Source: Deltaproteobacteria bacterium
GTDB taxonomy: Bacteria > Desulfobacterota > Binatia > Binatales > Binataceae
DNA length: 42,444 bases
Reading direction: 5' to 3'
NCBI GenBank assembly: GCA_021780225.1
Contig: JAJXZF010000068.1
Span: 1 to 42,444, forward strand
Within the stretch, counting starts at the first letter, position 1, and every line of letters begins with the position of its first letter. The translations under genes were made by a program, and so were the position numbers. Of the stretch, positions 1-42,444 are shown one piece after another. Below the pieces are notes generated by a model. It was not told where the DNA came from and made no database searches. It saw nothing but the letters and a program-made list of their open reading frames with translations.

Positions 1-1088
1 TACTGCACCGTTTCGATGTAGTGATCTTTGATCAGGTCCGTGTCGACCCACTTCTGGAATTCTTCCTTGGCGCGCTGAGACATCAGTTTGTCGCGAATCT
101 GGGCGCGGACGGCGTTGAGCGGTTCCACTCCGGGCTGCTGATGTTGTTCGACCTTGACGATGTGGAAGCCGTACCTGGTCTGGATTACGGGCGAAATTTG
201 TCCGTCTTTGAGATTGCTGATTCCGGCGAGAATCTGGTCGTTGATATCGCCGGGAGCGAACTCGCCGAGCTCGCCGCCCTTGGTTTTCGAGTCGTCGTCG
301 GAATATTGCATCGCCAACGCCGCGAAATCGCCGCCGTCAACCGCGAGCTTGCGGATATTTTCGGCCTTTTTGCGCGCCGCCGCTACCTGATCGGGCGTCG
401 CGCCCTTCGGCACGCTGATGAGGATTTGCGCCAACTCGAATTGTTCCTTAGAAACGCTGAACTCCGCGGGATGCGCGTTGTAGTAGGCGGCAATCTCGTT
501 GTCGGGAATCACGATTTTCTGGCGCACTTCCTGATCGATCATGGTCATCGCTTCGACCTGGCGGCGCACCTTGGCGCGAAAATCGTCGTAACTCATGCCC
601 GCCTGTTGCAGCTGCTGGCGCAACTGCGCGTCGTTGATATGCCCTTCGTTCTCGACGTTGGCGATATAGCGGTCGACCTCGCTTTCGTCGACCTTGTTGG
701 CGAATTTGCCCGCCTCGTTCTCGAGCATCTTCTGCGTGATAATCGCTTTCAGGATGGCGTTGGGATCGCTGGATTTGGTTTTGAACTCGGGCCCCATTCC
801 CGGCGTGGTCGATTTGTCGCCGTAGCTCTGGATATCCTCGGTGGTGACGGGTTGGCCGTCCACGCTCGCGACCACCGTGTCGATGGTCTGGCCGGGAACT
901 TGAGGCGCCGCGGGCGGAACGTATGCGTCCGCAACGGGGTCGGGAGCGGGCGCGGACGGCGCGGCGGGCGCCGCTTGCTTGTGGGCGAAGGGATTGAGCG
1001 AACGCATCGTCGAACAGCCCGCCGCCAGCAGCATCGCAAGCGCGGCGAGTCGGACCGGCTTCGCCATTTTAACCGCTGAATTCTTCAT
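1..1088 (-). CDS. SurA/PpiC-type peptidyl-prolyl isomerase lipoprotein (cut at the window edge)
   Basis: Reading the minus strand from the ATG at 1088 gives about 362 codons with no stop before the edge; the last two bases read TA, so the stop may lie one base outside. The N-terminus is a lipoprotein signal with lipobox LAAGC, then a Pro/Ala-rich linker. A SurA-type N-terminal chaperone region follows (VVASVDGQPVTTEDIQSYGD), then a parvulin domain with FELAQILISVPKGATPDQ, GGELGEFAPGDIN and TRYGFHIVKVEQH. The product should be a periplasmic, membrane-anchored folding factor for outer-membrane proteins. It starts 22 nt after the mfd stop, so it is probably co-transcribed with mfd. A second in-frame ATG at 1067 also gives a good signal peptide. 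Neither start has a strong ribosome site. Confidence 0.85.
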   Translation of the reverse strand, partial: MKNSAVKMAKPVRLAALAMLLAAGCSTMRSLNPFAHKQAAPAAPSAPAPDPVADAYVPPAAPQVPGQTIDTVVASVDGQPVTTEDIQSYGDKSTTPGMGPEFKTKSSDPNAILKAIITQKMLENEAGKFANKVDESEVDRYIANVENEGHINDAQLRQQLQQAGMSYDDFRAKVRRQVEAMTMIDQEVRQKIVIPDNEIAAYYNAHPAEFSVSKEQFELAQILISVPKGATPDQVAAARKKAENIRKLAVDGGDFAALAMQYSDDDSKTKGGELGEFAPGDINDQILAGISNLKDGQISPVIQTRYGFHIVKVEQHQQPGVEPLNAVRAQIRDKLMSQRAKEEFQKWVDTDLIKDHYIETVQ

Positions 1089-1110
1089 TACTGCCGAAAT
1101 TGCCGGCGCT

Positions 1111-4100
1111 TTAATTCAAGAGCGTTTCAGCCGGCTTTTCTTCGCGCGTCTCCAACTTTTCACAGGCCGCCAGGACCTGCAATACACCGGTAATCTGAGC
1201 GAAAGTTTGCTCGTATTCGCCAGGCTGGATCCGCACAATCACCAGATAGGATGGGGTCAGGCGCATCGTGTTCGGATTCGCGCGCGCCAGCGCCGCGAGC
1301 TTTTCAGTATCGAGCGGCGCTTCCGGATGGAACTTGATTTCGAGCTGCCCGCCCTTGACCGCCGCGCTCAGCACCAGCATCTCTTTCATCGTGCGCCGCA
1401 GATTCATCGCGGCGATCAGGTTCTCGATCAGGGTCGGCACGGGGCCGAAGCGGTCGCGCATCTCATCGCGCATCTCGTCGAGGTCGGCCGTCGTCGTCGC
1501 CCGCGCCATTCGCCGGTACAGCGCCAGCCGTTCGTTTTCGTCGGGCACGAAACTGTCGGGAATGTAGGCGGGAATGCCGAGTTTCAGCTCGGGCTCGAAG
1601 TCGGGCTGCGGCGGCTGGCCGCGCAGCTCGCGAATCGCCTCCTCCATCATCTCGGTGTACAACTCGAATCCGACGGCCGCGATTTCGCCGGATTGTTCGC
1701 GTCCAAGCAGATTGCCGGCGCCGCGATGCTCAAGATCGCGCATCGCCAGCTTGAAGCCGCTCCCGCTTTCCGCCTCGACCAGTTCGCGCAGCGCTTCGAT
1801 GCGTTTTTTGGCGTCGCGCGTGATGATGTGCTCGCCGGGAATCAGCAGATAGGCGTAGGCCTTGCGCTTCGAACGGCCGACCCGGCCGCGCAACTGATAG
1901 AGCTGCGCCAGTCCGAAGTGGTCGGCGCGATTGATGATCATCGTATTGGCGTTGGGAATATCGAGACCCGATTCGATGATTGCCGAACAGACGAGAACAT
2001 TGATGCGGTTCTCGATGAAATCCCGCATCACTTTTTCGAGTTCGTGCTCTTTCATCTGGCCGTGCGCAATCGCCAGCTTCGCTTCGGGGACGAGGTTCTG
2101 GATGTGGCGGGCCATGTACTCGATATTCTCGACGCGATTGTGCACGAAGAAGACCTGCCCGCCGCGATTCAGCTCGCGCAGCATCACGTCGCGGATCAGC
2201 CCGTCGTCGAAATGAGCGACGAAGGTCCGCACCACCTGCCGCGCCGGCGGCGGCGTCTGAATCACCGACAGGTCGCGGATGCCGAGCATCGCCATGTGGA
2301 GCGTTCGCGGAATCGGCGTCGCCGTCAGCGTCAAGGCTTCGACCAGCTTGCGCATCCGCTTGACCCGCTCCTTGTCGGCGACGCCGAAGCGATGCTCTTC
2401 GTCGATAATCAGCAGCCCGAGCCGCGGAAATTCCACATCAGGTTGGAGCAGGCGATGGGTGCCGATGACGATATCGACCAAGCCGCGCCGCACCTCCTCA
2501 ATCACGCGCCTGTTTTCCCTGGGCGTGCGGAATCGCGAGACCATCTCGACCCGCACCGGATAATCCTTGAAACGCTTGCTGAAATTGCTCCAGTGCTGTT
2601 CGGCGAGAATCGTCGTCGGCGCGAGCAGCGCCACCTGCCTGCCGTCCATCACGCAGATGAACGCGGCGCGCAGCGCGACTTCGGTTTTGCCGAAGCCGGC
2701 GTCGCCGCAAATCAGCCGGTCCATCGGTTTGGGCCGCGCCATATCGCGGATTACTTCATCGATCGCCGCCTGTTGGTCTGGCGTCTCCTCGAATTCAAAA
2801 CCCGCCACAAATTCCTCGTATGCCGGCCCCGGATGCTGGAACGAGTGGCCTTCGACCACCTCGCGCGCGGCGTAGATGTCGAGCAGTTCCGAGGCCATCG
2901 CCAGCACCGCCTGCCGCGTTCGCTGCTTGACGCGATCCCACGAGCCGCCGCCCAGCCGGTCGAGCCGGGGTTCGGCGTTGTCCTGGCCGCCGATATAGCG
3001 CTGGACCAGGTTGACGCGCTCGACGGGCACGTACATCGTGTCGTTTCCCGCGTATTCCAGCGAAAGAAAATCGCCTTCGGCGTCGGCGACCTTGAGATGC
3101 TTCAGGCCGCGATAGCGGCCGATTCCATGGTCGATATGGACGACGAGATCGTCCGGTCTGAGCTCTTCGAGATTAAGGATCGCGCTCTTGCCGGTGCGGC
3201 GCGTCCGCCGGCGCGCGCGCGGCTCGCCGAACAGGTCCTCTTCGGAATAGACGTAGATGCCGTCGCGTTGCAGCACGGCGCCCGCCGCGATCTCGCCTTC
3301 CATGATCGCCGGCCGAAAGTCGCCCAGTTCGAGCATCTCCGCGAAACTTTTGCAGTCGGTATTGACCGCGATATCGAAAGCTTCGAGATGGCGGCGCAGG
3401 CTGGCGACGCGATTCGGTCCTTCGACCACCATCAGCGCATGACCCTGCCCGCGGCTCACTTCGGCCAACTCTTTCGCCAGCGGCTCGAACGACGGAGCCG
3501 ATCGCATCCCGGCGGTCTCGGATGCGCCCAGGCGCAGGCTTGCCTGCGCCCGGATTTCGATCGGCGGCGCCCAGCCTTCGCGCGGCGCCGCGACCGTCAC
3601 CATCGATCCGACTTCGACCGCGGTCAGCGCCGACAGCGCCCGCTCGAATTCCGGCACGCCCATGAACAACGATTCGGGAGCGGGGTAGAAGGCGGGCTTC
3701 TGCTGCGCGGCTTCGGCCTCCGCCGCGACGCGTTCGGCGAATCGCTGCGCCTCGCCCAGAATCCGGCCGGGATCGACCAGCCAGGCCAGCGCGTTGTCCG
3801 GGAGATAGTCGAAAACCGTCTGCAATCCGCCTTCGTGCAGCATCGGCGTGAGCAGTTCCACGCCGGGGAACAGGAGTCCATTCTCCAGCGTTTCGGTCAG
3901 TTCGGCGGCCTCCTTGCGCACCATCCCGATTTCGGCGCATCTGAGCGCCACCCGGTCGATCAGGCGCGAATCGCGCAGCACGCCGGCTGGAACCTGCCGG
4001 GTCCGGATAATCGTGGCTTCATTGATTTCGCCGAGCGATCGCTGGCTGGCCGGCTCGAAGCGGCGAATCGACGTGACGATATCGTCCTCAAGCTCGATGC

Positions 4101-4725
4101 GAACGGGCAGGTGGTGCAGCGGCGAGAAGACGTCGACGATGCCGCCCCGAACGCTGAAGTCGCCCGGCTCTTCGGTTTGCGGCACGCGCTGATATCCCGC
4201 GGCCGTGAGCGTTTCAAGCAGAGCGTCCAGATCGATCGCGTCTGCGGCGGCGATGCGCGTTATCGATTCCTGGAAAACGGCGCGCGGCAGCGTTCGCGTC
4301 ATCAGCGCTTCGACCGAGGCGACGACGAGCGGCGCGCCCTGCCGCAAGAGGGCGAAGAGCGCGCCGGATTGCGCCGCCTGCACGTCGGGCGGCGGCGAGA
4401 GCTGCGCGAGCGGACGCGTTTCCCACGCGGGCATCGGATGCACGCGGGCGGACGCCGGATCGGATGCCGCGGGCTGGTCGAGGAAAAATGCGACCTCGCC
4501 CGCCAGCGCCTCGGCTTCGCTGGCCAGCGAGGTCACGGCAAGAATCGGCCGGGCGAGCGTCAGCGCCGCCTCGCGCAACATCAGGGCGTTCGCCGCGCCT
4601 TTAAGTCCCATGATCGGAAAGCGTCGTTCCGCGCCGCTCTCCAGGCGGGATCGCAACTCGCTTGCCGCTTCTCGAAGACTTCGTTCCACCGTCCGCCGAA
4701 CCGTTTTCCCTTGCGAAAGACGCAC
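1111..4725 (-). CDS. mfd: Transcription-repair coupling factor Mfd
   Basis: The protein of about 1204 aa has the usual Mfd length and order: a UvrB-like N-terminal part, an RNA-polymerase-interacting CarD-like domain near residues 525-540 (LVVHIDHGIGRYRGL), and an SF2 translocase. Walker A (GDAGFGKTEVA) lies near residue 675 and the DEEH box (DEEHRFGV) near 770. A C-terminal TRCF domain contains LKLGIPAYIPDSF. Mfd removes RNA polymerase stalled at lesions and recruits UvrA. An upstream TTG at 4728 is in frame, but GTG at 4725 is better placed after GGGAG. Gene order PDZ protein, mfd, SurA-like suggests an operon. Confidence 0.97.
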   Translation of the reverse strand: MRLSQGKTVRRTVERSLREAASELRSRLESGAERRFPIMGLKGAANALMLREAALTLARPILAVTSLASEAEALAGEVAFFLDQPAASDPASARVHPMPAWETRPLAQLSPPPDVQAAQSGALFALLRQGAPLVVASVEALMTRTLPRAVFQESITRIAAADAIDLDALLETLTAAGYQRVPQTEEPGDFSVRGGIVDVFSPLHHLPVRIELEDDIVTSIRRFEPASQRSLGEINEATIIRTRQVPAGVLRDSRLIDRVALRCAEIGMVRKEAAELTETLENGLLFPGVELLTPMLHEGGLQTVFDYLPDNALAWLVDPGRILGEAQRFAERVAAEAEAAQQKPAFYPAPESLFMGVPEFERALSALTAVEVGSMVTVAAPREGWAPPIEIRAQASLRLGASETAGMRSAPSFEPLAKELAEVSRGQGHALMVVEGPNRVASLRRHLEAFDIAVNTDCKSFAEMLELGDFRPAIMEGEIAAGAVLQRDGIYVYSEEDLFGEPRARRRTRRTGKSAILNLEELRPDDLVVHIDHGIGRYRGLKHLKVADAEGDFLSLEYAGNDTMYVPVERVNLVQRYIGGQDNAEPRLDRLGGGSWDRVKQRTRQAVLAMASELLDIYAAREVVEGHSFQHPGPAYEEFVAGFEFEETPDQQAAIDEVIRDMARPKPMDRLICGDAGFGKTEVALRAAFICVMDGRQVALLAPTTILAEQHWSNFSKRFKDYPVRVEMVSRFRTPRENRRVIEEVRRGLVDIVIGTHRLLQPDVEFPRLGLLIIDEEHRFGVADKERVKRMRKLVEALTLTATPIPRTLHMAMLGIRDLSVIQTPPPARQVVRTFVAHFDDGLIRDVMLRELNRGGQVFFVHNRVENIEYMARHIQNLVPEAKLAIAHGQMKEHELEKVMRDFIENRINVLVCSAIIESGLDIPNANTMIINRADHFGLAQLYQLRGRVGRSKRKAYAYLLIPGEHIITRDAKKRIEALRELVEAESGSGFKLAMRDLEHRGAGNLLGREQSGEIAAVGFELYTEMMEEAIRELRGQPPQPDFEPELKLGIPAYIPDSFVPDENERLALYRRMARATTTADLDEMRDEMRDRFGPVPTLIENLIAAMNLRRTMKEMLVLSAAVKGGQLEIKFHPEAPLDTEKLAALARANPNTMRLTPSYLVIVRIQPGEYEQTFAQITGVLQVLAACEKLETREEKPAETLLN

Positions 4726-4822
4726 CAATCCGCTCCCGCAAGCGCGGGGCGGAATTTCACCGATTATAGCAGAGGGTCTCGCCGGCTCGAACTGTCGCGC
4801 GGATTTGCCTTTGCGCTTCGGG

Positions 4823-5515
4823 CTATTGGCCGCCGTTGGCCGCGGCCGCCGTCACATCCGCCGCATCGCCGAGTTTGACCGGCAATTTCAGGGTTTGCAG
4901 CGAATGATCGGGCATTGTCCGCACGATCGTGAAATAGATCGTATCGCCGGGCTTGAGATTCGAGAGTGCGGTCTGCAGGTCGAGGTTGTCGCGCACGCGC
5001 TTGTCGTCGATGGCGACGATCAAATCTCCGCCACGGCCCAACGATCCGGCCCGCTTCAGCAACGGCATCATCACGATATCGAGCGGCGGCAACAAGGCGC
5101 CGGCGGTCGTTCCGGTTTCGCCGAGCGAGCTCATCTTCGTGCGGCCGTGCAAGCCCGCGCGCGCGGCTGGTCCGCCGGGATCGACGCTCACCACTTCAAG
5201 GCCGGTGATCAATTTGCCCGGCTGGTCGGCGGCATAGATCGCCTGCACCGTCATTCCGAGGTAGGGCCGGGCGCGATTTGCGGCGGCGGCGCCCGCATCC
5301 GGCGGCGCGGCGGGATTTTCGTCTGAAGCCGGCGCGGTCGAGTCGGGCGTGGCGGCGCTTGCGGGCGGGGCCGGCTCGGGCGGCGCTGGCGGCGCGTAAC
5401 GCGGCGCAATTTCCAGCGTCTGGTCGGACGATTGCGCAATCACCCGCCGCGGCGCGAGGCCCGCGAGCGCAACCGCGGCCAGCACGGCGGCGATCGGCTT
5501 TTTAAACCGGCTCAC
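4823..5515 (-). CDS. Secreted PDZ-domain protein
   Basis: From GTG at 5515 the product is about 230 aa: a signal peptide (SRFKKPIAAVLAAVALAG, probable cleavage after VIA), a Pro/Ala-rich linker of about 50 residues, then one PDZ domain. The PDZ carboxylate loop is PYLGM and the domain continues through GGPAARAGL and GGDLIVAIDDKRV to LKPGDTIYFTIVR. There is no protease domain, so a periplasmic binding or scaffold role is more likely than proteolysis. The reading frame stays open upstream into the MITE-like repeat that ends two bases before the GTG. No good ribosome site is visible, so the native start region may have been altered by the insertion. It lies about 95 nt upstream of mfd. Confidence 0.75.
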   Translation of the reverse strand: MSRFKKPIAAVLAAVALAGLAPRRVIAQSSDQTLEIAPRYAPPAPPEPAPPASAATPDSTAPASDENPAAPPDAGAAAANRARPYLGMTVQAIYAADQPGKLITGLEVVSVDPGGPAARAGLHGRTKMSSLGETGTTAGALLPPLDIVMMPLLKRAGSLGRGGDLIVAIDDKRVRDNLDLQTALSNLKPGDTIYFTIVRTMPDHSLQTLKLPVKLGDAADVTAAAANGGQ

Positions 5516-5517
5516 TA

Positions 5518-5722
5518 GCGTGGTGTCCCGCAAATAACTTCCACCTGATGCCTGATCGGATCCGTGGCGCGCGGGTCGCCCGCCGCGGGGCGACCAGGGA
5601 CGGATTGCCGGGTCGGGGCCCGGCAATGACGAACAGAGTTGGCTATGCCCGGACTTGATCTGGGCATCCACGCCGAGCGCAAGATCGACGCGGAGCGCAA
5701 ACTTATTCAGGGGACGCCACAC
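5518..5722. repeat. MITE-like repeat, copy A
   Basis: This non-coding repeat of about 205 bp is nearly the same, in reverse orientation, as 41244-41445 (roughly 85-90% identity by eye). The ends form terminal inverted repeats: GTGGTGTCCCGCAAATAACTT on one side and the complement of GTGGCGTCCCCTGAATAAG on the other. Inside are three hairpins: a GGTCGCCC/GGGCGACC-type stem, ATTGCCGGG/CCCGGCAAT, and ATGCCCGG/TGGGCAT. TA lies just outside one end (5516-5517) but not the other. No transposase is encoded, so it could only move in trans. Confidence 0.8.
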
Positions 5723-5845
5723 GATCGCGATTTTAATGCGCCCGCGGTCCGAGCGAAACGGCGCGCTGCGCGGCCGGCTGCGGCTTGATGGCGTCGCGGC
5801 GGTCATGCGACAGTGGGCCAAATTCTCTCAGGCGGGCTTTCGGCG

Positions 5846-6856
5846 ATGAAAATTCTTTCCACGGTGGGACTCACGCCGGCGCAGCGGGAAATGATCGAAA
5901 GCGCGGCCGGCGGCGCGGAAATCGTCGATCGGCAGTGCCGCTCGGCCGAAGAGATGCTGGCGGCGGCGAACGGCGGCTGCGATATCCTGTTCGGCCTCCG
6001 CGTGCCCGACGACTTCGTTCGCAAAATCGACGGCCTCAAATGGATTCAGTTGCTGAGCGCCGGCGCCGACCATGCTCTGAAGGGCGTGTTGGCGGAGGAT
6101 TCCGCGATCGCGCTGACCACTTCGAGCGGAATTCACGCCACTCCGATCGCGGAATACACGATCGCGTCGATGCTCGCGTACGCGCACGGATTTCATCGCC
6201 TGATGCGGGCGCAAGTGCGCGGCGAATGGCAACGCGGCGGCGGCTTCATGGAGAACGTCGATTCGTTGCGCGGCAAGACGTTGGGCGTGGCCGGCTACGG
6301 CTCGATCGGCCGCGAGACGGCGCGCATCGGAGCGGCGCTCGGGATGGAGGTGCTGGCGCTCAAGCGCAATCCCGCGGAGCGGCAGGATTTGGGATGGAAT
6401 CCGCCGGGCGTCGGCGATCCGGAGGGGCGAATCCCGCGCCGATGGTACGGGCCGGCTGAATGCGCCGCGCTGCTCGCCGGGAGCGATTACATAACTGTGA
6501 CGCTGCCGGGAACGCCGCATACCCGGGGCTTCATCGGCGCGCGCGAGATCGCCGCGATGCGTCCGGAGGCGTACATCGTCAATATCGGACGGGGCTCCGT
6601 GATCGATCAGGCGGCGCTGATTCGCGCGCTCGAAGAGCGGCGGATTGGCGGCGCCGGACTCGATGTTTTCGAGCGCGAGCCGCTGGAGGCCGACAGTCCG
6701 CTTTGGCCGATGGAAAACGTCATCCTCACGCCGCATATGTCGGGCGCATTCAAGGATTACAATACCGCGGCATGCCGGCTTTTCTGCGACAACCTGCGCC
6801 GGTTCCGCGCGGCGCAGCCGCTGCTGAACCTGGTCGATCGCGCGACCGGCTATTGA
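5846..6856 (+). CDS. D-2-hydroxyacid dehydrogenase family NAD(P)-dependent oxidoreductase
   Basis: The 336-aa product has the layout of the D-isomer-specific 2-hydroxyacid dehydrogenases. The Rossmann motif is GVAGYGSIGRETA (about 148-160). The catalytic set is Arg249 (NIGRGSVID), Glu278 (GLDVFEREPL) and His297 (LTPHMSGAF). Such enzymes interconvert 2-oxoacids and D-2-hydroxyacids in the cytosol. The sequence does not reveal the substrate; the family also covers phosphoglycerate and glyoxylate/hydroxypyruvate reductases. The start at 5846 gives a clean beta-strand N-terminus (MKILSTVGL); an upstream in-frame start adds 11 poorly coding residues. The gene is convergent with the crotonase at 6875. 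Confidence 0.9.
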   Translation: MKILSTVGLTPAQREMIESAAGGAEIVDRQCRSAEEMLAAANGGCDILFGLRVPDDFVRKIDGLKWIQLLSAGADHALKGVLAEDSAIALTTSSGIHATPIAEYTIASMLAYAHGFHRLMRAQVRGEWQRGGGFMENVDSLRGKTLGVAGYGSIGRETARIGAALGMEVLALKRNPAERQDLGWNPPGVGDPEGRIPRRWYGPAECAALLAGSDYITVTLPGTPHTRGFIGAREIAAMRPEAYIVNIGRGSVIDQAALIRALEERRIGGAGLDVFEREPLEADSPLWPMENVILTPHMSGAFKDYNTAACRLFCDNLRRFRAAQPLLNLVDRATGY

Positions 6857-6874
6857 TTCGCGCGAACTTCCCGA

Positions 6875-7669
6875 TCAGCGGCCCGTGAATTTCGGCGCGC
6901 GCTTGGCCAGAAACGCCGCGATCCCTTCGCGCGCGTCGGCGGTGCGCGCGCAATCCGCGATATATTCGGTCTCCAGTTCCATCTGCTCGCCGAGCGTGGT
7001 GTTGGCCGCCGCGTACATCAGACGTTTGATTCCGCCGAAGGCGGTGGTCGCGCCCTGAGCCAGCTCGCGCGCCAGTTTTTGCGCTTCGTTGCTCAACTCG
7101 GCGTCGGGCACGACGCGCGTGACCACGCCCATCGCTTCGGCCTCGCGCGCCGAGAGCGCGCGGTTCGTGAGCGCGAGCTCAAGCGCGCGCCGCAAGCCGA
7201 CGACGCGCGGCAGATAATATGTCGATGAGCCGTCCGGCGTGAGGCCGACGCGGGAGTAGGCGAGGGTGAAGCGGGCGGATTCCGCCGCGAGCACCAGATC
7301 GCCCGACAGCGCAAGGCTCATTCCGGCTCCGCCGGCGTTGCCGTTGACGGCGATCACCACCGGCGCGCGCATCCGCGCGAACCGATGAACCGCTTTGTGC
7401 AGATAGAACGTCACGCGCTTCAGATGGCCCGGCAGTTCGGCTTCGCCCTGCGCGGCGAAGGACTTGAGATCGCCGCCGCCGCAAAAGAGCTTGCCCGCCG
7501 CGTCGAGCAGGACCGCGCGCACGGCGGGATTTTCGTCGCAGGCGAGCGAGACCTCTTCGAGCTCGCGCGCCAGTTCGAGATTCAGCGCGTTGGCGGCCTC
7601 GGGGCGGTTGAGCGTGATGTGCGCGACGTTGTCGGCGATTTGGAATTTCAGGCAATTGAAGCTGGACAT
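6875..7669 (-). CDS. Enoyl-CoA hydratase/isomerase family protein (PaaG-like, hydratase glutamates absent)
   Basis: This 264-aa crotonase keeps the CoA and oxyanion-hole segments (FCGGGDLKS near 63-70, NGNAGGAG near 109-116). The two glutamates of classical enoyl-CoA hydratase are replaced: Ser118 sits at the Glu144 position and Tyr138 at the Glu164 position (rat numbering, aligned by eye). Asp146 in GLTPDGSST matches the GLTPDGG pattern of PaaG-type ring-epoxide/enoyl isomerases. Isomerase chemistry is therefore more likely than hydration. The gene lies 40 nt downstream of the haloalkane dehalogenase on the same strand and could share its transcript. A GAGG sits about 11 nt before the ATG. 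Confidence 0.9.
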   Translation of the reverse strand: MSSFNCLKFQIADNVAHITLNRPEAANALNLELARELEEVSLACDENPAVRAVLLDAAGKLFCGGGDLKSFAAQGEAELPGHLKRVTFYLHKAVHRFARMRAPVVIAVNGNAGGAGMSLALSGDLVLAAESARFTLAYSRVGLTPDGSSTYYLPRVVGLRRALELALTNRALSAREAEAMGVVTRVVPDAELSNEAQKLARELAQGATTAFGGIKRLMYAAANTTLGEQMELETEYIADCARTADAREGIAAFLAKRAPKFTGR

Positions 7670-7709
7670 GGCTGGCTAACCTCGCTTGAGCGGATTGGAC
7701 GCGCCGGCC

Positions 7710-8591
7710 TCAGAGTCCGCGGCGCCATTGCGCGATCGCCGCGCCGATTTCGTGCGGCGAATCTTCCTGGAGAAAATGCGAGCCGCGCACCGTGACTTCG
7801 CGCTGGTTCGGCCAGCGGCGGCAATACTCCCGCTGGCCGCCGATCAGAATCGCGCCCGGTTCCGCGTTGACGAACAATTTTGGAACATTCGATTTGGCGA
7901 GCCAGTTTCCATAGTCCGCGACGATCGCGGTCACGTCGGCCGGATCGCCGTCGATCGGAATCTGGCGCGGCCAGGTGAGCATGGGCCGCCGTCCCTCGCC
8001 CGGTTCGAGAAAAGGCCGCCGGTAATGCTCCATCTCTTCCGGCGTGATTTTTCTGAGGATACTGCCGGGGAGTATGCGTTCGATGAAGACGTTCTTCTCG
8101 ATCACCATCGCTTCGCCGGCCGGACCGCGCATCGCGGAGAAAATCTGGCGCGCGGCGCCGGGCCATTCCGCAAGCGTCAGCGGCCGCACGATCGCCTCCA
8201 TGTAGGCGATTCCCTTGATCGCCGCCTGATGCCGAAAGGCCCAGTGGAAGCCCAGCGCCGATCCCCAGTCGTGCACGACCAGCGTCACGTTACGGTTGAG
8301 TCCGAGCGCGTCGAACCATCCGTCGAGATGGCGCGCGTGATCGACGAAGCGGTACGAACCGTCGGGCGTCCTGCCGGAATCGCCCATCCCGGCCAAATCC
8401 GGCGCGAGGCATCGGCCCTGATCCGCGAGATGCGGAATGATATTGCGCCAGAGGTACGAAGAGGTCGGATTGCCGTGCAGAAAGACGATCGGATCGCCCG
8501 CCCCAGCGTCCACGTAAGCCATCTCGACGCCGCGCGCGACGACGCGTTGGGGCGGATTTGGATCGGCGGCGGATAGCGCTGGTTCAGCCAT
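7710..8591 (-). CDS. Haloalkane dehalogenase, HLD-II (LinB/DhaA-like)
   Basis: The 293-aa alpha/beta-hydrolase carries the full haloalkane dehalogenase set: nucleophile Asp108 and halide-binding Trp109 in VVHDWGSALGF, halide-binding Asn41 in HGNPTSS, acid Glu132 in AYMEAIVRP and His272 in GSHFLQEDSP. Asp108, Trp109, Glu132 and His272 have the same numbers as in LinB, which places it in subfamily II by the position of the acid. These enzymes hydrolyse a carbon-halogen bond to an alcohol plus halide. The reading frame stays open upstream, but the ATG at 8591 gives the family's normal length. It is divergent from the FAD oxidase at 8751, with about 160 bp of shared upstream DNA. Confidence 0.92.
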   Translation of the reverse strand: MAEPALSAADPNPPQRVVARGVEMAYVDAGAGDPIVFLHGNPTSSYLWRNIIPHLADQGRCLAPDLAGMGDSGRTPDGSYRFVDHARHLDGWFDALGLNRNVTLVVHDWGSALGFHWAFRHQAAIKGIAYMEAIVRPLTLAEWPGAARQIFSAMRGPAGEAMVIEKNVFIERILPGSILRKITPEEMEHYRRPFLEPGEGRRPMLTWPRQIPIDGDPADVTAIVADYGNWLAKSNVPKLFVNAEPGAILIGGQREYCRRWPNQREVTVRGSHFLQEDSPHEIGAAIAQWRRGL

Positions 8592-8750
8592 GACGAAAAC
8601 TCCCGGAACTGCGGCTGAGAGCATTGATACGGCGTCCGCCGTGCGGTGGCAAGCGCGCGGCGGACGCGCGCGGCTTGCCGACCGCGCCGCGCTCGGCGCA
8701 CAATTGCCGCGCGGCGGCCGGCGCGAGCGCGCCGCAGGGAGCGAATCGCG

Positions 8751-10358
8751 ATGGCTGAGCGCAGGCGGAAATTCTGGGGATGGGGTTACGAGGATCAGGG
8801 TCCGAATCCCGAACAGCAGCGCCATCTGGCGGAACGGATGGCGAAGCGGTTCGACCTCGGCGGCTTCGCTATCACGCCCGCGCCGCGAGTGTCCGAATTG
8901 AATCTGCGCGCGCCGCGCGTCAAACCGCCCGATTCGCTGGCCGCGATCTGCTCGTCGAGCGCGCACGATCGCGCGGCCCACAGCTATGGCAAGAGTTTCA
9001 GCGATATCGTGCGCGCGTTCCGCCGCGATTACCGCAATCCCTTTGACGTCGTCGCCTTTCCGCGCGACGAACGCGATCTGATTGCGGTGCTGGAATGGTG
9101 CGATCGCGAGCGGCTCGCGGCGTCGCCTTACGGCGGCGGCTCCAGCGTGGTGGGCGGCGTCGAACCGCCGTCGCAAGGCGATTATCGCGGCGCGGTGTCG
9201 ATCGATTTGGGCCGGCTCGATCGCGTGCTCGAAATCGATCGCGCGTCGCGCGCCGCGCGCATTCAGGGCGGCGCGCTTGGTCCCGATCTCGAAAATCAAT
9301 TGCGGCCGCACGGCCTGACGCTGCGCCATTTCCCTCAATCCTTTGAGTTTTCCTCGCTCGGCGGATGGATCGCGACGCGCTCCGGCGGCCATTTCGCGAC
9401 GCTTTACACCCATATCGACGATTTCGTCGAGTCGCTGCGCGTGATCACTCCCGCGGGAACGATCGAATCGCGCCGCCTGCCCGGCTCCGGCGCCGGCCCC
9501 AGCCCGGACCGCATGTTTATCGGCTCGGAAGGCACGCTCGGAATTATCACGGAGGCTTGGATGCGTTTGCAGGACCGGCCGAAATTCCGCGCCGGAGCCT
9601 CAGTTTCATTTGCGGATTTCGAAACGGGGGCCAAGGCCGTCCGCGCGATTTCCCAGGCCGGACTTTATCCCGCGAATTGCCGTCTGCTCGATCCGGGCGA
9701 AGCCGCCAACGCCGGCGCGAATCAAGGCGAGGCGGCGGTGCTGGTGCTGGCCTTCGAATCCGCCGACCATCAGCTCGAACCATGGATGAAACGCGCGCTG
9801 GAATGCTGCGCCGATAACGGTGGCAGGGTTCCCGAAGGAGCGGAGCGCACTCGCGCCGAAGCCGGCGCGACGCACGAAGGAGCCGCGGGAGCGTGGCGCA
9901 ACGCGTTTCTGAACGCGCCCTATCTGCGCGACACCGTGGTGGCGATGGGGATGGTCAGCGAGACGTTCGAGACCGCGATCACGTGGGACCGGTTTCCGGA
10001 ATTTCACGCGCGCCTGATGGCGACCGCGCGCGACGCCGTCAAGCGCGTCTGCGGCAAGGGAACCGTGACCGTGCGCTTCACGCACGCCTATCCCGATGGT
10101 CCGGCGCCGTACTACACGATTCTGGCGCCCGGCCGGCGCGGCGCGGAACTCGAGCAATGGGCGGAAATCAAGCAAGCCGTCTCCGACCAGCTAATCGCGC
10201 TCGGCGGCACGATTACGCACCATCACGCGGTTGGCCGCGATCATCGGCCGTGGTACGACCGCCAGCGGCCGGAAGGATTCGCCAACGCGCTCAAGGCCGC
10301 GAAGCGCGCGCTCGATCCGCATGCGGTGCTGAATCCCGGAGTTTTGTTCGATCCGTGA
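8751..10358 (+). CDS. FAD-binding oxidase, alkyldihydroxyacetonephosphate synthase-like
   Basis: The 535-aa protein starts with the family signature RRKFWGWGYEDQGPN. It has a PCMH-type FAD domain (SPYGGGSSVVGG) and the stretch FEFSSLGGWIATRSGG and GSEGTLGIITEA. The C-terminus has the His-rich GTITHHHAVGRDHRPW, typical of alkylglycerone-phosphate synthases. In eukaryotes this family makes ether lipids; bacterial relatives are often only called FAD-linked oxidases, so the substrate is open. The start is set by GGGAG about 8 nt before ATG 8751; an in-frame upstream start adds only Arg/Ala-rich sequence. Confidence 0.88.
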   Translation: MAERRRKFWGWGYEDQGPNPEQQRHLAERMAKRFDLGGFAITPAPRVSELNLRAPRVKPPDSLAAICSSSAHDRAAHSYGKSFSDIVRAFRRDYRNPFDVVAFPRDERDLIAVLEWCDRERLAASPYGGGSSVVGGVEPPSQGDYRGAVSIDLGRLDRVLEIDRASRAARIQGGALGPDLENQLRPHGLTLRHFPQSFEFSSLGGWIATRSGGHFATLYTHIDDFVESLRVITPAGTIESRRLPGSGAGPSPDRMFIGSEGTLGIITEAWMRLQDRPKFRAGASVSFADFETGAKAVRAISQAGLYPANCRLLDPGEAANAGANQGEAAVLVLAFESADHQLEPWMKRALECCADNGGRVPEGAERTRAEAGATHEGAAGAWRNAFLNAPYLRDTVVAMGMVSETFETAITWDRFPEFHARLMATARDAVKRVCGKGTVTVRFTHAYPDGPAPYYTILAPGRRGAELEQWAEIKQAVSDQLIALGGTITHHHAVGRDHRPWYDRQRPEGFANALKAAKRALDPHAVLNPGVLFDP

Positions 10359-10367
10359 AGGCGCGGT

Positions 10368-10670
10368 CTAATCGTCAAGTCCGAGCCGCTTGCGGCCGGC
10401 CGCGCTGATCCGCTCGGGCGACCACGGCGGCTCCCATACGATCTCGACCGTCGCGCGGTTGCAATCCGGAAGGCCGAGCAGGCGATCTTCGATCGTCGTC
10501 GCGATCATCGATCCCATCGAGCATCCCGGACCCGTCAGCGTCATCTTTACCGTCACCGTGTCGCCGCTCAGCTCGACGCCGTAAATCAAACCGAGATCGA
10601 CCACGTTGAGCGGAATTTCCGGGTCGTAGCAATCGCGCAATACTTCGTAAATTTCTTCTTCCTGCAGCAT
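10368..10670 (-). CDS. MIP18-family (DUF59) metal-sulfur cluster assembly protein
   Basis: The 100-aa product is a single MIP18/DUF59 domain: EEEIYEVLRDCYDPEIPLNV, then VVDLGLIYGVEL, then TLTGPGCSMGSMI with the conserved cysteine, and VWEPPWSPERISAAGRKRLG at the end. Relatives (SufT, YitW, PaaD) help deliver Fe-S clusters to client enzymes. It ends 9 nt from the stop of the convergent FAD oxidase. No suf or isc genes are nearby. No ribosome site is obvious, but 10670 is the only sensible start. Confidence 0.9.
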   Translation of the reverse strand: MLQEEEIYEVLRDCYDPEIPLNVVDLGLIYGVELSGDTVTVKMTLTGPGCSMGSMIATTIEDRLLGLPDCNRATVEIVWEPPWSPERISAAGRKRLGLDD

Positions 10671-10799
10671 CGCGGGCGATCGCGCCGGCCGCCGATGCGG
10701 ACGGCGCGCGATGAATCGTTATCGGTCCGGTTACGTAGTATATAGAAGACCGAGGCGGCGCCGCTATCCGCTTTGCGGCGCGCATGACGAGGTTTTCCG

Positions 10800-11174
10800 A
10801 TGAGCGAAAATGACAACGCCCGGCGAATCGCCGAAGATCGCTGCGACGACGCCGTCGAAGCTTTCGCCGACGGCGATTACGACCAGGCCATCGATCTGTA
10901 CAATCAGGCGCTGGAAGCCGATCCGGCCTATGGCGACGCCTTTACCGGCCTGGCGATGTGCCATCAGGCGAAAGGCGACGTCGATGCGGCTATCGAGGTG
11001 ACGAAACGCTATGTCGAAAAAGCGCCCGACGACATCCTTGCCTTCACCAATCTGAGCATGTTCTACCAGAAGAAAGGCATGATTAAGGAAGCCGAAGCGG
11101 CCGGCGCGCAGGCGCGCCTGCTCGATTGGAAACGCCAGCTCAGAGAGGCGAAGGAAAAGTCGCCGAACCAATAG
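10800..11174 (+). CDS. Small TPR-repeat protein
   Basis: The 124-aa protein is almost wholly three tetratricopeptide repeats: DCAVEAF-type helix pair ending LEADPAYGDAF, a second with MCHQAKGDVDAAIEVTKRYV, and a third with LSMFYQKKGMIKEAEAAGAQ. There is no signal peptide or membrane segment, so it is a cytosolic interaction module. GAGG lies 7 nt before the ATG. It precedes an SDR gene by about 55 nt and may be co-transcribed; its partner is not evident. Confidence 0.85.
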   Translation: MSENDNARRIAEDRCDDAVEAFADGDYDQAIDLYNQALEADPAYGDAFTGLAMCHQAKGDVDAAIEVTKRYVEKAPDDILAFTNLSMFYQKKGMIKEAEAAGAQARLLDWKRQLREAKEKSPNQ

Positions 11175-11229
11175 CGGCCGCGCGCTGCGCGGAATATCGC
11201 AGCTATTGATGGGGAGCAACGGGGTGACG

Positions 11230-11991
11230 ATGAAGCTGAAGGACAAGATCGTATTGATAACCGGCGCGGGTTCCGGACTCGGGCGCGAGATGGGTCTTTT
11301 ATTCGCGCGCGAAGGCGCGCAGGTCGGCGTCAACGATATCCGGCCCGAGTCGGCGCGGAATGTCGTTACGGAAATCGAGCGCGCCGGCGGCGCCGCGCGT
11401 CCGTTCGTCGCCGACGTTTCGAGCAGCGCGGCGGTGCGCAAAATGTTCGCCGATTTTCTCGCCGCCTTCGGCACGATCGACGTGCTCGTCAACAACGCCG
11501 GCATCGCCAGCACCCGCGAAAGCGCCGAATTGCCCGGCACGACCGACCTGACCGACGAGGACTGGCGGCTGATGCTCGCGACGCATCTCGACGCTACTTT
11601 TTTCTGCACGCGCGAGGCGCTCAAGACGATGATTCCGAAACGTTCGGGCCACATCGTCAATCAGGGATCGATCGCCGGCACGGCGGGCCTGCCGTTCGTG
11701 TCGAACTATTGCGCCGCGAAGGCCGGCATCATCGGCTTCACCAAATCGGTCGCGCTCGAAGTCGCCAAGCACGGCGTGATCGTCAACGCGATCGCTCCCG
11801 GATTTATCGAAACCCCGATGACCGCGCCGCTTGCGCCGGAGGCCAAGGCGTGGGTGATCGCCAATACTCCGCTGGGCCGGATGGGCGAACCGGCGGATAT
11901 CGCGGCGGCCGCGCTCTATCTGGCGTCCGACGACGCCAAATTCATGGTCGGCCAGGTAATCAGCCCCAACGGCGGCTGGACCACCGCGTGA
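11230..11991 (+). CDS. SDR family oxidoreductase (FabG-like)
   Basis: The 253-aa protein is a classical short-chain dehydrogenase/reductase: cofactor motif TGAGSGLG (11-18), NNAG at 88-91, catalytic Ser147 (NQGSIAG), Tyr160 and Lys164 (SNYCAAKAG), and a C-terminal NGGWTTA in place of the usual DGG. Asp36 in GVNDIRPE suggests NAD(H) preference. Substrate cannot be assigned. An in-frame ATG at 11206 adds eight residues; 11230 is preferred because MKLKDKIVLITGAG is the usual family N-terminus and GGGG precedes it by 5 nt. Confidence 0.92.
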   Translation: MKLKDKIVLITGAGSGLGREMGLLFAREGAQVGVNDIRPESARNVVTEIERAGGAARPFVADVSSSAAVRKMFADFLAAFGTIDVLVNNAGIASTRESAELPGTTDLTDEDWRLMLATHLDATFFCTREALKTMIPKRSGHIVNQGSIAGTAGLPFVSNYCAAKAGIIGFTKSVALEVAKHGVIVNAIAPGFIETPMTAPLAPEAKAWVIANTPLGRMGEPADIAAAALYLASDDAKFMVGQVISPNGGWTTA

Positions 11992-12058
11992 GCGCAGGCG
12001 CAGCGTCTGATGGTGTGCACGCGCCGCAATAGGCTTGCGCGCCGGCGCCGGCCGCAAA

Positions 12059-12086
12059 CGCAAGCCGTGCGGCCGCCCGGCTTGCG
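12059..12086. other. Intergenic hairpin between SDR and malQ
   Basis: CGCAAGCCG at 12059-12067 pairs with CGGCTTGCG at 12078-12086 across a GC-rich loop. No T-run follows, so it is not a clear intrinsic terminator; it may be a transcript 3' end or a repeat. Confidence 0.45.
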
Positions 12087-12122
12087 CTTGCGAATAGCTT
12101 CCCGAAAATCGCCGTCGGATTT

Positions 12123-13661
12123 GTGAAGCGCAGCGCCGCAGTTCTGATTCCGCTGTTCTCGACGCGGACGCCGGCTGACCTCGGACGCGGCGAGATCGCC
12201 GGACTCTATCCGGCGGCGGACTTCACCCTCGCGCTGGGCCATCGGATGATTCAGTTGCTGCCCGTGGATGAAACCGCTCCCGGAGAAACCAGTCCGTACA
12301 GCGCGATGAGCGTGCTGGCGATCGATCCGCTCTACATTTCGTCGTCGGCGCTGCCGGGAGTCGGTCCGGCGTCGCTCGCGCGTGCGCGCGCGGCGGCCGG
12401 GCCGGGCGAACCGCCGGATCCGTCGCGGCTCAGCGCCGCCAAGCTCGAACTGTTGCGGCGTTCGTTCGCGCATTTTCAAGCTCGCGCCTCCGCGCACGAT
12501 CGCTCCGAGTTCGACGCCTATTTGCTTGCCGAACGCGATTGGCTGCCGGACTACGCGCTGTTCCGCGCGCTCAAGGAGCGTTATCGATGGTCGGCGTGGG
12601 ATGCGTGGCCGCGCGATCTCGCGGCGCGCGAGCAGCCCGCGCTGCAAGCGGCGGCGCGCGAGCTTGAGCACGAAATTTCCTTCTATTCGTTTATCCAGTT
12701 CGTCGCTTGCCGGCAGTGGCGCGAGCTGCGCAAGGCGCTGGCGGCCAAGGGCGTGGCGCTGGGCGGCGATCTGGCCTTTTCGCCGTGCCGCGAAAGCGCG
12801 GAAGTCTGGGCCAATCAAGCGATGTTCGACCTTGCGCGCACGGTGGGCGCGCCGCCCGACGCATTTTCCGCCACCGGCCAGCGCTGGGGCCTGCCGATGC
12901 CGGCGTGGAGCGCGATGCGCGCCGGCGGCTTCGCGTTGATTCGTATCCGCACGCGCCGCGCACGCCAGCTCTTCGACCTGTTGCGCATCGACCATGTGGT
13001 CGGCCTCTATCGCACTTACGGCTTCGGCGCCGATCCCGAAGCGGCGGGGGCCTTCGATCCCGCCGATCCGGCGGAGCAGCTTGCGCAGGGCGAGGAGATT
13101 ATCCGCGTCATTCGTGAAGAAGCCGGAGCGATGGAACTTATCGCGGAAGACCTCGGCGTCATCCCGCCGTTCGTGCGGCGATCGCTCGCCGCGCTGGAAA
13201 TCCCTGGCTACAAGGTGATGCGCTGGGAGCGGGAGTGGGATGAAGCCGGGCAACCGTTCATAGCGCCCGCACATTATCCCGAAATTTCCGTGGCGACGAC
13301 CGGCACGCACGATACCGAAACGCTGGTCGAATGGTGGCGCGCCGCGCCCGCCGAGGAGCGCGATGCGTTCGTCGCGATGCTTGGCGCCGCCGCCGGCGTC
13401 GATCCGAAGGCCGCGAACCTTGGCGATCATGCGACCCTCGCGATTATCGAGGCGCTCTATGGCGCGCGGTCACAACTCGCAATCGCGCCGGCGGCGGATT
13501 TATTCGGATGGGACGCCCGCGTCAATGTTCCAGGCACGGTCGGCGACGGCAATTGGAAATGGCGCTTTCCCTATCCGCTCGAAGGCGCCGCGAAAAATAC
13601 CGCGTTGGCCGGGCGCGTCGCGGCCATCCGCGCGATCGCGGAGCGCACGAAGCGGTTTTGA
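12123..13661 (+). CDS. malQ: 4-alpha-glucanotransferase (amylomaltase)
   Basis: The 512-aa protein is a GH77 enzyme of normal bacterial length. It opens with the family's LGRGEIAGLYPAADF and IQLLPVDETAP region. The catalytic residues are nucleophile Asp290 (LRIDHVVGLYRTYGF), acid/base Glu342 (IAEDLGVIP) and Asp397 (TGTHDTETL). It transfers alpha-1,4-glucan segments between maltooligosaccharides in glycogen or maltodextrin metabolism. The start is GTG at 12123. No other glycogen gene is adjacent, so it appears to stand alone. Confidence 0.95.
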   Translation: MKRSAAVLIPLFSTRTPADLGRGEIAGLYPAADFTLALGHRMIQLLPVDETAPGETSPYSAMSVLAIDPLYISSSALPGVGPASLARARAAAGPGEPPDPSRLSAAKLELLRRSFAHFQARASAHDRSEFDAYLLAERDWLPDYALFRALKERYRWSAWDAWPRDLAAREQPALQAAARELEHEISFYSFIQFVACRQWRELRKALAAKGVALGGDLAFSPCRESAEVWANQAMFDLARTVGAPPDAFSATGQRWGLPMPAWSAMRAGGFALIRIRTRRARQLFDLLRIDHVVGLYRTYGFGADPEAAGAFDPADPAEQLAQGEEIIRVIREEAGAMELIAEDLGVIPPFVRRSLAALEIPGYKVMRWEREWDEAGQPFIAPAHYPEISVATTGTHDTETLVEWWRAAPAEERDAFVAMLGAAAGVDPKAANLGDHATLAIIEALYGARSQLAIAPAADLFGWDARVNVPGTVGDGNWKWRFPYPLEGAAKNTALAGRVAAIRAIAERTKRF

Positions 13662-13802
13662 CCGCGCGATTATCCTGGCGTTGGACGCTGAGGAATTCAG
13701 ATTGAGCGGCTCCGCGAATCGATCCGCCGTTTGAAGCTCTGTCGCCCGGACCGGCATGATGCTTAATTCATCGGCACGATGCGCCGCCTTGAAATTTCCT
13801 GT

Positions 13803-14879
13803 ATGCGCCGCCCGCTCTCGATCGCGCTAATCGTAATCGCGCTGGCGCAGGCCGGATGCGCCGCGCGCAAGCCGCCGGAGTCATCCGCGGCGGGACCGTC
13901 CGCGCCCGCGCCGGCCGTCCATGCTGAAACGGCGCCGCCCAAACCGCCCGCGATCGTCGTCGCGCCGTTCGCGATCGCGCGCGGCTTCGACGGCGCCATG
14001 TGGTTCACGGAATTTCGCGCCAGCCGCATCGGCCGTATCACGCTCGACGGCGCGGTGACGACTTTCAACGTTGGCGCCGCCCTCCCGGAACGTATTGTCT
14101 CGGGTCCCGACCAGGCGCTCTGGTTCACCGATCCCGCAGGCAACCGGATCGGCCGTCTCGACCCTTCCGGGGCCTACACCTATGTGCCGCTGCGCGCGCC
14201 GGCCGCGGGACCGGCCAGCATCACCCTCGGCCGCGACGGAAATCTCTGGTTCACCGAGCACGCGGCCAATCGCATCGGACGCCTTACCCCGCTCGGCACA
14301 TTGACCGAATATGTCCTGCCGCATCCGGGCGGTCCCGCCGGCCTCGCGTCCGGACCCGACGGCAATATCTATTTCGCTGAAAATCAGTCGAACCGGATCG
14401 ACCGGATGGCGGCAGATGGCCGGATCGACGAGTTCCCACTGCCGCATCCCGACAGCCGCCCGAACAGCATCATCGCCGCCGCCGACCACAATCTATGGTT
14501 CACCGAGCTGGCGGCGAATCGGGTCGGCCGGCTGAATCCGAACGGCCGCCTCTCGGAATTTACGCTGCCCGCCAGCTTGACGCCCTTCGATATCGCCGCG
14601 GCGAGCGACGGCAAGGTCTGGATTACGGCTCCGCGCGCCCACGCGGTCTGCGCGATTCTTCCGGACGGGCGAGTCGATACGATCTATCTGGCGGATACGG
14701 TTTTTCCCGGATTTATCGCGGCCGGTCCCGACAACAATCTTTGGTTCACCGAGCCGACCGGAAAAATTGGCCGCCTGACGCCCGCCGGCATCCTCACCGA
14801 ATTTCCGCTCGCGCCCGCCGAAAGCTCCGCCGCCGAAGCTCGCGGTCCGCGCCACGATCTTCTGATCGGTCCGCATTGA
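13803..14879 (+). CDS. Exported seven-repeat beta-propeller, streptogramin-lyase-like
   Basis: The 358-aa product begins with a signal peptide (RRPLSIALIVIALAQAGC) that may be lipidated at Cys, although Gln at -3 is not ideal for a lipobox. A Pro/Ala linker is followed by seven copies of a DGxLWFTExxxNRIGRLxPxGxxxEFxLP repeat, as expected for a seven-bladed propeller related to virginiamycin B lyase and NHL/SMP-30 proteins. Most proteins annotated this way are not antibiotic lyases; a periplasmic or surface binding role is as likely. Another in-frame ATG at 13779 adds eight residues before the signal. Confidence 0.85.
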   Translation: MRRPLSIALIVIALAQAGCAARKPPESSAAGPSAPAPAVHAETAPPKPPAIVVAPFAIARGFDGAMWFTEFRASRIGRITLDGAVTTFNVGAALPERIVSGPDQALWFTDPAGNRIGRLDPSGAYTYVPLRAPAAGPASITLGRDGNLWFTEHAANRIGRLTPLGTLTEYVLPHPGGPAGLASGPDGNIYFAENQSNRIDRMAADGRIDEFPLPHPDSRPNSIIAAADHNLWFTELAANRVGRLNPNGRLSEFTLPASLTPFDIAAASDGKVWITAPRAHAVCAILPDGRVDTIYLADTVFPGFIAAGPDNNLWFTEPTGKIGRLTPAGILTEFPLAPAESSAAEARGPRHDLLIGPH

Positions 14880-15014
14880 AGCATGTGCCGGCGTTCGCAA
14901 TACGGCGATCGCTCCGGCAATCCGTTGCCGTTTTCGGCGCAATATGCGCTATAAGCGGTTCAAGCTTCGAGCAATTCAATTTCGCCCCGATGGGGCCGCA
15001 ATGGAGTGAGCCAG

Positions 15015-15911
15015 ATGAGTCGTCATCTCGAAGGAAAAGTAGCCGCCGTCACTGGCGGAGGACGCGGTATCGGCCGCGAAGTGGCCAGGGCGCTCGCGGC
15101 GCAAGGCGCCTCGGTCGTCGTCAACGACCTTGGCGTCACCGTCGCCGGGCAGCGCGAAACTTCGTCGCCGGCGGACGACGTCGTAAAGGAGATCAAGGCC
15201 GGCGGCGGTAAGGCGTCGTCCAATCATGAGGACATCTCGACGCCGGAGGGCGGCGAAAGCCTGGTCAATCAAGCGATCAAGGATTTCGGCCAGCTCGATA
15301 TTCTGGTGAACGTCGCCGGCATCCTGCGCGACCGCATGATCTTCAACATGACGATCGAGGAGTGGGACGCCGTCATCCGCGTGCATCTCCGCGGCCATTT
15401 CTGCACGATGCGTCCGGCGACCGCGCACATGCGCGAACGCCGCTACGGCAGAATTATCAATTTTTCCTCAAATTCGGCGCAAGGCGCCCCCGGCCAGCCC
15501 AACTATGCGGCGGCGAAAGCGGGTATCCTTGGCCTCACCTGGAGCTCGGCGACCGCCCTGCAGAAGTACAACATCACCGTGAATGCGATCATGCCCGGCG
15601 CGTCGACCCGGATGACCGACACGATTCCGGCCGGCCGGCTGCCCGGAACCCGTCCGGAGGCGACCAGCGCGGCAGGCACGCCGATGGATCCGGCGAACGT
15701 GCCGCCGGTTATCGTCTATCTCGCGAGCGACGAAGCCGCCGAGGTCACCGGGCAGACTTTCGGCGCCTCCGGATACCGCATTTCGCGCTTTACGCATCTT
15801 GAAGCGGACAAAATCATCTACAGCGATGGCCCGTGGGACATCGAACATCTGTTCAAGGTCTTCAAGCAGACGCTCGGCACGGGCATGAAGCCGCCGCGGA
15901 TGACGATGTAG
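15015..15911 (+). CDS. SDR family oxidoreductase (multifunctional-enzyme/HSD17B4-like)
   Basis: The 298-aa protein has TGGGRGIG (13-20), NVAG at 99-102 (Val replaces the second Asn), catalytic Ser151 and the pair Tyr164/Lys168 (PNYAAAKAG). The insertion NDLGVTVAGQRETSSPADDV after the second strand and the long C-terminal tail ending GMKPPRMTM are typical of SDRs close to the hydroxyacyl-CoA dehydrogenase part of peroxisomal multifunctional enzymes, so an acyl-CoA or steroid-like substrate is plausible. GGAG lies 8 nt before ATG 15015, which fixes this start over GTG 15006. Confidence 0.9.
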   Translation: MSRHLEGKVAAVTGGGRGIGREVARALAAQGASVVVNDLGVTVAGQRETSSPADDVVKEIKAGGGKASSNHEDISTPEGGESLVNQAIKDFGQLDILVNVAGILRDRMIFNMTIEEWDAVIRVHLRGHFCTMRPATAHMRERRYGRIINFSSNSAQGAPGQPNYAAAKAGILGLTWSSATALQKYNITVNAIMPGASTRMTDTIPAGRLPGTRPEATSAAGTPMDPANVPPVIVYLASDEAAEVTGQTFGASGYRISRFTHLEADKIIYSDGPWDIEHLFKVFKQTLGTGMKPPRMTM

Positions 15912-16082
15912 CCGCGGCGTTTGCCAATCGTTTGGATCGGCGGATGGCCGGCGCGGATCGTCGCGCCGGTCATTTTACGTTCGCGCCGCCGTTACCCGTC
16001 GCGGCGGAGCTTGTTATTCTTGTGCGATAACGCCGCCGGTCCCGGGCGCGGTTTGACGCGGACGCCGGAAGGACGATCCACG

Positions 16083-16754
16083 ATGGGTTCGCTCGCTCTA
16101 TATCAATTTTCGACCAGCCCATTTTGCGCCAAAATCCGCAAAATCCTCGACTTCAAAGGCGTCGATTACCGGATTGTCGAGGTCGATTACCTGGAGCGCA
16201 AGGAACTGCTGGCCGCCTCCGGGCAAATCATGGCGCCGGCGCTGACGCTGGAAACCGGCGAGACGATCGCCGATTCCGATCGCATTGCCGAGCGGCTCGA
16301 TGAGCTGTATCCCTCGCCGACGATTTTCCCGCCCGAAATGCGCGGCATCCATCTGGCGCTGGCGCGTTACTTCGACACGGAACTCGAAGACGCGCTGTTT
16401 CGCGCGGCGATTCCGGAAGAAATCGCCCATTACGCGCGTCAGGGGCGCGATCGCGAGGCGTTTTACCGTCTGATTCGGGAGCGCAAGTACGGCGGCGGAT
16501 TTTGCGACGACGCGATTCGGCGTCACGCCGAACTGCTCGATATCGCGAATCGGAAACTATCGCCGCTCGATGACGCCTTGCGCGACCGCGCCTTTCTGCT
16601 CGGCCGCATCGGCTACGGCGATTTTGCGCTCTACGGGCAGTTAATTTACTTGACGATCGGAGGCGAGAACAAAATTTCGCCTGATTTGCCCAACCTGCGC
16701 GCATTTCACGATCGCATGGAACGAATCTCCGCCACGCTCGATCCCAACGCCTGA
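16083..16754 (+). CDS. Glutathione S-transferase family protein
   Basis: The 223-aa protein has an N-terminal thioredoxin fold (LYQFSTSPFCAKIRKILDFK, then APALTLETGETIADSDRIAE with the cis-Pro and glutathione-contact Asp-Ser) and an all-helical C-terminal domain (GRIGYGDFALYGQLIYL). SPFC at 12-15 offers a Ser or Cys at the catalytic site. Substrate is unknown. GGAAGGA lies 9 nt before the ATG, a strong ribosome site that fixes the start. Confidence 0.9.
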   Translation: MGSLALYQFSTSPFCAKIRKILDFKGVDYRIVEVDYLERKELLAASGQIMAPALTLETGETIADSDRIAERLDELYPSPTIFPPEMRGIHLALARYFDTELEDALFRAAIPEEIAHYARQGRDREAFYRLIRERKYGGGFCDDAIRRHAELLDIANRKLSPLDDALRDRAFLLGRIGYGDFALYGQLIYLTIGGENKISPDLPNLRAFHDRMERISATLDPNA

Positions 16755-16820
16755 ATGATTGCTGGTTCCGTTCGCGCGGAAGACTCAGCCGGCCGGCAAA
16801 AGCGTCCCGCGGCGGCGACG

Positions 16821-17213
16821 TCACGCCGCGACGGTCACTTCGCGCACGGCGTCGTACAGAAAACGGCTGAACAGGGCGCCGGTCGAGTCCAAAGCGACAT
16901 CGTATGGCGAGGGGGTCCGGCCCGGCACAAAAATCTGATGGGTCTCGTCAACGGCGGCGTAAAGTATGCAGCACGCCAGGGCGGCGTATGGCCGGCCCGC
17001 CATCGGCCCGCGAATCAAAAGCCAGAACAGCACCGCGTAGTTGAAAAAATGCGCCGATTTGCGCACCAATCCGTGCATCATGGCGATATGCGCCGCCGTC
17101 GCCACCGGAAACAGCCAGCGCAGAATCGGTTCGATGATCCGGCCCGTATTCGCAGCGGAAAAAATCGTCGTTGAAAACACGAACAGCGTAATCATCCACA
17201 TGAGCGCGGGCAT
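16821..17213 (-). CDS. VanZ-like membrane protein
   Basis: From ATG 17213 the 130-aa protein has hydrophobic segments at MITLFVFSTTIFSA, WLFPVATAAHIAMM and AHFFNYAVLFWLLIRGPMAG. The VanZ-family stretch RKSAHFFNYAVLFWL is followed by AAVDETHQIFVPGRTPSPYDVALDSTGA. VanZ-like proteins are small integral inner-membrane proteins of uncertain general function. The frame stays open to 17390, but those residues run through a palindromic repeat (VIPARAGI) and look non-coding, so the shorter start is preferred. Confidence 0.8.
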   Translation of the reverse strand: MPALMWMITLFVFSTTIFSAANTGRIIEPILRWLFPVATAAHIAMMHGLVRKSAHFFNYAVLFWLLIRGPMAGRPYAALACCILYAAVDETHQIFVPGRTPSPYDVALDSTGALFSRFLYDAVREVTVAA

Positions 17214-17364
17214 CCATGAACGCGGATTGAAGTCGGATTTGGCCGGAACCGCCGCGCCGATTACCCTGTTTTCCACTCGCTGGATGGCTCCGCTTGCCCG
17301 GCCGATACCCAAGGCGTTTACTCGTAGGAAAAACGCGATCGCGATTCCTTCGCTCGCGTCCGAA

Positions 17365-17384
17365 ATTCCGGCTCGCGCCGGAAT
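17365..17384. repeat. Palindromic repeat fragment (VIPARAGI-type)
   Basis: ATTCCGGC and GCCGGAAT form a perfect 8-bp inverted repeat around TCGC. Such palindromes, read as VIPARAGI in one frame, are common scattered intergenic repeats in GC-rich bacteria. It sits in the divergent zwf/VanZ upstream region. Confidence 0.5.
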
Positions 17385-17462
17385 GACCAATTCTGTTCGG
17401 TCGGCGGGCGGCGTTCAAGGCGTAAATGACGTCCGGCAGTCCTCCAGAGGATAATTGTTCAC

Positions 17463-18980
17463 ATGCAGGAATTTATCCAGATAGCGAAAGCGCAAGCGGC
17501 TCAGCCGTGCACGGTCGTGATTTTCGGCGCTTCGGGAGACCTGGCGAAGCGCAAACTGATTCCGGCGCTCTACAATCTTCACGCCTGCGGCGGGAATATC
17601 GCGCCGCATCATTCCGCCGTACTCGGCTTCGCACGCCGGCCGATGGCGGTGCAGGAGTTTCGCGAGAGCGCGCGCGAGGCGGCGGCCCGCTTCTCGCGGC
17701 TCGAGCTCAACTCCGACTGCTGGCGCGATTTCTCCGCCCGGCTCGATTATCAATCGGGGCTCGATCAACCGGACGGGTTTCGCAAGCTCAAGGCCCGGCT
17801 GGAGGAGATCGAGGCCGCGCACGGACTTCCGCCCAACCGGATCTATTACCTTTCAGTGCCGCCGGAGGCGATTGCCGAGTGTGCGGAGCGGCTCGCCGAA
17901 GCGGGGTTGGTCGCGCGCCCCGGAGCGGCGAATTTCACGCGCCTGGTGGTCGAAAAGCCGATTGGCAGCGATCTCGAGTCCGCGCTCAAGGTTGACTCCG
18001 CGCTGCGCCAGTACTTCGACGAATCGCAGATTTTCCGGATCGATCACTACCTGGGCAAAGAGACGGTGCAGAACCTGATGGTGCTGCGCTTCGCCAATTC
18101 CATATTCGAGCGGATGTGGGGCGCGCGCAACGTCGATCATGTGCAGATTACGGTCGCCGAGAGCGAGGGCGTCGGCACGCGCGCGATGTATTACGATCCG
18201 GCGGGCGCGCTGCGCGATATGGTGCAGAACCACATGCTGCAACTGCTCGCGTTGATTGCGATCGAGCCGCCCGTGTCGCTCGACGCCGGAGCCATTCGCG
18301 ACGCCAAGCTCAACGTCCTGCGCGCGCTCCGGCCGATCATGCCCGGCGCGGCCCGTGCGCAGGTCGTGCGGGCGCGCTACAGCGCCGGCAACGTGGACGG
18401 GCAGAACGTGCGGGGCTATGCCGAGGAGGCGGGCATTCCGGCCGCGTCGCGGACCGAAACGTTCGTCGCGCTGAAAGCGTTTATCGACAACTGGCGATGG
18501 TCCGGCGTGCCGTTCTATCTCCGCACCGGCAAGCGGATGCCGGAACGCGGCAGCATCATTTGCGTTCAATTCAAGGACGTGCCGCGGATTCTGTTCAACC
18601 GCGAGCGCAAAGTTCCGCCGAACGCGCTTACGATCAGAATTCAGCCCGACGAAGGATTCTCCTTCGAGGTGCTGGCCAAGCAGCCCGGCCTCGATATCGC
18701 GATCCGGCCGGTGCGGATGAACCTCCGGTACGAGAGCGAATTCAGCGGCCCGTCGCCGGACGCCTACGAGCGCCTGCTGCTGGACGTGACGATTGGCGAT
18801 CATACGTTGTTCGTGAGCGCCAATTTTGTCGAAAAATCGTGGGAATTCGTGCAATCTGTTCTCGACGAATGGAACCGGGATCCGGCCTTTCCGCTCCACG
18901 AATATGCGGCAGGCAGCTTCGGCCCCGAAGCCGCCGAGCGCCTGATCGCGGAGGACGGCCGCGCCTGGCTTAATCCGTGA
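17463..18980 (+). CDS. zwf: Glucose-6-phosphate 1-dehydrogenase
   Basis: The 505-aa enzyme has the NAD(P)-binding GASGDLAKRKLIPALYNL (about 24-41), the active-site RIDHYLGKE at 192-200 and the conserved FYLRTGKRMPE. It oxidises glucose 6-phosphate to 6-phosphogluconolactone, supplying NADPH and pentose or Entner-Doudoroff flux. AGGA about 9 nt before the ATG sets the start. The usual partners (pgl, gnd) are not in the window. The next gene, lptB, is about 160 nt downstream on the same strand. Confidence 0.97.
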   Translation: MQEFIQIAKAQAAQPCTVVIFGASGDLAKRKLIPALYNLHACGGNIAPHHSAVLGFARRPMAVQEFRESAREAAARFSRLELNSDCWRDFSARLDYQSGLDQPDGFRKLKARLEEIEAAHGLPPNRIYYLSVPPEAIAECAERLAEAGLVARPGAANFTRLVVEKPIGSDLESALKVDSALRQYFDESQIFRIDHYLGKETVQNLMVLRFANSIFERMWGARNVDHVQITVAESEGVGTRAMYYDPAGALRDMVQNHMLQLLALIAIEPPVSLDAGAIRDAKLNVLRALRPIMPGAARAQVVRARYSAGNVDGQNVRGYAEEAGIPAASRTETFVALKAFIDNWRWSGVPFYLRTGKRMPERGSIICVQFKDVPRILFNRERKVPPNALTIRIQPDEGFSFEVLAKQPGLDIAIRPVRMNLRYESEFSGPSPDAYERLLLDVTIGDHTLFVSANFVEKSWEFVQSVLDEWNRDPAFPLHEYAAGSFGPEAAERLIAEDGRAWLNP

Positions 18981-19142
18981 GATGGATTGCGATTTCTCTC
19001 CGACGAGGTGAAATTTTTCCCAACCTCGTTCGTATATTCATTAGGATTTGTTAAAAAATAATGCGTCCGGTTGGCGTGTGATTCATTCCAATTGGCGTAA
19101 ATTCCAGATAAATCCATCATAAGACTATCTTTCGCGCCATAA

Positions 19143-19928
19143 ATGACGGCTACGCCTAAACTCATTCGGCCTGAACCCATCCCGGACGCCAAGCCCGCAC
19201 GTGAAGCCTCGCTCATCGGCAACGGCCTGACCAAGAGCTACTCGGGCCGCACCGTAGTGAACAAAGTTGACGTGCGCGTTCGCAACGGCGAGGTGGTAGG
19301 TCTGCTCGGACCGAACGGCGCCGGCAAGACCACCACTTTCTATATGCTGGTCGGGCTGCTGCGGCCCGACGCCGGCGCGATTTCGCTCGGCGACACGGAC
19401 ATCACGATGCTGCCGCTGTACCAGCGCGCGCGCCGGGGTATCAGCTACCTGCCGCAGGAGCCTTCGGTTTTTCGCAAACTGACGGTCGAGCAGAACCTGC
19501 TCGCCGTTCTCGAAACGCTGCCGCTGACCGAGGAAGAACGTCAGGCGCGGTTGCAAGCGATGCTCGATGAACTCGATATCGCCAAGGTTGCGAAATCCAA
19601 GGCGGGAGTGCTTTCGGGCGGCGAGCGGCGCAAGGTTGAGATCACCCGGGCGCTGGTGCTCGATCCGCTTTTTTTGTGCCTCGACGAACCCTTCGCCGGC
19701 ATCGATCCGATAACGGTAATCGAAATTCAGCGGATCATCGGCTACCTGAAAGAGCGCGGCATCGGCGTGCTGATATCCGACCACAACGTGCAGGAAACGC
19801 TGTCGATAATCGACCGCGCCTACGTGATTCACGGGGGCAAAATACTGGTCGAGGGCACGCCGCGCGAAATCGTCGATAACGAGCGGGTGCGCGAAGTGTT
19901 TCTGGGCGAACGATTCCGGCTGCTTTAG
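19143..19928 (+). CDS. lptB: LPS export ABC transporter ATP-binding protein LptB
   Basis: The 261-aa ATPase has Walker [15 protein letters not shown]-loop PQEPSVF, signature [15 protein letters not shown], Walker [14 protein letters not shown] and switch His in [19 protein letters not shown] and [13 protein letters not shown] are typical of LptB rather than amino-acid transporter ATPases. It powers extraction of lipopolysaccharide from the inner membrane with LptFG and LptC. Here it is away from lptA, lptC and rpoN and lies between zwf and clpP. About 20 N-terminal residues precede the ABC core, slightly more than usual. Confidence 0.93.
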
Positions 19929-19995
19929 GTCCGCGGCGCGCGGATGCGAACTCGCTTATCGACGGCGCCGCCCCACGCGGAGTACAATCGCCGCC

Positions 19996-20595
19996 ATGAG
20001 CATCCTGGTTCCATTCGTGGTCGAACAAACCGGTCGCGGCGAGCGGTCGTACGATATTTATTCGCGGCTGCTCAAGGACCGGATCATCTTTGTCGGCGGG
20101 CAGATCACCGACGATCTCGCCAACCTCGTAACCGCGCAGCTCTTGTTCCTTGAATCCGAGGACCCCGAGCGCGAAATCAACATGTACATCAACTCGCCCG
20201 GCGGTTCGGTCACGGCGGGACTGGCGGTTTACGACACCATGCAGTTCGTCAAGCCGCCGGTTTCGACGCTATGCGTTGGCCAGGCGGCGAGCATGGGCGC
20301 CGTGTTGCTGGCGGCCGGCGCGAAAAGCCGGCGCTACTCGTTGCCGCATTCGCGCATCATGATCCATCAGCTTTCCGGCGGCTTCGAGGGGCAGGCGACC
20401 GATATCGATATTCAGGCGCGGGAGGCGCTGCGCCTGCGCGACGTGCTCAACCAGATTCTCGCCGAGCACACGGGACAGCCGCTCAAGAAAATCGAAAAGG
20501 ACACCGATCGCGACAACTTTCTCGGCGCGGCCGAGGCGGTCGAATACGGCCTGATCGACGAGGTTATCCAAGGCCGCACCGCGAAAGTCGGCTGA
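19996..20595 (+). CDS. clpP: ATP-dependent Clp protease proteolytic subunit
   Basis: The 199-aa serine peptidase has the triad Ser99 ([11 protein letters not shown]), His124 ([10 protein letters not shown]) and Asp173 ([10 protein letters not shown]), plus the substrate-binding [17 protein letters not shown]. Length matches ClpP. It forms the tetradecameric chamber used with ClpX or ClpA. Neither tig nor clpX flanks it, so its partner ATPase is encoded elsewhere. IHQLSGG replaces the commoner IHQPLGG. Confidence 0.96.
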
Positions 20596-20625
20596 GCGCG
20601 AACGCCCGCTCGCCGCGTGGCCCGA

Positions 20626-21117
20626 TTACGGTTGTTGCACGCCGGCGGCCGCGAGGATGTTGTTCTCCAGCACGCCCATCGAGATGCACTGCTGGGTGGT
20701 CTCGTTCGAGCCGAGACTACTGTAGGTTCCTTCCAAATCGGCATTGACGGTCACGTAACTGTTTCTGTAGCCGGACGGTTGGACCTTCACGTTGACCGTC
20801 GCCGATGCCTGTGTCATCGAGGAGATCAGGCTGCTCGCGCCCATCTTGCAGTATGCCCACGTGGACCAGGTCGCACTGTCGATGCCGGTGCGCTTCGCGA
20901 CGATCGTGCGCGTGCGGGGATCGGCGCTAATCAAGGTGAAACCGCTGACGGCGGTATCCGCGAAGTAATTTTTCAGAATGATGTAGGTTTCGGACGCCGG
21001 ATGAGGCGCGCGGCCGATGCGCGGAATGATCGCGGGTTGCGCGGCTGCGGCGGCCGACCAGAACCAGACAGCGGCGCAGGCGAGGAGCGGGAGCGTCCGC
21101 ACGGCGCGTCGATGCAT
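20626..21117 (-). CDS. Secreted protein of unknown function
   Basis: From ATG 21117 the 163-aa product has a signal peptide (RTLPLLACAAVWFWSAAAAA, likely cleaved before QPAII) and a mature part of about 135 residues. Two cysteines (AYCKMG, TTQQCISMG) could form a disulfide. Alternating strands such as RTIVAKRTGI and SATVNVKVQPSGYRNSYVTV suggest a small beta-rich periplasmic domain. I do not recognise the family. AGGGG about 10 nt before the ATG supports the start. It is divergent from the cytochrome peroxidase gene. Confidence 0.7.
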   Translation of the reverse strand: MHRRAVRTLPLLACAAVWFWSAAAAAQPAIIPRIGRAPHPASETYIILKNYFADTAVSGFTLISADPRTRTIVAKRTGIDSATWSTWAYCKMGASSLISSMTQASATVNVKVQPSGYRNSYVTVNADLEGTYSSLGSNETTQQCISMGVLENNILAAAGVQQP

Positions 21118-21291
21118 CGGGATTAGGCCCCTTTCACACAAGAATTTTTCCCGCCCCGCGCAGGATTCTAGCGCGCCGCCGCCGCGTATCAAAGTTCCGC
21201 GCAGCGTTGTCGTCACAAAACATATTCGGTTTAAATGCTGAAACTCTGAGATGCAAATAACTGTTGAAAATCTTAATTTATTATGTTTTAG

Positions 21292-21320
21292 TTCAAAAAG
21301 AGAGAATTACAGTCTATAAC
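21292..21320 (+). promoter_or_regulatory. Possible sigma-70-type promoter for the di-haem peroxidase
   Basis: TTCAAA at 21292-21297 and TATAAC at 21315-21320 are spaced by 17 nt within a strongly AT-rich block, about 65 nt before the GTG at 21388. The -35 match is only partial, so this is a weak call. Confidence 0.3.
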
Positions 21321-21387
21321 ATAAATTTAAACGCAAATAATTTTTAACTGTCGTTGTTGCGCGAGCGTAGTTTCAAAAGGGGGGCTT

Positions 21388-22929
21388 GTGAAACAGATTC
21401 TCGTGATGGTGCTGGCGACCGCCGGCGTCGTCTGTGGATTGTCTGGTCCGGTTGCGGGGCAATCGCGCCCGCTCAAGCTTCCGCGATGGGCGCTGGTGGT
21501 CCATCAGCGGGCGCTTCAAGTTCAAGACACCGGGGGAGCGGGAGGAACGCCCGGCGTTTTCCCGCCGGTTATTCCGAAGAAGCTGGACAGCGCCGATGCG
21601 AGCGGATTAACCGAGACCTACAATCTCGCCGCCCCGACCGTCACGGAGTCCAGTCCATTTTTTCAAAGCTTGGGCGCGAACAGACGCGCATGCGTGACTT
21701 GCCATGAGCCACGCAGCGGATGGGGCGTCAGCGTCGCTTCGATTCAGCAACGCTTTGCGGCAAGCAACGGCGCAGATCCAATCTTTCGCGTGGTCGATGG
21801 CGCGACCTGCGACAATGACGATGTCAGCACGCTGCAAGCCAAAACGATCGCGTACAGCCTCCTTCTGACCAAGGGCGTGATCCGAATTTTCCTGCCGATT
21901 CCGGACACTCAGCTCGGCTCGAATCCACCGGCGCCGCCGGATTTTCAAATTGTGAATGTGAACGATCCGTATTCCTGCACCGATCTCGGCTCGTCGCCGC
22001 CGATCGTTTCGGTGTATCGCCGGCCGCTGCCCTCGGCGAATCTGCGCTTTTTGACCGAATGTCCCGATGGAAATCCCGGCTGCGCGCCGCTCGCGATCAT
22101 GTGGGACGGGCGTGAACCTTCGCTCGCGAGCCAGGCGGTTGACGCGACTCTGGGCCACGCGCAGGCGCTTAATCCACCGTCGCCGGATCAAGTGGCGCAA
22201 ATCGTCAATTTCGAGTCGCGGCTTTACGACGCGCAGGAGGCGGACAATGCGGCCGGCCGGCTCGATCAGAAGGGCGCGGATGGCGGCCCGCAAAATCTTT
22301 CGCAGCAGCCATTTTTTATAGGCATCAACGATTCGCTGAGTCCCGGTTTCGACAACGTGGTCTTCACGCTCTATACGGCATGGGAGAATTTGACCGGATC
22401 GAGCGACAGCGATCAGGCGCAGGCGGCGATCGCGCGCGGCCAGCGGATTTTCAATTCGCGCCAATTCACTATCGCCAATGTCAACGGTCTCAATCTGTTT
22501 CCCAACGATCCTTTGGGGACGAGTCCGTTGACTGCCGGAACCTGCACGACCTGCCATGACTCGCCGAACGTCGGGAATCATTCGCTTAAGCTCGCGCTCG
22601 ATATCGGCATTGCCGGCGCTAATCCGCCGGCGCTCGACAATACCGGGTTGCCGGTCTTCACCGTGCGGTGCACCGAGGTAGCGGGGCCGCTGGCCGGACA
22701 GGTGTTTACGGTGACCGATCTGGGCCGCGCGCTGATCACGGGAAAATGCGCGGACGTCGGCAAATTCAAAGGTCCCATACTGCATGCGCTGGCGTCGCGG
22801 GCGCCGTATTTTCACAATGGTTCGGCGGCGACCTTGAACGACGTGGTGAATTTCTACGACCAGCGCTTCGCGATCGGATTGAGCGATCAGGATAAGTCCG
22901 ATTTGGCCGCCTTCCTGCAAACGCTCTAA
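21388..22929 (+). CDS. Di-haem cytochrome c peroxidase/MauG-type protein
   Basis: The 513-aa exported protein starts with a signal peptide (KQILVMVLATAGVVCGL, cleavage near VAG/QS) and has two c-type haem sites: CVTCH at 102-106 and CTTCH at 386-390. The C-terminal KGPILHALASRAPYFHNGSA and LNDVVNFYDQRF are hallmarks of the bacterial cytochrome c peroxidase/MauG superfamily. Classical enzymes are about 330-400 aa; here roughly 280 residues separate the haems, so an insertion is present. It should act in the periplasm, either reducing peroxide or oxidising a protein or organic substrate. The start is GTG, 3 nt after a G-rich ribosome site. Confidence 0.9.
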   Translation: MKQILVMVLATAGVVCGLSGPVAGQSRPLKLPRWALVVHQRALQVQDTGGAGGTPGVFPPVIPKKLDSADASGLTETYNLAAPTVTESSPFFQSLGANRRACVTCHEPRSGWGVSVASIQQRFAASNGADPIFRVVDGATCDNDDVSTLQAKTIAYSLLLTKGVIRIFLPIPDTQLGSNPPAPPDFQIVNVNDPYSCTDLGSSPPIVSVYRRPLPSANLRFLTECPDGNPGCAPLAIMWDGREPSLASQAVDATLGHAQALNPPSPDQVAQIVNFESRLYDAQEADNAAGRLDQKGADGGPQNLSQQPFFIGINDSLSPGFDNVVFTLYTAWENLTGSSDSDQAQAAIARGQRIFNSRQFTIANVNGLNLFPNDPLGTSPLTAGTCTTCHDSPNVGNHSLKLALDIGIAGANPPALDNTGLPVFTVRCTEVAGPLAGQVFTVTDLGRALITGKCADVGKFKGPILHALASRAPYFHNGSAATLNDVVNFYDQRFAIGLSDQDKSDLAAFLQTL

Positions 22930-23055
22930 GCGAATCGCCCTATGACGCCGCGCGATGCGGACCGGCCGGTTCGTCGCGCGCGGCGGCTGTTGCTGCGAGA
23001 CGCTTGAGCGGCGCGGCCGCGGCGACTTAAATGATCGCGGAGAGGGATGGTTTGG

Positions 23056-23811
23056 ATGCCGATTTTCGATTCGCGCGGACATCATATTCACTACGAGGAT
23101 CACGGCCGCGGCGACGCGATCCTGATGGTGCACGGCTTTGGCGCGCACGCGCGGGCGCTGTGGGGCGACAGCGGAATAATCGCGCATCTGGAGCGGCGCT
23201 GGCGCGTGATCGCGCCCGACCTGCGCGGCCACGGACGCAGCGCCCGGCCCTACCGGCGCGAACATTATGGGATGGCCAACCTGTGCGGCGACCTGATCGG
23301 CTTGATGGACCATCTCGGGATCGCCCGCGCGCTGCTGGCAGGCTACTCGATGGGCAGCCGGATCGCATTGCAACTGATTCTCGATTATCCGGAGCGGTTT
23401 CGCGCGGTCGTGCTGGGCGGATTCGGCGGCAGCGGCGCAATGTCAGTTCCGGGACAGCGCGAAAAGATCGCGGCGGCGCTGGCAGCCGACGATCCGGCGG
23501 CGATCGAGGACGACCTCGCGCGCCGCTTCAGGCGCGGAATCGAGGCGGCCGGCGGCGATCTGAAGGCGCTGGCCGCATGTATCGGCGCCGCTGAAAACAT
23601 GCCGGACCTTGCCGCGCTGCCGCGAATCGCAACGCCGGCGATGTTCCTGAGCGGAGCGCGCGACCGGATCGTCGGCGATCCGGCCGGGATGCTGCCGTAT
23701 TTTGCGCATGCGCGGGTGACGCGAATCGAAGGCGGCGACCATGTCGGCGCGCCCGCCCATCCGTCGTTTCGCGAGGCGATCGCGGAGTTCTTCGCCAACG
23801 CGCCGGCCTGA
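23056..23811 (+). CDS. Alpha/beta hydrolase
   Basis: The 251-aa protein has a standard alpha/beta-hydrolase core: oxyanion HGFGAHA, APDLRGHGRS, nucleophile elbow GYSMGSR (Ser), acid Asp in SGARDRIVG and His in EGGDHVGAPAHP. The substrate cannot be told. GGAGAGGG sits 10 nt before ATG 23056, a better distance than to the ATG at 23047. The gene is convergent with gspN, whose stop is about 20 bp away. Confidence 0.88.
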   Translation: MPIFDSRGHHIHYEDHGRGDAILMVHGFGAHARALWGDSGIIAHLERRWRVIAPDLRGHGRSARPYRREHYGMANLCGDLIGLMDHLGIARALLAGYSMGSRIALQLILDYPERFRAVVLGGFGGSGAMSVPGQREKIAAALAADDPAAIEDDLARRFRRGIEAAGGDLKALAACIGAAENMPDLAALPRIATPAMFLSGARDRIVGDPAGMLPYFAHARVTRIEGGDHVGAPAHPSFREAIAEFFANAPA

Positions 23812-23833
23812 TCGCGCGCGTAATCGATTCGGC

Positions 23834-24703
23834 TCAGTTGAAGGTCGGAGCGGCGAGCGTGCCGCCGATCGTATAGGGCGTGCCGTCGGCCGGCGGATGG
23901 GGCAGCAGGTGTAGGAAAAAGCCGAAATGGTCGCGCCCGCTCCGTGTCGGTTCCAGATAAAGCGTTACGTTGATCTGGCTCTCGTCGGGCGTGAGACCGA
24001 GCTGAATTTCGCCGTCGGCCTTCATGTTCAAGTCGGCGCCGTGGGTTTCTACGTCGTTGAGCTTGACCACGCCGCCCGCAAGTTCGAGCGCGCCGCTCAA
24101 AACGCCGATCCTGACCGGCGCCATCCCGCTCGCGATCGAAACCGTAAGATGGTCGCCCGCAAGCGTGGCGCGGCCGTTCGCGTCGGGCAGCGCCGGACCG
24201 GCGAGCGTGGCGTTTCCGGCGGCCGCAACGGCGCCGGCCACCTGCGCCCCATACAGCGGCAATCCGCGGATGGCGGCGACCTGGATTGAGGTCGCGTCGA
24301 AAGCGAAATCGGTCTTGTTCAACGCGCGCCGAATCGTTACGCGGACGCGTCCGCCGAACAGATCGGCTCGAACGCGAATGCCCGGCCGTCCCAGCAGCAG
24401 CGAAGCGAGGGTCGGCGTCAGCACGACCGACGGGCTGTTGAGCACGACGCGATCGCGGCCTGCGGCGGTTGAAATCAGCGCAACGTCGTCGAGCCGCGCG
24501 CCGAACGGCGGACTCATCCGCTGGTTCGCGTAACGAATCCGGATATTGCACGGCGCCAGCAGCGACGACAGCGTAACGCTGTACGGGAAGGTCGCGACCA
24601 GGAAGCTGACAAACACCAGCGCGCCGATCAGCGCGTAGAGCGCGATAAGCGGCCCGCGCCGCGCGCGCGGCCGGGGCGGGCTCAGACGCGGCGCCGCGCT
24701 CAT
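23834..24703 (-). CDS. gspN: Type II secretion system protein GspN
   Basis: This 289-aa protein ends the gsp operon. It has a short basic N-terminus, one membrane segment (LIALYALIGALVFVSFLVA, about 20-38) and a periplasmic beta-rich region with repeated NATLAG- and GRATLAG-like strands, ending YTIGGTLAAPTFN. This matches the long GspN type found in delta-proteobacterial-like T2SS operons. GspN is an accessory inner-membrane component whose role is poorly defined. Its ATG overlaps the gspM stop (ATGA), indicating translational coupling. Confidence 0.85.
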   Translation of the reverse strand: MSAAPRLSPPRPRARRGPLIALYALIGALVFVSFLVATFPYSVTLSSLLAPCNIRIRYANQRMSPPFGARLDDVALISTAAGRDRVVLNSPSVVLTPTLASLLLGRPGIRVRADLFGGRVRVTIRRALNKTDFAFDATSIQVAAIRGLPLYGAQVAGAVAAAGNATLAGPALPDANGRATLAGDHLTVSIASGMAPVRIGVLSGALELAGGVVKLNDVETHGADLNMKADGEIQLGLTPDESQINVTLYLEPTRSGRDHFGFFLHLLPHPPADGTPYTIGGTLAAPTFN

Positions 24704-25410
24704 CCCGCTTCGCGCCCGAGCGCCGCGCAGGTCATATCGACGTCGTAGGAGCGCGAGCCGGGAGCGGTCGGGCGGATATGGAAGCTGGCTACCGTCACCG
24801 GGGTTGAGAGCGTCTGCACCGAGTAGAGCGCGTTGACCACTTGGGCGAGGCTCAGGCCGGAAAGTTTAAGATCGACGACGTGCTGATGGAACCCGCCGGG
24901 CAGGGTGCGCTCGGAGGGCGTGATCGAGGAGATTTTTTCGTGGCCGATGCTCGCGGTCAGCGCCTGCTCGACGACCGAAAAGAGCGAGAAGTCCTTGCTC
25001 GCGACCGTATGTTTTTCGCTCGCCGCGAGATCGCGCCGCAGCCGCTGATAGCGGAACATCAGCGCGCGCACGTCGGTCAGCGCCTGGCGGCGCGCCGCGA
25101 TGCGATCGGTCAAATCGCCGCCCAGCCCGGAAATCGGCACATAAACGAAATTCCACAGGAAGATCGCACCGGCCACCACGCCCAGCATGCGCAAGAGCAG
25201 TTTTTCCCGCGCTTCGCGCTTGTCGTACCATCCGCGCGCCGAACCGATCGCGGGCGCGGCGAGCCGCCGCAGGATTTCCGTCAGGCGGCTCCACTGCGCG
25301 CCGGCCGCATCGCTTGCGCGGCGGACCGGTCCCCAGGCCAAAATCGCGCCGAACAGACGCGCGAAGCCTTCGCTTACGCGCGCGGCGATGCGCTGGATTC
25401 GTTCGACCAT
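24700..25410 (-). CDS. gspM: Type II secretion system protein GspM
   Basis: The 236-aa protein has one membrane helix (LGVVAGAIFLWNFVYVPISG, about residues 75-94) followed by a coiled region (TDRIAARRQALTDVRALMF) and a ferredoxin-like periplasmic domain (LKLSGLSLAQVVNALYSVQ). This is the GspM layout; it pairs with GspL in the inner-membrane platform. The cytoplasmic N-terminus of about 70 residues is longer than the roughly 20 usual for GspM. It begins 4 nt after the gspL stop. Confidence 0.85.
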   Translation of the reverse strand: MVERIQRIAARVSEGFARLFGAILAWGPVRRASDAAGAQWSRLTEILRRLAAPAIGSARGWYDKREAREKLLLRMLGVVAGAIFLWNFVYVPISGLGGDLTDRIAARRQALTDVRALMFRYQRLRRDLAASEKHTVASKDFSLFSVVEQALTASIGHEKISSITPSERTLPGGFHQHVVDLKLSGLSLAQVVNALYSVQTLSTPVTVASFHIRPTAPGSRSYDVDMTCAALGREAG

Positions 25411-25414
25411 CGGC

Positions 25415-26875
25415 TTAGTCCGCGTCGAGCGCGGCGTCGCTCACTTTCAGGTTGATGCGGAAATCAACCTTGCTGGAGTCGGACGAGGCGGTCGCATGAT
25501 CGACCTGCACGTCGGTGAAATCGCGCGAGCGTTCGAGCGCCCGCTTGACCTGATCGACGGTCGCGAACGAATCGGCCGTGCCCTGCAGCTTTACGCCGCC
25601 CTCGTCGATCGTAAGGTCGTCGAGTTGGGCGGGCAATCCGGCGGGCAGGGCGCGCGACAGGTCCAGCAGAACGTCGAGCGGCGAGCCGTGGCCGAGATTG
25701 CCGCCCATCAGCAGCAAGCGCTTGCGCATCCCGGCGATCTTGCCTTCCAGCGCGGTGCGGGCGGTCGTGGGATCGGCGTCGCCGAGCGCCGGCGCCACGG
25801 CCGCGGCGATTTCCCGGTTCACCTGATGGAGTTGCCGGGCCGAAATCGAAACGCCGAGAATAAAGTGCAACGCCGCGAATCCGGCCGCGACCGCAGCCAG
25901 AATGGCCGGCGTGCGCAAGGCTCCGAGCGCGCCGGCGGCGCCGCGCGCGGCAAATTCGCCGACGCGAAAATCGAGCAGTTCGAGCGGTTTGACCGGCGCT
26001 TCGCCCAACAGCATCGCAAGACACGCCGCGAACCGGAGCGGTTCCGGACGTTTTCCGCCGAACAGCGATTCGGCGTCGAATTCGTCCACGTCGTGAACCG
26101 GCGCGGAGAGCGCCTTGCCAAGCTGCTCGCGCACCGCGGGCGCGGCGGCGGCCGGACCGGTCAGGACGAGATCGGGCGGATTGTGCTCGGAACCGTGCGC
26201 GAGCAGCGTCTGGCGCACCGCGCCGACGATCGCGGCCGCCGCGGGCGGCGCCAGCGAGGCGCTGTTTTGGCTGGCGATTCCCTGACCTACGGTGCGGATC
26301 GCGCGCGGCGTGCCCTGCGGATCGATCAGCACCATCGACGTGCATGCATGATCGATATCGATCACCAGATGGGAGCCGCGATTGCCGTTGCGCAGGCGAG
26401 CGAGCATTCCCGCGAGCGCCAGCGCGCCGAGCGTGACGCGTTTCAGTTCGAGTCCGGCGCGCGCCATCAGGTCCAGATGGACGCGCATGTCGGATTTGCG
26501 GGCGAAAGCGGCGATTACCAGCGTTTTGCCGTCTTCAGCGCCGACGCGGGCGAAGGCCACGGCGGCGTTGTCGACCGGGAAGGGCAGATGCTCTTCAAGG
26601 GCGAACGGCACGACCTGGCGCAGCTTGCGGCGATCGTTGAAAGGCAGAGTCAGCAAGCGCTTGGCGACGAATTCGGCCGGAAGCGCGGAGATAACGACAT
26701 CGGCCGGGCCGGATTCAGCCAGAATTCGTCCAATCGCGGGGGCGAGATCGGGCTCGCCTTCGGCGCGGGCTTGTTCCCACGCGCCGAGAAGATCGAGCGT
26801 TTTCCATGAGCGCTCGGCCATCGCGCCGCGCACCCGTTCGCCCGCCAGCTCAAGCGCCAGGATCCGTTGCCCCAT
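25415..26875 (-). CDS. gspL: Type II secretion system protein GspL
   Basis: The 486-aa protein has a PilM/actin-like cytoplasmic domain (MGQRILALELAGERVRGA at the start; HLVIDIDHACTSMVLID; LVLTGPAAAAPAVREQL), one membrane helix around residues 330-350 (PAILAAVAAGFAALHFIL) and a periplasmic ferredoxin-like domain (DLTIDEGGVKLQGTADSF). GspL recruits the GspE ATPase to the membrane. There is about 60 nt between the gspK stop and this ATG, slightly looser than neighbouring junctions. Confidence 0.88.
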   Translation of the reverse strand: MGQRILALELAGERVRGAMAERSWKTLDLLGAWEQARAEGEPDLAPAIGRILAESGPADVVISALPAEFVAKRLLTLPFNDRRKLRQVVPFALEEHLPFPVDNAAVAFARVGAEDGKTLVIAAFARKSDMRVHLDLMARAGLELKRVTLGALALAGMLARLRNGNRGSHLVIDIDHACTSMVLIDPQGTPRAIRTVGQGIASQNSASLAPPAAAAIVGAVRQTLLAHGSEHNPPDLVLTGPAAAAPAVREQLGKALSAPVHDVDEFDAESLFGGKRPEPLRFAACLAMLLGEAPVKPLELLDFRVGEFAARGAAGALGALRTPAILAAVAAGFAALHFILGVSISARQLHQVNREIAAAVAPALGDADPTTARTALEGKIAGMRKRLLLMGGNLGHGSPLDVLLDLSRALPAGLPAQLDDLTIDEGGVKLQGTADSFATVDQVKRALERSRDFTDVQVDHATASSDSSKVDFRINLKVSDAALDAD

Positions 26876-26937
26876 AAAAGAATGCGAAGCCTCTATTCGT
26901 CGCCGGTTAAGACGTTACAGGCAAATTCCGCACGAAC

Positions 26938-27951
26938 CTAATCCGCGTGCCAGCTTATCAGCATCGCGCCGCCATCCGTATTGCGCCGTATGGTGGCGTA
27001 AACGCGCCGGCGCGCGCCAGCGTATTCGCCTTCGCCGATTATCGTAAAGTAAGAGCTGCGCGTCGTTAACAGGGGTGTGAGGTTTTGCGCGAACTGGCCA
27101 AGACCGGGCAGATTCGCGATATCGGTGATTTGCAGAAAGGGCCGGGCCTGACGGGCCGCGATTATCTCCTTGACGAATTCGGGATTGTTGGACATCTCCG
27201 GCGTCAGCGCGGCAAGCACCTCGGGCGACGCGGTATTGGCGTTGACGCGCATCTCGGGCGTGGCGGTAAGGTAGTTGGCGAGCAGCATGAAGGTCGCGTC
27301 ATTGATCCCCTTGAGCGCGCGCAAATCTCCGATAGTTGGCATCGGGCCGTTGCGCGGCTCATAGGGCGGAATCAGCCGCAGATAATAGTCGGCTTCGGCA
27401 CCGCCCGGCGAAGTCACGCCGTCGGGGTCGAGCCAATCGATAATCACGGGAATCAGATCGGTCGATACGCCAATCGTTTCAAACAGGCGCGCGATAATCT
27501 GGGCGTAATTCGGGTTAATCGCGCCGGTTCTGACGTCGTAAAGCAAATTGATATCGAGTTTGCGCGCTTCGTCGATAACGACCACGCCCGCCGAGCCGCC
27601 GCCAATCGGAACGGGCGGCGTCGGGATCGCCCAGATATCGTTGAGCGAATCGAAAGGTTGTTGCTGGGCGGCGTCAAGGATCGCGTCGCGTTCGAGCATC
27701 GCGAGACCCACGGCGACGCCCGAGCGGGCCAGACATTCGGCGCGCAATTCGTTGGCCTGATTCGCCGCCGCGCGATAGGCGAGCGAGGAGGTGGTGGTGA
27801 AATCGACCACCAGGATGGTCATCAGCGCCGTGGCGAGCATCGTGGCGAGCAGCGCGATTCCGCGCTCGCGGCCGCGCGGCCGCAAGCGCCGCCGGCCGGC
27901 GGCCGCGGCGCGGGCGAGAGCCGCGCGCAGCGCGATCATGCGCGTCACCAT
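26938..27951 (-). CDS. gspK: Type II secretion minor pseudopilin GspK
   Basis: The 337-aa product is a large minor pseudopilin. A long basic leader ends in RERG, followed by the hydrophobic helix IALLATMLATALMTILVV, which lacks Glu at position 5 as expected for GspK, the tip pseudopilin. The globular part contains VVIDEARKLDINLL, IIDWLDPDG and the helix-hairpin-helix-like FLQITDIANLPG. The ATG at 27951 overlaps the end of gspJ by 7 nt, which fixes the start although the frame stays open further upstream. Confidence 0.9.
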   Translation of the reverse strand: MVTRMIALRAALARAAAAGRRRLRPRGRERGIALLATMLATALMTILVVDFTTTSSLAYRAAANQANELRAECLARSGVAVGLAMLERDAILDAAQQQPFDSLNDIWAIPTPPVPIGGGSAGVVVIDEARKLDINLLYDVRTGAINPNYAQIIARLFETIGVSTDLIPVIIDWLDPDGVTSPGGAEADYYLRLIPPYEPRNGPMPTIGDLRALKGINDATFMLLANYLTATPEMRVNANTASPEVLAALTPEMSNNPEFVKEIIAARQARPFLQITDIANLPGLGQFAQNLTPLLTTRSSYFTIIGEGEYAGARRRVYATIRRNTDGGAMLISWHAD

Positions 27952-28646
27952 TGCGAATAGGCCATCGGCGGAGCCACCGCGGTTGAGAGCGCCAGCGGCT
28001 GACCGCCGGTCGAGGCGACGCGGAGATCGATCGTGATTTCCATCGGCGCCATCCGCCCGGGCGGCATTTGCGTCGAATCCCAGGATTCCGCCCAGCGGTC
28101 GCCGTCGAAATAGCGGATATGGAGCGACAGCACGTCGTCGGCAAGAACGATAGTGTTGGCCGCCTGACCGGTGGGCGGATTGGTCAGCAGGCTGGAATAT
28201 TGGGTCCGTTCCAACAGATACCATCCGCGATGGTCCGGGTTGGGCGCGGTGGTGTATGCGAGCGTGACTTCAGGACCGAAACCTTCGATATAGCGGCTGT
28301 GGCCGGGGTCGAGGGTTGAGAACGTGATCGTGTCCATCGGCTGAAAATTCTGCTCGCGCGCCTGTCCGAGCAGCATCACGCGGCTGGGCGTGAAGGGCGT
28401 CTGAACCACGCCGCGCAATTCATTGCCGAGCTGGAACATCACGAGCCGCGCGGACTCGTCCAACGCCAGCCGGTCTTCCGCATGCACCTTGCTGCTGGCG
28501 ACGGCATGAAACGATTCCGCGACCATCGCCATCACCAATCCGAGAATCGCGACCGCGACCATCAATTCGAGCAGGGTAAAGCCGCGCGCCGCGCCCGAAA
28601 CGACGCGGGCCGGGCGGAAATTGCGGCAATCGTCGGCGGGGAACAT
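27945..28646 (-). CDS. gspJ: Type II secretion minor pseudopilin GspJ
   Basis: The 233-aa protein has a prepilin cleavage site in AARG/FTLLELMVAVAILGLVMAM, with Gly at -1 and Glu at +5, then FHAVASSKVHAEDRLALDES and a beta-rich domain. Its place between gspI and gspK and its size identify GspJ, which forms the pseudopilus tip complex with GspI and GspK. The ATG lies 5 nt after the gspI stop. Confidence 0.9.
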   Translation of the reverse strand: MFPADDCRNFRPARVVSGAARGFTLLELMVAVAILGLVMAMVAESFHAVASSKVHAEDRLALDESARLVMFQLGNELRGVVQTPFTPSRVMLLGQAREQNFQPMDTITFSTLDPGHSRYIEGFGPEVTLAYTTAPNPDHRGWYLLERTQYSSLLTNPPTGQAANTIVLADDVLSLHIRYFDGDRWAESWDSTQMPPGRMAPMEITIDLRVASTGGQPLALSTAVAPPMAYSQW

Positions 28647-28651
28647 CGAGG

Positions 28652-29119
28652 TCAGAAGCCTTGAGACGTGGCGTCGTCATTGGCGCCCTGGCCGCCGCCT
28701 GGATTATTCGGCGCGGACGCGTCCGGCGGAATCGGGTTGTGCATGAATTCGATCAGGTCGAATTTCCGGCTCAAGCCGGGGCCGTAAAAGATGTCGATTT
28801 CGACCCGGCGGATATCGGGAAACATCGGCGAGGGGTCAACCTCCTGACGCCAATGAAAGTCTGGGAAAAGTCCCGGATACAGTTGATTGAAATCGCCCTT
28901 GGTGACGCCCAAATCCGGAAATCGTTCCGCCTCCGCGCGGGTCATCAGCGCCTGCGCCAGCATCGATGCGCGCGTCAGTTGCTCGGCCCGAATCACCGAT
29001 TCGAGGTTGCGGTTGTGCAGGGTCATCAATGCGAGCATCGCGATGCCGACGAACGCGACCGCGATCATCACTTCGAGCAGGGTGAAGGCGCGCGAGAATT
29101 TACGGCGCGCGCGGCTCAT
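28652..29119 (-). CDS. gspI: Type II secretion minor pseudopilin GspI (Ala at -1)
   Basis: The 155-aa pseudopilin begins MSRARRKFSRA/FTLLEVMIAVAFVG. Glu at +5 is present, but the residue before the cleavage point is Ala rather than the almost invariant Gly. The rest fits GspI: NRNLESVIRAEQLTRASMLAQ, then a beta domain with RRVEIDIFYG. An Asn/Pro/Gly-rich tail (NNPGGGQGANDD) extends the C-terminus. The ATG overlaps the gspH stop (ATGA). Confidence 0.88.
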   Translation of the reverse strand: MSRARRKFSRAFTLLEVMIAVAFVGIAMLALMTLHNRNLESVIRAEQLTRASMLAQALMTRAEAERFPDLGVTKGDFNQLYPGLFPDFHWRQEVDPSPMFPDIRRVEIDIFYGPGLSRKFDLIEFMHNPIPPDASAPNNPGGGQGANDDATSQGF

Positions 29120-29667
29120 CCGTAAGCTCCGCGACGCGGCGGCGGCAGGTCGCCATCGGCGATCGAGACGCGGCCGGTAAACGGATCGATCGCGACGGTA
29201 AAAACCTCGCCGTTCTGGTCGGTCAGATGGACGACGGTCGCATCGACGTAGCCGCTCGGATAAAACTGCGTGCTTATTTGCCCACGATTGACCGCGCCGA
29301 TGCCCTCGACCCAGGCGTCGCGGATGCGAATCCCGACCGGCAGGAATACGCGCACGCCGGCCGGTCCGCCTTCCGGCATAAAGGCGGGCTTCGCGGCGAA
29401 CGGGTCGAGACGGGTGACGAAGTAGCCGTTGCGGTCGAGGTCGAAGGTGAGCCGAATCAGGACCTTTTGCGCGCTGGCCTCCTGATAGAGATAGTTCGCG
29501 CGACTGGCGAGGCGGCGCGTCTCGCTGCGCATCTGGGCCGGCTGCAGGCTGCCGAGGTAGGGCAGCGCGATCAGCATGATCAGCGCCATCAGGAACATCA
29601 CGACGGCGAGTTCCAGCAAAGTGAAACCGCGGCCGCAGGCCGGATGATTGCGCCGGGCGCGAGTCAT
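29116..29667 (-). CDS. gspH: Type II secretion minor pseudopilin GspH
   Basis: The 183-aa protein has the prepilin signature CGRG/FTLLELAVVMFLMALIMLI with Gly -1 and Glu +5, then RRLASRANYLYQEASAQKV and a GspH-like beta domain (LTFDLDRNGYFV). GspH sits between the major pseudopilin and the tip complex. ATG 29667 gives a normal leader of about 15 residues; the frame is open to 29760, but that extension is unlike a leader peptide. The start is 139 nt from the gspG stop, the widest gap in the operon. Confidence 0.88.
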   Translation of the reverse strand: MTRARRNHPACGRGFTLLELAVVMFLMALIMLIALPYLGSLQPAQMRSETRRLASRANYLYQEASAQKVLIRLTFDLDRNGYFVTRLDPFAAKPAFMPEGGPAGVRVFLPVGIRIRDAWVEGIGAVNRGQISTQFYPSGYVDATVVHLTDQNGEVFTVAIDPFTGRVSIADGDLPPPRRGAYG

Positions 29668-29771
29668 AACCGATTTGACGGAGCGGCGCACGCACAATTC
29701 ATCGTCAAGCTGGCGGGATTTAGCGACGGATGCGCGAGCATGAATTCTGGCGGCCGGCATTTAACTATAAA

Positions 29772-29785
29772 GCGCTTCAAAGCGC
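29772..29785 (-). other. Hairpin in the gspG-gspH gap
   Basis: On the minus strand GCGCT, loop TTGA, AGCGC is followed by TTTATAG, about 20 nt after the gspG stop. It could partly terminate transcription or protect the gspEFG message. The stem is only 5 bp, so the call is tentative. Confidence 0.35.
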
Positions 29786-29806
29786 GCGCCAGATAATAAT
29801 TGAGGA

Positions 29807-30286
29807 CTACGAACTGCTGCTCCCGTCGATATCGGCGTTCTTGCCGGCACCTCCCTCGACGCCGTCGGCGCCGAAGGATTTCAGCACATAGCTGTTACCG
29901 TCGCTCTGATAAAAATAGGGATTGCCCCACGGGTCGGTGGGGACTTTTTCGATATATCCGCCTTCGGGATAGTCGGCCGGAATTTTGCCGGTGGTCGGCG
30001 CCGCGACCAGCGCGGGGAGCCCCTGGTCCGTGGTCGGATACGAGCCGTTATCGAGATAATAGCGGTCGAGCGCGGTCTTGAAGGCGGAGATATCGGCCTC
30101 GGCTTTGATCCGTTTGGCCTTGTCGGTGGCGCCGCGCAGATTTTGAACGACGATCGTGGCGAGCAGACCGATGATCAAGATGACGACCATCAGTTCGATC
30201 AGCGTGAAGCCCTCTTCGGCTTGGGCGAGGCGGCCGCGCCATCCGTTTTTTCGCATCCGCGGAAACATCGTCGATCGAAGCCTCAT
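29807..30286 (-). CDS. gspG: Type II secretion major pseudopilin GspG
   Basis: The 159-aa protein carries [23 protein letters not shown] (Gly -1, Glu +5), then [46 protein letters not shown] and a C-terminal [16 protein letters not shown], the calcium-binding region of GspG. It polymerises into the pseudopilus that pushes substrates through the secretin. The ATG at 30286 overlaps the gspF stop (ATGA), although later in-frame ATGs at 30268 and 30256 would give a more usual leader length. Confidence 0.95.
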
Positions 30287-31512
30287 TGCATGAGCTGATT
30301 GAGCTGAAAAATCGGCAGCAGCACCGCCAACATCATGAACAGGATAACACCGGCCATGACAATCGTCATCAACGGTTCGAGCATCGTCGTCATCTGCCGG
30401 AGCGAATTTTCGACTTCGCGCTCGTAATTGTCCGCGACCCGCTCGAGCATCCGTTCCAATTCTCCGGAACGTTCGCCGACCTTGATCATTTCACTGAGCA
30501 GCGGCGGAAACAGGCCGCTCCGCGCGAGCGTCTGGCCCATGCCGTGCCCTTCGCGGATTTCTTCGCGGCTTTGATCGATCGCGTCGGCCAGCAGTCCGTT
30601 GGTCACGACGCGGCGGACGGCCTGCAGCGCGGGAATCAATTGCACGCCGCTGGCGAGCAGGGTGGCGAGCGTGCGGGCGAAGCGGGCGCAGATTACGCGA
30701 ACGATCGTAGGGCCGAGATACGGAATCTTGAGCAGCCAGGTGTCGTAAAAACGCCGTCCGGCCGCGGTTGAAAGCGCCGCGGAAACGCCGCCGACTACGC
30801 CGGCGATTCCGAGCAGCAGCAGCCACCAGTAGTTGGTCAGGAAACTCGCCAGCGCAATCAGCGCACGGGTCATCGTGGGCAGCGCCGCGTGCTGTTGCTG
30901 AAAGATCGTAGCGATTTGCGGCACGACATAGGTGACCAGAAACGCCATGATCCCGAAGCCCACGCACATCATGATAATCGGATAGCTGAGCGCGCCGCGC
31001 ACCTTCGCGACGAATTCCGCCTGCCGTTCGCTGTACTCGGCGAGCCGTTCGAGCACGGCTTCGAGCGCGCCGGCGGCTTCGCCCGCGCGCACCATCCCGA
31101 CGTAAAGGTCGGAGAAAATATCCGAATGGAGCGCCAGGGCGTCGGCCAGCGAGGAACCTTCGCGCACCGCCTCGCGGACTTGCGACAGCATCTTGCGCGT
31201 CGCCTGCCGCGGCGCCTGTTCGGCGAGCGCGCCGAGCGCTTCGACGAGTTGGACTCCGGCGCCGAGCAAAGCGCCGAGCTGGCGCGTCATCAGGGCCAGT
31301 TCGGTGGGCGGAATCTTGCGGCGGAAGACCGGAATGAATGATTTCAGCGACGGACGGGCGCCGGCGGCGCGGCTGGCTTCTTCGGCGAGATCGGTGGGAT
31401 AAACGCCGAGCTCCCGCAATTTGCCGCGCGCGGCGCGGGCGCTGTCGGCGTCGATTACGCCGTTGACCGAACGGCCGTTGGCGGCGAGTCCGCGATAGGC
31501 GAAAACCGGCAT
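30283..31512 (-). CDS. gspF: Type II secretion inner-membrane protein GspF
   Basis: The 409-aa protein opens [20 protein letters not shown] and contains two T2SSF domains, each with the LxxxLxxG and GxxL core ([20 protein letters not shown] near 75; [20 protein letters not shown] near 275). Membrane helices follow each domain, including [18 protein letters not shown] and [20 protein letters not shown] at the C-terminus. It is the platform protein that transmits GspE motion to pseudopilus assembly. GAG lies a few nt before the ATG, about 37 nt after gspE. Confidence 0.95.
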
Positions 31513-31549
31513 CAGCTCGTAAATTTCATTCCCGGCGAAACGCCGACCG

Positions 31550-33265
31550 TCACTCGATATCTTCGTGCGTGACGCGCAACAGTTCTTCGATGCTGGTTTG
31601 GCCCGCGAGCACGCGTTCCGCGCCGTCCTGCCGCAGCAGCTTCATCCCTTTGGCCGTGCAGGCGCGGCGAATCATCGAGCCGTCCGCCTTCTGCATCGTC
31701 AGCGCGCGAATTTCGTCGTCCATCACCATCAGTTCGGTGATGGCGGTGCGTCCGCGATAGCCGGTGTTCCGGCACGCGCGGCATCCGGCCGGTTTGTAAA
31801 TCGGATGGCTGAGGCGCACCCCGCCCATCCCGATGCGCACCAGCTCGTGGTCGCTCGGCATATACGGCTGGCGGCAGGTCTGACAGATCACGCGCAGCAG
31901 CCGCTGCGCGAGCACCGCCAGCACCGACGACGAGACCAGAAAGGGTTCGATGCCCATGTCGATCAGACGGGTCAGCGCGCCGAACGAGTCGTTGGTATGC
32001 AGAGTGGAGAAAACCAGATGGCCGGTCAGGGCGGCCTGAATCGCGATTTCGGCGGTCTCGCCGTCGCGGATTTCGCCGACCATGATCACGTCCGGATCTT
32101 GCCGCAGAATCGAGCGCAGGCCGCTGGCGAAAGTCAGCTCGATTTTCGGATTCACTTGCATCTGGCCGACGCCGCGCAACTGATATTCGATCGGGTCCTC
32201 GATGGTGATGATGTTCTTTTCGGGCGAATTGATGCGGCTCAAGCAGGCGTAAAGCGTGGTCGATTTGCCCGATCCGGTCGGACCGGTCGCCAGAATGATG
32301 CCGTGGCTTTGCCGAATCAGCCGGTCGATTTTTTTCAGATTGTCGCCGGAAAAGCCCAGACGATCGAGATCGATATCGACCAGCGCCTGCGCGCGGTCGA
32401 GCAGGCGCATCACGATCCGCTCGCCGAAAGCGGTCGGAATCGTCGAGACGCGGATGTCGATATCGCGGCCGGCGATGCGCAGCCTGATGCGGCCGTCCTG
32501 CGGCAGGCGCTTTTCGGCGATATTCAGCCCGGACATCACCTTGATGCGCGACGCGATCGCGGCGTGAAACCGCTTGGGCGGCGAGAGCACGTCGTAGAGC
32601 ATGCCATCGACGCGGAAGCGCACCACCAGGTCGGATTCGAAGACCTCGACGTGGATGTCGCTGGCGCGATCCTTGACCGCCTGCGACAGCAAGCCGTTGA
32701 CCAGCTTGATAATCGGCGCGGCGTCGTCGGCCTCGAGCAGATCGCGCGGTTCGGACGCGAGTTCGCTCGCGACCGAATTCAGGCCTTCTTCGTCCAAATC
32801 GATCATCAGGTCGTGCGCGGTCGTCGTCGCCGCCTGATCGTATGCGCGATTGATCGCTTCGGTGATGATTTCGGCCGGGGCGATTACCGGCTGAATCGCC
32901 TTGCCAAAGAGCACATGCAAATCGTCCAGCGGTTCGTAATTCGCCGGATCGACGATCGCGACGGTTACGGAGCCGTCGTCGGAGCCGAGCGGCAGCAGCC
33001 GATTTTTCTTCGCGTAATTGATCGGCACGCGCGCGACCAGATCGTTGTCGAGCGTCGCCGGATCGATATGCGCCTGAAACGGCAAGCCGTACTCCTGCGC
33101 CAGCGCGCGGGCGAGGCGTTGCGGCTCGATCGCGCCCATATCGACCAGCACGTCGGCCAGTTCCTGGCCGGGCTTTTTGCGCTGGCGCGCCTTTTCGAGA
33201 TCCTGCGCCGTGACCCAGGAACGATCGAGCAGTATATCCTCGAAAGTTTTACGCGCGGTCGCCAT
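31550..33265 (-). CDS. gspE: Type II secretion ATPase GspE
   Basis: The 571-aa ATPase has an N-terminal GspE_N/MshEN-type domain (ELADVLVDMGAIEPQRLARA), a middle domain (DRASDIHVEVFESDLVVRFR) and the RecA-like core: Walker A GPTGSGKSTTLYA near 327-339, Asp box IITIEDPIEYQL, Walker B ILRQDPDVIMVGEIRD and His box LVFSTLHTNDS. The C-terminal tetracysteine zinc site is present (CQTC near 457, CRAC near 490). It supplies energy for pseudopilus assembly. It is the first gene of the gsp operon here; gspC and gspD are not in the window. Confidence 0.96.
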   Translation of the reverse strand: MATARKTFEDILLDRSWVTAQDLEKARQRKKPGQELADVLVDMGAIEPQRLARALAQEYGLPFQAHIDPATLDNDLVARVPINYAKKNRLLPLGSDDGSVTVAIVDPANYEPLDDLHVLFGKAIQPVIAPAEIITEAINRAYDQAATTTAHDLMIDLDEEGLNSVASELASEPRDLLEADDAAPIIKLVNGLLSQAVKDRASDIHVEVFESDLVVRFRVDGMLYDVLSPPKRFHAAIASRIKVMSGLNIAEKRLPQDGRIRLRIAGRDIDIRVSTIPTAFGERIVMRLLDRAQALVDIDLDRLGFSGDNLKKIDRLIRQSHGIILATGPTGSGKSTTLYACLSRINSPEKNIITIEDPIEYQLRGVGQMQVNPKIELTFASGLRSILRQDPDVIMVGEIRDGETAEIAIQAALTGHLVFSTLHTNDSFGALTRLIDMGIEPFLVSSSVLAVLAQRLLRVICQTCRQPYMPSDHELVRIGMGGVRLSHPIYKPAGCRACRNTGYRGRTAITELMVMDDEIRALTMQKADGSMIRRACTAKGMKLLRQDGAERVLAGQTSIEELLRVTHEDIE

Positions 33266-33405
33266 TGGTGGGCTTGGTCAAGCTGAAACCGTCTCGATGC
33301 ATAGTGTCCGCAGGCGCATCTTCCCAAGCAATTCGGCCATGAAACGTAATCATCCCCGCGATTTCGACACGTTGCAACAAAGCGCTCTATTACAGCGCAT
33401 TATGG

Positions 33406-33837
33406 CTAGTATTTGATTAAGGGGGAAGCCGTGCCGCCGGGACCGAGGCCGTAACTGAATCCAGCGCCTTGCTTCGCCGGCATCGTATGGATGGCGTCGT
33501 TCCACGAAACGAGCGCGCTGTTTACGAATTTCAGATCCAGGAATTTGCTCTCGTCGCCGGGCTTGGTCGAGGTGTAAAAAAGCGTCGCGGTCAAATCATT
33601 GCTGTTCGGCCTGCGCGCGTAACTCCAGATTTCCTCGTTGCGGCCGATATCGGTACGCAAATCGGGTTCGCCCCATTGGCGATGGACCTCAAGGGCGGTT
33701 TCGCCCGGCTTGAGGTTGTGGCTCATGTGGCTGGTCTTAATCCTCGAACCGGCATCGTAAAAAAGGCCGCATCCGCTGCCGATTGCCGCGATCGTCGCGG
33801 CCATGACAATCGCCGCCGCCCGATACTTCACGCTCAT
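33406..33837 (-). CDS. BamE/SmpA-OmlA-like outer-membrane lipoprotein
   Basis: The 143-aa product has a signal peptide (AAAIVMAATIAAIGSGC, an imperfect lipobox) and one SmpA/OmlA-type domain: LKPGETALEVHRQWGEPDLR, EEIWSYARR, LFYTSTKPGDESKFLDLKF, SALVSWN. Such domains are found in BamE and other small envelope lipoproteins. Whether this is the BAM subunit cannot be told. It is 140 nt upstream of gspE on the same strand. AAGGA about 10 nt before the ATG supports the start. Confidence 0.75.
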   Translation of the reverse strand: MSVKYRAAAIVMAATIAAIGSGCGLFYDAGSRIKTSHMSHNLKPGETALEVHRQWGEPDLRTDIGRNEEIWSYARRPNSNDLTATLFYTSTKPGDESKFLDLKFVNSALVSWNDAIHTMPAKQGAGFSYGLGPGGTASPLIKY

Positions 33838-33960
33838 CGCCCGAATTGTCCTTGGTGACGGCGGAACTTGTCAATCGTCCCGCGATTAAAAAGGCGCGCG
33901 ACCCGTCTCGCCGCCATGATATAACCCCGCGTAAGGTTTACGTAAAAAACGGAGGCGCGG

Positions 33961-34203
33961 ATGGCGCGCGGCAGGCTCAAACTGGTTAAAGGCGCGGCAA
34001 AACGCGGCGTGCTGATTTACGGAATGCGATTGTTCGACCCGGCCGAGGTGCTGGCGGTCGAGGACGCGCAGGTGCGCACCGCCGGCGGCGACCGCAGCCG
34101 CGTCACGATGCATCTGATCGAGGGCACGCAAGCCCAGATTCGCCGCCAGTTGATGCGCAGCGTCGACGCTTTTTTCGAGTTGATCGAGGGCGAGAGCGAT
34201 TAA
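33961..34203 (+). CDS. Small protein of unknown function
   Basis: This 80-aa basic-then-acidic protein starts MARGRLKLVKGAAKRGVLIY and ends DAFFELIEGESD. A GGAGG ribosome site 5 nt before the ATG argues it is expressed. No signal peptide, membrane helix or recognisable family is apparent. VRTAGGDRSRVTMHLIEG could be a short beta pair followed by a helix (TQAQIRRQLMRSVDAFFELI). It is divergent from the BamE-like gene and 150 nt upstream of the crotonase. Confidence 0.6.
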   Translation: MARGRLKLVKGAAKRGVLIYGMRLFDPAEVLAVEDAQVRTAGGDRSRVTMHLIEGTQAQIRRQLMRSVDAFFELIEGESD

Positions 34204-34353
34204 GGCCCGCAGGCGCGCAAGCGTCCAGTTGTGCGGGCGTTGCGATTGTGCGATTCGATGACCACGGCCGGCCCGCGTGCGCGGATTCATGCGCGCGCGA
34301 ACGCCGCGCCAAATCGATTCAGCCGGCATAGCCGCTGGGAGGCATACCCGAGC

Positions 34354-35133
34354 ATGGAACTGAAATTCATCAAATACGAAAAGAAGGATCATCTCGCCTG
34401 GATCACGTTCAATCGCCCCGAGGTGATGAACGCGCTCCATCCGCCGTGCCATACCGAGATGGATTCGATCTGGGACGATTTCGCCGCCGACAGGAATCTG
34501 TGGGTGGCGATCGTAACCGGCGCGGGCGACAAGGCGTTCTCCGCCGGCAACGATCTCAAATGGACCGCCGCGCACGCCGGCGAGCCGTTTCCGCGCAGCA
34601 AGGGCGGCTTCGCCGGAATCACCGCGCGTTACGACATCAACAAGCCGATCATCGCGGCGGTCAACGGATTCGCGTTGGGCGGGGGATGCGAGATCGCGCT
34701 GGCCTGCGACCTTATCGTCGCGGCCGAACACGCCCGTTTCGGATTGCCCGAGCCGCGGGTGGGCCTGATGGCGGGCGCGGGCGGCGTGCATCGCCTGCCG
34801 CGCCATATCCCGCTTAAAATCGCGATGGGCATGATGCTGACCGGGCGGCATATCATGGCCGCCGAGGCGCATCGCTGGGGGCTCGTCAACGAAGTTGTCG
34901 CGCTCAAGGACCTTCACGCGACCGCGCAAAAATGGGCCGCCGAGATCATGGAATGCTCGCCGCTCTCGGTGCAGGCCAGCAAGGAAGCCGCGTATCTCGG
35001 CTTGCATATGCCGCTCGAAGAGGCGAACAAAACGAATTTTCCCGCGACTAAAAAGCTGTTCCAGTCGAAAGATTTGATCGAAGGGCCGCGCGCCTTCGCC
35101 GAGAAGCGCAAGCCCAACTGGAAGGGCGAATAG
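34354..35133 (+). CDS. Enoyl-CoA hydratase (canonical crotonase)
   Basis: The 259-aa protein has both catalytic glutamates of the hydratase type: Glu113 in GGGCEIALACD and Glu133 in FGLPEPRVGLMAGAGG. The oxyanion segment is AFSAGNDLKW. It should hydrate trans-2-enoyl-CoA; CaiD-like proteins share this pattern. It contrasts with the crotonase at 6875, which lacks both glutamates. GGGAGG about 11 nt before ATG 34354 sets the start despite an open upstream frame. A strong terminator follows 26 nt after the stop. Confidence 0.93.
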   Translation: MELKFIKYEKKDHLAWITFNRPEVMNALHPPCHTEMDSIWDDFAADRNLWVAIVTGAGDKAFSAGNDLKWTAAHAGEPFPRSKGGFAGITARYDINKPIIAAVNGFALGGGCEIALACDLIVAAEHARFGLPEPRVGLMAGAGGVHRLPRHIPLKIAMGMMLTGRHIMAAEAHRWGLVNEVVALKDLHATAQKWAAEIMECSPLSVQASKEAAYLGLHMPLEEANKTNFPATKKLFQSKDLIEGPRAFAEKRKPNWKGE

Positions 35134-35159
35134 GGCGTCCGGATATCCGGCGCATTATG

Positions 35160-35194
35160 CGGCCCGCTCCGGCGCTGGAGCGGGCCGTTTTTTT
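35160..35194 (+). terminator. Rho-independent terminator after the crotonase
   Basis: CGGCCCGCTCC (35160-35170) pairs perfectly with GGAGCGGGCCG (35177-35187) across a 6-nt loop and is followed by seven T residues. It is a textbook intrinsic terminator. Confidence 0.95.
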
Positions 35195-36093
35195 ATGTCT
35201 TCCGCGCATGTCGGCGGCTGGCCGCGCCGACAAGCCGCTTGTAGATCTGCGCCGGACCAGTCCGGACTATTCCGCGTCTCAAAGCATATTTTCAGCCAAA
35301 TACAATCGTTTCACGACGAATAAATATTATTTACAAATTGTTAGCGGCCAGTCAGCGATTTTTATATCTCATTGATAGATTCCAGGCCTTCTGGAAGCGG
35401 CAGAAATCTTTCAAGCCGTTAGCGCTGAAATATACTTGTGATCGCAGGAATAAAATTTCGATCAAGGCATACAGAGATCGAATAGCAATTTTTTCCCGCC
35501 ATTATGCGCATCAGCGTTGTTCTCGAAGCCGTCGCGGCGTCGCGGACGTTTCAGCCTTTGCCGGAACGATTAATCAGGCCGGCGCGCAAATCGCCGGCAT
35601 GATTGAGAAACGCCGCATCCCGTCTGTCGATCAGGCGAAATTAAACGTCTTTCATTCGACATGAAGGATCGTTCGGCTTCCTTCGAGCCTGATTGGAACT
35701 CTTGGCTATCGATTGATTGAAACAGGCGCGGATCGAACGATCCGGCGCGCCTTTACGTTTCACAGTCCGATTTGGAAATATCATTAAATCGGAGCGTATG
35801 AATTTTTAAACTAAAATTCGCGGAAGCTATTGAAATAGTAATTTATTTTTAATACATGGGGTGGCGTTGTGCTTCTTTCGATCGGGGCAAATATATTTCG
35901 CGCGCACCAGTCCGATAGAGAGCAAGCCGCCGGCGCGCCGCGATTCCGGGGCGGAGCGGCGGCTTAATCGGCGCGGAACGTTGCAGCGATCGAGCCGGCT
36001 TGCGCGCGCCGGGCGCGAATTCGGGTTCTTGGCTCGGAGTTAATCGCGCCGTCGGGGATGGCGCGGCAGGTTGTCTTCCAAGGAGGAGGATAA
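35195..36093. other. Long AT-rich intergenic region upstream of the first DUF1302 gene
   Basis: About 900 bp without a convincing gene. Blocks near 35280-35510 and 35770-35860 are far richer in A/T than the rest of the window. An open frame at 35338-35664 (108 aa) has atypical composition and no ribosome site; its C-terminal part (FAGTINQAGAQIAGMIEKRR) looks weakly protein-like and could be a gene remnant. A hairpin lies at 35724-35752. The last 50 bp (36045-36063, then AAGGAGGAG) are shared with the leader of the second DUF1302 gene. Confidence 0.6.
35724..35752 (+). terminator. Possible terminator hairpin upstream of the first DUF1302 gene
   Basis: AGGCGCG then GATCG pairs with CGATC and CGCGCCT, with a small bulge, and is followed by TTTACGTTT. 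It suggests an unannotated short transcript ends here, or a leader attenuator. Confidence 0.45.
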
Positions 36094-37986
36094 ATGGGGA
36101 CGAGCGTTTGGTATGCGGGGAGGTTTCGCCGGAGAGTCCGCGCCGGCGCCGCCTTGGCGGTCGTTTTGGGGTTGATATGCGCATTTCGCCCGGCGGCATT
36201 CGCCGGCGGCGCGGAGGCGCAGCCGGCGAACGGGCTTGCCATCACGGGCGCCAACGCCGATACGTTGCCGCAAAGCTCCGCCGCGACGCCGGAAAACAGC
36301 TGGCTGAGCGGCCTGCACGTGTCGGGCTATCTGAGCCAGACCTTCGGCATGTGGCAGAACCCGTCGAATTTGCGGGGCTTCACCACCAGCCGCAACAGTC
36401 TGGCCACCTCGCGCACGCTGTTGCAGGTTGACGAGAACTATCAATTGAACGACAACAACTCGTTCTTCATGCGCGAATGGTTCGTATACGAGCCGCCCTA
36501 CGCCTTCAACAGCGCGAACGGGCTGGGCATGTACGCCAACGGCTTTTACAACCAGTACAACGTCCGCGACGCCTGGTGGGAGAACAAGACCGGGCCGCTC
36601 ACCACGTACATCGGCAACCAGATCGTGGTGTGGGGCCAGTCGCTGGCCTTCCGCGTCGGCGACGTGATCAATCCGCAGGACACGACCTGGGCGTTCGGCT
36701 TCGCCAATCTCGAACAGTCGCGCATTCCGCAGTGGATGATCCATCCGATTCTGAATCTGCCGGAGTTCGGACCGTTCAGCTCGAATTTTCTCGAAGGCGT
36801 GCTGATACCGCGGCTGCAGCCGATGTGGAACAGTTGCGACTACGCCGACCATCGCTATGACGGCGAGTGCATGAGCAACGCCGGCACCGTGAACAACGGC
36901 TTTCCCGCCGGCGTCGGCTTCGACCCGGCCGGCCGCTTCGGCGCGCATATCGCGTCCACCTACTATTCGCCGATGAACACGGCGGCGATCGGACCTCCGT
37001 TTCCGCCTTTTATTCCGCCCGGACTGCCGATGCAGTTCAGCCGGATAGTCGGTTCGCCGCTGGCGAATCCCTTCTATCTATGCTCGAACTTTATCGGCGC
37101 GCCCTTTCACTTCGGCCGGCAGTTGGGCAGCCGGGTTCCGCCCGGAATGGAGCGGCCGTGCGCGATGGCGGGCAGCGGCCTGCTCGACGCTCTGCCGCAG
37201 TGGGAGATTCCCGCGAGTACCTTCTCGAACATGGACGAGGGCCTGCGCTTCCACACTCTGGTGGGACCGGCGGAGTTGACGGCTTTCTATTACAATAGCT
37301 GGGATCTCTATCCGAACACCTATTGGGTCCAGAACACGAACATGTTCGTCAACAAGTTCGCGCCGATCCAGCAGGTGGGCGTGACCGGCGACATGCCGCT
37401 GCCGGTGCCGGAGGCGCTGTCCGAGTATCTGCCGCTGGTGGGGCGCGCGGAAGCGGTCTACACCAACCATCAGGGCGTCAACACGTGGGACATCGTCGGC
37501 AATCCTTCGGGCGTGCGTTTTACGGACACGCTCAACTGGATGGCCGCGTTGGACATCGACCAGGCCTACGCGCCGTGGCTGACCGCGACCGGCAACCTGT
37601 CGGCCAACGTCGAGGTCAACGACTTCATCACGCTCGACGGCTCCAATTCGATGATGGAGGCGTTCGGACCGTGGACGGGCGGCGCGCTCGAACCCACGGC
37701 GGCCACGAACTATAAGAACAACGTCAGCGCGCTGTTCAACCTCGGCACCTCGTGGCTGTGGGAGGATATCGCGCCGACCTGGACGATGATCTACAACCCG
37801 GCGGGCAACACCTTCCTGCTGTTTCCGTCGCTGGTGCTGAATCCGCCGTGGACCAAGAAGTACTTCGTGAAGCTGCAGGCGATCGAAGTGCTTGGCGGCA
37901 ACCCCTATGCGACCATGGCGGGCGGCATCCTGAAAGGCGAGAGCATGCTGACCGCGCAGCTCCAGTACAACTTCAACCTGCTCTGA
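36094..37986 (+). CDS. DUF1302-type outer-membrane beta-barrel protein, copy 1
   Basis: The 630-aa exported protein has a long signal peptide (VRAGAALAVVLGLICAF, cleavage near AFA/GG), the DUF1302 N-terminal pattern (QTFGMWQNPSNLRGF, NSFFMREWFVYEPPYAFN) and its hallmark NQIVVWGQSLAFRVGDVINP at about 174-193. It ends in TAQLQYNFNLL, as expected of a barrel C-terminal strand. Four cysteines (248, 259, 330, 356), also present in copy 2, could form two loop disulfides. DUF1302 members are thought to be uptake or export channels for hydrophobic or aromatic compounds; here the substrate is unknown. AAGGAGGAG lies 5 nt before the ATG, an ideal ribosome site. It is a tandem paralogue of 38924-40804. 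Confidence 0.88.
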   Translation: MGTSVWYAGRFRRRVRAGAALAVVLGLICAFRPAAFAGGAEAQPANGLAITGANADTLPQSSAATPENSWLSGLHVSGYLSQTFGMWQNPSNLRGFTTSRNSLATSRTLLQVDENYQLNDNNSFFMREWFVYEPPYAFNSANGLGMYANGFYNQYNVRDAWWENKTGPLTTYIGNQIVVWGQSLAFRVGDVINPQDTTWAFGFANLEQSRIPQWMIHPILNLPEFGPFSSNFLEGVLIPRLQPMWNSCDYADHRYDGECMSNAGTVNNGFPAGVGFDPAGRFGAHIASTYYSPMNTAAIGPPFPPFIPPGLPMQFSRIVGSPLANPFYLCSNFIGAPFHFGRQLGSRVPPGMERPCAMAGSGLLDALPQWEIPASTFSNMDEGLRFHTLVGPAELTAFYYNSWDLYPNTYWVQNTNMFVNKFAPIQQVGVTGDMPLPVPEALSEYLPLVGRAEAVYTNHQGVNTWDIVGNPSGVRFTDTLNWMAALDIDQAYAPWLTATGNLSANVEVNDFITLDGSNSMMEAFGPWTGGALEPTAATNYKNNVSALFNLGTSWLWEDIAPTWTMIYNPAGNTFLLFPSLVLNPPWTKKYFVKLQAIEVLGGNPYATMAGGILKGESMLTAQLQYNFNLL

Positions 37987-38000
37987 TCGAGCAACCAGAA

Positions 38001-38029
38001 CGCGGCGGACGCCTCGGGCGTCCGCCGCG
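38001..38029 (+). other. Very stable hairpin after the first DUF1302 gene
   Basis: CGCGGCGGACGC (38001-38012) pairs perfectly with GCGTCCGCCGCG (38018-38029) around CTCGG, 14 nt after the stop. There is no T-run, so it may protect the 3' end or act with Rho rather than terminate alone. The second paralogue has a different hairpin at the same place. Confidence 0.6.
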
Positions 38030-38162
38030 AATCGAATCGAGCGATTCGCCGGGCGCGGCTGAAATCCGGGAGGTGGCAAATCTATCTGAAATAGCCAGTT
38101 AGTATTCGTTTCCCGACTGGGTAAACAAGATTCAAACGCCAATTCCGGGCGCGCATGAAATG

Positions 38163-38344
38163 TTGCCCGGGCCGTGGATCGCCATGCCGAATCCGCGCGT
38201 AGTGCGAGCGGGCCTACCATGCAAACCGCTCGCATCCGGGAGCCAGGCGCCCGCAGACCGCTTTGGCCCCCGAGGTGACCTCCCTCACCGGCGGATAATG
38301 GAGATTTGCCTGAATCTCCCGATGGCGCCGCGGACCCGGGCAAT
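38163..38344 (+). ncRNA. Structured RNA candidate, copy 1
   Basis: This element of about 180 nt is closed by a 15-bp stem: TTGCCCGGG/CCGTGG (38163-38177) with CCGCGG-A-CCCGGGCAA (38328-38343), one bulged A. Inside are TCCGC/GCGGA pairing, a 10-bp hairpin (GTGCGAGCGG/CCGCTCGCAT), a 52-nt core (38244-38295) identical to copy 2 and displaying GGTGA-CCTCCC-TCACC, and a 3' hairpin GGAGATT/AATCTCC with loop TGCCTG. G-U wobbles favour the plus strand. It lies 177 nt after the first DUF1302 gene. It could be a stand-alone small RNA, a 3'-UTR element of copy 1 or a far-upstream element of copy 2. No known family was recognised. Confidence 0.65.
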
Positions 38345-38632
38345 CACGTCCCTTGCGCGTGGCTGACCCGTCCAGCGCGAACGCCCGCGGCATTTCGACA
38401 ACCTGCATCGCCGGATTTTACTGGCCGCAATCGTCTTTCAGTCAAAAGAATCGTTTTTATCAATAAATTCGACCGAATCTTTCCACAGGCGGAAGAATCG
38501 CTCGCTTCAGCGCTCATTTGATGCGGCGTATTTAGCCTTAAATTAAACAATAGATGTAATTGAATATAATTACATGTTTTATTTATCTATTTATAAAAAA
38601 TTGTGTTAAATTTGCGCTGTCCGGCCTAAAAA

Positions 38633-38668
38633 TCGCGTCCGCCATCTCATGGACGCGAATTTTTTTTT
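38633..38668. terminator. Intrinsic terminator, likely bidirectional
   Basis: TCGCGTCC (38633-38640) pairs with GGACGCGA (38651-38658). AAAAA precedes the stem and a run of nine T residues follows, so it could stop transcripts from both directions. In the plus direction it would end the transcript carrying the structured RNA. Confidence 0.9.
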
Positions 38669-38775
38669 ATTGAACCGGCCCGCGTCTATTGAATTCCTCG
38701 TTTTGTTTCAGTAGAGACTGCTCCGTAGTTTCCTGTTTGCGTAGTACCCCCCGCCTCGAAACATGAGGTCGGGGA

Positions 38776-38857
38776 GGCGCCGGAGCTGCCAGCATTGGAG
38801 CGCCGGCGCGAAGCCAGTCCGGTTTTCTGGGGGTTAGCGGCCGGACCGGTCTTTTTT
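38776..38857 (+). promoter_or_regulatory. Structured leader with terminator-like hairpin before the second DUF1302 gene
   Basis: GGCGCCGG and CCGGCGC form one stem (about 38776-38808). A second stem pairs GTCCGG (38817-38822) with CCGGAC (38841-38846), followed shortly by CTTTTTT. This could be an attenuator about 70 nt before the ATG. The first paralogue has no clear equivalent. Confidence 0.4.
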
Positions 38858-38923
38858 CGCATGAGTATTTTCGCCGCGCCGTCGGGGGATGGCGGGGATG
38901 AGTTAGCTCGAAGGAGGAGACTA

Positions 38924-40804
38924 ATGGGGACTAGCGTTTCGGGTTCCGGCACGTTCCGGGGAGGAGGGAGAGCCGGAGCGGCCCTTTTGCTGGCTCTTGG
39001 GCTGATTCTGGCGGTGGGCGCGTCCGCGTCCGCCGGCGACGTTGCGGCGCAGCCTTCAGGCGGGCTCAGCGTCACGGGAGCGTCGCTCGACGCTTTACCG
39101 CAAACATCCAGCGCCTCGGCTGAGAACAGTTGGCTGAGCGGCCTGCACGTGTCGGGCTATCTGAGCCAGACCTTCGGCATGTGGCAGAACCCGTCGAATT
39201 TGCGGGGCTTCACCACCAGCCGCAACAATCTTGCGACCTCGCGCACGCTGTTGCAGGTTGACGAAAACTACCGCTTGAACGAGGACAACTCGTTCTTCAT
39301 GCGCGAGTGGTTCGTGTACGAGCCGCCCTACGCCTTCAACAGCGCGAACGGGATGGGCATGTACGCCAATGATTTCTACAATCAGTACAACGTTCGCGAC
39401 GCGTGGTGGGAGAACAAGACCGGGCCGCTGACCACCTACGTTGGCAACCAGATCGTGGTGTGGGGCCAGTCGCTGGCCTTCCGCGTCGGCGACGTGATCA
39501 ATCCGCAGGACACGACCTGGGCGTTCGGCTTCGCCAATCTCGAACAGTCGCGCATTCCGCAGTGGATGATCCATCCGATTCTGAATCTGCCGGAATTCGG
39601 AGCGTTCAGCTCGAACTTTCTTGAAGGCGTGCTGATACCGCGGCTGCAGCCGATGTGGAACAGCTGCGGTTACTTCGACCATCGCTATGACGGCGAGTGC
39701 ATGAGCAACGCCGGCAGCGTGAACAACGGCTTCCCCGCCGGTCTTGGCTTCGATCCGTCCGGCCGCTTCGGCGCTCACGTTGGAGTGAATCGATATTATC
39801 CGATGAACACGGCGGCGATCGGACCTCCGTTTCCGCCTTTTATTCCGCCCGGACTGCCGATGCAGTTCAGCCGGCTGATTCCGCAGCCGCTGTCGAATCC
39901 ATTCTATCTATGCTCGAACTTTATCAGCGCGTTCGGCCGGCAAGCTGGAAGCCAGGTTCCGCCCGGAATGACGCGGCCGTGCGCTCACGTGCCCGGTTCG
40001 GGTTTGCTTCTCAGCGGCAATCCTTGGGAGATTCCCGCGACCACCTTCTCGAACATGGAGGAGGGCCTGCGCATCCATACGCTGGTCGGACCGGCGGAGT
40101 TGACGGCTTTCTATTACAATACCTGGAATCTCTATCCGAACGTCTTTTGGGTGCAAGGCACGAATCAGTTCGCGTTCAGGTTTGATCCGATCCAGCAGGT
40201 GGGCGTGACCGGCGACATGCCGCTGCCGGTACCGTCGGCGGTGGCGGAGTATCTGCCGCTGGTGGGGCGCGCGGAGGCGGTATACGCCAACCATGAGCCA
40301 GTCGCCACTTGGGACGTCATCGGCAATCCGTCGGGGGTGCGCTATACGGACACTCTGAACTGGATGGCCGCCGTGGACGTGGATCAAGCCTACGCTCCGT
40401 GGCTGACCGCGACCGGCAACCTGTCGGCGAACGTCGAGGTTGAGGATTTAATCACGCTCGACGGCGCGAACTCGATGTTTGAAGCGTTCGGACCGTGGAC
40501 GGGTGGCGGGTCTGAACCTGAACCGAACATCAAGAACAACGTCAGCACGCTGTTCAATATCGGCACCTCGTGGTTGTGGGAGGATGTCGCTCCGACCTGG
40601 ACGATGGTGTTCAGCCCGAAGGGCCGCACCTTCCTGCTGTTTCCGTCGGTGGTGCTGAATCCGCCGTGGACCAAGAAGTACTTCCTGAAGCTGCAGGCGA
40701 TCGAAGTGCTTGGCGGCGACATGGCATATACGCAGGGCGGCGGCATCTTGAAAGGCCAGAGCCTGCTGACCGCGCAATTGCAGTACAACTTCAACCTGCT
40801 GTGA
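38924..40804 (+). CDS. DUF1302-type outer-membrane beta-barrel protein, copy 2
   Basis: The 626-aa protein is a close tandem paralogue of the one at 36094, with the same DUF1302 motifs (NQIVVWGQSLAFRVGDVINP), the four cysteines and the C-terminal TAQLQYNFNLL. Long stretches are identical even at third codon positions, while the signal peptide, the region near residues 285-300 and the loop around the third and fourth cysteines (FGRQAGSQVPPGMTRPC in place of a longer version) have diverged. It should be an outer-membrane channel of similar but perhaps not identical selectivity. AAGGAGGAG lies 4 nt before ATG 38924. An in-frame start at 38795 would place the leader hairpin in the coding region and is unlikely. 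Confidence 0.88.
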   Translation: MGTSVSGSGTFRGGGRAGAALLLALGLILAVGASASAGDVAAQPSGGLSVTGASLDALPQTSSASAENSWLSGLHVSGYLSQTFGMWQNPSNLRGFTTSRNNLATSRTLLQVDENYRLNEDNSFFMREWFVYEPPYAFNSANGMGMYANDFYNQYNVRDAWWENKTGPLTTYVGNQIVVWGQSLAFRVGDVINPQDTTWAFGFANLEQSRIPQWMIHPILNLPEFGAFSSNFLEGVLIPRLQPMWNSCGYFDHRYDGECMSNAGSVNNGFPAGLGFDPSGRFGAHVGVNRYYPMNTAAIGPPFPPFIPPGLPMQFSRLIPQPLSNPFYLCSNFISAFGRQAGSQVPPGMTRPCAHVPGSGLLLSGNPWEIPATTFSNMEEGLRIHTLVGPAELTAFYYNTWNLYPNVFWVQGTNQFAFRFDPIQQVGVTGDMPLPVPSAVAEYLPLVGRAEAVYANHEPVATWDVIGNPSGVRYTDTLNWMAAVDVDQAYAPWLTATGNLSANVEVEDLITLDGANSMFEAFGPWTGGGSEPEPNIKNNVSTLFNIGTSWLWEDVAPTWTMVFSPKGRTFLLFPSVVLNPPWTKKYFLKLQAIEVLGGDMAYTQGGGILKGQSLLTAQLQYNFNLL

Positions 40805-40827
40805 GGCACTGAATCGGCCGGTGACGA

Positions 40828-40851
40828 TGCGGGCGCCATTTGGCGCTCGCA
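40828..40851 (+). other. Stable hairpin after the second DUF1302 gene
   Basis: TGCGGGCGCC (40828-40837) pairs with GGCGCTCGCA (40842-40851) around ATTT with one G-U pair, 24 nt after the stop. No T-run follows. It mirrors the hairpin after the first paralogue in position but not in sequence. Confidence 0.55.
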
Positions 40852-40982
40852 CGTCGCCAAAGCCCTTGCTCGCGAACGTGTCGATGATTTAGCCGCCTGG
40901 AGAATGTGAATGGACGGGGCAGATATCGAAGCGGCGGACGTCACCGGTAATCGTTCGCGACGTTTTCCAGACTTTGAGCAGT

Positions 40983-41159
40983 CGCCCGGACCGCGGAATG
41001 CCAAGCCGATCCGCACCGACGCATTTCGGCCTCCATGCGGACTGGATGCGAAGGGGTCAGGCGCCCGCAGACCGCTTTGGCCCCCGAGGTGACCTCCCTC
41101 ACCGGCGGACGGTCGGGGATTTGCCTGAATCCTCGATGGCGCCCGCGGTCCCGGGCGAA
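40983..41159 (+). ncRNA. Structured RNA candidate, copy 2
   Basis: This is the counterpart of 38163-38344, 178 nt after the second DUF1302 gene. The closing stem is CGCCCGG-ACCGCGG (40983-40996) with CCGCGGT-C-CCGGGCG (41143-41157), again with one bulge on the 3' side. The 52-nt core (41058-41109) is identical. The 3' hairpin is CGGGGATT/AATCCTCG, keeping its pairing and the TGCCTG loop despite base changes. The 5' hairpin differs in sequence but keeps GGCCTCCATGC in place of GGCCTACCATGC. No same-strand gene lies downstream in the window, which argues against a simple cis-acting riboswitch. Confidence 0.65.
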
Positions 41160-41184
41160 TTTCCGGGAATTAATTTGCACTAAA

Positions 41185-41214
41185 ACGGCCGCGATCGAAT
41201 TCGATCGCGGCCGT
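41185..41214. terminator. 30-bp perfect palindrome, probable hisG terminator
   Basis: ACGGCCGCGATCGA and its complement form an uninterrupted 30-bp inverted repeat. On the minus strand it is followed by TTTTAG, suiting termination of hisG transcripts that cross the MITE. On the plus strand only CACTTTCG follows, so it may also end the RNA transcript, less efficiently. Confidence 0.7.
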
Positions 41215-41243
41215 CACTTTCGTCTGACTGGCAGAAGAATTTA

Positions 41244-41445
41244 GTGTGGCGTCCCGCAAATAAGTTTGCACTCCGCGTCCATCTTGCGCTCGGCGTGGAT
41301 GCCCGGATCAAGTCCGGGCATGATCAGCTCTGTTCGTCATTGCCGGGCCCAGACCCGGCAATTCACCCTTGGTCGCCCCGCAGTGAGCGACCTGCGCGCC
41401 GAGCTGATAAAGCATCAGATGGAAGTTATTTGCGGGACACCACAT
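41244..41445. repeat. MITE-like repeat, copy B
   Basis: The repeat is about 202 bp with imperfect terminal inverted repeats (GTGTGGCGTCCCGCAAATAA left; complement of ATGTGGTGTCCCGCAAATAA right). TA flanks both ends (41242-41243 and 41446-41447), as left by IS630/mariner-type transposition. Internal hairpins include ATGCCCGGA/TCCGGGCAT and ATTGCCGGG/CCCGGCAAT. It is the reverse-oriented relative of 5518-5722 and lies 9 bp beyond the hisG stop. Confidence 0.85.
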
Positions 41446-41454
41446 TAGAAGGAT

Positions 41455-42357
41455 TCAGATAATCTTGTTGAGCGCGAATTCGACGATTCCGACCGCGCCC
41501 GCTTCGAGCAGCTTGGGAAACAGTTCGCGCACCGTATGCTCGCTGATAACCGTCTCCACGGCGAGCCATTCTTTGCCCTTGAGGGCGGGACTTGGATAGA
41601 GCTGCGAAATCGTCGGCGCGGTAATCGACGGCAGCAAATTTATCACCGCTTCGAGATTTTCGCGCGCGACGTTCATTTTGATGCCGACGCGGCTCTCGGC
41701 GTCGAGCGCACCCTTCATCAGGACGCCGATCTGCCGCACCTTCTCGCGCTTCCACGGATCGTCCCAAGCGGCAGGATTGGCGACCAGTACGGGCGTCGAA
41801 GTCAGCAACTCCTCGACGATGCGCAGACCGTTGGCGCGGAGCGACGAACCGGTTTCCGTCACTTCGACGACCGCGTCGACCAGCCCATCGGCGGCTTTGG
41901 CTTCGGTGACGCCCCATGAAAATTCAACTTCTACTTTAACTTTGCGCTCGGCGAAGATGCGCCGCGTGAAAGCGACCATTTCGGTGGCGACCCGCTTGCC
42001 GGCCAAGTCCTCGAGCCGCTTGACCGGGGAATTTTCGGGCACGCACAGCACCCACCGGGTCGGCTGGAGCGAAACCTTGGAATAAATAAAGCTTTCGATC
42101 TGCACGAGATCGACGCCGTTTTCGACGATCCAGTCGCTGCCCGTGATGCCGGCGTCGAGCGTGCCGTCGGCGATATAACGGGGCATCTCCTGCGGCCGCA
42201 GCAGCCGGCAACTGAGGCTTGGATCGTCCACCCGCGGGATGTAAGAGCGGTCGCCGACGGCGATACGCCATCCGGATTTGCGCAATAATTCAAGGGTCTG
42301 CGCTTCGAGGCTGCCCTTGGGGATGCCAAACTTGAGAATCTTGCTGTTGGTCGTCAT
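41455..42357 (-). CDS. hisG: ATP phosphoribosyltransferase, long form
   Basis: The 300-aa enzyme has the HisG start (LKFGIPKGSLEAQTLELL), GTLDAGITGSDWIVENGVDL, the PRPP-binding DAVVEVTETGSSLRANGL, and a C-terminal ACT-like regulatory domain of about 80 residues (VGIKMNVARENLEAVINLLP to VGIVEFALNKII). The long form works without HisZ and is normally feedback-inhibited by histidine. It catalyses the first step of histidine synthesis. ATG 42357 is chosen over an in-frame TTG at 42381; no strong ribosome site is visible. No other his gene is in the window. Confidence 0.95.
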   Translation of the reverse strand: MTTNSKILKFGIPKGSLEAQTLELLRKSGWRIAVGDRSYIPRVDDPSLSCRLLRPQEMPRYIADGTLDAGITGSDWIVENGVDLVQIESFIYSKVSLQPTRWVLCVPENSPVKRLEDLAGKRVATEMVAFTRRIFAERKVKVEVEFSWGVTEAKAADGLVDAVVEVTETGSSLRANGLRIVEELLTSTPVLVANPAAWDDPWKREKVRQIGVLMKGALDAESRVGIKMNVARENLEAVINLLPSITAPTISQLYPSPALKGKEWLAVETVISEHTVRELFPKLLEAGAVGIVEFALNKII

Positions 42358-42444
42358 TTGCAATTCATTTTGCGCCCGCAAGCGTGGGCCGCGGCGGCAG
42401 GCGAATCGTTCGCGCGCGGTTGGCCAAATGGCTGGCCGGCGTTA

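Follow-up and report, generated by a model that had tools for sequence, protein, structure and literature searches.

6S RNA, at about 180 nt, is a single rod with a long closing stem and a central bubble. In Vibrio cholerae, OppZ and CarZ are autoregulatory small RNAs (sRNAs) derived from 3′ untranslated regions (3′ UTRs) (PMC7398697; PMC9438474), and OppZ is described in one of these accounts as a 52-nt, Hfq-dependent product of RNase E (PMC9438474). Target contact through cytosines has been described for the C-rich sRNAs RoxS and FsrA of Bacillus subtilis, in which an unpaired C-rich stretch contacts the targets (PMC8216469), and for PmaR of Agrobacterium, which has a long stem and uses a C-rich loop for this contact (PMC6234868); the PmaR loop is characterised in the same account as not anti-Shine-Dalgarno and as mostly activating (PMC6234868).

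Here we analysed a 42,444-nt stretch of DNA (hereafter, the window), which is one (C5) of the 118 contigs of a 3.80-Mb genome. At its right end lie two tandem genes for DUF1302 proteins (PF06980), and about 175 nt beyond each gene comes one copy of an element that is most likely a new, lineage-restricted 3′-UTR RNA. The two copies, W1 and W2, and the features around them are as follows (the helix names P1, P2 and P4-P7 are labels coined in this analysis; bit scores refer to covariance models R1 and R2, which had W1 and W2 themselves among the sequences used to build them):

36094-37986, plus strand: first DUF1302 (PF06980) gene, 5′ of W1 (Pfam E 1.5e-6)
38001-38029, plus strand: 13-bp terminator-like stem 3′ of the first gene, without a plus-strand T-run and terminator-like on the minus strand only
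38162-38347, plus strand: element copy W1, structured RNA of 186 nt (R1 164 bits, R2 148.9 bits, fold z -4.9)
38251-38257, plus strand: conserved P5 hairpin loop CCGCAGA of W1 (motif CCGCA[GU]A; mean unpaired probability 0.86-0.96)
38279-38284, plus strand: C-rich P6 hairpin loop CCUCCC of W1, a candidate anti-Shine-Dalgarno seed (mean unpaired probability 0.98)
38633-38667, plus strand: intrinsic-terminator-like site 3′ of W1 (terminator scan)
38924-40804, plus strand: second DUF1302 (PF06980) gene, 5′ of W2 (Pfam E 3e-7)
40981-41162, plus strand: element copy W2, structured RNA of 182 nt (R1 196.3 bits, R2 183 bits, fold z -3.1)
41065-41071, plus strand: conserved P5 hairpin loop CCGCAGA of W2 (mean unpaired probability 0.86)
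41093-41098, plus strand: C-rich P6 hairpin loop CCUCCC of W2 (mean unpaired probability 0.90)
41185-41214, plus strand: 13-bp stem-loop after W2, without a T-run (from the sequence)
41455-42381, minus strand: hisG, convergent neighbour (PF01634 E 1.5e-40)

A stem similar to the one at 38001-38029 is present at an element-free DUF1302 paralogue on contig C17, there with a T-run, and stems in the same place as the one after W2 have T-runs in three related loci (G001a, G005 and G006).

Both elements of about 180 nt that the initial annotation had placed here are present, and the predicted folds of the two copies are alike and agree with its description of a long closing stem with a single 3′-side bulge. 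Each fold is more stable than those of dinucleotide-shuffled sequences (z = -4.9 for W1 and -3.1 for W2, with 0/200 shuffles equally stable in each case), and the predicted free energies, calculated with short flanks, are -100.4 kcal/mol for W1 and -95.6 kcal/mol for W2. Across the copies described below, the element measures 164-186 nt and is composed of a closing stem, two inner stems and four hairpins: P1, the closing stem, has 15 pairs and the one 3′-side bulge, P2 lies inside it, and the hairpins are P4, P5, P6 and P7. The further inner stem, of about five pairs, is absent from the covariance models; when it was tallied in 11 of the 12 copies (the second copy of genome G010 being omitted), all five pairs were found in eight rows and 4, 3 and 2 pairs in the others, and the row scoring 2 (L028) has arms, GUCG/CGAC, that pair by eye. 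No P7 was recognised in the second copy of G010, which retains the P5 loop CCGCA although its P2 is largely altered. The P7 loop of W2 could form a kissing interaction with the 5′ arm of P5; this was rejected on inspection by eye, as it is not preserved in G005, G006 or G002. A coding role was likewise rejected: the copies differ in length by numbers of nucleotides not divisible by three, and neither strand of G003b or of the second G010 copy contains an open frame.

The initial annotation could assign the element to no known family, and this was borne out by an Rfam 15 cmscan of the whole window, which gave 0 matches at gathering thresholds and, at E values up to 10, nothing overlapping W1 or W2. 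The literature searched contained no description of the element among the matches listed, which is no proof of absence, and term searches of two intergenic-motif surveys (PMC8632094, PMC11109978) returned no mention of Binatota or DUF1302. When W2 was compared by BLAST to 96 genomes, the element was found in six of the seven genomes of the window's genus (counting the window's own), with no copy in the seventh, G004. With the covariance model R1, built from nine copies, further matches were obtained in G011 (80.7 bits) and G010 (47 bits), which represent two other genera of the same family. Scanning around other DUF1302 genes revealed a further copy in G010, its second (R2, 46.4 bits), which was recovered genome-wide at 88.7 bits with R3, a model built with that copy included. 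In total, 12 copies were identified in eight genomes from three genera of a single bacterial family.

Beyond these, no copy was found in the remaining 140 of 148 class genomes by a covariance search whose strict filters had missed the second G010 copy. When the filters were switched off, scans around additional DUF1302 matches (15, 20 and 5 loci; the five include the G010 locus already known) added a single copy, the second one of G010 counted above; 4 of the first 15 loci (L067, L071-L073) have little or no 3′ flank. A degenerate pattern matched seven places in the genome-contig collection, all of them already known loci by exact comparison of the pieces, and exact-pattern searches of the genome-contig and viral-contig collections returned nothing further. 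Several candidates were discarded: R1 matches in G009 and G040 (E 0.25-0.26) fall within protein-coding sequence, BLAST matches in G062, G042 and G008 cover 20-30 nt with the rest of the element missing and are chance matches, and a 24.9-bit match 3′ of a DUF1302 gene in G007 corresponds to a palindrome of 49 nt that matches in both orientations. As judged from Rfam and the literature searched, the element is a new family, of a general kind (the structured 3′-UTR RNA) that is known.

Between W1 and W2, 6 of the 53 pairs in the model-fitted alignment are changed on both sides with pairing kept (hairpin P4 accounts for four of them, the base of P1 and the 3′ hairpin for one each), 4/53 are changed on one side, and in 5/53, four of which belong to P2, one copy lacks the pairing. 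Compensatory changes had initially been proposed in two particular arms; the 3′ hairpin does hold one two-sided change (A-U versus G-C), whereas the change in upper P1 is one-sided (U-G versus C-G). Across all 12 copies, 94.8% of 621 cells are paired and two-sided changes occur in 26 of the 53 pairs, compared to a mean of 8.8 under shuffling, with 26 reached in 0/500 shuffles; both the conserved copies and the covariation in relatives on which the initial annotation had staked its proposal are thus found. Sliding the partner by 1-3 columns lowered the number of two-sided pairs to 2-7. In a tree-based null in which the inferred substitutions were replayed, the mean was 5.8 and the maximum 15 against an observed 25 (0/500; ties were broken differently here than in the shuffle, hence 25 rather than 26), and a rate-weighted version gave a mean of 5.2 and a maximum of 13, the shuffle and tree nulls both being run on the structure-fitted alignment, which favours the structure. 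A plain MAFFT alignment of nine copies with an RNAalifold structure gave 8 such pairs versus 4.6 expected, a value reached by 12/500 shuffles, and 1-4 pairs with the partner slid. Reading the plus strand as RNA, we counted 50 G-U cells and 11 A-C cells, which indicates that the RNA is the plus strand, that is, the DUF1302 strand, as had been deduced earlier. Taken together, these alignments support a conserved plus-strand structured RNA with compensatory changes beyond phylogenetic expectation, the signal being weaker on the unfitted alignment.

What the initial annotation did not include is the placement of the element 3′ of DUF1302 genes and its restriction to one bacterial family. The upstream gene encodes a DUF1302 protein on the same strand in all 10 copies with upstream sequence (G005 and G001b sit at contig ends), a position downstream of an open reading frame that fits a 3′ UTR in each of the ten. 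The next gene is hisG after W2, G003a, G002 and G005, a second DUF1302 gene after W1 and G003b, and, as named by eye from translations, a coaBC-like gene in G011 and a P450 gene in G010. When presence of the element was mapped onto a DUF1302 tree of 30 rows, seven label changes were counted, a number as low in 72/500 shuffles; on this tree, the element is not tied to a single DUF1302 clade.

We then compared the sequence immediately 3′ of these genes. A terminator-like stem with a T-run within 110 nt of the stop codon is found in 0/10 element-bearing and 14/35 element-free DUF1302 genes, the latter divided into 8 of the 11 first examined, which are mostly closer paralogues, and 6 of 24 more distant ones; the rows are related by descent, and no P value is claimed. 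This contrast supports read-through into the element without proving that the element replaces a terminator. The lack of a stop-proximal terminator is not peculiar to element-bearing DUF1302 genes. An own promoter and an intrinsic terminator, both traits of sRNAs with C-rich loops, were not found as shared features: the aligned 5′ spacers of eight copies have no common motif and no recognisable shared promoter, a simple scan of the window for promoters of the sigma-70 type showed none just 5′ of W1 or W2, and a terminator-like site follows the element at a distance of up to 330 nt in 4/12 copies, including W1 (the site at 38633).

Two hairpin loops vary little. The P5 loop motif CCGCA[GU]A occurs in 11/12 copies, and a C-rich P6 loop was identified in 12/12, as CCUCCC in seven copies, UCUCCC in two, and CCUCCU, CACUCC and CCUUCC in one each. 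The P6 loop has a predicted mean unpaired probability of at least 0.74 in 10/12 copies, the less open ones being UCUCCC in G005 (0.56) and CCUUCC in G011 (0.40), and two of the five P6 pairs show two-sided changes; by these predictions, P6 presents an accessible C-rich seed. Its loop is complementary to Shine-Dalgarno sites of the GGAG type, such as AAGGAGGAG 5′ of both window DUF1302 genes. A GGAGG also precedes a possible start codon in 9/9 further DUF1302 leaders, seven of them of element-free genes, and because GGAGG is present in every leader examined, the match between P6 and the leaders cannot single out a target, nor can co-variation of loop and leader decide on autoregulation. The dependence on Hfq seen in OppZ- and CarZ-type RNAs has no visible counterpart, with Hfq undetected in 24/24 genomes, the window's own included, by a profile (PF17209) that matched in 5 of 14 control genomes.

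Sequence identity was also compared between the gene, the 5′ spacer and the element. For these three regions in turn, identities are 78%, 41% (43 for a shuffled spacer) and 89% between W2 and G001a; 83%, 74% and 91% between W2 and G003a; 86%, 68% and 89% between W1 and G003b; and 86%, 58% and 81% between W1 and W2. The element exceeds the 5′ spacer in all four pairs, although between W1 and W2 it is not better kept than the gene (81% versus 86%). The 52-nt identical core noted at the outset is an exact common block of that length within a 57-nt block of 96% identity, and its identity is probably in part a product of local gene conversion rather than of conservation alone: W1 is identical to W2 in all 51 columns of the core and differs there from G003b, its flank match, at 6, while over 83 columns of the 5′ part it differs from W2 at 32 and from G003b at 6. 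The G003b core is the most divergent among the W and G003 copies, a caveat on this comparison.

We propose that the DUF1302 transcript extends far enough to include the element as a 3′ UTR, and that the element either remains attached to the mRNA or is released by cleavage as a stable RNA. P6 would then offer its mostly open C-rich loop for pairing with purine-rich Shine-Dalgarno sequences, the first candidate targets being the DUF1302 mRNAs themselves (through AAGGAGGAG in the window), and this pairing would repress translation and place the outer-membrane protein under feedback control. Because no Hfq was detected in the lineage, the rigid closing stem is proposed to provide the stability for which other systems use Hfq. 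Judged from sequence, we put the probability of a 3′-UTR RNA at DUF1302 genes that acts through the anti-Shine-Dalgarno loop of P6 in feedback on an outer-membrane protein at roughly one in three; that it would exemplify a new Hfq-free, self-stabilised class of regulatory RNAs in the 3′ ends of porin-like mRNAs, with feedback through such a loop, is rather doubtful.

The position directly 3′ of the gene is accounted for about as well by the main alternative, likewise tentative, in which the element blocks 3′-5′ exonucleases and so stabilises the outer-membrane protein mRNA, with no function in trans. The very low free energies of the closed fold and the terminator counts (none in the ten element-bearing genes, eight in the 11 first element-free paralogues) agree with such a guard, but only 14 of the 35 element-free genes overall carry such a terminator, and a plain hairpin would be sufficient, yet two near-constant loops amid changing stems suggest a partner. 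The constancy of P5 and P6 slightly favours a role in pairing or binding over that of a 3′-end guard. If the partner were a regulator, localisation factor or ligand, the P5 and P6 loops could form its site in the branched, compact fold, and the persistence of CCGCA in the second G010 copy despite its much-changed P2 would be in keeping with this. Such a binding domain is nonetheless rather unlikely, having no Rfam family match and a place downstream of a gene, which is an unusual location for riboswitches.

If the element were a separate sRNA gene that has a promoter of its own and simply adjoins DUF1302, this would explain why it is better kept than its 5′ spacer and why it follows the locus and not the protein tree; with no shared upstream motif in the eight copies aligned, a blank sigma-70 scan just 5′ of both window copies, and DUF1302 still upstream in G010 and G011 despite a different neighbourhood, we regard this as distinctly unlikely. 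The tandem arrangement of W1 and W2 and the probable conversion of their core could also reflect a repeat, mobile element or recent duplication devoid of RNA function, but covariation, the strand bias of the G-U pairs, the spread over three genera and the DUF1302 gene before every copy with an upstream gene present make this highly improbable.

These findings describe an RNA family that is well supported, has no match in Rfam and comes from an uncultured lineage, and they link DUF1302 genes, whose function is not assigned, to an extensive conserved RNA fold. The element may help to set the amount of outer-membrane-type proteins produced and, if the P6 loop acts on Shine-Dalgarno sites, would represent a route to RNA control of outer-membrane proteins without detectable Hfq.

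Compared to the systems introduced above, the element shares with 6S RNA a size of about 180 nt and a long closing stem, but it has no Rfam match and forms a branched domain with four hairpins rather than a rod with a central bubble. Similar to structured RNA motifs from intergenic surveys, it is covarying, lineage-restricted and without an assigned function, and unlike them it lies 3′ of a gene and not in a 5′ leader. With RoxS, FsrA and PmaR, as characterised in the accounts cited (PMC8216469; PMC6234868), it has in common a C-rich unpaired stretch or loop, and with PmaR also a long stem, whereas its fold is different, it lies behind a protein gene, and no sequence relation is apparent. Like OppZ and CarZ in their published descriptions (PMC7398697; PMC9438474), it is located at the 3′ end of an mRNA and would, on the proposal made here, pair with that mRNA and lower translation; in contrast to the 52-nt, RNase E-generated and Hfq-reliant OppZ, it is a branched RNA of about 180 nt, with putative pairing, in a lineage in which no Hfq was detected.

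The 5' leader of the second DUF1302 gene (38716-38925) also adopts a stable fold, with a z-score of -3.0 and only 1 of 200 shuffled sequences reaching equal stability. A weak terminator-like site is located within this leader at 38839, and in place of the leader's hairpin CCCCGCCUC-GAAACAU-GAGGUCGGGG the related genome G002 has a counterpart with compensatory changes. The leader may possibly act as an attenuator. In a protein tree, the DUF1302 paralogues (36094-40804 in the window) intermingle across loci, a pattern that looks as if repeated gene conversion had occurred among the copies. A search with PF17209 identified Hfq in none of 24 genomes sampled from the class (the window's own and 23 relatives).

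Additionally, a MITE-like insertion of approximately 206 bp was observed at 41242-41447, bounded by inverted ends of 25 nt each that are 88% complementary. Allowing up to one mismatch, its end motif occurs 109 times genome-wide, compared to zero occurrences of the reversed control, and the matching spacer in another related genome, G003, is 206 bp shorter (86 versus 292 bp).
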